Of a stretch of 64,000 nt of DNA, positions 1-64,000 are shown piece after piece. The position numbers were made by a program, and so were the translations under genes. The stretch lies in assembly GCA_947561395.2 (NCBI GenBank), contig OX387185.1, positions 23,751,866 through 23,815,865 of the forward strand, read 5' to 3'. Below the pieces are notes generated by a model that saw only the letters and a list, made by a program, of their open reading frames with translations, made no database searches and had not been told where the DNA came from. The number at the start of each line of letters is the position of its first letter. Positions within the stretch are counted from its first letter, which is position 1. The DNA comes from Buxus sempervirens (lineage: Eukaryota > Streptophyta > Magnoliopsida > Buxales > Buxaceae).

Positions 1-1331
1 AATCTGGGGCAGGGATACAAGCCTGCTCCTCAAGCTCAGGGTCTGCATCTGAAATCACCAATACTGGGTGAGTTGCATCGCCTGTTTCTTCTGTAGGGCT
101 AGTTCCAGATGGAACTTCTACTGCAGCCCAATCAATAAAAGGTAGCTCTTCTGCTCCTTCTTCTTGGATGCCTTCTGTCATGGCAAAAAATGCTCCAATG
201 TCCTCAGAGAAATCACGCTCCTGTTCTGTATGTGGCCCAGGCCCACCCAATGCTTGTGGAGGTGGAACATATGGTTGCACGGTTGAGGACTTGGGTTTCT
301 GGAATGGGTTGACATTGTAGTATGGGGGTTTGGACTGAACCTCAAGAGGAGACAGCTGAATCATGTGAGAAAGCTTAGGAAAAGTTTCCCTGATGTGAGG
401 GAATTTCATGTCTTCCATTTCCCTCTGACTTCTCCATTTCCTTGGCTTGGACCCCAATCCTGCTCTGTGGACCATCTTCTTAATTTTTACTGGTTCTATT
501 CTTCCTTGCAGGTTAACCCCCAGACCTTTTCCAGGGTGAAAATCGTACTTTTCTAGCACATTCTTGACCATTTTCTCAGCACAGGTCAACTTTCCTTCTT
601 TTTCCTGATACTCCCCAGGTATAAAATTGACAGTTTCAAACTGGAAAGAGTGAAAGGCCATCTTGTCAGCAGTCATTTCCATGTTTATATAGGGTACATC
701 AGGGGACCACATAGGAGGAACCAAATTTTCGGCTAGGACAGTAATCACCTTTTGCCCTCTAATATATTTGAGTCTTTGGTGGAGGGTAGATGGTACAGCC
801 CTAGCTGTATGAATCCACGGCTTTCCTAGGAGTAGGTTGAAGGCTGCAGGTATATCCATCACTTCAAATGTGATGTTGAAAATATACGGTCCAATTGTGA
901 CCGGCAGTTCAACCTCCCCTAGGGAGTGTGTTTTATAGCTGTCAAATGCTCTTATGATTCTTCTGTTCTGTTTGATTTTGTTTTGCTCCAGACCGAGCTT
1001 AACAAAGGTTATTAATGGGTAGACATTGAGAGCCGACCCATTATCGATTAAGACCCGGGCTATCATGCAACCCTTACTGAGTACAGCTATGTGCAATGGG
1101 TCAACATGATGGTACCCTGTTGGGCTGATCTCAGTCTCTGAAAAAGTTATGACATTGTGGGATAATATTTGCCCAACCATCCGGCCTAGTTGGTCTGGTT
1201 CAATGTTTTTAGGCACATGGGCCCCCTGGAGTATCCTTAACAAGGAGTCCCTATGTTTTTCAGAATTTAACAATAGGCCCAGTATTGAGATCTGGGCAGG
1301 GACTTTGTTCAACTGTTCGACAACATTCAAC
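1..1331 (-). pseudogene. Tat element A protease and G-patch region (partial)
   Basis: This minus-strand frame stays open to the left edge, so its 3' end lies outside the window. At about 1025-1070 it encodes VLIDNGSALNV, the active-site motif of plant Tat-type Gypsy aspartic proteases (DNG in place of DSG or DTG). At about 490-565 it encodes YDFHPGKGLGVNLQG, which has the glycine pattern of a G-patch (D111) nucleic-acid-binding motif. Downstream is a low-complexity acidic stretch without a recognisable domain. It is separated from the upstream gag frame by a shift in an A-run at about 1331-1345, so it is called broken. RT, RNase H and integrase of this element should lie to the left of the window. 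Family assignment is firm; the G-patch call rests on motif shape alone. Confidence 0.75.
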
Positions 1332-1913
1332 TCACTCTTTTTTTTTTACCTTCATGAGGTCAGCAGCCTCACTGTTAGTTACCTGAGGGGCATCTTCCCC
1401 TACCTTGGCCTTTCCTTTATTTTTCTCCTCTTCCTTTTCCTTCTCTGTCTCCTTTTGTTTTTCTTCTACCGCTACACATTTTCCTGACCTTATCATAAGG
1501 TTCACTTCTTCCTTGCTTTCCGCTGCAGGGTATGTAGTGGTAAAAGCTTCACTGTAGTTCCATGGTACAGCCGATTCAGAGTAGGAAGGCTTGGGGACAT
1601 TTATCACCAAGGGAGGAAGTTTGGACTTGGATGGTGAAGTCTGAGCAAGGGGAATATTAACAACCAATGGTGGAAGTTGTTTTGGTTGGGGGGTTGCAGA
1701 AGTGACTGATGCACTAAGAGGGTCACAGTTTATGACCAAGGGTGGTTTAGACTGAATGGGTGAAAAATAGGTGGATGGGCTGCAATTGATGACCAACGGT
1801 GGTTTTGCAATGTTCATTTGGGCCATGAGGGACGAGACCCGGTCTAGAGATGAGTTAATGTTCTTTGTAGCACTATCATTCCCTTTTGAAGTTACATTTA
1901 TTTCTTCTGTCAA
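1332..1913 (-). pseudogene. Tat element A gag-protease linker segment
   Basis: This is the continuation of the gag polyprotein in another frame. It contains four spaced copies of a PPLVIN or PPLVVN motif in Pro/Ser-rich sequence, followed by a Lys/Glu-rich charged stretch near the end. I recognise no enzyme domain. It overlaps the end of the gag core by about 38 bases in a different frame, which points to a single-base frameshift near 1905. It ends at a stop created by a shift in the A-run next to 1331. In the intact ancestor it probably joined gag to protease. Its function as a spacer is inferred from position only. Confidence 0.6.
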
Positions 1914-3395
1914 AATACACTTTGACCGTTGTCCCTATTGGAGCAATTAACTGGGATGGGTCAAAGGTTATTTTATCAGAGAAAATTATCCCTATGACAT
2001 TAGAGGGGCTTGCCCCATGATGTTGAGGCAACGGGTTTTGGCCAATATTAGTTCTGGGAGGATTGGGAGCCCCTGTATTGAAAGACAGGGTATTCTGGTC
2101 CAGTAAATCCTGAATGGCATGTTTCAGAGGCCAGAACTTGTCGGTAGGGTGCTCGGGTGCACCCATGTGGTAATCACAAGTGGTGGAGGGGTCAAAATTT
2201 CTCCCCTTGGGTGCATTCGGATTGGGTTCTCTTAAAGTAATATACCCTGCTTGCAATAAGGTGGGTAGCAACTGAGGAGTCATTGGAATAGGAGTGAAAC
2301 CCCTATTTCTCCTTGCTGAAAAATAAGCGTCCTTTTCCTCCTTAGTAAAAACCCTTTTTTGGTCTGAAGGTGCTGCTGGAACATTAACCCTCATAGGGGC
2401 CTGGGTAGATGGAGCAGGTGAAGTAGGAAAATGAGCTGGTATGTTGATTTGTATGGGCTTGTTAGGGCCTGATGGTGACTGTACCATGTTCACCTCCCCT
2501 TCTTTCTTGTTCCCATTCTTCTTAATCCCGCTTCCTTTCTTCACATTGGGGTCTTGCTGACTGACCATAGCAGAGTGGTCAACTATCTTACCTGATCTTA
2601 TCCCGTCTTCAATTCGGTTAGCCACTTGGACTAAGGCAGCAAAATTAGTGGTGGTCTGACCCACCAAATGGCTGTAGAATGGTTGACCCAATGTGCTGAT
2701 GAAAGTGGAAATCATCTCCTGCTCTAGCATGGGTGGCCTAACTTGAGAGGCTGTCTCCCTCCATCTCTTGGCGTACTGTCTCACAGATTTGTCCCTTTCC
2801 TTGCTCATTCTCATTACATCGTACCTGTCTGGTACGATCTCTGAATTGAACCGGTATTGAGCTAGGAAGGCATCTGCTAGGTCCTTCCATCTTCTAATCT
2901 TTCCATGGTCTAGAGTAGCGAACCACCTCAAGGCGGTTCCAGTTAAGCTCCTTCGGAAGAGCTGGATTAGAACACCCTCATCTCGACCGAACTGGCATAA
3001 GGCACCACAGTACAGCTTCAGATGGCTCATGGGGCAACCAGTGCCATCATATTTATCTAGGTCTGGGCACTTGAACTTAGCCGGCAGGTTAACATTGGGG
3101 TATAGGCATAAGTCCTCAAAGTTGGTGCCCCCAAAGTTGCTCACCCCTTTTACTTCTCTAAGTTCATCTGGGATCATTTCTAGTTTGTGCAGGAACTTTC
3201 TTTCAACCTCTTCCCTTATCCTTTCCTTTTCCTTAGCCTTGTTTGACTCAGTTGTCTCATCCCTGGTCAGTATAGGTTCAGGGGTGGGTTCATAGACGGG
3301 TTCAGGAATTGGTTGCACTGGAGGTGGAATATTGATTTGGGGTGGAGGTGCAGGGTTGGAAGCGGATGATTGGTTCTGGGCCTGCATTTGTTGGG
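1876..3395 (-). pseudogene. gag: Tat element A gag core (capsid-like domain)
   Basis: The 503-codon frame (1876-3387) contains the retrotransposon gag domain. Recognisable blocks are the CGALCQFGRDEGVLIQLFRR segment, SLTGTALRWFATLD, WKDLADAFLAQYRFN and SVRQYAKRWRETASQV, all typical of Tat gag. Near the C-terminus is CDYHMGAPEHPTDKFW, which resembles the family's Cys/His knuckle with the last Cys replaced by Phe. Gag forms the cytoplasmic particle that packages element RNA. The frame is shifted relative to its N-terminal part near 3395 and to its continuation near 1905, so no complete product is expected. The 5' LTR, PBS and leader lie at higher coordinates. Confidence 0.85.
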
Positions 3396-3518
3396 CTGCA
3401 CTTGTTGGGCCTGCACGGACAATATGTTCTCTAACATTCGGGCTAGTCCTGCTACTTGTTCTTGGAGCAGGACAACATCTGGATGAGGAGCATCAGTTTC
3501 GTCTTCAATGGGATTCAT
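3396..3518 (-). pseudogene. gag: Tat element A gag N-terminus
   Basis: The likely gag start is the ATG at 3518, beginning MNPIEDETDAPHPDVVLLQE and followed by a Gln-rich stretch. The frame leaves the gag core frame at about 3395 inside a repeated CAGCCCAACAA-like stretch, consistent with loss or gain of one base. I prefer this start to the internal ATG at 3387 because the short acidic N-terminus followed by Gln/Pro-rich sequence is usual in this family. Confidence 0.6.
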
Positions 3519-3771
3519 GGCGCGAGCTATTGATCTGGTTAGAGGAGCTATGATTGCAAGCGTATTAGTACCTGGTCACAAAATAAAGGAAAAAATATCA
3601 GTGCCCAATTAATCTCATTCACATGCCTAGGAATGCCTATGTGCAAGCTGGGTGAACACGAGTTTAGATTTTTTCTTTATTTGCTTCTTTGTTTTTTTTT
3701 TTTTTTTGAATTGAATTGAATTGTTGGAATATTCTAGGGCTTCCAACAGGTCCCACAAAAAGAGAGATAGA

Positions 3772-4510
3772 TCTGAAATTCAAAGGCTTTCAGAGGCCCG
3801 GGGGGGGGGGGGGGGGGGGGGGTTTGAAAAAGGTCTGAAATTCAAAGGCTTTCAGAGGCCTAGGGATATTTTTGGAAAAGGTCTGAAATTCAAAGGCTTT
3901 CAGAGGCCCAAGGAGTTTTGATAAAAGTCTGAAATTCAAAGGCTTTCAGAGGCCCAGGATTTTTTGAGAAAAAGTCTGAAATTCAAAGGCTTTCAGAGGC
4001 CCAAAAGAAAAGGGTCTGAAATTCAAAGGCTTTCAGAGGCCCAAAAGATTTGAAATTCAAAGGCTTTCAGAGGTCCAAAAGAAAAAGGTCTGAAATTCAA
4101 AGGCTTTCAGGGGCCCAAAAGATCTGAAATTCAAAGGCTTTCAGAGACCCAAAAGAAAAAGGTCTGAAATTCAAAGGCTTTCAGGGGCCCAGAAGATCTG
4201 AAATTCAAAGGCTTTCAGAGGCCCAAGGTCATTTTGAGAAAAAGTCTGAAATTCAAAGGCTTTCAGAGGCCCGGGGATTTTGAGAAAAGGTCTGAAATTC
4301 AAAGGCTTTTAGAGGCCCAAGGAGTTTTTGAGAAAAAGTCTGAAATTCAAAGGCTTTCAGAGGCCCAAGGAGTTTTTTGAAAAAAAGTCTGAAATTCAAA
4401 GGCTTTCAGAGGCCCAAAGAGTTTTTAAGAAAAAGTCTGAAATTCAAAGGCTTTCAGAGGCCCAAGAAGTTTTTGAGAAAAAGTCTGAAATTCAAAGGCT
4501 TTCAGAGGCC
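3772..4510 (-). repeat. 17-unit tandem hairpin minisatellite
   Basis: About 17 units share a 27-bp core and are separated by 5 to 22 bp of A/G-rich spacer. Each core has inverted arms TCTGAAA and TTTCAGA around a 9-base centre. Unit spacing runs from about 32 to 49 bp, with one larger gap caused by the poly-G run. Most arms are perfect; a few units carry TTTTAGA or TTTCAGG as the second arm. In the element transcript this would form a string of identical 7-bp hairpins just upstream of gag. Confidence 0.9.
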
Positions 4511-4658
4511 TAAAATATTTTCTCCCACATTTGTTTTTATTCATTTATTTATTTTTTTGAAGCATTTTATTCAAACTCATTTCCCTTTATCATTATTTAA
4601 AGGTTAAAGGAATAAGATTTAGTGGGAAAAACTGATTAAAATTGAATTTTCCGCGGAA

Positions 4659-4789
4659 ACCGTATACACAGTACGGTCTAGCCCTGCCCGTATTCAAATT
4701 ATGAGCGAGCCGTGACCGTATGGAATCCACGGGCGAACCCAGCCCGTATAACTAATACGGACGAGCCCAGCCCGTGTATCAAATACGGT
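4659..4789. repeat. Tat dyad array 1 (5 units, exact 28-bp spacing)
   Basis: Five 19-21 bp imperfect palindromes start at 4659, 4687, 4715, 4743 and 4771, exactly 28 bp apart. The outer half-sites are CCGTA and TACGG (or CCCGT and ACGGG) around a variable centre. The spacers resemble CGAGCCCAG. Matching arrays occur at 7650, 12673, 13229 and 20653. Confidence 0.9.
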
Positions 4790-6028
4790 TTTACGGAGCT
4801 CTTTTATGTTTTCTCAGTTTTTTCACGGTTTGATCACTTTAATTGCTCATCCAAACATACGGTTCACCCAGTGCAGGGCTTCTAAACTGTCCCAAAGTGG
4901 ACCTTGACCTTTTTGCCAAAACACATGTTTAGGAGGGCACATGTACCCTCCAAATTGACACCATACTCAAGAATTTGGTACCCTTTTTGTTGCCCTTTGT
5001 ATGAACATTGGGTAGGATTGATTCTAAACAGAGTTAGAAACTCTTCCTATGGGCTGCACCAATTTTTAGAAAATATGCATATTTTGGAACCAATTTTATC
5101 TCGAACCAATGGACACCATGACACCCCTATGACATGAAAATAATGCAAAACAATAGGATTACCTTGTTACCTTGTTTACCTTCAATATGGCATCCGCATT
5201 ATGCCTTGGTTTGTAAGCCATGCACACGGCCTTCCCACAATCATACAAACCCATATCCCCACGTAATTGTGTACTTTAGCCAAAAACGTGTAACTCCACC
5301 TTCAAGCTTAGGGGTTTTGGGTTTTGGCTTAATGGCAACTTAGCACTCAAGCCTAGTGATGACCAGAATCCTAGATCCACGTTATCATCACATCATTAGC
5401 TCAAAGTTCTAAGGTGAATGTTTTCACTTTCGCTTTCCAAAGTATCGACCTCGTTGCGCCAAGCTACACACATTCGGGTTCAACTTCCTATAGGTTAAGG
5501 ATAGGCTGTGTAAAAAAATAAAATGTGCACAGTGCATTGTAAAAATAGGGTGCATTCACAACGTCCCAAACCCTTGCCACTCTTTTCGTAGCCATGCATA
5601 AACAAACCAAGGCATAATATGAAAGCATATTTAAAGTAAACAAATACACAAAAAAAATCCTATAGCACCTAAAATATGCTCATAAAAAAATCATCTAATC
5701 ATGCAAACATATGATCATGTTATACATCCAAAAACGCATCATGGAGATCATGCTGAAAATTAAAACATGCTATCATAAAAATATAGCAAGAAATAAACAT
5801 GGTTCAGCAAAACGAACTTCCCCTACACATGTTTGTAGAAACAATCCTATAAATCAAAATTAAGCATGTTTCTACCCCCATGAATTCTTAATCAATAATT
5901 CAGATTTAAAACGTATCCCATATGCTTAAGAACACCAAACTGCAAGCAAAACAAAGACATGCTAAAGAATACAAAATAGCAAGCAAATCAAAAACATGAA
6001 CAAACACCAAAAGGGCTCAAATCCACAA

Positions 6029-6047
6029 GTCCCCAGTAGAGTCGCCA
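6029..6047 (-). other. Primer binding site of Tat element A
   Basis: On the minus strand TGGCGACTCTACTGGGGAC lies two bases inside the LTR end. It fits the arginine-tRNA-type primer site I recall for Ogre/Tat elements (usual form TGGCGACTCTGCTGGGGA). Its position identifies 6050-7855 as a 5' LTR with its interior to the left. Confidence 0.8.
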
Positions 6048-7435
6048 GTTGTGAGACATGGAAAAAATCAATCTCCAATGACTTCCTCTATCATCACACG
6101 GGATTGAATAAAACAAAGAGTCGCCACCATTCAATTTAGGTGTGAATGGACACCAAAATATTAAATAAGCACAAAAGGCAATTTTAGGGTAAAAATAACC
6201 CTCCTAAAAAAAAAACAACCAGAGATGGGTAAGGGGATTAGGTTATGAACAGGGGAAGGTGTTAGGCACCCCTATTCATCCACACAAAGTGGTTGCCAGG
6301 TATTGTTCATGTTTTACAAAGAAGAAAGGCTTGCTATAAAAATCACAAAAAATCACAAAAATATATGGTTTTTTTCATATGAATAGTCTGATTGATCCAG
6401 AACTTTCAAATATGATCATGCCATTCCTAGGGTTTCATGATCAAAACAAAATTGAGATAAAATCAAATAAAATCAATTTAAAGTAAAAAATCCAAAAATC
6501 TGGCTTCAAGTCAAATTCTAGAAATCTAGAAAAATATGATTTTTATAAAATATTTCAAAATTGAACTTGAATAATCCAGGACATAGATAAAGTCTAAATT
6601 TCACATTAAATCAAGAAATAAAAACTAAAAATACCCACGTAGATGAAGAACATCAAAAAGGGAGAATTTAGACCGTAGGGTCTTCTCTCAATAATGAAAA
6701 ACGATTTGAAAACCACATCATGAAACCCTAGAATTTACTTTCAGGCTTCTAGATTTAGATCTACCATATTGATCATGATAAATCCAAGATCTTAGCCTAA
6801 TATCACAAAAATCACGAAAACAGTGCTGTATGTGCAAATATGTGGAAAATCCAAATTTTATAAAAAAGTGGGGATCTCATGCTATAAATATCATGGATTC
6901 ATGTAATTCATTCAAATTCATCATTAAAAGCATTAAAACATGATCAAGATATTTAAAGCAGCCACATCTCACAGATTAGAGCACATGGGGGTCTACCCTA
7001 CGGATCCACCTGTTCTCTTTTTCCCTAGCTCTCTCTTCACGTTTTACGGCTAGAGAGGATTCTTGAGGTACTTGGAGATAGGTTTGGTGATACAAACAAA
7101 ATCAAAGGCTTTATTCTAAAAAAAAAAGAGAAAAACAGATATGCGGTTCTATTCTAGGGAATCCACCTGTTCTCTTTTCCCCTAGCTCTCTCTTCACGTT
7201 TTACGGCTAGAGAGACTCTTGAGGTACTTAGAGGCAGGTTTAGGAATACAAGATAAAGGATATGGGCTTATTCTACAGGAATAGAGATGATCCTATTACA
7301 TCTAGAATTGAAGACAGAAAATGAAAGGGAAAAGGGACTTACCTGGATTGAGCAAGCAAGGCAGCAGGGATTCCTCTTCTTCTCTTGGAGCTTCTTGGAC
7401 TTCAAATTTTCGTGGCCCTTAGCTTGAGAATCTCA

Positions 7436-7449
7436 CCTCTATTTATAGG
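7436..7449 (-). promoter_or_regulatory. TATA box of LTR A
   Basis: The minus strand reads CCTATAAATAGAG, a strong plant TATA box, about 410 bp into the LTR and about 200-300 bp downstream of the dyad array. LTR B has the same motif in the same place. Confidence 0.8.
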
Positions 7450-7649
7450 CAAGCACAGGGGCAAGGCTGGTCCAGAAGGATATATCCTGATCCTCAGGAT
7501 AGAGTGAAAAACAGAGATAATGCCCATCTATAGCCAACCAAGGTGGCTTCAGCGAATAAAAGACATAATTCGCTCATTTAAAGGGATATTGGACTAAAGA
7601 CAAAGCTCGGAAATCAAGAGAAGAATAAAACTCGCACGAGTCTTTAGTG

Positions 7650-7751
7650 ACCGTAAATCATTTACGGTCCAATGGTGCCCGTATTACCACTACGGGCGCA
7701 CCTAACCGTAGAGAAATTTCGGGCACGACCGGCCCGTAAATAACATACGGG
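7650..7751. repeat. Tat dyad array 2 in the U3 of LTR A (4 units)
   Basis: Units start at 7650, 7678, 7705 and 7733 (28, 27, 28 bp). The first is a perfect 19-bp palindrome with arms ACCGTAAAT and ATTTACGGT. The array lies upstream of the LTR TATA box, where enhancer elements normally sit. Confidence 0.9.
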
Positions 7752-7855
7752 CAAAGCATGCCTTGTCAGTTTTTATGCATTTTTGACCTGTTTTAAGCTT
7801 TAATTACATGTTTTTATTACTTTGTCATTCTGTAGTGCAATTTGGGGTGTCTACA

Positions 7856-9107
7856 CTTCGCAAAGCCGACCTCTTCAGACTGGGCGAGGCTTGGGAAGAT
7901 TATCTCATCAGATGCTGCTCTTTCATTATAGAAAAGACTCCATGGGGGCTTAGGGGATCTCACCCTTCATTTGCTAAAAGCCTTCCACTGGGGATTTTGG
8001 GGGTTATTATTCTCCGTTTACTGAAGGAACTCCACCGGGGATTTTGGAGAAGATGTCCGTCATCCCACTTTCTCTGTACCTGTGAAGGCGGGAAAAGACA
8101 ACATGTTAGCCGTGGACTAGCTGGGGAATGCAAAACACCTTTCTTATTCTCTTCTTGCTCTGAGCCTTTTGTCCATTACAGCTAGAAGTGGCCTCTGCCA
8201 AGGTCAAGAGATTATCAACTCAGGTTAGTAGCTCAATGTGGAGCTCAAAACAGTTAAGCAGAGCAATTACAGAGAAAACAGGTGTGTTAGTATGTGCTTG
8301 TGTCTGCAATATCAAAGAAATTTCCAAGGTTAGACGGGATTTGGAGTGCTTGGTATTTTTAGTAGCATTGTCATCACAGGTCACTGTGAATTCTTTAACT
8401 CAGGCGCAACTTGCCGGTCTGGACCCCTCAGATCTGTGTATCTTTCTCATTTTACTGTCTGCCATTGTCACTACCTTTTCTGTACCTTGCTTTGATCAAT
8501 CTGGATGTGCTCGGTTCTTTCTCTCTCTCTCTCCTTTTTTTTGGGTGACTAACCACATAACAACCTTTTTCGGGTTTTCGCTGTGTCCAGCCTTTCTGGG
8601 AAGCTCTGAATTCCGTCACGGTTGATGACCGCAAACTCAACTGTTTGCCTTGATCATTCTTTTTGGGATCCGAGAGGTCTTAGAGATAGGACGAAATGTA
8701 GGCTTGGTCTTGGTTATGAAAGAAAGGGTAAGTGGCTCAAAAAGCTTATTTATTTGGGTTTACAGAGTGTGCTACTTTTATTGTTGGTGGGACTTACATC
8801 CTGGCTTATTTGTACCTCTGTTTTTGTTGGGTAAACATTTCCTCATTTTTTGTGTTTCTTTCTTTTTTCTTTCTTTTTCTATTGCATTTTCTTTTTTTTT
8901 TTAGGTTTTTCCTGGGCAAGGACGCCCTATTTCTTTTTTTGCTTTGCCAGGAATGCCTTGTTTGATGTGTAGAACACTTGCAATGGGTTGAAACAATTTT
9001 AAGGCTCAAGATTGTCTAACTAGGGGAAAATTTAAGGTGCTTGGAAGGATTCACAGTCTAAAGGAGAGTCAAGGATGGCCTCTCTTCATTTCCCAATCAA
9101 AATGATC
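7856..9107. other. 3' region of older Tat element E
   Basis: This lies between the integrase end of element E and the insertion point of LTR A. Part of it (about 8600-8760) resembles the region downstream of pol in element B (about 23250-23390): both hold an ATTCCGTCA stretch and a TTATGAAAGAAA...GGCTCAAAA stretch. On the plus strand some short segments have splice-like borders, for example ATTACAG before 8182 and CAG followed by GTTAG near 8223, with a coiled-coil-like peptide between them. These may be remnants of an antisense accessory gene like those of element B, but no domain can be named. T-rich tracts fill 8840-8940. Confidence 0.45.
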
Positions 9108-9605
9108 CTAGGCGTAGTACAGTTTGACTACGTTTGCATTTATCGGCTCAGGAAAGATTGCTCCGTCCATTTGTTGCAAGATAAGTGCTCCTCGGGACAA
9201 CACCTTGTGGACTACGAATGGCCCTTCGTAGTTTGGCTTGAACTTTCTTCGGTTGTCCTCTTGATGGGGAAAGATTCTCTTTTGTACAAGATCTCCCACT
9301 TTGAAATGTCGTGGCTTCACCTTCTTGTTGTAGGCTCGCGCCACTCTCTGTTGATAGAGTTGGTCATGGCACAAAGCCTTGATCCTCTTTTCTTCCAAAA
9401 ATTGCAACTGGTCAAATCGGGACTCTTCCCATTCGATATCACTGATCTCAGCTTCCTTCAGAATTCTGAGTGACGGAATCTGTACTTCCACAGGGAGGAC
9501 TGCTTCCATTTCGTATACCAAGGAGAACGGAGTTGCTCCGGTCGATGTTCTAATCGACATCCGGTAGGCGTGCAGTGCATACAGTAGCTTCTCGTTCTAG
9601 TCTCT
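9108..9605 (-). pseudogene. pol: Tat element E integrase C-terminal part
   Basis: The 9108-9560 frame carries the conserved block STGATPFSLVYEMEAVLPVE, followed by RVARAYNKKVKPRHFKVGDL and FKPNYEGPFVVHKVL, the C-terminal region of Tat integrase. It ends at the usual ...VKLYYA terminus. Between 9560 and 9624 the frame has stops (the residue before NEKLLYALHAYR, for example), so it no longer joins the catalytic core. Homologous to 23678-24200 in element B. Confidence 0.85.
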
Positions 9606-9623
9606 GTAGGTGACCGCCATTTT

Positions 9624-10919
9624 CTAAAGTATCTTCTTCAGATTCTTGTTGGCAGCCTCTACTGCTCCATTCATCTTGGGCCGGTACGCCACGGAGTTTA
9701 GATGTCTAATCTTTAGATCTTCATACATCCTTTCCATGTCCCTATTATTTAGATTCTTTGCATTATCAGTGATGATCGCTTCTGGAACTCCGTAGCGACA
9801 GACTATATTGTTTCTGATAAACTTGAGCACATGAGATTTCTTCACATCTATGAAGGACATGGCCTCTACCCACTTGGTAAAGTAATCGATTGCGACCAAA
9901 ATGAAACGATACCCGTTCGAAGCCTTTGGATGAACCTGGCCTATCATGTCAATCCCCCAGATGGCGAATGGCCAAGGTGATGTCATGGAGTACAGCGTAT
10001 TCAACGGTGCATGAATGTTGTCTGCATAAATCTGGCAGAACTGGCATTTCCTGACATGAGCGTAGAAGTCTGCTTCCATGGTCATCCAGTAGTAGACCAT
10101 CCTTAGAATCTTCCTTGCTAGCATATGCCCATTCATGTGTGCGCCGCACAACCCTCCATGGACTTCCTCGATTAACTTCTGTGCCTCCTCTTCTTTGACA
10201 CATAGCAATAGAGAGTCGTTGTATGACTTCTTGTACAGCCTACCTCCACTGTAGAAGCACTGCCCGGCCAACCTCTGAATAGTTCGCTTCTTTGCAGCCG
10301 AGGCACCTTCTGGCAGAATTCTGTCTCTTATGTATCTCTCAATGTCCGCGTACCAAGGCTTTTCTTCGGGTGTGCTTTTCTCGACATTGAAGCAGTAAAC
10401 AGGGTAACGCCAAATTTCTATCTCCAATGGTTGTACCCAAGTATCATCCGTGATGGTGGCCATTGATGCTAGCGTAGCTAGTGCATCCACAAATCGATTC
10501 CCATCTCGTGGCATGTAGTCGAATGTCACGCTCTCGAATTGCTCTTCCAATTCCTTGACTAGTTCTTGGTATGGTACCAACTTCACATCTCTTGTCTTCC
10601 AGTCTCCCATCACTTGGTAGATGATAAGACTTGAATCACTGAACACTTTTAGCTCTTGTATATGCATCTTGATTGCTGCTTGCAAGCCTAACACACATGC
10701 TTCATACTTGGACATGTTGCTAGTGCAATCAAACATGAGTTTCGCTGCTATCGGGTGATGAACACCATTTGGGGAGATTAGCACTGCTTCGATCCCCTTT
10801 CCATTTACATTGACTGCCCGCACTGCTCTGATCCCCTTTCCATTTACATTGACTGCCTCGTCAAAGAACATCTGCCACTTGGTGTCCTTCGGGTCCTCTG
10901 TGGCCTCGGTACACGTCAC
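9624..10919 (-). pseudogene. pol: Tat element E archaeal-type RNase H and integrase core
   Basis: The N-terminal half holds the second (archaeal-type) RNase H of Tat elements: MFFDEAVNVNGKGI, YEACVLGLQAAI, FSDSSLIIYQVMGDW and a C-terminal FVDALATLASM. The integrase zinc finger follows (HGGLCGAHMNGH and CQFCQ), then the catalytic core with GIDMIG, TDNAKNL and GAVEAANKN giving the D, D and E positions. A 39-bp in-frame tandem duplication (28-bp copies at 10791-10818 and 10830-10857) repeats part of the first RNase H strand. The reading frame breaks near 10920 and at 9624, so this is decayed. Confidence 0.85.
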
Positions 10920-11070
10920 ATCTTCGTCTGGGAAGTGAGTCAGGAGCGGTTGGTAGTCTGGCAGGGATGCTCTGCCAGGTGATCTGCTATAGCTTGTCCT
11001 TTTATTGCCTTTCTAATCGTGTAGACAATGTCATACTCGGACAAAAGGCCTTGCCACCTGGCAACCCTAC
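10920..11070 (-). pseudogene. pol: Tat element E, end of first RNase H
   Basis: The minus strand encodes ARWQGLLSEYDIVYTIRKAI and KGQAIADHLAEHP, the usual end of the first RNase H of Tat elements, with a one-base shift near 10960. The coding sequence stops abruptly at 11070, where LTR B of element B begins. RT, protease and gag of element E are not in the window. Confidence 0.8.
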
Positions 11071-12460
11071 TGTGAGACATGGGAAAAAATCAATTTCCAT
11101 TGTCTTCCTCTATCATCACACGGGATTGAATAAAACAAAGAGTCACCACCATTCAATTTAGGTGTGAATGGACACCAAAATATTAAATAAGCACAAAAGG
11201 CAATTTTAGGGTAAAAAAAACCCTCCTAAAACAACAACCAGATATGGGTAAGGGGATTAGGTTATGAACAGGGGAAGGTGTTAGGCACCCCTATCCATCC
11301 ACACAAGGTGGTTGCCAGGTATTGTTCATGTTAAAATAAAGGAAAAAAGGCTTGCTATAAAATTCACAAAAAATCACATAAAGACAAAATTGTATGGTTT
11401 TTTCATACGAATAGCCTGATTGATCCAGAACTTTCAAATATGATCATATCATTCCTATGGTTTCATGATCAAAACAAAATTGAGATAAAATCAAATAAAA
11501 CCAATCTAAAGTGAAAAATCCAAAAATCTGGCTTCAAGTCAAATTCTAGAAATCTAGAAAAATAGGATTTTTATAAAATATTTCAAAATTGAACTTGAAT
11601 AGTCCAGGACATAGATATAGCCCAAATTTCATGTTAAATCAAGAAATAAAAACCAAAAATACCCACATTGATGAAGAACATCAAAATGGGAGAACTTAGA
11701 CCGTAGGGTCTTCTCTCAATAATGAAAAAGGACTCAAAAACAACATCATGAAACCCTAGAGTTTATTTTCAGGCTTTTGGATCCAGATTTACCATATAGA
11801 TCATGATAAATCCAAGATCTTAGCCTAAAATCACAAAAATCACGAAAACAGTGCTGTAGGTGCAAATATGTGGAAAATCCAAATTTTATAAAAAAGTGGG
11901 GATCTCATGCTATAAACATCATGGATTCATGTTATTCCTTCAGATATATCATAAAAACCATTAAAACATGATCAAGATATTTAAACAGCCACATCTCACA
12001 GATTAGAGCACATGGGGGTCTACCCTACGAATCCACCTGTTCTCTTTTCCCCTAGCTCTCTCTTCACGTTTTACGGCTAAAGAGGATTCTTGAGGTACTT
12101 TGAGATAGGTTTGGTTATACAAACACAATTAAAGGCTTTATTCTAGAAAAAGAAGAAAAACAGATATGGGGTTCTATTCTAGGGATCCACCTGTTCTCTT
12201 TTCCCCTAGCTCTCTCTTTACGTTTTACGGCTAGAGAGACTCTTGAGGTACTTAGAGACAAATTTAGGAATACAAGATACAAAAGATGGCCTTATTTTAC
12301 AGCAATAGGGAAGATCCTATTATCTCTAGAATTGAAGACAGAAAATAAAAGGGAAAAGGGACTTACCTGGATTGAGCAAGCAGAGCAGCAGGGATTCCTT
12401 TCTTCTCTTTGGAGCTCCTTGGACTTCAAAATTTCGTGGCCTTTTGCTTGAGGAAAGGCC

Positions 12461-12473
12461 CTCTATTTATAGG
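12461..12473 (-). promoter_or_regulatory. TATA box of LTR B
   Basis: The minus strand reads CCTATAAATAGAG, identical to the LTR A box and in the same position relative to the dyad array. Confidence 0.75.
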
Positions 12474-12672
12474 CAAACATAGGGGTATGGTTGGTCCAAG
12501 GTTTGTCAAGATAAAGTTTCAGTTTGAGTTAAACACAAGAGCATGCCCATCCTTTATCCACAAAGATATTTCGCACGAATAAAATAAATAATTCGCTCAT
12601 TTAAAGGGATATTGGACCAAGGATAAGGCTTAGAAATTAAGAGAAGAACAGAACTCGCACAAGTCTAATGTG

Positions 12673-12775
12673 ACCGTAAATGATTTACGGTCCAAAGGTG
12701 TCCGTATATGTATTACGGGCGCTTCGTGACCGTATATAAATTTCGAGCGCGCTTAGCCCGTAGATACACTACGGT
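12673..12775. repeat. Tat dyad array 3 in the U3 of LTR B (4 units)
   Basis: Units start at 12673, 12701, 12729 and 12757, exactly 28 bp apart. The first is a perfect 19-bp palindrome with arms ACCGTAAAT and ATTTACGGT, differing from the LTR A unit only at the central base. Confidence 0.9.
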
Positions 12776-12879
12776 TAAGGCTTGAATTATTCATTTTCAT
12801 GCATTTTTGGCCTGTTTTAAATTCCAATTAATGTTTTCATTATTTTTTTGATTTTGTAGTGCAATTTGGGGTGTCTACA

Positions 12880-12895
12880 GCTGCCCCCTCTTTGC
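12880..12895 (-). other. Polypurine tract of Tat element B
   Basis: The minus strand reads GCAAAGAGGGGGCAGC directly before the TGTAGACACC start of LTR B. This is the expected plus-strand primer of a 3' LTR and fixes the element's orientation. Confidence 0.8.
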
Positions 12896-13228
12896 TGGTA
12901 ATTGGAACCAATTACAAGCAGAGAGCAAAAAGACCCACCAATTGCACTTTTTGAGATCTTTGTCTAACTAATTGCATTTTGCCAAGATTAAGCGGATGAT
13001 TTTGGTAAAAAGAATTCATTGTGGAAGATCTGCTAAAAGTCCCTCAGCTTAAGGGGCAAGTCCTCCTCTCTCCTCTCACTGAGCACTCGTGGCTATGAAG
13101 TGAGATTTGAGACAAAAATTTTAAACAAAAGTGGGTGAGATGGCAATCTTTGCAACTTACAACTAATATAAACATTAATCTCCTGAAAAGTGCGGAGAAA
13201 ATAATAAAATATGCAAATTTTTGCTTCG
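12896..13228. other. Non-coding stretch between polypurine tract and dyad array 4
   Basis: About 330 bp of AT-rich sequence with no gene that I can support. On the minus strand it is the 3' untranslated part of element B; on the plus strand it is the far-upstream region of the plant-mobile-domain gene. Confidence 0.5.
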
Positions 13229-13330
13229 CCCGTATTTTCATTACGGACAGATGCTGCCCGTAATTTAAACACGGGCGAAGTGGACTGTATTACCTTTACG
13301 GGTGCCTATAGCCCGTACTGTCTTTACGGA
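13229..13330. repeat. Tat dyad array 4, upstream of the PMD gene (4 units)
   Basis: Units start at 13229, 13257, 13284 and 13312 (28, 27, 28 bp), each about 19 bp with CCCGTA-type and TACGG-type half-sites. It lies directly upstream of the apparent 5' untranslated region of the antisense plant-mobile-domain gene, the position of a promoter-proximal element. I see no clear TATA box just downstream. Confidence 0.85.
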
Positions 13331-14552
13331 TTTTGGCTTCCTTTCTTAACTGCGGCCGCGACTTCTTCTTCATTTCTGTCCGCACTTCGGCCCTAATTTC
13401 TTTGTCCGTATTTTCTTCTCCGGTTTTCTTCTTCTTCTTTCAATCTCCGACGAACACTGTTCTTCTCCGGCGACGAGTTGCTCATTCCGGTGAGTCCTTG
13501 TTCAGTTGTCGCTTGCTGCATTTCTGTGGTTGCGACATTACCTCTATTGCCGTGGTGTCTCTTCAAGGCTTTAGTTGTTGCTTTGGATTTCTTTCTCCAG
13601 TAAGTGGATTTCCAGCTTCAATTTCTTTGCTTCTTACAGGTATGCCTACAGCCCATTTCATTTTTCTATCATTCTTTGACAGATTGTAAGCATGATTTTT
13701 GCTATGTTCCTTAGTCAACATTCACTATGCTTTATAATTTCTCTGAGCTGCCGAATATGACTAGGATTGTAGCTATTTACTGTCTTTGATATTCCATGAT
13801 TATCCTGCTTGTATTGCTCCACATGTTTGGCCGAAATCTGTTCTGTCTGTTCATTTGGCTGAGACTTGTTAATTCCTTTGAATCAAGTAGCTGTCTCATG
13901 CAATTTTCTGTCTTGAAATGTTAGCTTTGAATTGCTGTATTTTGCCTGATTTGATCAGCCTTAGTGACTTCTTCTTGAATGCTACTCTATTAACTGCTAG
14001 AGCATCTTTATTTTTAAGTCTCGAGTGCAATTGTGCTATCTCCATCTTGGCTTTTGGCCTGTGATACTACTATGCTTGTTTAGACTTGAATTTTATTCCC
14101 TGGAGCTGAATACTTAACATAACTTGGCATGAGTCACTCCTTGATTCAAATGGCATTTAAGCATCTTAGTATGGAATAGGTAATCTTCGTGCCAGTTTGA
14201 ACATGCTTTGACTGTCCTAAAACCAAGTAAAACCCATGATTAGATATCTTTAGGAAATACAAAGGAATAAATTAAAATACCCACACATTTTTTTTCATAT
14301 AAAGAGAACCTATAAGAAGCATGTACTTCTTATATAGTTTCTCTATATTTTTAAAACAAAGACAAATAAAATATTCCTAGAAAAAATAAACTCCTTCAGT
14401 TGATTCTTGATTTGATCGGGAGTATCTGAAGCACTTTCTTCCATTCTCCATTTTTCCTTTTTCCTGCCAATCAATTAAACTTGGTTAGAATAAAAATCAA
14501 GCAATAAAATTTTAACAAGAATAATTAAACATCTCCCTGGTTTGAACCGTAG
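13331..14552 (+). other. 5' untranslated region and leader intron of the PMD gene
   Basis: Pyrimidine-rich, UTR-like sequence runs to about 13639, where TTACAG is followed by GTATGC, a plausible donor. The next 0.9 kb is AT-rich and intron-like, and the acceptor CCGTAG ends exactly at the ATG at 14553. The leader intron is inferred from these borders. Short reading frames here contain nothing recognisable. Confidence 0.5.
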
Positions 14553-16218
14553 ATGGCCCGCCTTCGATCAGCTTCCAGGGATCCTGCAGATGAGCCTTCT
14601 TCCTCGAGGGTTAGGCGTGATTATGCTGATGTGGCCTCGTCTTCGAGGGCCAAGAGGGATTCTGATTCAGATGTCCCAGATCTCCCTTCTGGGGATTCGT
14701 GTGAGGCGACCCCAGAGGTATACTCTAACCTTTCTGAAATTTCATATCCTTTGACAAAATACATCACCCTGATTCCTTCTCCCTTCCAATTATTTCCTTA
14801 GCCGGCAGTTGAGGCTTCGAGCAGAGACAAGAGCCGTAGCAGGTGCCGAGGTGGAGGCAGAGATGGAGGTCAGGATGAGGGCCGTATAGGAGGCCGTAGA
14901 GGGGGCTGTGGCAGAAATGAGGCCAGGACCAGGGTTGAGGTCCCTGAGGTGATTGCTGCCCAGATTAGGGATACCGATCTTCTGCATGGCTTGAGGACTC
15001 ATCCCTCAGCGTGCATTAGAGCGGATATCCCTTTGGAGTATCCCATGTCTCCTTACAGAGGGAGCTGGGCCAGCTTCATTAGATTCTTGGGAGCCTGCAG
15101 TTCAGCCTATCGCCGGGAGCTAGGCTTATATGGCTTTGGCCTATTCATTACCATTCCGGATGTGCGCCTGGATCGGGCCCTTATTGCTGCACTGCTCGAG
15201 AGATTCTTCCCAGAGACATTGAGCTTCCACTTCCCAGATGTTGAGATCGGGATCCGGCCTTCTGACTTCACCCTTATCACCGAGATTAGGATGATCGGTG
15301 ATATTATCCCTGAGATGGTGATGCCGGAGACTGATGAGATCGCTGCTTACCTTGGATATATTGTGCTGCCTCCTGAGGCATGGGATAGAGGGAGAGCGAG
15401 ATTGTCTCTGACTTGGTTGAGAGAGACTTTCAAGGTGAGGCAGTTTGGCAAGCTTGCCACCGGTGATCCAGTTTTCCCGTATACCTTTTGATTTCTGTAA
15501 AACCCCGATATTGTCTAAGGATTTTTTTATTATTTAAATTAATTATGTGTACGTATCAACTTAAGGAGGTGCTAATGTAGGGTCTTGGTGGAGTGGCTAA
15601 AATTAAAGAGTAGGTGGTTGCCTAGGTAGGATGTTGCGGTGGATGAGCATGCAACAGATCATGAGGTTGGGTGATTTTTAGGGCATCAGAAACTTATAAA
15701 TAGAAGGAGAGTTCTCCAAATCGTGAAAAACCCTAAAGCGGAGTTACAGAAGTGCTGCTCGAGGGTGTCTGGAGGCGGTCGGTGAAATAAGCGGTTGGGT
15801 TGCTGTGAAGAGCTCATCTAGATTAGCGGCAGATCAAGGGATCCACGGACAAATGGTAACTTGGAACTACTGCCGTTGGGGATCAGCGGAGACTTTAGAG
15901 TTGCTGAGCCAGGGGATTTGCAGATCAAGTGAGTAGCATCGTTTTAAAACTGAGGTTTTGTGTTTCGTCGTGAGTTTATTCGGATGCATGAATGATTTCT
16001 GAGTTTCTGGAAGAAACATGTGTGATATCAGTTTCTGGAAAACCTTTGTCCGAGCATGAGTTTATTCTGACTGAATGGATGTTAAATAGAAATATGTTTA
16101 GATTAAATTCAAAACAAGTTTGAAAGTGTTCTGGGAAGATTAGGAGACTAAATAAGTAGTTACAGACCGAAAAAGATCGGCCAGAGTTGGAGATCTGAAA
16201 ATAACAGAGAGCCGAAAA

Positions 16219-16475
16219 ATGCAGTGAGCATCCGCCCACTTGGCGCTCACTTGCGCTCACTTCGGGTAGTGGGCGCAAGCTAAATATATACTATGCGCCG
16301 AGCTTGCAGCCACTTGGCGCCGAGCTCGCGCGCACTTAAAAACTATGCGCGAATCTCGCGCTCATTTCCCGCCCACTTGTTATCGAGTAGGCACATACCC
16401 CAAATTTCAACCCCAGACCTAGCCGCCGACCTCGCTATCTCGCGCCCACTCGAGTTAAGTAAGCGCACCCACCCA
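16219..16475 (+). repeat. GC-rich degenerate repeat block in LTR C1
   Basis: Repeated, imperfect copies of GCGCTCACTT, GCCCACTTG and GCGCCGAGCTCGCGC lie in an otherwise AT-rich LTR, about 520 bp after the TATA box. A closely similar vocabulary fills 43605-43960 in insertion D. Confidence 0.7.
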
Positions 16476-17508
16476 AATTGTTGAATTTGATGAAAATAGC
16501 CCCCTTAATTACATGAAAGACATTTAAGTAAATGTCCTGTGTATTTATTGTTCCATTTACTTAAGTCTTTACATGTAAATAAGGTTTTACCCCCCATTTG
16601 TAACCAATAAAAATACTTCCAAGGTCTAATTCCCAGCCAATAAAAAGTCAATTTTCCAGTTCATGCCTAAATCCCGGTTTTTATCAAAAAGCCCGGTTTG
16701 GGTTTAATACCCAGATGAGTGATTCAGGAGCCCATAAAATTCTAGGAGATGTGTTTACCCTTCAATAGACTACAACCGAAATTTGAGCCCGAAACTCCTT
16801 GTAGATTTGTCTAGAAAAATTATATACCAAAAGTCAACGTTTTTAACTGGACTTAGAATATTTTGAGGTCCGAAACTTTTTGTCTCAGAATTGAATGCTT
16901 TTTGGTATGGTGACCTTATAGGAGATCCTAAGACTATTCCACTCATCCAAAATGTGTTTTGAGGTCTTTACAACATTCGTTTTGATTGATTTGGATTATG
17001 AAAGCGAAATTGAGAATCTAGGAGATGTTTTGCTGATTTATGTTTAATCGAAGTTTGGATGCTGAAATCATTTCTGTATAATGTGGTTTATTCTGAAAAG
17101 TCAGTTTTGAAACCATATTGCTTTGCTGAAATACATCTACACTATTATGCTAGTTCACCTTTGAATGCATGGTGCACTTCAGGAATGATTTACTTGAATA
17201 TTGTTTTATATCGGTGGCCGGTTTAGAATCATATCTTATTCTGTTATGGTAAATTATTTGAGAATTTCTTTGAAGACTCCATGAGAGAGTAAGTTGGTCC
17301 TGAGTGACCTATGGTATGCACTTGATCATGTTGATCTATATATATCAGTTTTACATGATGGAAAATACATTGGGTTGATTTGCTAGTTTTATACTTACTA
17401 CTGGTTTAGCTTGTCCTGGATCCAGAGTCTAAGCTTAGTAATATGATGTTGTTGCTTCGTTGGTGTAATTGCATGGCCTTGAGTGTTGCCACTGCCGGTG
17501 TAGAGCAG

Positions 17509-17628
17509 CCAGAAACCCTGAGTAGGCCTGGTTGTCAATGCAAAAACCCGGGGAGTAGGCCTGCATTGGATGACGAAACCCTGAGTAGGCCGTCATTTTA
17601 GAGTGTCCGAAACCCTGAGTAGGTCGGA
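17509..17628 (+). repeat. Conserved-loop hairpin array, LTR C1, first block (4 hairpins)
   Basis: Four hairpins share a loop close to AAACCCTGAGTAGG but have different stems: CCAG/CTGG (17509-17531), CAATGCA/TGCATTG (17536-17568, loop variant with CCGGGGAG), ATGAC/GTCAT (17570-17596) and TCCGA/TCGGA (17606-17628). The first stem extends to 8 pairs if two G.U pairs on the plus (sense) strand are allowed. Confidence 0.85.
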
Positions 17629-17824
17629 ACTGTGTACATGGAGGGGTGGATGTCGCCTTGGCATGTCAATTAACCAATGTAAACAACTACATGACATTGA
17701 CCAATGTTGGTATTTGATTTTTTTTGACGTGATATGTTTTATTCGCTGGTTTGTTGGTATTTATGGTTCATGGAATATTGTTTACCGATTATTGGGTATT
17801 GTACCTCCCGCCGGTGTAGAGCAG

Positions 17825-17931
17825 CCAGAAACCCTGAGTAGGCCTGGTTGTCAATGCAGAAACCCGGGGAGTAGGCCTGCATTGGATGACGTAGTCATTT
17901 CAATATCCAAAACCCTGAGTAGGCCGGATAT
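17825..17931 (+). repeat. Conserved-loop hairpin array, LTR C1, second block
   Basis: This is a partial duplication of the first block about 316 bp downstream: CCAG/CTGG (17825-17847), CAATGCA/TGCATTG (17852-17884), then a remnant of the ATGAC/GTCAT hairpin that has lost its loop, then a new stem ATATCC/GGATAT (17903-17931) around the same loop. Confidence 0.85.
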
Positions 17932-20652
17932 ACATTTGGAGGCGTGAGCATGGTTATGAGAAGACTTTGTGTTATATGACATTGGTATATCTGGAATTAT
18001 ATCTTGAGATACGAAATTATGGTTAATTGCTATGTTGTTGTCAGTTAATCATTATTTTATCGATATCTTCGGGATTGGAAACGGATTGTTATTGCTTCAT
18101 TTACCTGATGGTTTTCCGCACTAATATGAATTGGATTATTGAAGTTTAGTCGGATTATTCGGAATATGTGTGTTTCATCATTGTATATGGTTTATAACCG
18201 TGGCATGTTTTAGAACTGAAATAAATGTATTTGTGCATGCATGTGCTACTCACTGGGATATTCGTATCTCACCCCGTTGCTTTCGTTTGTTTTCAGATAC
18301 TCTTGGAGAGCTCGATACTTGCGGGTAGTTACTTGGACATGTGAGTTTTATTTTAGTTTGAGAATATTTTAGCGCACTCTGTTATATAGCTATTGTTGTA
18401 TTCATGTTTTTCCTTCACTCTGATATTGCGATCCTGTGTTTTAAATTAACCTTCGGGGATGAGTTACAGTGTTATTTCGTGACTCGGATCCGGGGCGTTA
18501 CAATTTCTTTTTCTGTACATGATGGGATCCTGCTTCTTCCCAGAGGACACGACTTCGGTTAGTCCCCATTTTCTGAGCTTATTGGGGGATCTGCATCGAG
18601 CGAGGAGGTATGCATGGGGCCCGCTCATTTTTGGTACTATTTTGGCCGGCCTGCGCCGATCAGTGAGCGGCCTCTCTACTTCCAGAGGAGCTGGGGTTGG
18701 GTGCAGATTCTTCTGGCCCTTCCTGCAAGTGAATCATTTTTTTCTCTTCTCTTTCTTTCTCTCTTTCTCTTTTTCTATTCTTCTGACTCTCTTTCTTCTT
18801 TCTGCAGTTTTTTGCTAGGGTTAATATACCCTATTTCCGCCCTACCTCTACAATGCCTGAGGAGACATATCCTATGGCACGTAGATGGTGTCATGTGGAG
18901 CACGACTCTGAAAAGAGTCGTCCTAGGTCCGCCCGTGCCCACCTGGACAGACTATACCGATCTGAGGTAATCTACTTTAATTCCTCTTCTTTTTTCTTTC
19001 TTTTTCTTCCTGAATCACATGTCTAATATTCTTCTTCCGGTTTTTCAGCTGTTTGTCCCCAGGATGGAGGACATTCATGAGGTGCTGGCCCTGCATGCAG
19101 CCAGAGACGATGCTTTTGTCCCTGACCAGAGACGACAGAGATATCAGTTCTTTATTGGTTAGATGGGCAGCATCTGGTACTGCGGCGAGCGCTTCTTCTA
19201 TCAGCATGTGGGAGAGCCCCGGATTCCTGCCATTCCTCCAGATACTACCCCCTCCTTTCCTCCTATGCCTGTTGATCCTACCCAGTTTCTAGATTGGACT
19301 GAGGTAGATACTTTATTAGAGGAGGGTGACTATGATGCCTAGTTCAGGCAAGCTTCAGTCGGGTGCCTTATGCCACCCATGCCTGTCCGTGGTGGAGTCA
19401 CGGAGATAGGAGGGGTAGTGATTAGAGCTTATGACACGACGGTATGCCTTCTCTCTTTTTGTATCTTCTATTCTTTATTTTATTTGAACTTGGCATTTTC
19501 TGATACCTTCTCTTCTATTTCAGGAGGCTCAGTTGGCAGAGATCCGGTTTCGGTTCGCTGATATAGAGCGCCAGCGAGATGCTGCTATTGCCGAGCGGGA
19601 CGCCCTCTACATTACGATCTTAGACCTCCGGGGGCAGCTAGCCAGAGCACAGGGCCAGGCGGGCCCTTCTGATGCACAGGACCAGGCGAGTCCTTCTCAT
19701 ACTCAGGTTAATTCTTTCACTTATTTCCATTCCTGCTCTTGTATTAGTTTGTCCTGTTCTGACTGAAATTTCTTCTCTTAGTTTCAGGAGGATACAGCCG
19801 GCCCTTCTTCACCTGCTTCACCTGTGCCCATGCATCTTCGTGGTGAGGTTTTTTCTGTGGCACGGGTGGAGTTCGTGACTTCTTCCAGTCCGGTAGAGGC
19901 ACCTGCAGCAGAGCCTGAGATCGAGGCCGATGTAGCACCCATTGCTGAGGATGTGCCAGAGTCTGCCCCAGCACCTGAGATTGCTCTTGATGCATCTGCT
20001 GATGTGGATATGGAGTCGGCCATGGATGCCGCTATGGTAGAGCCTACCGTGGAGGCCATGGTGATAGAGGAGGCTTCAGCTGATCCTGTAGAGCCTGAGA
20101 TAGAGACTGATGTGCTTGGGACATCTACTACTGCTGGTCCTGCCATGGAGCCTACAGAGGAGACGCCTGCTGCCGCTAACCCTGCGACGGAGTCTTCCCG
20201 TACTGATTCTGATACCGAGTCTATGGGATATGTAGATACTTCAGGGTACGTTCCTCTTGATCATCCCACTGCTGGCCTTGTGCCTTTATATATGTGGCAT
20301 GATATTCAGTCTATTTTGAGCAGGATGACCCGTAGCACAACCCGCAACATTGTGCGGCATGTTTTTGAGCGCAGGCGATCTTCAGGCCGTGGTCGAGGCA
20401 GAGGGCGAGGTCGTGGCCGTAGGGGTTGACCTGCATAGACAGTAGATTAGGATTCCTTTATGTATTTTGTATTTTTGACAAAAGTGATGTACACATTCAT
20501 ATATATAAAAGAAGTTTGATTTTTATTCATTTCTGCTCTTTTCTTCTTTGTTTTCAGCTTTTATTGCATGATGAATGTTAAAGCAGGGACAGGTGAAGCT
20601 TAGGGAAACAAGGAAATTAAAATTTCCCATTTTTTTGCATTTTTCCGAAGGA

Positions 20653-20780
20653 ACCGTACTTAGACTACGAGCAAGCCGTGCCCGTAATGTTAATACGGGC
20701 ACTCTGCCCGTGAATTTTTCACAGTCAAGTGTGTCCGTATTCTTTATACGGGCGCGCTATACCCGTATTATAATTACGGA
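20653..20780. repeat. Tat dyad array 5, upstream of the DUF7745-like gene (5 units)
   Basis: Units start at 20653, 20681, 20707, 20734 and 20762 (28, 26, 27, 28 bp). Examples are CCCGTAATGTTAATACGGG and CCCGTATTATAATTACGGA. The array ends 23 bp before a TATA box and 122 bp before the ATG of the second antisense gene. Confidence 0.9.
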
Positions 20781-20802
20781 TTTTACTGCCTTAACGATTT
20801 TT

Positions 20803-20811
20803 CTATATAAA
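20803..20811 (+). promoter_or_regulatory. TATA box of the DUF7745-like gene
   Basis: CTATATAAA on the plus strand lies 92 bp before the ATG at 20903, a normal plant promoter distance that leaves a 5' UTR of about 60 bases. It sits just downstream of dyad array 5. Confidence 0.75.
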
Positions 20812-20902
20812 CTCATGGGGAATGTCATTGTGACACTTTTAATAGTTTGAAAACTCCCTAAGCACGTCTTTTCTCGCTTTCCTTGGCTTCTTTGGCGCTT
20901 CC

Positions 20903-22706
20903 ATGGCTTCCCCTGCACCGTTCTCTTCTGCCGTTGAATCTCCTCCTGCAAGACAACCTGTTAGATCAAAACCTCCTAATTTCACCAGGTACAATGTTGT
21001 GGATTCCTTTTATGATAGGTGGGTTAACTCCATGACCCTTGATGAGGAAATTCGCTGCGATTCTATCCACTTAGGGCATATCCTAAACATCCCTAAAATT
21101 CCCTTTAAGTGGGAAATCATTGAAGCTTTGATTGGACACTGGGTTCCTGAACTGAAGCTCTTCTGTTTTGATGACAAAGAGATGACTCCTACCATAGAAG
21201 AAATTGAAACCATCCTTGGCTTAAAATTTTCTGAAAAAGTTGTGAACCCGCCCTTAAAGCCTAGTTACAAAAAGGAGGCCTCTACAATCTTGGGTATAGG
21301 GAAGAAAGACTTAGGAAATTCTGATACCCTATTGACCTTGTCCAAAACCTTTTTGACTGAAAAACTTCTAGGGAGTGGGGACAAGGATTCTAGGTTTAAT
21401 GCTTTGACTCTGATAGTGGTCAACCAGTTGCTCTTTCCACGGGGTGATGACCAGGTTGACTTGGCTCTCATCTCAGTTATCTGCCAGGTTAGGGAACGTG
21501 AGAGATTGGCTTCTATGATCTTGGCAGAGATGTACCAGGCTTTAACTGACTGCTATTTCAGAAAGAAGAAACACTTCCTTGCCTGCGCCCCTATCCTACA
21601 GGTAAAAAAGAAATAATAATAATAATTTTTTTTCTTTCTTTCTTTTTTTTTCTTCTTCTTCTTCTCTTTTTCTTTTCCTTCTTTTTTTTTCTTTTCTCTC
21701 TTTTTTTTTCTTTTTTTTTTCTTTCTTTTTTCTTTCTTTTTTCTTTCTTTTTTTTTCTTTTTTTTTCTTTTTTTTCTTTTGAAATAAATTGAAATTCTCC
21801 CCTTTTCTGCAACTTTGGTTGCTTGACCACCTGAGTCAAGTTGAAGAAATAACTCGCCGCTTCTTTCCAAGGTTGAAAGTTCCTGTTCTAATGAGCCACA
21901 GGGGTTGTCCTAATATCCAAGGCGGCAAGCAGAGATGGTTCACTTTTTTGGGTACTCTCCAGGATGATCAAGTGAGATGGTCTGGCACTTATCAGCCCAA
22001 TCCAGAGACAGTGATCAGCTTAAGAGATAGGAACTTTCTGGTCCTGGCAGGCTTGAAATCTGCTATTCTCTATCTTCCCTTGAGGGTTCTTCAGCAATTT
22101 GGAGCGACCCAGGGAATTATGATCCCAACTGGCTATGAGAGCCTTGTAGGGCCACTTACATCAGCCACCCTGGGACTAAATGCTCAATTAATGAATGAGT
22201 GGTCCTATGTTCGCTTTCTGCGGGGTCCTGCCTTTTCTGAGTCCCATGTGAAGGACTATAACTTTTGGATCAAAGAGCAGGTACAGAGTCATGCCCCAGT
22301 ACCAGAGGATCCTCCTGCAGTTCTTCCCCCTACTTATGAGGACATTCTGGAGTCTGAAAGGGCAACCCATAAGCGGCTTCAACAAATATGGGTACGGGAG
22401 GCTCAAGAACTTAGGATAAAAGTCATTGATCTGGAGAGGAAACTTGAAGAGTAGAAATCTGGCCTCATTGCCATGGAGAAGAAACTTGAAGAACAAAGGC
22501 AGGCTCGTCGCTTTGAAGTCCGAGTGATGCGGAAGAAATATCAGGATTCCTTGGCTACCCTTAGGGCATTGAAGATCAAGCATTCTTTTTCTGATGAGAT
22601 CATCTCCTTTTTGAGTGATCCTGATGCAGAGGGAGCTTCTGGAATCATTGCAACTCAGGCAGCTAGGATTAGGGAGCTTGAGGAGCAGTTGGGGAGTAGG
22701 GATTAG
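20903..22706 (+). pseudogene. DUF7745-like antisense gene of element B
   Basis: Exon 1 (20903-21601, 233 codons) starts MASPAPFSSAVESPPARQPV and contains the block FKWEIIEALIGHWVPELKLF followed by EMTPTIEEIETILGL. Exon 2 (about 21813-22706) continues with QLWLLDHLSQVEEITRRFFP, a conserved-looking middle region (about 21960-22280) and a C-terminal coiled coil. I match this from memory to the plant retroelement-associated DUF7745 family; its function is unknown. The intron is about 211 bp and almost wholly pyrimidine. The expected acceptor reads TTCTGCAA rather than TTCTGCAG at 21803-21812, and a TAG at 22452-22454 splits the coiled coil, so this copy is probably dead. It runs antisense to pol and has its own TATA box and dyad array. 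Confidence 0.65.
21608..21780 (+). repeat. Polypyrimidine tract in the DUF7745-like gene intron
   Basis: About 170 bases of nearly pure C/T on the plus strand, mainly T with scattered C, fill the intron. It is longer than an ordinary plant polypyrimidine tract and probably expanded by slippage. Confidence 0.7.
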
Positions 22707-23677
22707 ATTCTTTTATCTCTCTTTTTTTTCTTCTTCTTTTTTTCTTTCTTTTTCTCTCTTTTTTTTTATTCTTTTATACAAAAGTAAACTCCATTAGTGG
22801 AAAGATAATAGATTTAATACAAAAATAGGTTTTATATTATTGGCCTCAGAATTCTCAGATGCTTGTAAAAATAGAAGTTTTATGAAAAGTATTTGATTTC
22901 TCATCACTGGCCAAAGTATAGTTTTTTTTTAAACTGATCCAAAACACTTAATCACATATAATCAAAGGAATTAAAATCAAGTTGAATAATGAAAAGGGTA
23001 GTCCAAGCAATAGGGAGAGACCAAATCTGTCAACCCTCTGGCCTTTAGAATCATCCCCTAATGGCTTTTTCTTCATGACTGACCCTGCTAATCTGCTCAG
23101 TTTCCAATGCTCATGCTAATTAAATTTGGACCACATGATCAACTCAACCCTTGATTCTTCTTTTTTTTTTCTTTTTTTTTCTTCTTTTTTTTTTCTTTTT
23201 GCCCCTATTGCCCCTAGCGCCAATTACGGTTTTCACTAGGGCCGGCTTCTGCATTCCGTCATCACCAATCTTACTCTGAAAGTTGAATGAATATACTAAA
23301 ATCACCGAGGGCTTAATAATAGGAGGAAACAAAGGCTAAGCTCGGTTTATGAAAGAAAAGGTATTAAAGGCTCAAAATTTTCTAAGTGTGAAAATGGGTC
23401 AACCGGACTTACAATCATGATGAATTCAATCCCATTCCCCTTCTCTTGTATTTGGCTTTTATTTGCCCCTATTTTTTTTCTCTCTTTCTTTTTTCTTTTT
23501 TTTTTTCTCTTTTTGCCCCTATTGGCTTTGCCCCTATTGGCCTTGCCCCAGTATAAGACTGTAAGTCCGATTTAGGTTTATCAAAGAAGACAAACAGGCT
23601 CAAATTGGCTTGACTAGGGATGAAAATTTTGGGATATAAGGAAAAATGGCCTCAGATCATTTCCTAGTAATATTCAT
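22707..23677. other. Spacer between the DUF7745-like gene and integrase of element B
   Basis: Nearly 1 kb without a supportable gene. It contains three T/C-rich tracts (about 22715-22770, 23157-23200, 23470-23515) and short repeats of GCCCCTATTG near 23199-23220 and 23464-23545. Part of it (23250-23390) resembles the region downstream of pol in element E, so it is the ancestral 3' untranslated region of pol joined to the 3' end of the antisense gene. Confidence 0.6.
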
Positions 23678-25042
23678 TCAAGGAAAATATCTCTTTACTG
23701 CATCAGAGTTAATTGGCTCAGGAAAATCCTTCCCATCCATCTCTGTTAAGATGAGAGCACCCCCTGATAGGACCTTTTTGACCACATAAGGTCCTTCCCA
23801 ATTTGGTTTGAACTTTCCACGAGGGTCTTCCAAAAAGGGTAAAATTTTCTTCAATACTAAATTTCCTTCCTGGAAAGTTCTGGGCTTCACCTTCTTATTG
23901 TAAGCCCTGGCCATTCTCTTCAGATACAATTGGCCATGACAAAGTGCTTTCAAACGCTTTTCTTCTATTAAATTGAGTTGATCATGTCTTGACTGTATCC
24001 ATTCAGCTTCTTCTAATTTAGCTTCCATTAGCACTTTTAATGAAGGGATTTCTACTTCCACTGGTAAAACTGCTTCCATCCCATATACTAAAGAATACGG
24101 GGTTGCCCCTGTAGAAGTCCGAATCGAGGTTCTGTAAGCATGTAGAGCAAGTGGCAGCATTTCATGCCAATCTTTGAAACTCACTACCATCTTCTGAATG
24201 ATCTTCTTTATATTCTTATTTTCTGCTTCCACTGCCCCATTCATCTTTGGTCTATACGGAGCTGACTTGTGGTGGGTGATCTGAAACTGTTCACACATCT
24301 TCCTCATGTCCTTGTTCTTTAGATTTGAAGCATTGTCTGATACTATGGCACTTGGCAAACCATAGCGACAAATGATATTGTGCTTCAAGAATTTCAAAAC
24401 GTGGCTACTTGTAATGTTTGCATATGAAGCTGCCTCTACCCACTTGGTGAAATAATCAATTGCTACAAGTATAAACCTGTGTCCATTTGATGCCTTTGGA
24501 GAGATCATTCCAATGACATCTATACCCCACATGGAGAAGGGCCATGGAGATGTCATGTTGTGCAATTCACTTGGGGGTGCATTTTTATTATCAGCATACA
24601 CTTGGAATAAATGACACATTTTAACATGTATATAGCAACCGTGCTCCATTGTCGACCAGTAATATCCCAATCACAGAATTTTCTTGGCAAGCATATGCCC
24701 GTTCATATGGGGTCCACACACTCCTCCATGTACAGTTTCAACTAACATTTCTGACTCGGTCTTGGCAACACATCTAAGTAGGATATCATTGTGTGATCTT
24801 TTGTACAACTGCCCACCAGTTAATACGAACTGTCCTGCCAACCTCTGTATTGTTCTTTTCTCTGTAGAAGTGACATTTTCTGGCAAACTCCGATCATTTA
24901 GGAAGTTCTTAATATCTTGAAACCATGGTACTTCTTCTTCTGGGGTTTCTTCTAGAATAAGGCAATAAGCTGGTTCATCTCTAACTTCAATTTCCAGTGG
25001 TCTAATATTAACACCTTCTGGCATACTGACCATTGAAGCCAA
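23678..25042 (-). pseudogene. pol: Tat element B integrase
   Basis: Two frames in the same phase (23678-24670 and 24671-25042) are separated only by a TGA where the family has an Arg codon. The N-terminal part holds the region after archaeal RNase H and the integrase zinc finger (HGGVCGPHMNGH ... CHLFQ, where the last Cys is replaced by Phe). The core shows GIDVIG, SDNASNL and GAVEAENKN for the D, D and E positions. The C-terminal domain includes NKKVKPRTFQEGNL and FKPNWEGPYVVKKVL and ends ...VKRYFP. Besides the stop, the altered zinc ligand suggests loss of activity. Homologous to 9108-10919. Confidence 0.88.
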
Positions 25043-25063
25043 TGTTGCTAGAGCATCCGCAAA

Positions 25064-26437
25064 CTAATTTTTGGCCCTTGGCATATAATTGAAGGAAATT
25101 CGAGTGAATTTGGTGCTTATTTCTTCCAAATACTGGTGATAGGGGATCAGCTTGTGATCCTTGGTTTTCCATTCACCAGTTGTTTGGAAGATGATAAGAC
25201 TAGAATCCCCATATACGTCAAGTTCCCCTACTTCATGGTCTAAGGCAGCTTGCAACCCAATTATGCATGCTTCATACTCTGCAATATTGTTTGTGCATTG
25301 GAACCTTAACTTCACTGCGATTGGGATATGTGCCCCATCTAGCTTGATCAAAACAGCCCCTATTCCATTTCCATTCAAATTGGCGACCCCATCAAAGAAC
25401 AATTGCCATGAGCTTTCCCTTTCTTCTTCTTCAGTAAACAGGATTGCCTCATCAGGGAAATTAGTCTTCAAAGGTTGGTATTCTGGTAAAGGGTGTGCGG
25501 CTAAGTGATCAGCAATGGCTTGACCCTTAATGGCTTTCTGTGTGATATAGGTGAGGTCAAATTCGAAGAGTAACAACTGCCACTTTTCTGTTCTACCAGT
25601 TAAAGCCGGTTTCTCAAATAAATACTTCAACGGGTCCATTCGGGATATCAATAAGGTGGAATGACTAAGGAAATAATGTCTCTGTCTTTGAGTTGCCCAC
25701 GCTAAAGCACAACAAGTTTTTTCCAAAGGAGAGTACTTTGCTTCATATTCTGTAAATTTCTTGCTTAAGTAGTAAATCGCCATTTCCTTTCTGCCTGTAT
25801 CGTCATGCTGCCCCAAGACACACCCCATTGACGTCTCCAAAACTGACAAGTATAAAATCAATGGTCTTCCTGGTGTTGGTGGCACTAGCACAGGTGGGTT
25901 TAACAAATATTCCTTTATTGTGTCAAAAGCTTCTTGGCAATCGTCATTCCAGAATGTCAGGTTATTCTTTCTTAGAAGCTTGAAAATTGGTTCACAAATA
26001 GCGGTGAGCTGTGCTATGAACCGGCTTATGTACTGAATCCTTCCAAGAAAACCACGAACTTCCTTCTCCGTTCTAGGTGATGGCATTTCAATGATTGCTT
26101 TAGCTTTAGCTAGGTCAATCTCAATTCCCTTCTTGCTTACTATAAAGCCCAATAATTTTCCTGATGTAGCCCCAAAGACGCATTTCGCAGGGTTAAGCCT
26201 TAGACTGTATTTCCTAAGCCGGTCAAATACCTTCTTTAAGTTGATCAAATGGTCTTCTTCTTCACATGATTTGGCTATCATATCGTCCACATAGACCTCC
26301 ATCTCCTTATGGATCATATCATGGAATAAGGCTGTCATGGCCCGTTGGTAGGTTGCCCCGGCGTTCTTAAGCCCAAATGGCATGACAGTGTAATGGAAGG
26401 TACCCCAAGGTGTAATGAACCCAGAAAACCCGTCCAA
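25064..26437 (-). pseudogene. pol: Tat element B reverse transcriptase (partial), RNase H and archaeal RNase H
   Basis: The frame starts abruptly inside RT with DGFSG fused to FITPWGTFHYTVMPFGLKNA. The family normally has about 15 residues between these (a YNQI... block), so part of the RT palm is missing. The catalytic YVDDMIAKS is present, followed by the thumb/connection, the first RNase H (SVLETSMGCVLGQHD, YSPLEKTCCALAWA) and the second RNase H (LFFDGVANLNGNGIGAV, NIAEYEACIIGLQAAL, YGDSSLIIFQTTGEW). The double RNase H is the hallmark of Tat elements. A TAG replaces the expected CAG just before FADALATLASM at about 25061. The right end abuts chromovirus LTR at about 26437. Confidence 0.88.
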
Positions 26438-26440
26438 TAT

Positions 26441-28531
26441 AGTTACTCATCAACATCAAAATCAAAGTCTGGTAAAATAAAAGGGTCACTATGTCTCTCA
26501 TCTCTCTAATACATCAAACCAATGAATAATAGTCTAATCAAAAGAAATAACTAAGTCTATATCAATCCTCCACCTCCGACAATATCCGGGTAAAAGTAAT
26601 CCTCTGGTGAATACTCAGCTACCTCTCCCTGGAAATCACTATGATCCCCCTCTCGCGTATCAGCTGAAAAATGAAATAAAAGTAGGGTGAGATACGAATA
26701 TCCCAGTAGGTAACATATGCATGATTAAATAGTTAATATAAGTAAAATAACAGTTCATGCACGATTAAGCAATCTCGACTAATCAGGCTCGTATAATGAT
26801 TCGTATCATTCATGAATACAAAACAGTATGATAAACAGTTCTTAGAGATGAATTTCAGAAAGTTCTATTATAAGAATCCAATATCAAAATCAATAACATA
26901 ATTCATGCTTTACTAGGATCCACTAAACAGTCACATTCGATCAATATCTCAATCACATGCCTCCAGCATGCATATCATAATAATATCAAGTGTTTATGAT
27001 TTTCAGTGTCATTGTAGGACTCACAAAGATAGATAAACCTTTTGAGATGACTTTCGACCAATCGCTATACCACCTTGAGGCTTAGGAGCAATGCTACTAA
27101 TGATACTCAAGTCCCATGCAGCGCAGCTTAGACAAGAGCCGTAGTCACTGACTTATTGCACACGTACACATCAGAGTTGGCATGTACCACCAGCATGCAG
27201 CACTAGAATAAATGCATGGATATGGTCACTTATCCACATGTACAGGGAATCACCAGCGGCTCACCGGGGTGTCCCTCCAGACATAGGACCTTCCCAAACA
27301 AACTAACTTGCAAAGGAAGCGCGTCGCACAAGGGAGAAACTCAACCCAAATGACATATCCCTCAGCTATCTAGTAACAACTATGGATCCATAACCAGCTA
27401 TGCCCACTAGACTCCAAAAGTTCCCTAAATATAATATTTCTATAAGAGTTGGTGCCTAACGGCATATAAAGGTTAAATCTGTCAATTACTTCAATATTCG
27501 GGTCATCTGAGTTCTGAATTCTCTTTATGAAGTTTTCGGGTTTATAGTGTCACTTATAGTTGTTCTAATAATCAAATAATAGTTAAGTTTTCCAAAAACT
27601 AGATTCCTTAATTACTTTCAAAGTTTGGCAACTAATGTCCTAAATATCTTCCTAATTTATTTTTCTATAAAACGGGTAATTAGATAATTTATTTTGGTCT
27701 TAAAACATCTTAATTAATCATTAAAATTGTCTAAAAATAGTTTGGAATTGAATTAGGTTCGAAATTATGAAAATCTGCATAGAGCACCTAGGATCGCTCA
27801 GGATCGCCTCAGCGGTCTGTGTTTGGCGGTAGTTCAAAACAGGTCGCCGACGATAAGTCTTCCAGCGGTCTAAAATTTATAACTAGCATCGAGGAGCGCC
27901 GAGCACAGTCGAGGTCGGCAGTCTCCCAAAAACGAACAGAAACAGTTTCAAAATGTGATTTTTCTCATCCAATATCATTCTAATATACTTACAACATTGT
28001 TATCAAACTAAATACATCAATATATCTCATAAAAACATGCTGTTGCGATTAAACGAACGTAAATACAAAAAATGAATGTAAAACAGTGTCACCTACCTCT
28101 TCCATGATGGTTTCTCCTTCTCTTCTCTAGACAATGACTAGAACAGCAAGAGACACTGCCTAGAATAATGAAAACGAGCAACACCCTCTCCCTTTTCCTT
28201 CTTCTTCTTCTTCTCCTTCAGTCTGGTCGTCCTTTGTCGCTTGCGGCTGTTCAATACGAGCAAAATACAAACGTATGTGTTTTAGGTTATTTAATTGGTA
28301 TTTATACTCTCCAATCCCATGTAGCTCACATGCAAACTTTCCTATACACACTGCCCAATCAGAACACATACCTCGATATCTCATGATCGGACGGTCGGAT
28401 CTGCGTCCAACTTTGGATCTCCACTAATTATATCATCCCATACATTAATAAAATATTTCCATCAATTATAACTCTCAAGAATATTATTTATTATTTTATT
28501 TTTTTATTTAAGGAAAATTCGGGGTTTTACA
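26441..28531 (-). repeat. 3' LTR of chromovirus minus copy (truncated)
   Basis: The minus strand begins TGTAAAACCCCGAATTTTCC at 28531, next to the polypurine tract. It aligns closely with 46961-49066 but stops at 26441, so the LTR end corresponding to 46725-46960 is missing. The junction shares AATATA with the intact LTR, suggesting a microhomology deletion. It contains a GC-rich block (27780-27930) about 400 bp after the predicted start of transcription. Confidence 0.88.
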
Positions 28532-28543
28532 TCCTCCCCTCCT
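28532..28543 (-). other. Polypurine tract of chromovirus minus copy
   Basis: The minus strand reads AGGAGGGGAGGA directly before the LTR start TGTAAAACCCC. The same tract precedes the plus-copy 3' LTR at 53107-53117. Confidence 0.85.
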
Positions 28544-28559
28544 AAAAGAAAAATTTCGT

Positions 28560-29741
28560 CCTCGAAATTTACCTTGTGATTCTGGGAATAGGTTAGGATA
28601 CTTTCTCTGCATTTCCGATTCCAATTCTCAAGTAGCTTCCTCAGTTGTGTCATTCTGCCAAATTACTTTCACAAGTGGAATCACTTTAGTACGAAGAACT
28701 TGCTCCTTCCTGTCCAAAATCTCAACTGGATGTTCGTCATAAGTCAAGTCGTCTCACACTACTATCGGTTCATGCTGAATGGTATGAGTAGGGTCATGCA
28801 CGTACTTCCTCAACATAGAAACATGGAATACGTCAAGAACTCCTTCCAGCTGTGTAGGCAAAGCAAATCTGTATGCTACTGGTCCCACTGTACCCTTAAT
28901 CTCAAACGGACCTATATATCTTGGAGCCAATTTGCCTTTCTTTCCAAATCTCTTGATTCCACGAGATGGTGATATCTTCAGAAACACCCAATCACCAACT
29001 TCAAAATGCAAATCTCTTCTTCTGGTATCTGCATAACTCTTCTGACGACTCTGGGCTGTAAGCATGTTTCGCCTAATCTGATTCACCTTCTCAATGCTAT
29101 CTTGTACAATCTGCGACCCAATAAGTTGCCTTTCTCCAACTTCCACCCAGCACACTGGGGATCTACATGGTCTGCCATAAAGTGCCTCAAATGGTTCCAT
29201 CTGAATACTCACCTGATAGCTGTTATTATAGGCAAACTCCACCAATGGTAGGTGCTGATTCCAACTGCCTTCCCAATCCATAACACAACATCTCAGCATG
29301 TCTTCCAACGTCTGAATAGTATGCTCAGACTATCCATCTGTCAGAGGATGATAGCTGGTGCTGAAATTAAGCTTAGTTCCTAAGGCTGCCTGAAATGCAA
29401 GCCAAAAGCGTGCCATGAATCGTGCATCTCTGTCAGACACTATGGAAACTGGCACTCCATGAAGTCTCACTATCTCCTTGACATATAGTTCAGCTAAAGA
29501 CTTCAACTGCTGCATAGTGCTAATAGGCAAGAAATGTGCTGACTTAGTCAGTCTATCCACAACAACCCAAATAGCATCTTCCTTCCTTGTTGTCAATGGT
29601 AAGCCAGATACAAAATCCATGGTCTGTGATCCCACTTCCATTCTGGAATAGGAAGTGATTGAAGTAAACCAGGTGGTTTCCGATGTTCAGCCTTCACTTG
29701 CTGGCATGTCAAGCACTTTGCCACATACTCTGCAATCTCTC
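28560..29741 (-). pseudogene. pol: Chromovirus minus copy integrase core, C-terminus and chromodomain remnant
   Basis: After the split zinc finger ([20 protein letters not shown], ending at 29741) come the core blocks [30 protein letters not shown] and the SEHTIQ segment (positions of D, D and E), then the GPFEIKGTVGPVAYRFALP region and a chromodomain remnant at about 28570-28750. Stops interrupt it near 29329 (TAG for the expected CAG) and after 28754. The chromodomain, which guides integration by reading histone marks, identifies the Tekay/chromovirus group. The 5' part of the integrase continues at 39768 beyond the Sirevirus. Confidence 0.85.
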
Positions 29742-29835
29742 TGAAAGAGTAGAGAACTACTCTTAAGGTCCACGATCTATAACAATTCAGAATTGAACAA
29801 TGCGGAAATAGTACACAAAGAATTATACGAGGAAA

Positions 29836-30273
29836 CCTGGATCCAGATCCAGGAAAAACCTCGAGTCTATATGAGGCGACTAACCCTTCAAAATCCACTA
29901 TTGAATGAAAAGACAATTACAAAGGAGTACATACTTAACCTTTACAATTTGACTCACTCAACAGCAATCCACAGTTCGAATCCACGAACTGCAACACAGC
30001 TTGAATCCACAAACTGCAGAACACGATCAGTCCAGATCGCAAACAATCACTTACCAGTGATCCACAGTTCGAATCCACGAACTGCAACACAGCTTGAATC
30101 CACAAGCTGCAGGACACGATCAATCCAGATCGCAGCAATCCTCTCAGAATCCACTGAGACGATCCAATGCAGTAGGAATACACCTACGCATCAATCAAGG
30201 CCGATCACCAGTCCAGGCGATCACACGATCAGATAAAGTTCCGAATTGAAGAAGCATCCACTGTCTTCAATTC
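29836..30273 (-). repeat. Sirevirus leader hairpin array with conserved AATCCA loop
   Basis: Plus-strand view: CAGTTCG/CGAACTG (29972-29991), CAGCTTG/CAAACTG (29997-30016), CGATC/GATCG (30024-30039), ATCACT/AGTGAT (30046-30061, loop TACC), CAGTTCG/CGAACTG (30065-30084), CAGCTTG/CAAGCTG (30090-30109), CGATC/GATCG (30117-30132), CTCAG/CTGAG (30143-30158), GTAGG/CCTAC (30172-30187), GATCACC/GGCGATC (30203-30222). Apart from the TACC case the loop is AATCCA or AGTCCA (one AATACA). Flanking hairpins are CCTGGATC/GATCCAGG (29836-29853), TTCAA/TTGAA (29887-29905) and GAATTGAAGA/TCTTCAATTC (30243-30273). The two apparent mismatches become G.U pairs on the minus strand, which is the RNA strand. The 5' LTR copy is at 38827-39264. 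Confidence 0.9.
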
Positions 30274-30443
30274 CAGGCGATCTATCTCAGATCTCCCCCT
30301 CACTCGATCGTCGACTCTCTAAAGAAGATTTGATCGAATCTCAAACACCTCAAGATTCGAAAAAACAAATGATCCAAAGAAAAAAGTCCCAATTGAAAAT
30401 TACAACTCGTCTATTTAAAGAATAAAACTCAGATCGCGTCGAG

Positions 30444-30630
30444 CGCTGGTAGCGTCGTGAAGCGATCGATGTAGACGGCTGGTAGCGAACTCATGTCCCG
30501 CTCAGAGTGAGTTGAACCAGTTAAAAGTGCGCTGCTAGCGAGCTGCTAGCGGGAGAGTACGCGGCAGGTGCACGAACCTTACTTTCGACACACGAATTCC
30601 CTTATGCGCTGCCAGCGGGGTGGTAGCAGT
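30444..30630 (-). repeat. U3 palindrome cluster of the Sirevirus LTR
   Basis: CGCTGGTAGCG (30444-30454), CGCTGCTAGCG (30530-30540), an adjacent AGCTGCTAGCGGG and CGCTGCCAGCG (30607-30617) lie upstream of the TATA-like box. Hairpin repeats in the U3 of Sireviruses are known from other plants, so this class has precedent. Confidence 0.8.
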
Positions 30631-30765
30631 GTGGTGGCACCAACTTCTTCTTCTTTACTGAATTTACTGAATTTTCATTGTTTAATCTGCACATCTTGAA
30701 GCTTCATTAGAAACATAATTTGTCAATCATTTGCCATAACAGGAGTGTGAGTTTTCACACTTACA

Positions 30766-30778
30766 ATCTCCCCCTTGG
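30766..30778 (-). other. Polypurine tract of the Sirevirus
   Basis: The minus strand reads CCAAGGGGGAGAT immediately before the LTR start, the usual primer for plus-strand DNA synthesis. Confidence 0.85.
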
Positions 30779-31208
30779 CAAATGCCTGACAACAACCTTA
30801 CACCAGAGTTTAATATCAACCTTAGTTAATGATGATTTCCATTCAAGAAATTTAAAGCCACACTGTTAACTAGAGACACAATGATTTGGACTAATCCAGA
30901 ATTTCATTCATTTACAAACAGATATACAGATAACAAAATCATTTACACTGTTCAAGAAAGAAAAACAGACAGCAAGAAAGAAAGAAAGACAGACATTAAG
31001 AAAGAAAGACAGACATTATCTCCCCCTTACTTATCACTCCCCTTATACACCCATATTCAGAAGAAAACACCCAGAACAGAACATAAAAAAAAACAACCAT
31101 CATATCCACAGCAAAAAGAATAACAGGCAGCAGCAAACAGCAAGCATCAGCACCAACCCAGCCAAACCATCAACAGAACCAGAGACTCCAGTAGCTACTC
31201 CAGTAGCA
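30779..31208 (-). other. Spacer between third ORF and polypurine tract of the Sirevirus
   Basis: About 430 bp with AAGAAAGAAAGACAGACA-type simple repeats (30950-31015) and a further CTCCCCCTT stretch on the plus strand near 31020. On the minus strand that is another purine tract; multiple polypurine tracts are a known Sirevirus trait. I see no gene. Confidence 0.55.
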
Positions 31209-32528
31209 TCATCCAAATTTCTCCCCCTTTCTGGATGGTGGTTTGGGTTCCCAAGACCTTGAGTAGTGCTTGTATGCATCTTGGGATCTGGAGTGCAGCC
31301 AACTGAGCTTGTGATCCATTTCCAGCTGAGTCTTCCGAATGCATTCCAGAAAATGATCCGCTTCATTTTGCATACGTTGCTGAGCAGCCACGTCCCTTTG
31401 TACTTCTCCACAAGTAAAATCGACATCCTTTATCAATTGCCCCAGCTTCTCTTGAGTCTCGGATTTGAACATGCTCATCATGAGCATGTGAGACCTAACC
31501 TCTGAATAGAAAACCTCTTGAGAAGCTTGCATTGAATTCAGTTTCTCTATGATGGCCACAGCATCAGGGCTGGACAGAGAGGACTGAGAAGAGGAGGGAT
31601 CAGAGGACATCACCCGAAATGGACTTGCTCGTTTACTTCGGGTCAGAGTGGAGAAAGCAATGGGAGGACGGGGATGAATAATCAATTCAGTAGGATCAGG
31701 AAGAACCCCCTGATGAACACACATGTACGAGATGAAAATTCCAAAAGGAAGAGCAGCAGTCTTGGATTTTAAATTCGGAGACTGAAGAATCTGATGGAAG
31801 ATAATGGAAGGAATACAAATACTTTCTCTGTTCCAGATGGCATGAAGAAGTCTTGCCCGATGGTGAGACATCTCTGAGTGATGATCAGAAGGAACAAGAG
31901 AAGCACAGACAAACAAGTTCAAGATCCGGAGAAGATCTTGAAGAGAGCCATGAGGCAAATAGTTGGGCTTGTTCTTAATAGAAGAGGGAGCACCCTGAAC
32001 GATTAGAGAGGGAATGATGGACTCCATAGGAGGATCAGTGTGTGACTCAAGAAAGTTAAAAGAAGGAGAGTCAACAAGAGGCAGTTCAAGAAGAGAGGAA
32101 ATAAGCTCTTTCGAGAAGTCGAAAGAAATTCCCCTGACATAGGCTTTTACAGAGCCTTGATTGGCAAGATGGAGATGATGAAGATTAGAGTAAAATTCAC
32201 GGACCAGGATCGGATAGGCAAAACCACCAAGTAATGCAAAATTTTTCCAACCATTGTCCGAAAACAATGAGTAGAAAGGGGATTCAGAAAAAGAGTCAAG
32301 CTTGATGGCCCTTTCCAGAAGAAGAGGCCTGTGCTTAAAGAAGGTATTGAAATCAGATAAACCATTCCCCACAAACGGTTCAGAAGAATGAGAAGGGGAA
32401 GGAGGTCTTACTGGAGGAGAAGGAATAACAGGAGAAGACCTCACATGAGGAGACTTCACAGGAGGAGACCTCACAGGAGGAGACGATGTTGAAGGAGAAT
32501 CAGTTCTCGACTTTCTCTTGAGAGGCAT
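31209..32528 (-). CDS. Sirevirus third ORF, plant retroelement accessory protein (Transposase_32-like)
   Basis: An intact 439-codon frame on the same strand as gag-pol lies between pol and the 3' LTR, where Sireviruses often have an env-like ORF. I start it at MPLKRKSRTDSPSTSS because the basic, Ser/Pro-rich N-terminus resembles that of the related ORF at 56687; an upstream in-frame ATG at 32570 is possible. After a low-complexity Pro/Ser region (residues 10-50) comes a domain with VREFYSNLHHLHL, YVRGISFDFS and RARLLHAIWNRESICIPSII, which I match to the putative plant transposon protein family (Pfam Transposase_32, from memory). The C-terminal third looks like a coiled coil. I see no signal peptide or membrane segment, so an envelope role is unlikely. 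It has its own TATA box at 32826-32835. Function unknown. Confidence 0.7.
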   Translation of the reverse strand: MPLKRKSRTDSPSTSSPPVRSPPVKSPHVRSSPVIPSPPVRPPSPSHSSEPFVGNGLSDFNTFFKHRPLLLERAIKLDSFSESPFYSLFSDNGWKNFALLGGFAYPILVREFYSNLHHLHLANQGSVKAYVRGISFDFSKELISSLLELPLVDSPSFNFLESHTDPPMESIIPSLIVQGAPSSIKNKPNYLPHGSLQDLLRILNLFVCASLVPSDHHSEMSHHRARLLHAIWNRESICIPSIIFHQILQSPNLKSKTAALPFGIFISYMCVHQGVLPDPTELIIHPRPPIAFSTLTRSKRASPFRVMSSDPSSSQSSLSSPDAVAIIEKLNSMQASQEVFYSEVRSHMLMMSMFKSETQEKLGQLIKDVDFTCGEVQRDVAAQQRMQNEADHFLECIRKTQLEMDHKLSWLHSRSQDAYKHYSRSWEPKPPSRKGEKFG

Positions 32529-32825
32529 GGAAAAAGAAATGGAAGAGAAAGAGAAAACAGACAGCACCAACCAACAAAACGAGAAAGCCCTAATGGCTGA
32601 AAAAACTACTAAACCCTAGCTTCGAATAAAGAGAGAAAACTACAGAACTAGGAAGCAGAAAAATGGAGAAGCAGGACGAAGATAGTAAAAAAAATTTTTA
32701 CCTGAACAGTAGGCAGGAAGGAAGAAGGTGACAGTGACAGCAGCACCGGGACACGACGCGAGAGGCGAGGGAAAAACGAAGAGGGTGAAAAAAGAACAGG
32801 GGTAAAAAGAATAGCGCACTTTCAC

Positions 32826-32858
32826 CTATATATAGACAAACAAAATACGCTGCCAGCG
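32826..32858 (-). promoter_or_regulatory. Promoter of the Sirevirus third ORF
   Basis: The palindromic CTATATATAG (32826-32835) forms a strong TATA box about 300 bp before the third ORF start. Thirteen bases upstream on the minus strand is CGCTGCCAGCG (32848-32858), identical to the palindrome in the LTR U3 at 30607-30617. This suggests a separate transcript controlled by the same factor as the LTR. Confidence 0.65.
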
Positions 32859-33707
32859 AGCAACTGGCGGCGTAGAAGGTGCACCTGCACAAACAACAAA
32901 AACTACAGATTCAAAGCATACAATTATAAAAGAGATTTGATCAATTTTTCATGACATCCTCCTACTTCCAAACACAAAGCTGAGATTTTAGCTAAACCAA
33001 AAATCATCCAGATAATCAACCCATTCAATCTAAGAAGTACTTATCACAAAACTGATCTTGAAGTACCTATCAAAGTTAATTCAGATGTGGTACATTTCAT
33101 ATCAAAGAGCAAAATTTCCTTTATGGTTTCTCATACTATAAATTTTCTTCAAGATATTAAGCACATATGCATACTAATGAGTCAATGCTTGAGAGAAATG
33201 AGCAACATTTTTTACTTTTACACTTCATACATATAGAAGGCTATTTCAGTGTAAACAATCTTGAAAAGTATAGACATATCCCAACTTCATTTTGGTGGCT
33301 TTCGCACATCAGAGATAGGTAGCCTTTTCTGATCTCTTTTTCTTTTTAAAGAAGGCATTGACCCTTAAAAAACCTGAGTTTACAGTTCATTCCAAGAATA
33401 TACCTTCTTTATCTTTTTCTTTTTGAGATTTACAGTGGCTTTCACTCTAATCTCTATGGCAGCCATTTCCAAAACTTTTCTTTTCACAAAGGTGATAGCC
33501 TATAGATCCCAAGCTTTACCACACAATAAGCTTCAATACGTACAGGTGTTTCAGACAAAGTTGCTGGTTAAAATAAGACATTTCTGTCAATATGCATACA
33601 CTCAATCTTCCTGAAAACAGATCTTAGTAATAAGAACACACAAATTCATTTTGAACAGATATGTGAGACATTTTACATCAAAATTAACTCAAAACAGAAC
33701 CTGATTT
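32859..33707 (-). other. Spacer between gag-pol and third ORF of the Sirevirus
   Basis: AT-rich, about 850 bp, no gene supported. A short plus-strand frame at 33423-33614 has no recognisable content. CAACTGGCGGCG at 32861-32872 adds a further, imperfect match to the U3 palindrome vocabulary. Confidence 0.55.
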
Positions 33708-36700
33708 TCAGTTTTGAGAGCATACTCGTAGGGATTTCCTAAGAGTTTCAAACCTGTTTTGATCTAAAGGTTTGGTAAAAATGTCAGCCAACTGTTTTTC
33801 AGTAGATATGTATTCAATCACAACAGTTTTGTCTTCAATCAACTCTCTTATAAAGTGATGCCTGATATCTATATGTTTGGTCCTTGAGTGTTGAACAGGA
33901 TTCTTAGAGATATTTATGGCACTTTGATTATCACAGAAGAGAATCATTTGATCTTGATCTACCCCATAATCTGATAACATTTGTTTCATCCAGATAAGTT
34001 GAGTACAACTGCTTCCTGCAGCAATATACTCAGCTTCAGCAGTACTCAGAGAAACACAGTTTTGTTTCTTGCTTAACCAGGCAATGAGATTATTTCCCAT
34101 GTAAAAGCAACCACCAGAGGTGCTTATTCTGTCATCCATACATCCAGCCCAATCAGCATCAGTGTATCCAGTTAGATGTGGGTTAGTCTCTTTGGAAAAC
34201 CAGATTCCCAGATCAATAGTCCCATTAACATATTTTATAATCCTTTTTACAGCATTCAGATGGGATTCTTTAGGATTAGCCTGATATCTAGCACACACTC
34301 CAACACTAAAGCTTATATCAGGTCTACTTGCTGTTAAGTACAGTAAACTCCCAATCATTCCCCTGTACAGGGTAGGGTCTACAACCTTTCCAGATTCATC
34401 TTTTCCAAGTTTTAAACTAGTACTCATAGGAGTCCTAGCATGTTTAGCATGAGTTAAGCTGAATCTCTTAACAAGATTTCTTGAATATTTTGCTTGAGAG
34501 AAAAAAATTCCTTGTTGAGATTGATAAATCTGAAGACCTAAGAAAAAGTTCAGTTCACCCATCATACTCATTTCAAATTCACTTTTCAGTAAATCAGCAA
34601 ATGAGTGAGCATGATTTTCAGAAGTGGACCCAAACACTATGTCATCAACATAGATTTGAGCAATCAAAATATGTTTGGACTCTCTTTGAATAAAGAGAGT
34701 TTTATCTATATTTCCTCTCATAAAACCAGATTCAAGTAAAAAGAAGGTAAGTCTCTCATACCAAGCTCTAGGAGCTTGTTTGAGTCCATACAAGGCTTTG
34801 TTCAGTTTATAGACATATTTAGGATGATTTGTGTCCTCAAATCCTTTAGGTTGCTCTACATAGACCTCTTCATTCAGATATCCATTCAAAAAAGCACTCT
34901 TAACATCCATTTGAAACAGTTTAAATTTCAAGTAACATGAAATAGACAACAGTAATCTGATTGATTCTAACCTAGCTACAGGAGCAAAGGTTTCATCAAA
35001 ATCTATTCCTTCTACTTGAGTATACCCCTGAGCAACAAGCCTAGCCTTATTTCTGGTTACTATCCCATTCTCATCAGATTTGTTTTTAAAAATCCACTTG
35101 GTTCCTATCACATTCAGATCAGAGGGTCTTTCAACTAATTCCCAAACATTATTTATAGTAAATTGATTCAGCTCTTCATGCATAGCATTCAACCAAGAAT
35201 CATCTACCAATGCTTCTTTATAAGATTTTGGCTCAAATTGAGAGAGATAAGAAGAAAATCTTACCTCATTATGTACCTGATGTCTTGTTCTGACACCATC
35301 TGAAATATTTCCAACAATTTGCTCAGTAGGATGATCTTTGAGAGTTTTTGTCAGAGGAACCACTTCAGTGCTTGAGGAAGCATCTCTGATTTCATCCTCT
35401 TCATCTACAACCTGCAAAACTTCACTGTCAATACTTTCATCATCAATTAGCACATTTATAGATTCCATTACAACAGATTTTTTCAAATTAAAAACTCTGT
35501 AAGCTCTACTAGAAGAGGAATATCCTAGAAAAATTCCTTCATCACTTCTAGAATCAAATTTTCCTAGATTTTCTCTGTCCCTTAAGATATAGCATTTACT
35601 TCCAAATACTCTGAAATATTTCAAATTTGGCTGTTTTCCTTTCCAAAGTTCATAGGAAGTTTGTTTCCATCCAGATCTGATATAAACTCTGTTACTAATG
35701 TAACAGGCAGTGTTTATAGCTTCAGCCCAGAATTTTGTTGAAATTTTCTTGGCTATCATCATGGTTCTAGCCATTTCTTGTAAAACTCTGTTCTTCCTCT
35801 CCACAACTCCATTTTGTTGTGGGGTCTTAGGAGCAGAAAATTCATGTTTGATTCCATGTTCTTCACAGAAATTGGAAAACATTTGATTCTCAAATTCTGT
35901 CCCATGGTCAGATCTGATTCTTACAATCTTTCCTATTTGCAAGTTCTTTTCAACTTGAATTTGACAGCACAAATGTTTAAAACAGTTGAAACATTCAGAT
36001 TTTTCTCTTAGAAAGTCTACCCAGGTATATCTGCTGTAGTCATCTACTGCAACAAATATATATTTCTTTCCTCCCAGACTTTCAGTCTTTGTAGGTCCCA
36101 TTAAATCCATATGAATCAGTTCTAATGGTCTTGATGTTCCTACAGTGTTGGTTTTCTTGTGTGTGGCTTTGATTTGTTTTCCTTGGTTGCAAGGACCACA
36201 CATTCCTTTCTTTTTATTTTTCCCAAACCTGGGAATTCCTCTAACCAACTCAGACTTAGAGATTTTTGACAAATCTCTATAGTTAATGTGGCCAAGTCTC
36301 CTATGCCACAAATCAATTTCATTGCCTATGGAGGATTTTAAAGAACACTCATTGTTTCCAATAATCCCATAGCAATTATCACTTGTTCTTTCACCTACAA
36401 GAACAGTTCTACCAGATTTATCCAATATTTTGCATTCTTTTCTGGTAAAATTAACAAATAATCTGGAATCACATAATTGGCTAATACTGATAAGATTTGC
36501 TTTCAAACCAGATACAAATAGAACATTCTTTAAGCAGACTCCATTTGGACCTGTAACAGTTCCTTTACCTTTAACTTGGGAAGTGCTTCCATCACCAAAT
36601 GTAACACTTCCACCAAAATATTCTTCAAAGGTACTGAACATAGCCTTATGACCACACATGTGTCTTGAACACCCACTGTCCAAGTACCACATGTTGACAT

Positions 36701-38672
36701 CATGAGCTTTTAAAGCTACATGAACCACATTAGCAACTAATGAATCTTTTCTTACCCAAATCTGTTTCTCAGAAGTCTTCTGAACAGTACCTTCATCAAC
36801 TACTTGAGTTTTTGAAGGAAGCTTCTTAGATAAATTTGAGACTTCCTGATTTAATGTTTCAGTCAATTTTAACAGAGAGTCAAATCTGTTGTATAAGTCC
36901 AGGGACTGACTTTGATTTACCTTTCTCTTATTTTCAAAATATCCATCAGGGAAACCATACAGTGCATAACACTTTGGTCTTATATGACCTTTTTTATTGC
37001 AGTGATGGCATACAGGTATAAACCTATTTTCAGAAAAATCAACATTTCTAGACTTGCCAGCATATCTAAACTGTACAGATTTAGATTTCTCAGAAGTTGA
37101 AGATTTACCTGTTGATCTTACTTCTCCAGCAGAGATTTTCTGTGAAGATTCCTTGGTTTGATTACTTACACTCATTCTTTTTCCAGCAGAATTTGAGCTT
37201 TCAGGAACTTCCTTTGAAGTTGATTCCTCATCAATTTGAAGATTTCCTGCAGAAGAATTTGAAGCATTAGATTTACTTGAATTTGAAACTTTCTCAAGTT
37301 CAATCACTTTACCTTGTAGTTCAGAAATCTGAGCTTCCTTTTCTTTTATTTTTTCAGTTTTTTCAGTTAGAGAAGTTACCAGAGAATTTTCTTTAGCATG
37401 TTTTTCAAGTAACTTCTGGTTTATTGAATCTATTTCTGCAAGAGCTTTCTTTTTCTCTGTTTCTGATTCCTTCAATTTTTTACTCAGTTTCTTGATTTTT
37501 TTCTGAGCTCTATTGAATTCCTTATAGAGCTGATTGTATGCTTCTTGTAGTTCTTCTTCATCATCTGATAAAGTCTCTTTGTTATCTCCTGCAATTCCAG
37601 AGATTGAACTACCAGAGGAGGATGAGTAAAAAGAATTGAAAGCAGTAAAATTAACAGACATATCCTCATCAGATTGTGAAGAATTATCAGTGTTACTGTC
37701 ATCCCAAGTAACCTGATAATTAGTCTTTTTCTTTTTATCTTTTGAGGGACAATCAGAGGCAACATGTCCAAATCCTCTACATTTGTAACATTGAACCTCA
37801 TCATTCTGAGAAGATTTCTTCTCCTTTCTCGGATCAGACATTTTCTTATCAGATCTCCTATTAGATCTGTCGATGGATGATGAAGAAGTGGATTGTCTCT
37901 TTTTAAACATTTTCTTAAACTTTTTGGCCAAGAGGACAAGTTCATCCATATCAACATCAGAATTATCTGATTCTTCAGTATTAACAGATTTTACAGATTT
38001 AAGAGCTATTCCTTTATTTCTTTTTGGAATATTCAGATCTAGCTCATAAGTCTGTAAAGATCCTACCAGATCTTCTATTCTCATGTTATCTACATCTTTT
38101 GCCTCTTGTATTGCAGTTACTTTAGGTCTGAATCTTTCAGGCAAAGATCTTAAGATTTTTCTAATAACCTTTGATGTAGAAATCTTTTCTCCAAGATTAA
38201 AACTAGAATTAACAATATCTGAGAGTTTAGCATAAAACTCATCAAAAGACTCATCATCTTTCATATACAGAGTTTCGAAAGATGTAGTAAGTCTCTGAAG
38301 TCTGGACAACTTGACAGCTGAGGTTCCTTCATGAGTGACCTCTAGGATGTCCCAAGCTTCCTTAGCGACTTCACATGAGGAAATTCTCCTGAATTCCTCA
38401 ACACTAACAGCACAAAATAAGGCATTCATTGCCTTGTTATTCCATCCACATTGATCAGATTCAGTTTTAGTCCACTGATCATGAGGTTTGGGGATCACAA
38501 CACCTACTTCTGTTGTGATCACAGGTGGATGATAACCATTACAAACCGAGAGCCATACACGCTCATCGATTGATTTCAGGTAAGCTCTCATTCTAGCTTT
38601 CCAGTAAGAATAATTGTTACCTTCAAATAAAGGAGGTCTAGAGGCAGATCCTCCTTCTTTTCCAAAATCCAT
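33708..38672 (-). CDS. gag-pol: Sirevirus gag-pol polyprotein, intact (1654 codons)
   Basis: One uninterrupted frame starts [20 protein letters not shown]. Domains in order: gag capsid region (residues about 15-230), a first zinc knuckle [14 protein letters not shown] (about 294), a coiled coil (about 370-480), a second knuckle [14 protein letters not shown] (about 553), protease with [11 protein letters not shown] (about 664), pre-integrase [14 protein letters not shown], integrase with [17 protein letters not shown] and NGVVERKN for D, D and E (about 855, 920, 956), reverse transcriptase with [10 protein letters not shown] (about 1342) and RNase H with [12 protein letters not shown] (about 1508) and [20 protein letters not shown] and the long gag fit the Sirevirus branch of Copia. 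All catalytic motifs I can check are intact. The product would be cleaved by its own protease in a cytoplasmic particle, copy RNA to DNA and integrate it. The ATG lies 46 bases inside the PBS. Confidence 0.95.
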
Positions 38673-38717
38673 GCTATAGATCTAGATCACACTATGTATA
38701 GCAATTCAAAGTGAATA

Positions 38718-38730
38718 GGCTTTGATACCA
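38718..38730 (-). other. Primer binding site of the Sirevirus
   Basis: The minus strand reads TGGTATCAAAGCC two bases after the LTR end, complementary to the 3' end of initiator methionine tRNA (one deviation from the common TGGTATCAGAGC). Confidence 0.88.
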
Positions 38731-38732
38731 CT

Positions 38733-39767
38733 TGAAAGAGTAGAGAACTACTCTTAAGGTCCACGATCTATAACAATTCAGAATTGAACAATGCGGAAAT
38801 AGTACACAAAGAATTATACGAGGAAACCTGGATCCAGATCCAGGAAAAACCTCGAGTCTATATGAGGCGACTAACCCTTCAAAATCCACTATTGAATGAA
38901 AAGACAATTACAAAGGAGTACATACTTAACCTTTACAATTTGACTCACTCAACAGCAATCCACAGTTCGAATCCACGAACTGCAACACAGCTTGAATCCA
39001 CAAACTGCAGAACACGATCAGTCCAGATCGCAAACAATCACTTACCAGTGATCCACAGTTCGAATCCACGAACTGCAACACAGCTTGAATCCACAAGCTG
39101 CAGGACACGATCAATCCAGATCGCAGCAATCCTCTCAGAATCCACTGAGACGATCCAATGCAGTAGGAATCCACCTACGCATCAATCAAGGCCGATCACC
39201 AGTCCAGGCGATCACACGATCAGATAAAGTTCCGAATTGAAGAAGCATCCACTGTCTTCAATTCCAGACGATCTATCTCAGATCTCCCCCTCACTCGATC
39301 GTCGACTCTCTAAAGAAGATTTGATCGAATCTCAAACACCTCAAGATTCGAAAAAACAAATGATCCAAAGAAAAAAGTCCCAATTGAAAATTACAACTCG
39401 TCTATTTAAAGAATAAAACTCAGATCGCGTCGAGCGCTGGTAGCGTCGTGAAGCGATCGATGTAGACGGCTGGTAGCGAACTCATGTCCCGCTCAGAGTG
39501 AGTTGAACCAGTTAAAAGTGCGCTGCTAGCGAGCTGCTAGCGGGAGAGTACGCGGCAGGTGCACGAACCTTACTTTCGACACACGAATTCCCTTATGCGC
39601 TGCCAGCGGGGTGGCAGCGGCGTGGTAGCAGTGTGGTGGCACCAACTTCTTCTTCTTTACTGAATTTACTAAATTTTCATTGTTTAATCTGCACATCTTG
39701 AAGCTTCATTAGAAACATAATTTGTCAATCATTTGCCATAACAGGAGTGTGAGTTTTCACACTTACA
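38733..39767 (-). repeat. 5' LTR of the Sirevirus
   Basis: 1035 bp, nearly identical to 29742-30765. It carries the same TATA-like box (39402-39411) and hairpin array (38827-39264); here the GTAGG/CCTAC hairpin at 39163-39178 keeps its AATCCA loop. The extra 11 bp near 39608-39625 extend the U3 palindrome cluster. Confidence 0.93.
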
Positions 39768-40025
39768 CTCTCTCTTCATTCCTGACCACCAATAGATTTC
39801 TTTCAAATTCTTGTACATCTTTGTACTTCCTGGGTGAACTGCATACCTCGATCTATGACCCTCTGTCAATATCTTCTCCTTAATCTCCTCATCAGCTGGA
39901 ACACAAATACGGCCTCTATATCTCAATAGCCCATCTCTATCTGAAAAATCTGCAACTGCATCAGATCCTCTACTCATCAACTCCCTGGTCAACTGTGGGT
40001 CAATCAACTGTCTCTCCCGAATCAA
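39768..40025 (-). pseudogene. pol: Chromovirus minus copy integrase zinc-finger part
   Basis: It encodes HRSRYAVHPGSTKMYKNL and YWWSGMKRE, the His side of the integrase HHCC finger; the two Cys lie on the far side of the Sirevirus at about 29700. Stops separate it from RNase H at 40026-40127. It matches 51760-51905 of the plus copy. Confidence 0.85.
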
Positions 40026-40127
40026 CTAAACCAAATCTGGCTCAATCTAAACACAAGCAACTCTGATCACTCCATCCTAGGGCATGCTAAACTCTCCCTG
40101 CCAATCTCTGACTAAATCAACCAATCT

Positions 40128-41539
40128 TCATTGGCTCATCATAAAATCTGCTAAAGTGGCTACCTGATTATCAACTGCACTTTTTCTGCTCAAAGCATCA
40201 GCCACTACGTTTGCTTTACCAGGGTGGTATTGCAAAGTGAACTTGAAATCCTTTAGCAAATCCATCCACCTTCGTTGCCTCATATTCAAGTCTCTCTGTG
40301 AAAACAGATTTCTCAAGCTCTTATGATCAGAAAATATCTCAAACTCTACCCCATAAAGATAATGCCTCCATAGCTTCAATGCAAAGACTATGGCTGCTAA
40401 CTCTAGATCATGTGTAGGGTAGTTCTTCTCATGCTGCCTCAACAATCTCGAAGCATACGCTACAACTCTGCCCTGCTGCATCAATACACATCCCAAGCCA
40501 ATCCTAGAAGCATCACAATATACTGCAAATGCCTCGTCCATGGATGGCACAATCAAAACTGAGGCAGTAGTCAACCTCTGCTTCAATTCCTGGAAACTCT
40601 GCTCACATTTCTTATCCCATTGGAATTTCACTGCTTTCTTGGTTAGATTAGACAAAGTTGCAGCCATACGAGAAAATCCTGCGATGAATCTCCTATAGTA
40701 ACCTACCATACCAAGGAAACTCTTGACCTCTGTCACTGTAGTGAGTCTAGGCCATTCTGCCACTGCCTTAACCTTCTCAGGGTCCACAGATATACCCTCA
40801 CCTGAGATAACATGACCTAAGAATGAAATCTGTCTCAGCCAAAACTGACACTTGCTGAATTTTCCATACAACCCGTGGTCTCTCAAAGTGTGCAATACTG
40901 CCTTCAAATGCCCAACATGTGCTTCTCAGGTCTTAGAATATACCAGGATGTCATCAATGAATACCACTACGAAACTGTCCAAGTATGCATGAAAAATCCT
41001 GTTCATGAGGTCCATGAAAACAGCTGGGGCATTGGTCAGATCAAAAGGCGTAACCAAGAACTCATAATGCCCATAGCGTGTACGGAAAGCTGTCTTCTCT
41101 ATGTCCTCCTCTGCCACTCTCAACTGATGGTATCCTGACCTCATGTCTATCTTGGAGAACCAAGATGCACCTCCTAACTGGTCAAACAGGTCATCAATCC
41201 TAGGCAACGGATACTTGTTCTTCACTGTCACTTGATTCAGTTGCCTATAATCGATACAAATCCTCAAACTACCATCATTCTTCTGCATAAACAAAACTGG
41301 CGCGCCCCATGGCGACACACTCAGTCTGATGAAACACTTCTCCTGAAGCTCATCTAACTGCTTCTTCAGTTCCTCATGTTCTGGTTTCGCAAGCCGATAG
41401 GGTGGCTTCGAAACTGGAGCCGTACCAGGCATAAACTGGATCTTGAACTCTACTCCTCTAGCAGGTGGTAATCCAGGTAAATCCTCTGGAAACACATCCG
41501 CAAACTCCTGAACTACAGGTACATCGGAGATGACAAGGG
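40128..41539 (-). pseudogene. pol: Chromovirus minus copy reverse transcriptase and RNase H
   Basis: RT (from 41539 down) shows [70 protein letters not shown] and the catalytic [15 protein letters not shown] for an expected CGA follows at about 40925. The RNase H part has DEAFAVYCDASRIGLGCVLM, YPTHDLELAAIVFALKLWRH and YHPGKANVVADALSRKS. This is a fairly well preserved RT whose upstream join to protease is broken by insertion D. The plus copy lacks almost all of this region. Confidence 0.88.
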
Positions 41540-41619
41540 TGTAAGCACCTCATTTTTGCGCTCCCAGAAAAACCAGAAATGCAAACCCTGGACAGAAATT
41601 CAAACCCTAAGGGGTGAAA

Positions 41620-42300
41620 AGTTGACTTTTTGATCAAGTGAAATTTGGCCACCTCGCTTTATACCATTGGATAGAGAATCTCGACACGATTCCAACGCAA
41701 CTGAGTTTGCAGGAATCGGAGTCCGGATGAAGGTTCTGCGGGCGGTCAAACTTGAGCAGAGCCAAAAGTTGACTTTCTGCTAAAATCCAATCCAGATGCC
41801 TACCCATAGGTCATTGTATAGAGAATCTCGACACGGTTCCAACACAACTGAGTTTGCAGGAATCGGAGTCCGGATGAAGGTTCTACGGGCGGTCAAACTT
41901 GAGCAGAGCCAAAAGTTGACTTTTTGCTAAAATCCGATCTAGATGCCTACCCCTAGGTTATTGGATAAAGAATCTCGACACGGTTCCAACGCAACTGAGT
42001 TTGCAGGAATCGGAGTCCAGATGAAGGTTCTGCGGGCGGTCAAACTTGAGTAGATCCAAAAGTTGACTTTCTGCTAAAATCCGATCCAGAGGCCTACCCC
42101 TAGGTCATTGGATAGAGAATCTCAACATGGTTCCAACGCAACTGAGTTTGCAGGAATCGGAGTCCGGATGAAGGTTCTGCGGGCGGTCAAACTTGAACGG
42201 AGCCAAAAGTTGACTTTCTGCTAAAATCCGATCTAGAGGCCCACCCCTAGGTCATGGGATAGAGGGCTCTGATATAATTCTAACGCAACTGAGTTTGCCC
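41620..42300 (+). repeat. 147-bp tandem repeat in insertion D
   Basis: The ATAGAGAATC landmark recurs at 41671, 41818, 41965, 42112 and (diverged) 42259, exactly 147 bp apart each time. Copies differ at scattered positions. It lies upstream of the TATA box, in what would be U3. Confidence 0.9.
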
Positions 42301-42671
42301 AGATCGGAGTCCGGATAAGGAAAATATGAGCTGACGAAACTCCCGAGCAGCAAAACCGGCAAACTGCGCATGTAGCAAAAAGCTGCACACGTGGCGAGTT
42401 GCGCAGGAAAATATCTCGGGGATCAAATCTGTAAATATCCAAATGTTCGAAATATCCCAGGGACTAAATCTGTAAAAATCCCGGAATATCGGATTAAACC
42501 AAAAATAACCAGGGACTAAATCTAAAAAAGTCGGATTTTTCCGACCGGCGAGCGGCAGCATTAAATGATTTTTAATCATTTTGCCGCTCGTGCGAACGTG
42601 GCAAGCGGATATGTGCTCAGCGCAAGCTGAGCGGATCCGTTTTTTTAGGTGAGCGGATCCCCTTTTCCTCG

Positions 42672-42682
42672 CCTATTTAAAC
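42672..42682 (+). promoter_or_regulatory. TATA box of insertion D
   Basis: CCTATTTAAAC on the plus strand. About 50 bp upstream is a palindrome GCTCAGCGCAAGCTGAGC (7-bp arms), and GAGCGGATC occurs twice nearby; both reappear in the repeat block at 43605-43960. Confidence 0.6.
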
Positions 42683-43604
42683 CGCGCAAGGCTTCATCTC
42701 CGAGGGTTCGAAAATTTTGGTTGGAGGCTTTTAGGTTGGAAAATTTTGGTTAAAAGTTTTTAAGGTGCAGTGCCCGAGCTTCTTCCCCATCCGAACCCTT
42801 CTTGTCTTAGTGGTTTCAGCCTCCCCAAGCCCCCTACCTTGATCCAACACTCCCTCTCTTCTTCTTCTTCTTCATTCTTCCACCAAAAGCCGGAGGAAAC
42901 CAGAGGAGCCGCTTGCTGTAGCTGTTGGAGAAGAAGTTCACAATTGGTGTGCTTGCTTCGAGGAGGTCACACACTTCCACGAAAGAGCTAGGAACTTTTA
43001 GGTATTGTTCCCCACTAGCTTCTATATCATATATATGAAAACTGAATCTCTTGCATGATATTTGTGAAAGTATAGTATCCACCACGTTTGCTTCCACATG
43101 GGATCTCCCAGGCTACAGTTCTGGGCATTATCGGATTTGGTGTAAAAGGGAGTGTGTTCCCGGTTAAGTGAGTCTTTTGTATCCCTGTAAACCCCCCCCC
43201 CCCCCCCTCTTTCCTTTCCCTGACGGTTACCTGACATGCTCGGAGGTCCGGTCTAGTCCAGGCATAGGTGAGAGTTTGTTTTTTCTTGCCCACGCAATCT
43301 CTGTCTTTTATGGTCTCTTTTTAATTTTTACTAAACATGTGCTCCCCAACCCCCTGCCTGTGTGCTTGCTAACATGCTCCATCATCCCCATTACCCCCTG
43401 TGAAGTCATCAGGCTTGGTTTTATGTATCATCAGGCTTGGTTTTGTTTAAAAAGAGATTTGGGGTTGTGTGATGAAGCATGTTTAGATTATTTTCAATGC
43501 ATGATTAAGGTCTCTTAGGAGTCTGGGGAACACCTAGGAGGGGTTGCAGAGCTTAAAAAACAAGTCAGAAATGGAGTGTGAGCAAAAAACCAAAATATCG
43601 GGTT

Positions 43605-43960
43605 TCGTAGGGGTATGCGCCAAGCTCTGCGAGCTCAGCGCACCCAAAAAAGGGTGAGCGGATCGTTTTTTTTTAGCATCCGCCGAGCTCGTGCCCACTT
43701 CCTTTTTGGGTGTGCTGAGCTCGTGCCCACTTCTTTTTTTGGATGCGCTCAGCTCGCGCTCAGTTCGCGCTCACTTAAATTTGGATGCGCTCAGCTCGCG
43801 CTCACTTAATTTCGGATGCGCTCAGCTCGCGCTCACTTGATTTTTGGGTGCGCTGAGCTCGCGCCCACTTGATTTTTGGGTGCGCCGAGCTCCCGCCCAC
43901 TTGATTTTTAGGTGCACTTCGCCCGCGGATCGTTTTTTTTGTTTTTTCGGTCCGCCCACC
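43605..43960 (+). repeat. GC-rich tandem block in insertion D
   Basis: About nine imperfect units of roughly 30-37 bp contain GCGCTCAGCTCGCGCTCACTT or GCGCTGAGCTCGCGCCCACTT followed by a short AT-rich spacer ending GGATG or GGGTG. The same words occur in LTR C1 at 16219-16475 although the flanking sequences are otherwise unlike. Confidence 0.8.
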
Positions 43961-45062
43961 CCGCTGACCTTGCGCCTAGTGCCTAAGGTCGGCGCATACC
44001 CCTAAAAAAGGCCGAATGGCCATATTTTTGAAAATTCCCGAAAATGCCCTTTACCATACCCCAACCCCGTTGTTCGCCGCGCGTCCAACTCATTCCTTCG
44101 TACGGGGAGGTACCCTGCCCCGTGGGCTCCGCTTCGCTCCACTCACAGGGGCCCCGGGTACCTCCCCTTGGATCCAATATAATGAGCCAGTTTTTCCCTG
44201 ACAAAGTGTCAATCTTGTATATTTTTTATGATTATTGCTGGATGTGAGTGCCATTTCCGAACCAAACCGAATAAACCAACAGGGTTTCCGGGTGACCCGG
44301 AAACCCAACATGGGACTTGGACCCTCGGTCCAACTTGATTTCCAGTGGGCCTTCTAACGGGGCCCACCCGGCCCAATAAACATGTATGCATGCAACTTAA
44401 TCAAGATAAGCAAAATTAACCGACTAAACCGGGCAGGCCAAACCTAAGGCGGTCCACCCGAACCGGACTTGTGAAATTGATGCATGGAATGCGTGGTTTG
44501 GCCGAGACTAAGGGCAAGGGCCTATCGGGCCCGCCAAAGCCCACGAACAAACCGAGTAAGGGTTCAAAACCCTAACCTCACATAACCTGGGCTTTCAAGC
44601 CCTAATCAGGACTACGGGCCCCAAGCCCAGTGTCCCACCCATTTTTTTGGAAACTTAAGTAAGATAAATCCAATAAATTACCAGGCCACCATGTGCGGCC
44701 CACCCAATGGGCCCACAAACCAAACCGGCCCGCTTTGCATATAAATCACTTAATAATCCCACTTGAACTCCAAAATAAAATCAACTCATTGAACCAAAAA
44801 TCCTAAGGGCCTCTCAGGCTTAGACTGAGGCCTACCAGGGTACATGGGCTTGACCAAAGCCCACCAAGGACACCGTGGGCCTTCCAACGGGGCCCACCCA
44901 ACCAGACTCAGATTACCTAATTAATCAAGATAAAAACAATTAAAGGGACCCACACCACTCAGGTTGTCCCACCAGACTTAACCAAACCGCATATCGGATT
45001 AGGAATCGGGTGAGACCAAAGTGAGCTGACTCAAACCAGGATAAACCTAAGGGACCCGTCAC

Positions 45063-45470
45063 CCTCCATCCCCAATATCACATCAAAACCCCCAATGTCT
45101 AAGGCAATCAAATCGCCAGACAACTCCAGTCTACCCAATCTAATCATGTAGTCTCTATACATATGTTCGACCCTAGTAGACTCTCCCAAAGGTGTGTGTA
45201 CAGACAATGCAACATCCAATTCAGTGGGTGACAAACCAATCCGTCGTGCACAAGCAGGTGATATAAATGAATGCGAAGCACCAGAATCAAACAGAACACA
45301 TGCTGATCTACCACAAATGAAAATAATACCTCCGATCAGCTCAGGTGCCTCATGGTCAGCCTCGATATCCTCCATACGATCAGGCTCATGCTCCTCATGT
45401 GCCTCCACTGCATACACTCTCGCTAGCTGCGGCTGCTGAATAGGTACTGCCTGCCTCTGGCCTCATCTCT
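45063..45470 (-). pseudogene. pol: Chromovirus minus copy protease
   Basis: The frame holds an acidic EHEPDRMEDIEADHEAP stretch and then the aspartic protease with VLFDSGASHSFISPACARRI and LDIGGFDVILGM. It ends at insertion D, which removes the C-terminal flap region. The active-site DSG is intact here, whereas the plus copy has DSS. Confidence 0.85.
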
Positions 45471-45603
45471 GAACTGGTCCTCTACCCTGGGGCTTCTGCC
45501 CAACTGGTGCTCTTTGAGTCGTCTGCTGAAATTGTGGCCTCTGTGGGAAAGCAGGCACGGTCTCTGGCTGTGGTAATGCTGGTCATGGCACTGCTAACGA
45601 CTG

Positions 45604-46608
45604 CTAACTAGGAGAGAATCGACAGTCAGTGATCCTATGACCCGCCTTTCCGCATTTGTAACAAGTGCCCGGTGCTGCAACACACAGTCCAAGTACATGA
45701 TACCTGCCACAACTGGCACATCCCCTCTGAGCTGGCCTATACTGTCCTCCTGCAGGCTCCACCCTAGTCCAGTCTCTAGGCCTCTTGTTTCCACTAAGGA
45801 AACCTCTATGGTCTGCCGGCCTTATAAGCGGTCTAGCTCTGCTCTGGCTCACTCTAGCCTCTCTGTCATTCTCAACCCTTGTGGCTCTACGTACCATGTC
45901 CTTCAGTTCGGTGCATAAGAGTATTGTCAACATACTATTAATCTCAAGCTTCAAACCCCGCTCAAAGTGTGAAGTCAACCTCCTCTCATCCTGTGTCATG
46001 TGGGGTGCAAATCGAGACAAGGTTGCAAATCTAGTTTCATACTGGGCCACTGTCTAGCTCCCCTGGTTAATCTCCATAAATTCCCGCTCCTTCTTGAGCC
46101 GAACCTCCTCAGAAAAGTACTAGTTATATAAGACCTCTCTGAATCTATCCTACGTCATATACGTAACCTGTGGGTCCTGCCTCTTCCTGCCTGTCCACCA
46201 GTGAACTGCCACGCCCTCAAATAAGAATGCTACCAATCGCACTCTCCTGTCCATCGGGCATCCCATGGCCTCAAAAATCCACTTGACTAGCATCAGCCAT
46301 CTCTCAGCCTCCATAAGATCTGGACGTCCACTGAAGATAGGTGGATCCAACTTCCGGAACTGTTCTAGATCCTTGGCCGTCTGTATGGCCCTCTCATGTA
46401 CAGGCTCATCCCCGTGACCATTGCCACCGTTTCCACCATTGCCGTGCTGGCTCAGTCTCTCCTCCTTTTCCTTGGCAAGAAGCTCTGCCAAGCTGCTAAC
46501 AACTGCCCACACATCACCCCCTGGAGGTGGTGGAGGTAATGGAACATCCTGCTGCTCCTCCTCAATAGGATCAGCTCTAGCACGTCTCCCTCTACCAGCC
46601 ATATGCAA
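45604..46608 (-). pseudogene. gag: Chromovirus minus copy gag
   Basis: The start at 46608 or the next ATG at 46602 (MAGRGRRARADPIEEEQQDV) opens a gag with FRKLDPPIFSGRPDLMEAER, the WWTGRKRQDPQV region, ERRLTSHFERGLK and a zinc knuckle CYKCGKAGHRITDC. A TAG at about 46062 stands where the plus copy has CAG (QGSQTVAQYE), and further stops lie between 46050 and 46150. Homologous to 49541-50704. Confidence 0.88.
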
Positions 46609-46708
46609 AATACAAATTCACTTGTTAGAATCCAATAATTCTAGGGGTTCTATCTAGCGTAATCACAATCCCATTCCCCTAAAGCTGCTTTCTAAGGTTA
46701 GGACCATT

Positions 46709-46720
46709 GCCCTGATACCA
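46709..46720 (-). other. Primer binding site of chromovirus minus copy
   Basis: The minus strand reads TGGTATCAGGGC, a methionine-tRNA site with one change, four bases after the LTR end. Confidence 0.85.
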
Positions 46721-46724
46721 TCTC

Positions 46725-49066
46725 TGTAATGCCCCGAACTCGGGTCAGTGCAAACCGGCACCCGACCCGAACCCAGTTCACTACTGTAACAACCCGAATT
46801 CAGTTCAACAACCAAATCCGAGGTGTTACTAGCCCATATCAAATATACATCAAGAATATACCAGACTAAAGAATTAAATAATCCATTCAATTAATTAACT
46901 ATCAGAGTGCGGAACAAATATGTGCCGAAGTGTAGTCTAAAATCCTCAATAACAAATATAATTACTCATCGACATCAAAATCAAAGTCTGGTAAAATAAA
47001 AGGGTCACTATCTCTCTCATCTCTCTAATACATCAAACCAATGAATAATAGTCTAATCAAAAGAAATAACTAGGTCTATATCAATCCTCCACCTCAGACA
47101 ATATCCGGGTAAAAGTAATCCTCTGGTGAATATTCAACTACCTCTCCCTGGAAATCACTATGATCCCCCTCTCGCGTATCAGCTGAAAAATGAAATAAAA
47201 GTAGGGTGAGATATGAATATCCCAGTAGGTAACACATGCATGATTAAACAGTTAATATAAGTAAAATAACAGTTCATGCACGATTAAGCAATCTCGACTA
47301 ATCAGGCTCGTATAATCATTCGTATCATTCATGAATACAAAACAGTATGATAAACAGTTCTAGAGATGAATTTCAGCAAGTTCTATTATAAGAATCCAAT
47401 ATCAAAATCAATAATATAATTCATGCTTTGCTAGGATGTACTAAACAGTCACATCCGATCAATATCCCAATCACATGCTTCCAGCATGCATACCATAATA
47501 ATATCAAGTGTTTATGATTTTCAGTGTCATTGTAGGACTCACAAAGATAGATAAACCTTTTGAGATAATTCTCGACCAATCGCTATACCACCGTGTGGCT
47601 TAGGAGCAATGCTACTAATGATACTCAAGTCCCATGCAGCGCAGCTTAGACAAGAGCCGTAGTCACTGACTTATTGCACACGTACCCATCAAAGTTGGCA
47701 TGTACCACCAGCATGCAGTACCAGAATCAATACATGGAGATGGTCGCTTATCCACATGTACAGGGAATCACCAGTGGCTCATCGGGGTGTCCCTCTAGAC
47801 ATAGGACCTTCCCAAACAAACTAACTTGCAAAGGAAGCGCGACGCACAAGGAAGAAACTCAACCCAAATCACATATCCCTCAGCTATCTAGCAACAACTA
47901 TGGATCCATAACCAGCTATGCCCACTAGACTCCAAAAGTTCCCTAAATATAATATTTCTATAAGGGTTGGTGCCTAGCGGCATATAAAGGTTAAATCTGT
48001 CAATTACTTCAATATTCGGGTCATCTGAGTTATGAATTCTCTTCATGAAGTTTTTTGGTTTACAGTATCATTTAGAGTTGTTCTGATAATCAAATAATAG
48101 TTAAGTTTTCCAAAAACTAGATTCCTCAATTACTTTCAAAGCTTTGCAACTAATGTCCTAAATATCTTCCTAATTTATTTTTTTGTAAAACAGGTAATTA
48201 GATAATTTATTTTGGTCTTAAAACATCTTAATTAATCATTAAATTTGTCTAAAAATAGTTTGGAATTGAATCAGGTTCGAAATTACGAAAATCTACATAG
48301 AGCACCTAGGATCGCTCAGGATCGCCTCGGTGGTCTGTGGTTGGCGGTAGTTCAAAACAGGTCACCGACGATAAGTCTTCCAGCGGTCTTCGGCAGTCTA
48401 AAATTTATAACTAGCGTCAAGGAGCGCCAAGGATCGCCGAGCACAGTCGAGGTCGGCGGTCTCCCAAAAACGAACAGAAACAGTTTCAAAATGTGATTTT
48501 TCTCGTCCAATATCATTCTAACATACTTACAACATTGTTATCAAACTAAATACATCAATATATCTCATAAAAACATGCTTTTGCGATTAAACGAACGTAA
48601 ATACAAAAAACGAATGTAAAACAGTGTCACCTACCTCTTCCACGATGGTTTCTCCTTCTCTTCTCTAAACAATGACTAGAACAGCAAGAGACACTACCTA
48701 GAATAATGAAAACGAGCAACACCCTCTCCCTTTTCCTTCTTCTTCTTCTCCTTCGGTCTGGTCGTCGTTTGTCGCTTGCGGCTATTCAATACAAGCAAAA
48801 TACAAACGTATGTGTTTTAGGTTATTTAATTGGTATTTATACTCTTCGATCCCATGTAGTTCACATGCAAACTTTCCTATACACACTGCCCAATCAGAAC
48901 ACATACCTCGATATCTCATGATTGGACAGTCGGATCTGCGTCCAACTCTGGATCTCCACTAATTATATCATCCCCTACATTAATAAAATATTTCCATCAA
49001 TTATAACTCTCAAAAATATTATTTATTAATTTATTTTATTATTTAAGAAAAATTCGGGGTTTTACA
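46725..49066 (-). repeat. 5' LTR of chromovirus minus copy (2342 bp)
   Basis: The minus strand runs from TGTAAAACCCCG (49066) to GGGGCATTACA (46725). A TATA box (minus-strand GAGTATAAATACC, about 48832-48844) leaves about 2.1 kb of transcribed LTR. Its high-coordinate end meets plus-copy LTR sequence at 49067 with no spacer. Confidence 0.9.
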
Positions 49067-49417
49067 TAGACTTAGTTATTTTTTATCCGATTATTATTAA
49101 TTTTGGTTTGATGTACTAGAGAGATGAGAGATTAGTGACCTTTTATTTTACCAGACTTTGATATTAATGTTGATGGTTAACTATATTGGTTCTTGAGGAT
49201 TTTAGATTACACTTCCGCACATACTTGTTCCGTACTGTGGTAGTTAATTAATTGAATGGATTATTTAATTCTCTTGTATGGTATATTCTTGATGTATATT
49301 TGATATGGGCCAGTAACATCTTGGATTTGGTTGTTAAACTGAATTCGGTTTGTTACAGTAGCGAACCGGGTTCGGGTTGGGTGCTGGTTTGCACTGACCC
49401 GGGTTCGGGGCGTTACA
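49067..49417 (+). repeat. 5' LTR fragment of chromovirus plus copy
   Basis: This corresponds to the last 350 bp of the 3' LTR (55130-55478) and ends GGGGCGTTACA. The first 2 kb of the LTR are absent; the minus-copy LTR takes their place. CATAGAC is shared at the junction. Confidence 0.88.
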
Positions 49418-49421
49418 GAGA

Positions 49422-49433
49422 TGGTATCAGAGC
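49422..49433 (+). other. Primer binding site of chromovirus plus copy
   Basis: TGGTATCAGAGC, the standard methionine-tRNA site, four bases after the LTR end. Confidence 0.9.
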
Positions 49434-49540
49434 AATGGTCCTAATCTTAGATAGCCAGCCTTAGGGGAATGGGATTGTGAGTACGCTAGATAGAACCCCT
49501 AGAATTATTGGATTCTAACAAGTGAATTTGTATTTTGCAG

Positions 49541-50704
49541 ATGGCTAGTAAAGTGAGACGTGCTAGAGCTGATCCTATTGAGAGAGCTGATATTGAGGAG
49601 GAGCAGCAGGATGTTCCATTACCTCCACCACCTCCAGGGGATGATGTGTGTGCAGTTGTGAGTAGCTTGGCAGAGCTTCTTGCCAAGGAAAGGGAGAAGA
49701 GACTGAGCCAGCACGGCAATGGTCACGGGGATGAGCCTATACATGAGAGAGCGATACAGACAGCCAAGGATCTAGAGCAGTTCAGGAAGTTAGATCCACC
49801 TATCTTCAGTGGACGTCCAGATCCGATGGAGGCTGAGAGATGGCTGATGAGAGTGGAGTGGATTTTTGAGGCCATGGGATGTCCGATGGATAGGAGAGTT
49901 CGATTGGCAGCATTCTTATTTGAGGGTGAGGCAGTTCACTAGTGGACAGCCAGGAAGAGGCAGGACCCTCAGGCTACATACATGACTTGGGATAGATTCC
50001 GAGAGGTCTTTTATGACCAGTACTTTTCTGAGGAGGTCCGGCTCACGAAGGAGCGAGAATTTATGGAGAGTGCCCAAGGGAGCCAGACAGTGGCCCAGTA
50101 TGAGGCTAGATTTGCAGCCTTATCTCAATTTGTACCCCACATGACACAGGATGAGAGGAGGTTGACTTCACATTTTGAGCGGGGTCTGAAGCCTGAGATT
50201 AAGAGTATGCTGACGGTACTCTTATGCACAGAACTGAAGGACGTGGTACGTAGAGCCACCAGGGCTGAGAGTGACTTAGAAGCTAGAGTGAGCCAGAGCA
50301 GGGCTAGACCACTTATGAGGCCGGCAGACCAGAGAGGTTTCCTTAGTGGAAACAAGAGTCCCAGAGACTGGATTACGGCGGAGCCTTCAGGAGGTCAGTA
50401 TAGACCAGCTCAGAGGGGATGTGCTAGTTGTGGCAGGTATCATGTACCTGGTCTGTGTGTCGCAGCATCGGGCACTTGTCACAGATGTGGAAAGTCGGGT
50501 CATAGGATCACTGATTGTCGATTCTCTCCGAGCTATCAGTCGTTAGCAGTGCCACGACCAGCATTACCACAGCCAGAGACCGCGCCTGCTTTCCCACAGA
50601 GGCCACAGTTTCAGCAGACAGCTCAGAGAGCACTAGTTGGGCAGAAGCCGCAGGGCAGGGGACCAGTTCAGAGGGGAGGCCAGAGGCAGGCAGTACCTGC
50701 TTAG
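49541..50704 (+). pseudogene. gag: Chromovirus plus copy gag
   Basis: The ATG at 49541 opens MASKVRRARADPIERADIEE; the frame is continuous except for a TAG at 49940 within VH-WTARKRQ, where the minus copy reads a Trp codon. Capsid blocks (FRKLDPPIFSGRPDPMEAER, QGSQTVAQYEARFAALS, ERRLTSHFERGLKPEIK) and the zinc knuckle CHRCGKSGHRITDC are present, followed by a Gln/Pro-rich tail ending at TAG 50702. Relative to the minus copy it has an IERAD duplication near the start. Confidence 0.88.
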
Positions 50705-51470
50705 CAGCCGCAACCAGCTAGAGTGTATGCAGCAGAGGCACATGAGGAGCATGAGCTCGAGCGTGTGGAGGATATCGAGGCTGACCATGAGGCACCTGAG
50801 CTGATCGGAGGTATTATTTTCATTTGTGGTAGATTAGCATGTGTTATGTTTGATTCTAGTGCTTCACATTCATTTATATCACCTGCTTGTGCACGACGGA
50901 TTGGTTTATCACCCACTAAATTGGATATTGCATTGTTTGTACACACACCTTTGGGAGAGTCTACTGGAGTTGAACATATGTATAAAGATTGCATGATTAG
51001 ATTTGGTAGACTGGAGTTGCCTGGCGATTTGATTGCCTTAGACATTGGAGGTTTTGATGTGATATTGGGAATGGACTGGTTATGTAGACATCATGTGACA
51101 TTGGATTGCTATGCGGGGACGGTGATAGTTAGAGGGCCAGATCAAACCACTCATTGTTTCAAATGTGAGGGGTTGGAGTCGCAGATTGGTCTGGTAGCAT
51201 CTATGATAGCAGAGGAGTTTAGGAGTGACACCCTTGTCATCTCCGATGTACCTGTAGTTCAAGAGTTTGCGGATGTGTTTCCAGAGGAGTTACCTAGATT
51301 ACCACCTGCTAGAGGAATAGAGTTCAGGATCTAGTTGATGCCTGGTACGGCTCCAGTTTCGAAGCCACCTTATCGGCTTGCGAAACCAGAACAGGAGGAA
51401 CTAAAGAAGCAGTTAGATGAGCTTTAGGAGAAGGGATTCATCAGACCGAGTGTGTCGCCATGGGGCGAAC
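50705..51470 (+). pseudogene. pol: Chromovirus plus copy protease and start of RT
   Basis: The protease has MFDSSASHSFISPACARRI, so the catalytic DSG reads DSS, which should abolish cleavage. It continues through [39 protein letters not shown] and, after a TAG at about 51334, [20 protein letters not shown] to VSPWG at about 51468. There the sequence changes to the end of RNase H. This copy supplies the segment missing from the minus copy at insertion D. Confidence 0.85.
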
Positions 51471-53090
51471 CAGTTTTGTTTGAGCAGAAAAAGTGCAGTT
51501 GAGGATCAGGTAGCCACTTTAGCAACTTTTATGATGAGCCAGTGTAGATTGGTTGATTCAGTCAGAGATTGGCAAGGAGAGTTTAGCATGTCACAGGATG
51601 GAGTGATCAGAGTTGCTCGTGTTCAGATTGAGCCAGATTTGGTTCAGTTGATTCGGGAGAGACAGTTGACTGACCCACAATTGATTCAGACTAGGGAGAT
51701 GATGAGTAGAGGATCTGAGGCAGCTGCATATTTTTCATATAGAAATGGGCTATTGAGATATAGAGGCCGTATTTGTGTTCCAGCTGACGAGGAAATTAAG
51801 GAGAAGATATTGATAGAGGGTCATAGATCGAGGTATGCAGTTCACCCAGGAAGTACAAAAATGTAGAAGAATTTAAAAGAAATCTATTGGTGGTCAGGAA
51901 TGAAGAGAGAGATATCAGAGTATGTGGCTAAATGTTTGACATGCTAGCAAGTGAAGGCTGAACATCGGAAGCCACCTGGTTTACTTCAGTCACTTCCTAT
52001 TCCAGAATGGAAGTGGGAACATGTGACAATGGATTTTGTATCTGGGTTACCATTGACAGTCAAGAAGGAAGATGCTATTTGGGTTGTTGTGGATAGATTG
52101 ACTAAGTCAGCACATTTCTTGCCTATTAGCACTACACAGCAGTTGAAGTCCTTAGCTGAGCTATATGTCAAGGAGATAGTGAGACTTCATGGAGTTCCAG
52201 TTTCCATAGTGTCTGACAGAGATGCACAATTCACATCACGTTTTTGGCTTGCATTTCAGGCAGCCTTAGGCACTAAGCTTAATTTCAGCATCAGCTATCA
52301 TCCTCAGACAGATTGACAGTCTGAGCGTACCATTCAGACGTTGGAAGATATGCTGAGATGTTGTGTTATGGATTGGGGAGGTAGTTGGAATCAGCACCTG
52401 CCATTGGTGGAGTTTGCCTATAACAATAGCTATCAGGCGAGTATTCAGATGGCACCATTTGAGGCACTTTATGGCAGACTGTGTAGATCCCCAGTGTGCT
52501 GGGTGGAAGTTGGAGAAAGACAACTTATTGGGCCGCAGATTGTACAGGATAGCATTGAAAAGGTAAATCAGATTAGGCAGAACATGCTTACAGCCTAGAG
52601 TCATCAGAAGAGCTATGCAGATACTAGAAGGAGAGATTTGCATTTCGAGGTTGGAGATTTTGTATTTCTGAAGATATCTCCATCTCGTGGGATTAAGAGA
52701 TTTGGGAAGAAAGGCAAATTGGCTCCAAGATATATAGGCCCATTTGAGATTAAGAGTACAGTGGGACCAGTGGCATACAAATTGGATTTGCCTACACAGC
52801 TGGAAGGAGTTCATGACGTATTCCATGTTTCTATGTTGAGGAAGTACGTGCATGACCCTACTCATATCATTCAGCATGAACCGATAGTTGTGCGAGGGGA
52901 CTTGACTTATGAGGAACATCCAGTTGAGATTTTGGACAGGAAGGAGCAAGTTCTTCGTACTAAAGTGATTCCACTTGTGAAAGTACTTAGGTAGAGCCAC
53001 ACAGTTGAGGAAGCTACTTGGGAATTGGAATCGGAAATATAGAGAAAGTATCCTAACCTATTTCCAGAATCACAAGGTAAATTTTGAGGA
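51471..53090 (+). pseudogene. pol: Chromovirus plus copy RNase H end, integrase and chromodomain
   Basis: After the deletion junction the coding resumes with LSRKSAVEDQVATLATFMMS (RNase H end). The integrase finger, core ([36 protein letters not shown]) and C-terminus (GPFEIKSTVGPVAYKLDLP) follow, then a chromodomain with EHPVEILDRKEQVLRTKVIP and VEEATWELESE, ending near 53090. At least six stops occur, mostly TAG for CAG (51864, 51944, 52314, 52596) or in place of Trp (52992). Confidence 0.85.
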
Positions 53091-53106
53091 CGAAATTTTT
53101 CTTTTA

Positions 53107-53117
53107 GGAGGGGAGGA
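53107..53117 (+). other. Polypurine tract of chromovirus plus copy
   Basis: AGGAGGGGAGGA runs up to the LTR start at 53118, matching the minus copy. Confidence 0.88.
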
Positions 53118-55478
53118 TGTAAAACCCCGAATTTTCCTTAAATAATATAATAAATTAATAAATAATATCTTTAGGAATTTTAATTGATGGAAATATTTTA
53201 TTAATGTAAGGGATGATATAATTAGTGGAGATCTAAAGTTGGACGCCGATCCGACCGTCCGATCATGAGATATCGAGGTATGATTCAAACTTTAAGTTGA
53301 TGTGTTTTAATTGGGTAGTGTGTATAGGAAAGTGTGCATGTGAGCTACATAGGATCAAGGAGTATATATAATAGTTTAATACCCTAATCTATACGTTTGG
53401 TATTCTCGTTGGTATTCGACAGCCGCAAGCGACAAACCGTGAGTGAGCGACCGAGAACGACTGTTGGAAGAAGAAGGAGGAAAAGAGGACTTGGTCTTAT
53501 GCTCTTCATCGTCCAGAGTATTGCTGGGTGATAGAGTTCGTATTTGTTTAGAGAAGAGAAGGAGAAACAATCGTAGAAAGAGGTAGGTGACACCGTTTGA
53601 TCGATTGATTTGTATTTACGTTCGTTTAATCTCCAAAGCATGTTTTTATCTGATATATTTATGTATTTAGTTTGATAACAATGTTATAAGTATGTTAGAA
53701 TGATATTGAACGAGAAAAATCACGTTTTGAAACTGTTTCTGTTCGTTTTTGGGGGACCGCTGACCTCGACTGTGCTCGGAGATCCTCGGTGCTAGTTAAA
53801 AATTTCGGACCGCCGAAGTTCGCGTGAAGACTTATCGTCGGCGATCTGATTTGCACTACCGCTAACCTTAAACCGTCGGGGCGATCCTAGGCGCTCTGTG
53901 CAAAAATTCCAGATTTTCATAATTTCGAACATTATTCAATTCTAAACTATTTTTAGTCAATTTTAATCATTAATTAAGATGTTTTAAGACCAAAATAAAT
54001 TATCTAATTCCCTGTTTTATAGAAAAATAAATTAGGAAGATATTTAGGACACTAGTTGCCAAACTTTGTTTAAAACTATGAAATCTAGTTTTTGGAACAC
54101 TTGGATATTATTTAAATTCCAGAACATCTCTAAATTTCACTATAAACCAGATAATTACATAAAGAGAATTTAGAACTCAGATAACCCGAATATTGCAGTA
54201 ATTGACAGATTTAACCTTTATAAGCCGCTAGGCACCAACCCATATAGAAATATTATATTTTAGGGAATTTTGGAGTCTAGTGGGCATAGCTGGTTATGGA
54301 TCCATAGTTATAGCTAAATAGCTGAGGGATATGTCATTTGGGTTGAGTTTCTCCCTTGTATGACGCGCTTCCTTTGCAAGTTAGTTTGTTTGGGAAGGTC
54401 CTACGTCTGGAGGGACACCCCGGTGAGCCGCTGGTGATTCCCTGTACATGTGGATAAGCGACCATCTCTATGCATTGATTCTGGTGCTGCATGCTGGTGG
54501 TACATGCCAACTCTAATGGGTACGTGTGCAATAAATCAGTGACTACGGCTCTTATCTAAGTTGCGCTGCATGGGACTTTGAGTATCATTAGTAGTATTGC
54601 TCCTAAGCCGCACGGTGGTATAGCGATTGGTCGAGAGTCATCTCAAAATGTTTATCTATCTTTGTGAGTCCTACAATGACACTAAAATCATAAACACTTG
54701 ATATTATTATTGTATACATGCTGGAGGCATGTGATTGAGATATTGGTCAGATGTGACTGTTTAGTGCATCCTAGCAAAGTATGAATTATGTAATTGATTC
54801 TGATATTGGATTCTTATAATAGAACTTGTTGAAATTTATCTTTAGAACTGTTTATCATACTGTTTTTGTATTCATGAATGATACGGATGATTATACGAGC
54901 CTGCTTAGTCGAGATTGCTTAATCGTTCATGACCTGTTGTTTTACTTATATTAACTGTTTAATCATGCATGTGTTACCTACTGAGATATTCGTATCTCAC
55001 CCTACTTTTATTTCATTTTTCAGCTGATACGCAAGAGGGGGATCATAGTGATTTCCAGGGAGAGGTAGCTGAGTATTCACCGGAGGATTACTTTTACCCG
55101 GATATTGTTTGAGGTTGTGGATGGTCATAGACATAGTTATTTTTTATCCGATTATTATTAATTTTGGTTTGATGTACTAGAGAGATGAGAGATTAGTAAC
55201 CTTCTATTTTACCAGACTTTGATATTAATGTGGATGGTTAACTATATTAGTTCTTGAGGATTCTAGACTACACTTCTACACATACTTGTTCCGTACTCTG
55301 ATAGTTAATTAATTGAATGGATTATTTAATTCTCTTGTCTGGTATATTCTTGATGTATATTTGATATGGGCCAGTAACACCTTGGATTTGGTTGTTGAAC
55401 TGAATTCGGGTTGTTACAGTAGCGAACCGGGTTCGGGTTGGGTGCTGGTTTGCACTGACCCGGGTTCAGGGCATTACA
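53118..55478 (+). repeat. 3' LTR of chromovirus plus copy (2361 bp)
   Basis: TGTAAAACCCCG to GGGCATTACA. TATA box GTATATATAATAG at 53362-53374. A GC-rich block lies at 53755-53905, and a perfect 12-bp palindrome TATGGATCCATA at 54295-54306. It joins LTR C sequence at 55479. Confidence 0.9.
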
Positions 55479-55880
55479 TTAATCGCCATTGTGGTTGGTC
55501 TATGTTTTGAAACGGTTATTGGGATGTCGGTTTTCAACTTCAGAGTTTATTTCTATCGACTATTTGTGCTGGTTATTTATCATGGCATGTTTATAACTGA
55601 GGATAACTATTTCTGCATGCATATGATACTCGCTGAGATATTCGTATCTCATTCCGTTGTTTTCATTTTGTTTTCAAATACTCTTGGAGAGCTCGATACT
55701 TGCGGGTAGTTACTTGGACATGTGAGTTTATTTCAGTTTGGGATTATTTAGCGCACTCGGTTATATAGTTATTGTTATATTCATGCTTTTCCTTCACTCT
55801 GATATTGCATCCTGTGTTACATGCTAACCTCTGGAGACGTGTTACGATTTAACTACGTAACTCGGATCTGGGGCATTACA
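55479..55880 (+). repeat. 5' LTR fragment of element C
   Basis: It aligns with 60955-61357, the last 403 bp of the 3' LTR, and ends GGGGCATTACA. The chromovirus plus copy interrupts it on the left; the rest of the LTR, including the hairpin array, is not found in the window. Confidence 0.85.
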
Positions 55881-55882
55881 GA

Positions 55883-55894
55883 TGTTATCAGAGC
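55883..55894 (+). other. Primer binding site of element C
   Basis: TGTTATCAGAGC, a methionine-tRNA site with one change from TGGTATCAGAGC, two bases after the LTR end. Confidence 0.75.
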
Positions 55895-56686
55895 ATATTA
55901 GAGGTATGAAAGGAGACATGATATAGGAATAGGAACCTTAGGATGGCCTTGGGGGTTGTGTGCTCGCTAGTAAGCATTTCAAAGAATAGGAAATATAGGT
56001 TGAGAGTGTTCTTCCTGCAGATCTGGCAGAAATTAACATTATTTATATTCAGTTACTTGGTTCCTTGCGTTATGTCAACCTAATATGGTATAATTTATTA
56101 TATGCGATATAAAACACTAAGGTGATTATATGTATTAATGGTGAATATTATGTTGTTGACCGGTTAGAATAAATTGCAATATTAATAGTGGTTAAAAAGC
56201 ACCTAAATTGCCACCTAGGAACAATAAGTAGATAGGAAGTGAATGAAAGGACCTACATTATATATATATGAAGAAAAAGTACAAGGCTTGGAGTATAGCT
56301 GTAACAGTGATAAAAAAAATAATAAAAAGATTGTGACTCACTATAGCAAACGGAAACTAAGAAATATACATCTGTTTTCAAAAAGGAAATACAAAACTCA
56401 AAGGAATGAAAAGTCAGCTAGAAGGTCCTGCATCATCTCCTCCATCACCAGTACTCCCTCCTGTCTCTACGTCTCCCTCTCCGGTCCCAGCCACACTAGC
56501 CCCGCCAGCGTCCTCTCTAGCCCTATCATCATCTCCTATAGGACCCCTGTCGCCAGTAGCACCATCTGTTGTGGCATTAGCATCGGACTAGCCGTCGTCC
56601 ATGAAAACCTGCATAAATCGGCGGTGGGTGGCATGCATGAATTGTACATGGCCCCGCAGGGTCCCTATTGATATCTTCATCACCTC
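55895..56686. other. Element C interior, left part
   Basis: About 800 bp of AT-rich sequence with no coding region I can support. It serves as leader on the plus strand and as the 3' untranslated region of the antisense ORF on the minus strand. Confidence 0.5.
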
Positions 56687-57847
56687 CTAACGTCGTAGAA
56701 TCACCTCCTGAGTCTGCTGTATCACCACCTGAGTATCTGATATCTCGCCTATATGCCAAACAGTGTGGGCCATGTGGAAGGCCAGCGCCCTCACTATCTC
56801 CCGAGTCGACCTCGACTCATCTACCAAAGTAGATATGAGAGGGGAAAGACCAGAAATGGTGGATGGAGAAAGGTCAGAAGGGGAAGAATGGGGAATCTTG
56901 GAAGAAGTTGGAACAGAAGTAGAAGGAATGTCAGTGGAAGGAGGAAAAGAAGAAGGAGAAAGAATATCAGACGAAAGGGGATCATCTACAGGAGCAGGAA
57001 TGGAAGTCGAAGGAGCAGGTGGACAAAGCTCAACAACAGTATCAGAAATCCTCCTAGCACGAGTGAGACTTATGGTGGCTCTGCAAATGGGCTGACTCTG
57101 GGGCAAGGGAGCGAATCTAGGATACTGAGCCGGGGAAGCAGCTATGAGCCTAGCTACCAAACAACTGTAGGGTAAGGCAACAGATCTCTTACGATCCTCG
57201 TGAACCCCAAGCATAATCGAGATAATCACTGAAGGAAGGTCGATGGAATCGCCCTTCCGTATGGCGTAGAGGAATAGAGAGCGAGAGCTAGTGAGAGAAG
57301 AAAAATGAGAAACCGGCTCGAGATCGGTAAAAATGATCTTCATCAGAATATAGGCATCAACAGAGAATCCAGCGGTAAGGAGAGCACCCACTTCGGTATA
57401 CTCTGTCGCCTGGCCCATAAGAAATGTGGAGACAACAGAATAATCAGCTATGGTCTCGCCGGAGTAGGGGTAGACCGGGTGCTCTACCCTGGGGATATGA
57501 AGGCTAGCCACTATAAGGTCAGGGGAAATCAAAAAGCGGGTGCCCCTAATATAAACATTGAAGGAGGTATGATGAGGAGAGATGTCGTGGATGTTACTGT
57601 AAAACTCCCGAACTTGCTCCTCACAAGTAGGTGAAAAACCACTGAAAGCAGGTATCCACCCACGGACTCTAAAGACCTCCTCAATAGAAGAAGCAAAGTC
57701 CACAAATCGAACCTTCCTCTCTACTAAGACAGCTCTATGCTGCAGGTATTTCTCATATGTCTCCCTCTCTCTATCAGAAAGGAACCTATCATCTCTACGC
57801 TCAATCCTAGCCCTTTTAGAGGGATTCCCTGTTGAGGTCTTAGCCAT
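56687..57847 (-). CDS. Antisense accessory ORF of element C (Transposase_32-like), intact
   Basis: 386 codons starting MAKTSTGNPSKRARIERRDD, with a basic stretch near the N-terminus that could serve for nuclear import. The central domain has QVREFYSNIHDISPHHTSFN, VYIRGTRFLISPDLI and SRSLFLYAIRKGDSIDLPSV. It resembles the Sirevirus third ORF (REFYSN, VRG, LLHAI, SIC/DLPSII) and, from memory, the putative plant transposon protein family (Pfam Transposase_32). A Pro/Ser-rich linker and a helical C-terminus follow. The frame has no stop although the surrounding elements are decayed. It is antisense to its element, with a TATA box at 58486-58499. Function unknown. Confidence 0.7.
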   Translation of the reverse strand: MAKTSTGNPSKRARIERRDDRFLSDRERETYEKYLQHRAVLVERKVRFVDFASSIEEVFRVRGWIPAFSGFSPTCEEQVREFYSNIHDISPHHTSFNVYIRGTRFLISPDLIVASLHIPRVEHPVYPYSGETIADYSVVSTFLMGQATEYTEVGALLTAGFSVDAYILMKIIFTDLEPVSHFSSLTSSRSLFLYAIRKGDSIDLPSVIISIMLGVHEDRKRSVALPYSCLVARLIAASPAQYPRFAPLPQSQPICRATISLTRARRISDTVVELCPPAPSTSIPAPVDDPLSSDILSPSSFPPSTDIPSTSVPTSSKIPHSSPSDLSPSTISGLSPLISTLVDESRSTREIVRALAFHMAHTVWHIGEISDTQVVIQQTQEVILRR

Positions 57848-59319
57848 CTAAGAGTTGGAATAAAGTGAAATTGGAATAGAGAAGCAACAAGAACAAAAGA
57901 AAACAAGGTTAGTAAAAGAATAACAATTAGTTTACCGCAAATAAAGAGAAACCAGAGAGTAAGTTCCGACAAAATATACAACGATGGATTAAAACAGTGC
58001 GAAAATAAAAACTTAAAATGAAGATCATTGCAGGAAACTGAAAGAGAAAAATAAGTTGAAAAAAAAATGGGGGCGTCAAGGTCAGTTGTGTGCCGCTTAG
58101 TCAGGAGGAACTCAACGCACCGATCCGGCCGCGACCAGAAATTGGGGGTTTCCACGTCAAGGGAGGTAAATGCAGAAATCATCAACTAAAACAAGTCCAA
58201 ATCGATGATAAGAGTTGATTAAAAGATAAAAGAACAAATTTTAACCTAATGCCCTAAATGTTTGAACAAAAATCAAATTTTTATGAAATTTATGCCCTAG
58301 CTGCAAGTTCATTTTAGAAGTTTGGAAAACAATCTAGGATCAAAACATATTGGTTTTCGTACCTGTGGGTGGTGATCCGAAGAGGAGTTGATCGATTGGA
58401 GATTGAAGAAAGCTAGCGCCGGGGAGAGCAAGGCTTCGCGGCAGTGAACAGTTTGAGCAAGAGTTCGCGTGCGTGTCAGTTTGAGGGTTTTATAAAAATT
58501 TTCTTTTCACAAAGCCAGCGGACCGTGGGGGTTAGTGCAAGGTTGGGTTTAAAACCTAAGCTACTCAGCGGAAGGTCTTGAGTTGGGCGTTAAGTGCGCA
58601 GTTTTCCCAAGCAGGAATACACTAAGGTTTTAATTAGCAAAAAGGGGATAAATTATAATTATACGGTAGTTAGGATTAAATTTTACTAACTTGGAAAGAT
58701 AATGGATATATAGATGGGAATATTAACTCAATAAGTCGAATGCGTCTGGATTAATTGAAACCTTAAATTATCGGAAAATGTAGAAATTTAATATTTTATC
58801 TGAAGTAAAAATTAAAGTCTGTACAAGGACTTGTTTCGGAACTTTTGGAAATTGCAAGTCAAGTTTTGATAAATATTAATGGTTGCAAGTGCATAAGTAG
58901 AATTGGTGGGATAACTTATGTGATCGTATAATAATAATTGAGGATGAATGCATAATAAAATTTACTCTTGCTAGATATCGTCTGCTGTTTGATGAGCCAG
59001 TTGCATTGAGACATACCAAAGTGTGGGGAAACAGGGTACCATGTGAAACTACACCGGAGTATGAAACTCTATGCAATATGGGGTATGAGGCAAGATAAAC
59101 TAGAAGAAATCGTGAAATTCCTCCTCAAGATTGCATATAAGCAGACGCGTTGATATGTACAGATTGAGGATAGGAATTTTATAGGCTTCTTCTACAGTAT
59201 TCTTGAAGTTAAATCATAATTTGAGGAATGGAAATAAATGAAAGAAAGTGAAGTTTTTGAAGTTTTATTGGAATTGTAGAATGAGGATAAATGACACAAA
59301 TTTCAAGGATGAAATTTTT
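57848..59319. other. Element C interior, right part, including 5' region of the antisense ORF
   Basis: About 1.5 kb without a credible gene. On the minus strand 58486-57848 looks like a promoter and 5' untranslated region. A CAG followed by GTACGAAAAC on the minus strand near 58362 could be the donor of a leader intron, but I cannot fix an acceptor. The stretch 58620-59319 is AT-rich and lacks recognisable features. Confidence 0.45.
58486..58499 (-). promoter_or_regulatory. TATA box of the element C antisense ORF
   Basis: The minus strand reads TTTTTATAAAACCC about 640 bp upstream of the ORF start. The next 100 bases are of mixed composition like a 5' untranslated region. No LTR-like repeat array is obvious beside it. 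Confidence 0.5.
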
Positions 59320-59333
59320 GTAGGGGGGAAGAA
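59320..59333 (+). other. Polypurine tract of element C
   Basis: GTAGGGGGGAAGAA directly precedes the LTR start TGTAAAACCCC. Confidence 0.8.
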
Positions 59334-61357
59334 TGTAAAACCCCAGTTTTAGTAAGAATTTATTTAAAAGATTAACTAGTAGGCTTAATTAAATATTTGT
59401 GAGTGGAGATTTCGGGCTATCGAGTAGCAAAGGGTAATTTGAATTTTTTTAAGAATTAAGAATGTGAGTACTAAAACTATAATTAATGGTGATTAAAAAT
59501 TTAAAACCGAATAAATAATATTATCCTTAACCTTAGTGGAGGGTAAATATGAGATTTCGAAGGTTAAGTTAAGGCAAGCAATAAATAAATTAGGTTAAGG
59601 GTGGAGCTCTGCGAAGCCTATAAATAGACTGCTAGGTTAAAAATTTCAGGTTGGGGAAAAGAAACCAGAGGCCGAGCTCAGATGTAATTAGATTTGGATG
59701 CTGCCTTGCACATGAGGTCATAGGGCGTTAAATCTTTCTTCCCGGAGATGATTAGCATAAAGGTTGGAAGCTAGAAGAAATCCTCAATATATCAGGTGAG
59801 TAGCATCGTTTTAATCTGTGTTTTGGGTTTTGACTTCTGAGATTAGCCGAACTGCATGTTTGTGAAGAATGTTAGTTTCGAACTTGAATTATTTGAAGAG
59901 TTTTGAGGCATGATATGAAACGTGTTTAGATTAATTTTGATTCGGGTTGAATCATCTATTGAGGGTAGTAGAAGCATAGAAAAATTGTCGTGGAGGCTGG
60001 AATGTAGGCCAGTCATGGCTATATGGTATTAACAGCGGGTTAAAAATTTACCGAGAAGAATAGGGGGTGTCCGCTGGGCTGCCGCCAACCTTTTCTCCTC
60101 GGTGGTAGCTTGGCGCATATATATTTTTGGGTCCGCCGAGCTGGCACCGACCTAGCACCAAGGGGCCTGAGGTCAGCGCACCAACTAAATTCTCCAGTAA
60201 AGTGCGGTTGACCAATTTTTAACACATTTTTGGTACTGTAAGGCTTAAACCTCTTAGCCAAACACTAGATTAAGATGTTAGAAGTATTTTAATCTGCTCC
60301 AAACATTCAGGGATCTTTGGGTCAATTGTTGGTAGGTTTTATGAGTTTCCAGAAGTTGTATTCGGAGGACTGTTTGTTGTCAAACTTCTATACTTGATAC
60401 CCTGATGTGTAATTTAGTTTTATCTATGTTTTACCATTGTTTTCTAGTTTGTGGATTTGTTTAACCTAAGTTTATAAGGTTTCAAAGTGCTGAACAGTAT
60501 ATGTAAATTATCTTTGTGTGAGTAAAAGGATTTTACTGCCGATGGGATTGGTTTGTTTTTGGGTTGGAATACCTACTGAAGTTCCACGAGTTGTTGTTCT
60601 GGTCTGGAGTGACCTGTGATGAGTTTGTGACATTGTTTTACTGTTTTGGTTTAGTTTTACCTGGATCCATGTCTAAGCTTAGTAATGTGATGGTATTGTT
60701 TGTTGGTGTAATTGCATGGCCTTGTGTATTGACAGGACCGGTGCAGAGCAGCCAGAAACCCTGAGTAGGCCTGGTTGTCAATGCCAAAACCCGGGGAGTT
60801 GGCCGACATTGGATGATGAAACCCTGAGTAGGCCGTCATTTCAGAGTTCTGAAATCCTGAGTAGGTCGGAACTGTGTACATGGAGGTGTGGATGTCTCCT
60901 TGGCATGACAATTAACCAATTGAAACAATAAGCATGACATTGACCATTCGTTGTTTAATCGCCATTGTGGTTGGTCTATGTTTTGAAACGGTTATTGGGA
61001 TGTCGGTTTTCAACTTCGGAGTTTATTTCTATCGACTATTTGTGCTTGTGATTTATCGTGGCATGTTTATAACTGAGGATAACTATTTCTTCATGCATAT
61101 GTTACTCGCTGAGATATTCGTACTCATTCCGTTATTTTTGTTTTGTTTTCAAATACTCTTGGAGTGCTCAATACTTGCGGGTAGTTACTTGGACATGTGA
61201 GTTTATTTCAGTTTGGGATTATTTTAGCACACTCTGTTAAATAGTTATTGTTATATTCATGTTTTTCCTTCACTCTGATATTGCGATCTTGTGTTACATG
61301 CTAACCTCTGGAGACGTGTTACGGTTTAACTACGTAACTCGGATCTAGGGCGTTACA
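59334..61357 (+). repeat. 3' LTR of element C (2024 bp)
   Basis: TGTAAAACCCCAG to GGGCGTTACA; TATA box CCTATAAATAG at 59617-59627, so about 1.7 kb is transcribed. It has a short GC-rich block (60055-60185) and one copy of the conserved-loop hairpin array. The matching solo LTR C1 is longer, partly because its hairpin array is duplicated. Confidence 0.88.
60752..60872 (+). repeat. Conserved-loop hairpin array in the element C 3' LTR (4 hairpins)
   Basis: CCAG/CTGG (60752-60774), CAATGCC/GACATTG (60779-60811, one mismatch), ATGAT/GTCAT (60813-60839, one G.U) and GTTCTGA/TCGGAAC (60846-60872, one G.U), all around a loop close to AAACCCTGAGTAGG. Compared with C1 the third and fourth stems have changed but still pair. 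Confidence 0.85.
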
Positions 61358-62366
61358 TTACCAAAACCTAGATCTCTCTAACAGCCACCTTTCTTTATCG
61401 TATAAACAAATTTCGGGATGGTATTAGCCTCACACGCCTGTGGCTTGCCAGGGAAAGCGAGGTAAAACATCCCCCCAGGTTTTGGATTCCTATAGCGCCA
61501 CTGGTTTCTTGCCGTGGTATGCGAGGGTCTAGTACTTGGCTCAGACCCTTGTAGGTGTTTGTCTCGGGTTGGGTACCCTTTTCCCACCTAATTTTCTGAT
61601 ATACCCTACTATGTGAATGTGAATATGAATGATGAATGAAGATGAGTAAAATCAATTTAAAACTCAAGAGTCCTTGAGGGGCAGCAACTCCCGTCTTTTT
61701 GCATCAAACTGAATAAACCCTCGATCATGGGCTACCTCAGCCCTAATTTAGGAATCCAACCAAACTTTGATCAAGGTGGCCGCCCCAGATCCATGCATAG
61801 AGTCCTGTGAGCCATGGGCCTCAACCCATTGAGTCCGCTGGAAGCACCCTAAGTCCAAATCGGCCTTTTTGAGCAGATGAAAGCCAGTCAGATCAGACAA
61901 ACAGATGAAAGCGAGCCAGATTAGAACAGGGGCACAAAACCCTAGATCTAGGAATTCAGTTCACCTACCTTTGAAGCAATTTGTATCCTTCTTTTGAGCT
62001 CCCAACAGCCCTAAAGATGAATTCTTTGCAGATTTTTATAAATAACATGTAAATTTTGCTCTCGATGGCAAGTTGTAAGTTTTTGCTAAGGTTCGACGCC
62101 AAAAGCAGACGAAAGAATAGATGAAAAACAAAAGACTGATCAGGATTTGGAGGTGCTTCCATACACAAGTATGTCTAGGAGTCGTACCTTGATAGGCACC
62201 AACCTTTCCTAGGATTATGCACACACTTTTGGGGATGTGTTTTGATGTCTGCCTATTGGCACAGACTTTCAGGATGGTGCAATGAAAGCCTCTTGATGTA
62301 ATCTTCAAACATTTCACACCAAGACCACCACTCAGGACACTATATTCATAGTAAGAAAGGATTGCG
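61358..62366 (+). other. Probable leader of a plus-strand Tat element
   Basis: About 1 kb between LTR C and the Tat gag below. I see no gene, no LTR end and no primer binding site matching the Tat type. The short frames present have no recognisable content. Confidence 0.4.
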
Positions 62367-63770
62367 ATGAATTCTTCTGAGGTACCAACTCCATCATCCC
62401 CGCAGCAAAGGGTTGAAGAACAACCAATCATAATGGATCTAAGCCAACAGGTGGCCATGATGTTAGCTATGAGAATTCAAATGCTAGAAATCCAGCAGGG
62501 GCAACCACCTCAACCAACAGCCATAGCAGCACATCTGCCACCACGGGACACTCCATTCCCACATCTGGCGGCAGTTCCCATTCATCCTCCACAACAAGAA
62601 CCATTTGTGCCTATCCAACTGGGGCAAGGAGAGCAAGACCGGAATAGGGCACGAGAGGCCCAACTTGAGGAAATATTGGCAGCAATAAAGGAAGACAATA
62701 AGGCCCAAATGGCCGCAATGAAAGAAGACCTCTTGAAGCAACTCTAGCCCAACCCAGTGCAGGATGAAACCACTCTAGAGAGCCTATGTTTCTTCCCAGA
62801 CATCCAACTATCAGGTAAATTCCGATGTCCCAAACTGCATAGTTTCGACGGCACTGGCTGCCTGATACACCTGTGATCGTATGTTGGTGACATGTGTCAA
62901 TATGCGAAGGAAGAGAAGATTATGGTTCAATTCTTCCAGAGATCTTTAACTGGGGTAGCATACTCTTGGTTCCTAAGTCTGGATAAGCAGAAGGTTAAGA
63001 CATGGAACGACCTCGCGGCCGTGTTCATCCAACAGTACCATTTAAATAGCCAAATGGTTCAGACCATAACAGAATTGCAGAAGTTGTCAAAGAGGAATAG
63101 CGAGTCTGTGAGAGACTACGCCAAAAGGTGGATGGAACTGGAAAACGTGGTACAACCCCCCTCTTCTTGAACAAGAGCGGACTTCTTTGTTCATATCATC
63201 ATTGAGACAACCATACTTCACAATGCTGTTGGAACAGTGTGCTATAAGTTTCACCGACCTAATCATGGCAGCAGATAGAATTGAGGTTGCGGTTAACATG
63301 GAAAAGCTTGGAGGCTCCATGACAAGCTTGTTGCATGGAAAAATCTCAATGGCAAGAAGCAGGAGAATGACGACAACACAAGTACAGTTAACCACATACA
63401 ACCTTCTACACTGTTTCGCATCCCTTCCTCAAGAAACACAAGCTTCCCCCCCCCCCCCCTCCACACAAACAATATCACATATCAACTTAGGAGGCGTCTT
63501 ACCAAGGAGGAAAGAAACTACTGGGAGTTCATTCCGCCTCCATATACACTGACTGAATTGTTACCAACACTCTTGAGAGAGGGTCATCTATGACTAGCAA
63601 CACCAAATCCTAAGGCGTAAAAAATGAAGGGCTATGATCCATACAAAAGCTGTGAGTACCACATGGGTATAAAATGCCATGATATTGATGGATACTTGGG
63701 CCTTCGGCATGCAGTCTAAGACCTCCTTGAAGCTGGGGAACTCAAAATCGATCCTCCACCAAATTGAAAA
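62367..63770 (+). pseudogene. gag: Decayed Tat gag, plus strand
   Basis: It opens MNSSEVPTPSSPQQRVEEQP with a Gln/Pro-rich N-terminus and a helical QLEEILAAIKEDNKAQMAAM stretch. A TAG ends this frame at 62747. The capsid region follows: FDGTGCLIHL, a TGA, then MVQFFQRSLTGVAYSWFLSL, WNDLAAVFIQQYHLNSQMV and SVRDYAKRWMELENV. A frameshift near 63165, then FISSLRQPYFTMLLEQC and ADRIEVAV. Further stops precede a CEYHMGIKCHDIDGY stretch related to the Tat gag knuckle. It is related to 1876-3387 but only distantly. The rest of the element would lie to the right of the window. Confidence 0.75.
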
Positions 63771-64000
63771 AAAAAAAGAAGAAAAAAAAAGAGAAAAAAG
63801 AGGAAAAAAATGAGAAAAGAACCACCATCATCATCATCTTGCATCTTGGTATTTCACATCATGAACTCTACTTTCTAACATTTGGTTCTCTTGGTAGGAA
63901 CCCCGTCAACAATTAGACATGGACCGCACCTTAGGAATAAGTCTTGATGCAGCTCAGCAAATAACCAATATAGTGGCTTCTCTACAAAGCCTACTACGGA
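63771..64000 (+). other. Purine-rich tract and continuation of the Tat gag-pro region
   Basis: 63767-63820 is almost pure A/G. The remainder to the window edge has no frame I can assign with confidence. Confidence 0.35.

Follow-up and report, generated by a model that had tools for sequence, protein, structure and literature searches.

The leader of a Sirevirus-type LTR retroelement in Buxus sempervirens contains an array of short hairpins with a constant hexaloop on changing stems; the array is real and lies far above chance. In a second Sirevirus lineage of that genome the equivalent part of the leader carries an array as well, built on another constant loop, GGGA(G). On sequence evidence the best reading, to which we give about an even chance, is that these arrays would be multivalent Gag-binding (packaging) sites whose loops are lineage-specific.

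The host element and its leader array

The window, by which we mean the whole 64 kb stretch analysed, holds the element on its minus strand. Its LTRs are 98.6% identical and GAGAG flanks both ends.

38733 to 39767, minus strand: 5' LTR, 1035 bp, TSD GAGAG at 39768-39772
39403 to 39410 (5' LTR), minus strand: TATA-like TTTAAATA, upstream of the array; the same at 30412-30419
38719 to 38732, minus strand: AGTGG and primer-binding site (PBS) TATCAAAGC, directly after the LTR end CA
33708 to 38672, minus strand: intact gag-pol frame of 1654 codons with copia domains, starting 60 nt past the 5' LTR
37749 to 37790, minus strand: first CCHC knuckle of Gag
36969 to 37010, minus strand: second CCHC knuckle of Gag
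32570 to 31209, minus strand: 3' frame with Pfam Transposase_32, between pol and the 3' LTR
30768 to 30775, minus strand: terminal polypurine tract (PPT) AGGGGGAG, then AT/TG
29742 to 30765, minus strand: 3' LTR, 1024 bp, TSD GAGAG at 29737-29741

The first-pass annotation had called this a Sirevirus, and the assignment agrees with the genus as described in PMC2829016 (Bousios et al. 2010). The terminal PPT AGGGGGAG is followed by AT and the TG of the 3' LTR, an inverted repeat spans the PPT/3' LTR junction (TGGCAAATG adjoins the PPT, CATTTGCCA lies in the LTR), and further PPT octamers occur on the minus strand at 31020 and 31221. The Sirevirus LTR/PBS junction is CA/ATTGG (or AGTGG) TATCAGAGC (PMC2829016); here it reads CA/AGTGG/TATCAAAGC, with the PBS one letter off, and a family member, L073, has CA/ATTGG/TATCA. 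The TATA-like CTTTAAATAG sits at the expected place in the LTR, differing in one letter from the Sirevirus TATA motif given in PMC2829016. No C-run of the kind that marks the polyC-rich integrase signal is present in the final 45 nt of the LTR; that signal was found near the LTR end in 17 of 21 elements and so is not universal in the genus (PMC2829016). The U3 has no clear CGG-CCG boxes (one CGG, five CCG). Database relatives are about 50% identical, and copia domains are present.

Several further features of the window and the searches accompany the element. The PPT octamer AGGGGGAG also occurs within the LTR leader at 30293 and 39284, just ahead of the array. A second minus-strand Transposase_32 frame (Pfam) lies at 56687-57847, and the Sirevirus is nested in a Ty3-type copy, the flanks at 29742/39768 matching adjoining parts of an inverted copy (51906-55248 and 51479-51911). 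Rfam gave two matches over 29700-40000 (E 0.24 and 0.27), both outside the array; ARAGORN found no tRNA gene, and a search of viral contigs found no relatives. A separate search of genome contigs gave one pol-only match, L001. This 3.5-kb contig, filed under the bacterium Labilibacter sediminis, holds a pol fragment of copia type with 41% identity and is probably contamination.

Hairpins were counted by a strict rule: a hexaloop TGGAYT on the minus (transcript) strand, closed by at least five pairs with G.U allowed. The 5' LTR leader holds nine, with stems of 5-10 pairs.

38960 to 39214, minus strand: array of the 5' LTR leader, nine UGGAYU hairpins (UGGAUU or UGGACU)
39193 to 39214, minus strand: H2, UGAUCGCC[UGGACU]GGUGAUCG, one internal G.U
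39163 to 39178, minus strand: H3, GUAGG[UGGAUU]CCUAC
39133 to 39150, minus strand: H4, UCUCAG[UGGAUU]CUGAGA
39106 to 39125, minus strand: H5, UGCGAUC[UGGAUU]GAUCGUG
39079 to 39102, minus strand: H6, core CAGCUUG[UGGAUU]CAAGCUG
39053 to 39078, minus strand: H7, core CAGUUCG[UGGAUU]CGAACUG
39013 to 39032, minus strand: H9, duplicate of H5 with loop UGGACU
38986 to 39009, minus strand: H10, core CAGUUUG[UGGAUU]CAAGCUG, one internal U.G
38960 to 38985, minus strand: H11, duplicate of H7
29969 to 30223, minus strand: array of the 3' LTR, eight UGGAYU hairpins and one (30187-30172) with loop UGUAUU
30243 to 30273, minus strand: neighbouring hairpin of the 3' LTR, 10-bp stem, other loop (contains TGGATG)
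29837 to 29854, minus strand: neighbouring hairpin of the 3' LTR, CCUGGAU[CUGG]AUCCAGG

The first-pass annotation had described about ten hairpins with a fixed loop on changing, still-paired stems. The constant loop and the paired stems are borne out by the nine hairpins of the 5' LTR; the number comes to nine by the strict rule, the remainder being the neighbours with other loops at 30243-30273 and 29837-29854. Its spacing of 19-41 was too short, as the loop-to-loop distances in the 5' LTR array are 33, 29, 26, 25, 25, 43, 25 and 25 (range 25-43). Its claim that the stems with apparent mismatches on the plus strand are joined by G.U on the minus strand is correct for two hairpins, those whose loops lie at 39206 and 39000, and the array (38960-39214) does lie downstream of the TATA-like box (39403-39410), as it had said. 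From this box alone we infer that the array would be part of the transcript.

Across the whole 64 kb the strict rule finds 18 hairpins on the minus strand and none on the plus strand, and 17 of the 18 fall within the two arrays. Dinucleotide shuffling of the 643-nt leader, repeated 2000 times, gives on average 0.0165 hairpins and never more than 1, against nine observed. A same-loop statistic applied to 362 tile-strands of the window reaches at least 5 in only nine; six of these cover the arrays, and the other three a tandem repeat at 3.8-4.5 kb. That repeat (3823-4515, periods of 46-145 bp) has units which also form hairpins, with loops starting TCAG. The ninth loop of the 3' LTR, TGTATT, is a private change of this LTR, for TGGATT stands at that place in 39 of the 40 LTRs compared (L010-L047 and the window's two). 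An 88-bp stretch is duplicated (30047-30134 and 29954-30041, 92% alike), and only about six of the nine hairpins are therefore independent.

The array folds strongly on either strand. The folding z of 29836-30273 is -7.1 for the minus and -7.9 for the plus strand, and a preference for the transcript strand cannot be read from z alone. When the ensemble of the whole leader is computed, seven of its nine UGGAYU loops have a mean unpaired probability of at least 0.93, and the remaining two have 0.81 and 0.6.

Conservation and pairing among related copies

Related copies were drawn from a genome search of 676.5 Mb. The LTR query supplied the best 40 of 1999 candidates (93-100%), including the window's own two LTRs. 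From the best 150 of 2172 candidates of the Gag search, 90 places were taken (the top 30, the next 20 and 40 hand-picked from lower ranks); they comprise 63 family leaders, 25 leaders of another lineage (L048-L072, lineage B), one locus with unrelated upstream DNA (L092) and one B-like locus (L127). L127 was left out of the family because its leader is of the lineage B type. L092 was rejected as a third lineage, as it matches the window only over the last 58 nt; with a gag start like the window's and upstream DNA otherwise unrelated, it is perhaps a recombinant or has a truncated LTR.

The array is kept in all 63 family leaders, with 3-9 hairpins each, and the upstream regions of these leaders are about 79-99% identical to the window. 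The unit number differs among subfamilies through block duplications. Within the last 760 nt of the 63 leaders, 492 of 699 TGGAYT words stand at the apex of at least five pairs. The share of variant cells in the 40 LTRs is 0.0046 for loops, 0.0107 for stems, 0.0211 for linkers, 0.0235 for U3, 0.0408 for the leader before the array and 0.0151 for the leader after it; the copies are related, partly recent, and such counts are not independent. By variable sites the figures are 7/54 for loops, 25/126 (20%) for stems, 19/110 (17%) for linkers and 106/367 for U3. The loops thus stand out, and stems and linkers differ in cells only. A wider set of 64 sequences has a mean variation of 0.0143 in loops, 0.0241 in stems and 0.0361 in linkers.

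Individual stems change in ways that preserve pairing. CAGCUUG/CAAGCUG passes through CAAGUUG (G.U; 13 hairpins in six leaders) to CAACUUG/CAAGUUG in L129 and L133. GUAGG/CCUAC becomes AUAGG/CCUAU in L073, L076, L093 and L094, and the broken form AUAGG/CCUAC occurs in L074, L083 and L097. UGCGAUC changes to UACGAUC and CACGAUC facing GAUCGUG, and single pairs are swapped from C-G to U-A in L084 and from U-A to C-G in L073 and L076.

The first-pass annotation took changing stems that still pair as the pattern of covariation. The expected excess of compensatory changes appears in part of the tests, all of which, like the arm tests, are tree-blind. Paired cells in the 64 sequences amount to 96.6% (29-44% for slid partners), and their number, 4145, exceeds all 500 shuffles, but the best shuffle reaches 4144, a difference of a single cell; paired cells of lineage B likewise exceed each of 500 shuffles. 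In the main hairpin class, with 29 distinct forms, 190 of 203 pairs are standard and all 2000 shuffles are lower (maximum 187). The excess fails in the double standard changes: the 64 sequences have 3 such pairs, which is not significant, since shuffles average 1.7 (maximum 4) and slid registers give 0-4. When the arms of the six independent hairpins of the window are permuted, 30 of 30 pairs form with each hairpin's own arm, and only the true one of the 720 permutations achieves this.

The strand on which pairing is maintained was assessed in 65 leaders (63 of the family, the window's 5' LTR and L127), which together have 560 hairpins, using the seven pairs nearest the loop of each. Non-Watson-Crick cells on the transcript strand are G.U in 360 cases, A.C in 31 and other in 214; counted by distinct form they are 61, 19 and 53. 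Because an A.C here corresponds to a G.U on the opposite strand, the imbalance suggests that it is the transcript strand whose pairing is maintained. Part of this seven-pair excess is owed to the CGAUC hairpins with their outer U.G/G.U pairs, and the five innermost pairs give 98 G.U vs 21 A.C by cell and 11 vs 10 by distinct form. Single transitions in the stems keep pairing in 18 cases and break it in 19; limited to those in at least three copies the counts are 7 and 2, a skew that is not significant.

A parallel array in a second lineage

Lineage B comprises 25 leaders, whose Gag is 51-56% identical to that of the window over about 210 residues. None of the 25 has a TGGAYT hairpin of at least five pairs. 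A loop-naive statistic, the maximum number of hairpins with common first four loop letters in the last 700 nt, returns GGGA in 22 of the 25, with 3-8 hairpins (mostly 6-7); shuffling each leader 60 times gives about 1.5 on average and at most 2-4. L068 and L072, with 3 hairpins each, do not rise above their own shuffle maximum, and L065, L066 and L071 have 1-2 hairpins with other loops. L065 had been considered as a third lineage and was rejected because the PBS pattern was not found.

Counted from the inferred gag start, the seven hairpins of a typical B leader lie between -432 and -244. The first three are GUUCUUC[GGGA]GAAGAAC, GCCUUC[GGGA]GAAGGC and UGAUUGAA[GGGAG]UUCAAUCA, followed by CGAGG[GGGAG]CCUUG, AAGAUUGAA[GGGAG]UUCAAUCUU, CGAG[GGGAG]CUCG and AAAAGA[GGGAG]UCUUUU. 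Between -620 and -60 in the 25 leaders, 148 of 162 GGGA words are apices of stems of at least four pairs; far upstream (560 nt at the same 25 loci) 2 of 36 are. Subfamilies show G-C/A-U, C-G/U-A and A-U/U-A swaps in three hairpins. With L065 left out, 90.0% of the cells in 24 sequences are paired (33-49% for slid partners), and the count of paired cells, 1036, is above that of any shuffle (maximum 1027). Pairs with a double change number 4 against 3.4 expected, which is not significant, with slid registers similar. In the arm test of six hairpins 2 of 720 permutations fit, two hairpins having common inner arms.

Gag binding and its alternatives

The stems of the arrays are unrelated and the two lineages have different constant loops in the corresponding leader zone, which argues that a protein, and not base pairing with one RNA, reads the loop. 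A common RNA partner is judged unlikely, as UGGAYU and GGGA(G) would need different complements. Both loops expose GGA. The RNA structure of the array is well supported; among roles in packaging, dimerisation and translation, Gag binding fits best because lineage B has its own constant GGGA loop. The leader RNA (R-U5) would fold into a row of short independent hairpins, with differing stems and a constant apical UGGAYU, and the lineage B leader into an equivalent row with GGGA(G). Each row would be a multivalent site for the CCHC knuckles of Gag, whose binding would mark full-length RNA for packaging into the virus-like particle; the array may also aid RNA dimerisation or switch the RNA from translation to packaging. 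Both Gag knuckles are found in 26 of 30 loci, the second about 220-260 residues after the first, and the first knuckle of lineage B is typically CRECEGFGHIQSEC. In the PDB the first knuckle region of the window Gag matches the MoMLV nucleocapsid (E 6e-4) and, more weakly, the RSV and HIV-1 nucleocapsids and LIN28 (E 0.004-0.02).

Retroviral leader signals (the HIV-1 Psi/SD hairpins with GGAG/GGUG loops, MoMLV, RSV) are likewise short 5' leader hairpins with exposed G-rich loops and a CCHC Gag, and in the available text of PMC7599994 the HIV-1 nucleocapsid knuckles bind the exposed guanosines of GGAG and GGUG loops. The Sirevirus leader, if transcribed as the box suggests, has this exposed-loop feature, but it repeats one loop on 3-9 hairpins with unrelated stems, its loop is lineage-specific and its Gag binding is putative. 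The proposed degenerate packaging signals of STNV (AxxA) also place a common loop motif on many hairpins with variable stems, but are dispersed over an RNA virus genome and read by the coat protein (PMC6475782, available text). The packaging region of Ty1, itself a Ty1/copia element, shares Gag-RNA recognition near the 5' end; it differs in being pseudoknot-based, its Gag is without sequence homology to retroviral Gag, and a constant-loop array is not described in the available part of PMC8396678.

The same sources, as far as available, also speak against a packaging role: replacement of the GGAG loop in HIV-1 had little effect on packaging (PMC7599994), the STNV AxxA hairpins are weighed as not being packaging signals in vivo (PMC6475782), and Ty1 Gag has little RNA specificity in vitro (PMC8396678). 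In our own data we count against Gag as reader the double changes that do not exceed the null, the 18:19 balance of kept and broken pairs, the near-equal distinct forms at the five innermost pairs (11 G.U, 10 A.C), the similar shares of variable sites in stems and linkers and the conservation of the leader after the array (0.0151).

Control of gag translation, through a host reader of GGA loops (e.g. a plant LIN28-type CCHC cold-shock protein) or through structure that tunes scanning, shunting or entry, is distinctly unlikely. A long structured leader (about 700 nt) stands directly before gag, and the window leader (38673-39375) has three upstream ATGs against a shuffle mean of about 19 (706-nt stretch, gag ATG included; none of 2000 shuffles as low). 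Among the PDB structures that the Gag knuckle matches less strongly are LIN28 knuckles (E 0.02). LIN28 reads GGAG. Lineage B leaders, however, have 3-11 ATGs in the last 700 nt (a raw count, without shuffle null), and simple scanning control needs no repeated constant loop. The two-loop parallel, the knuckle matches and the HIV-1 loops lead us to place this explanation second and Gag binding with packaging first.

It is very unlikely that the array is a tandem repeat expanded by chance and drifting without function. The recent duplications (the 88-bp unit), the variable unit number among subfamilies and the non-significant double-change tests agree with such drift, but about six stems are independent in sequence and each pairs with itself, the loops are the most conserved class, and lineage B repeats the arrangement with different stems and a different loop. 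Less credible again is a service to reverse transcription, in which a long structured R would aid minus-strand transfer or template dimerisation whatever binds the loops; the array does lie between the TATA-like box and the PBS, and in both LTRs, but a fixed loop sequence amid changing stems is left unexplained. Least credible of all is that the units act as DNA, as dyad-symmetric transcription-factor sites downstream of the start, comparable to the enhancer reportedly present in the untranslated leader of Drosophila copia: most are perfect dyads in DNA, the plus-strand z is as strong as the minus and Sirevirus LTRs are known for palindromic boxes (PMC2829016), but a DNA reader does not require the wobble on the transcript strand (360 G.U vs 31 A.C cells), and the stems vary freely.

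The array differs from the palindromes already known in the Sirevirus U3, as the first-pass annotation had held. Those motifs (CGG-CCG palindromes, PMC2829016; the CACCGGAC palindrome, PMC10760457, in its available text) are likewise repeated dyads in LTRs, but they are found ahead of the TATA box and consist of one palindrome repeated, whereas the array follows the TATA-like box, lacks a CGG-CCG core and keeps its loop constant while the stems differ. The text of PMC2829016 does not contain 'hairpin' or 'packaging'; the available part of PMC10760457 describes hairpins of Copia elements as lying in LTRs, with the CACCGGAC palindrome given by name, and that of PMC3601003 mentions a stem-loop at the Sire PPT. 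Our literature search, whose coverage left out most subscription journals, found no description of Sirevirus leader hairpins, and novelty is provisional.

Gag binding by a multivalent array could extend to a modular packaging code across the genus, in which each lineage would carry its own GGA-containing loop, present several times on free stems, read by its Gag knuckles and co-evolving with them as a lineage barcode. With array evidence spanning two lineages of one genome, we regard this extension as tentative and rather unlikely. Sireviruses make up about 21% of the maize genome (PMC3599292, available text). A constant loop on variable stems, in two lineages with different loops, is a testable cis-signal and a natural swap experiment. 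Such a signal could also account for the way in which numerous families share a nucleus without packaging one another's RNA; if so, a barcode loop would keep packaging specific among many co-resident families.
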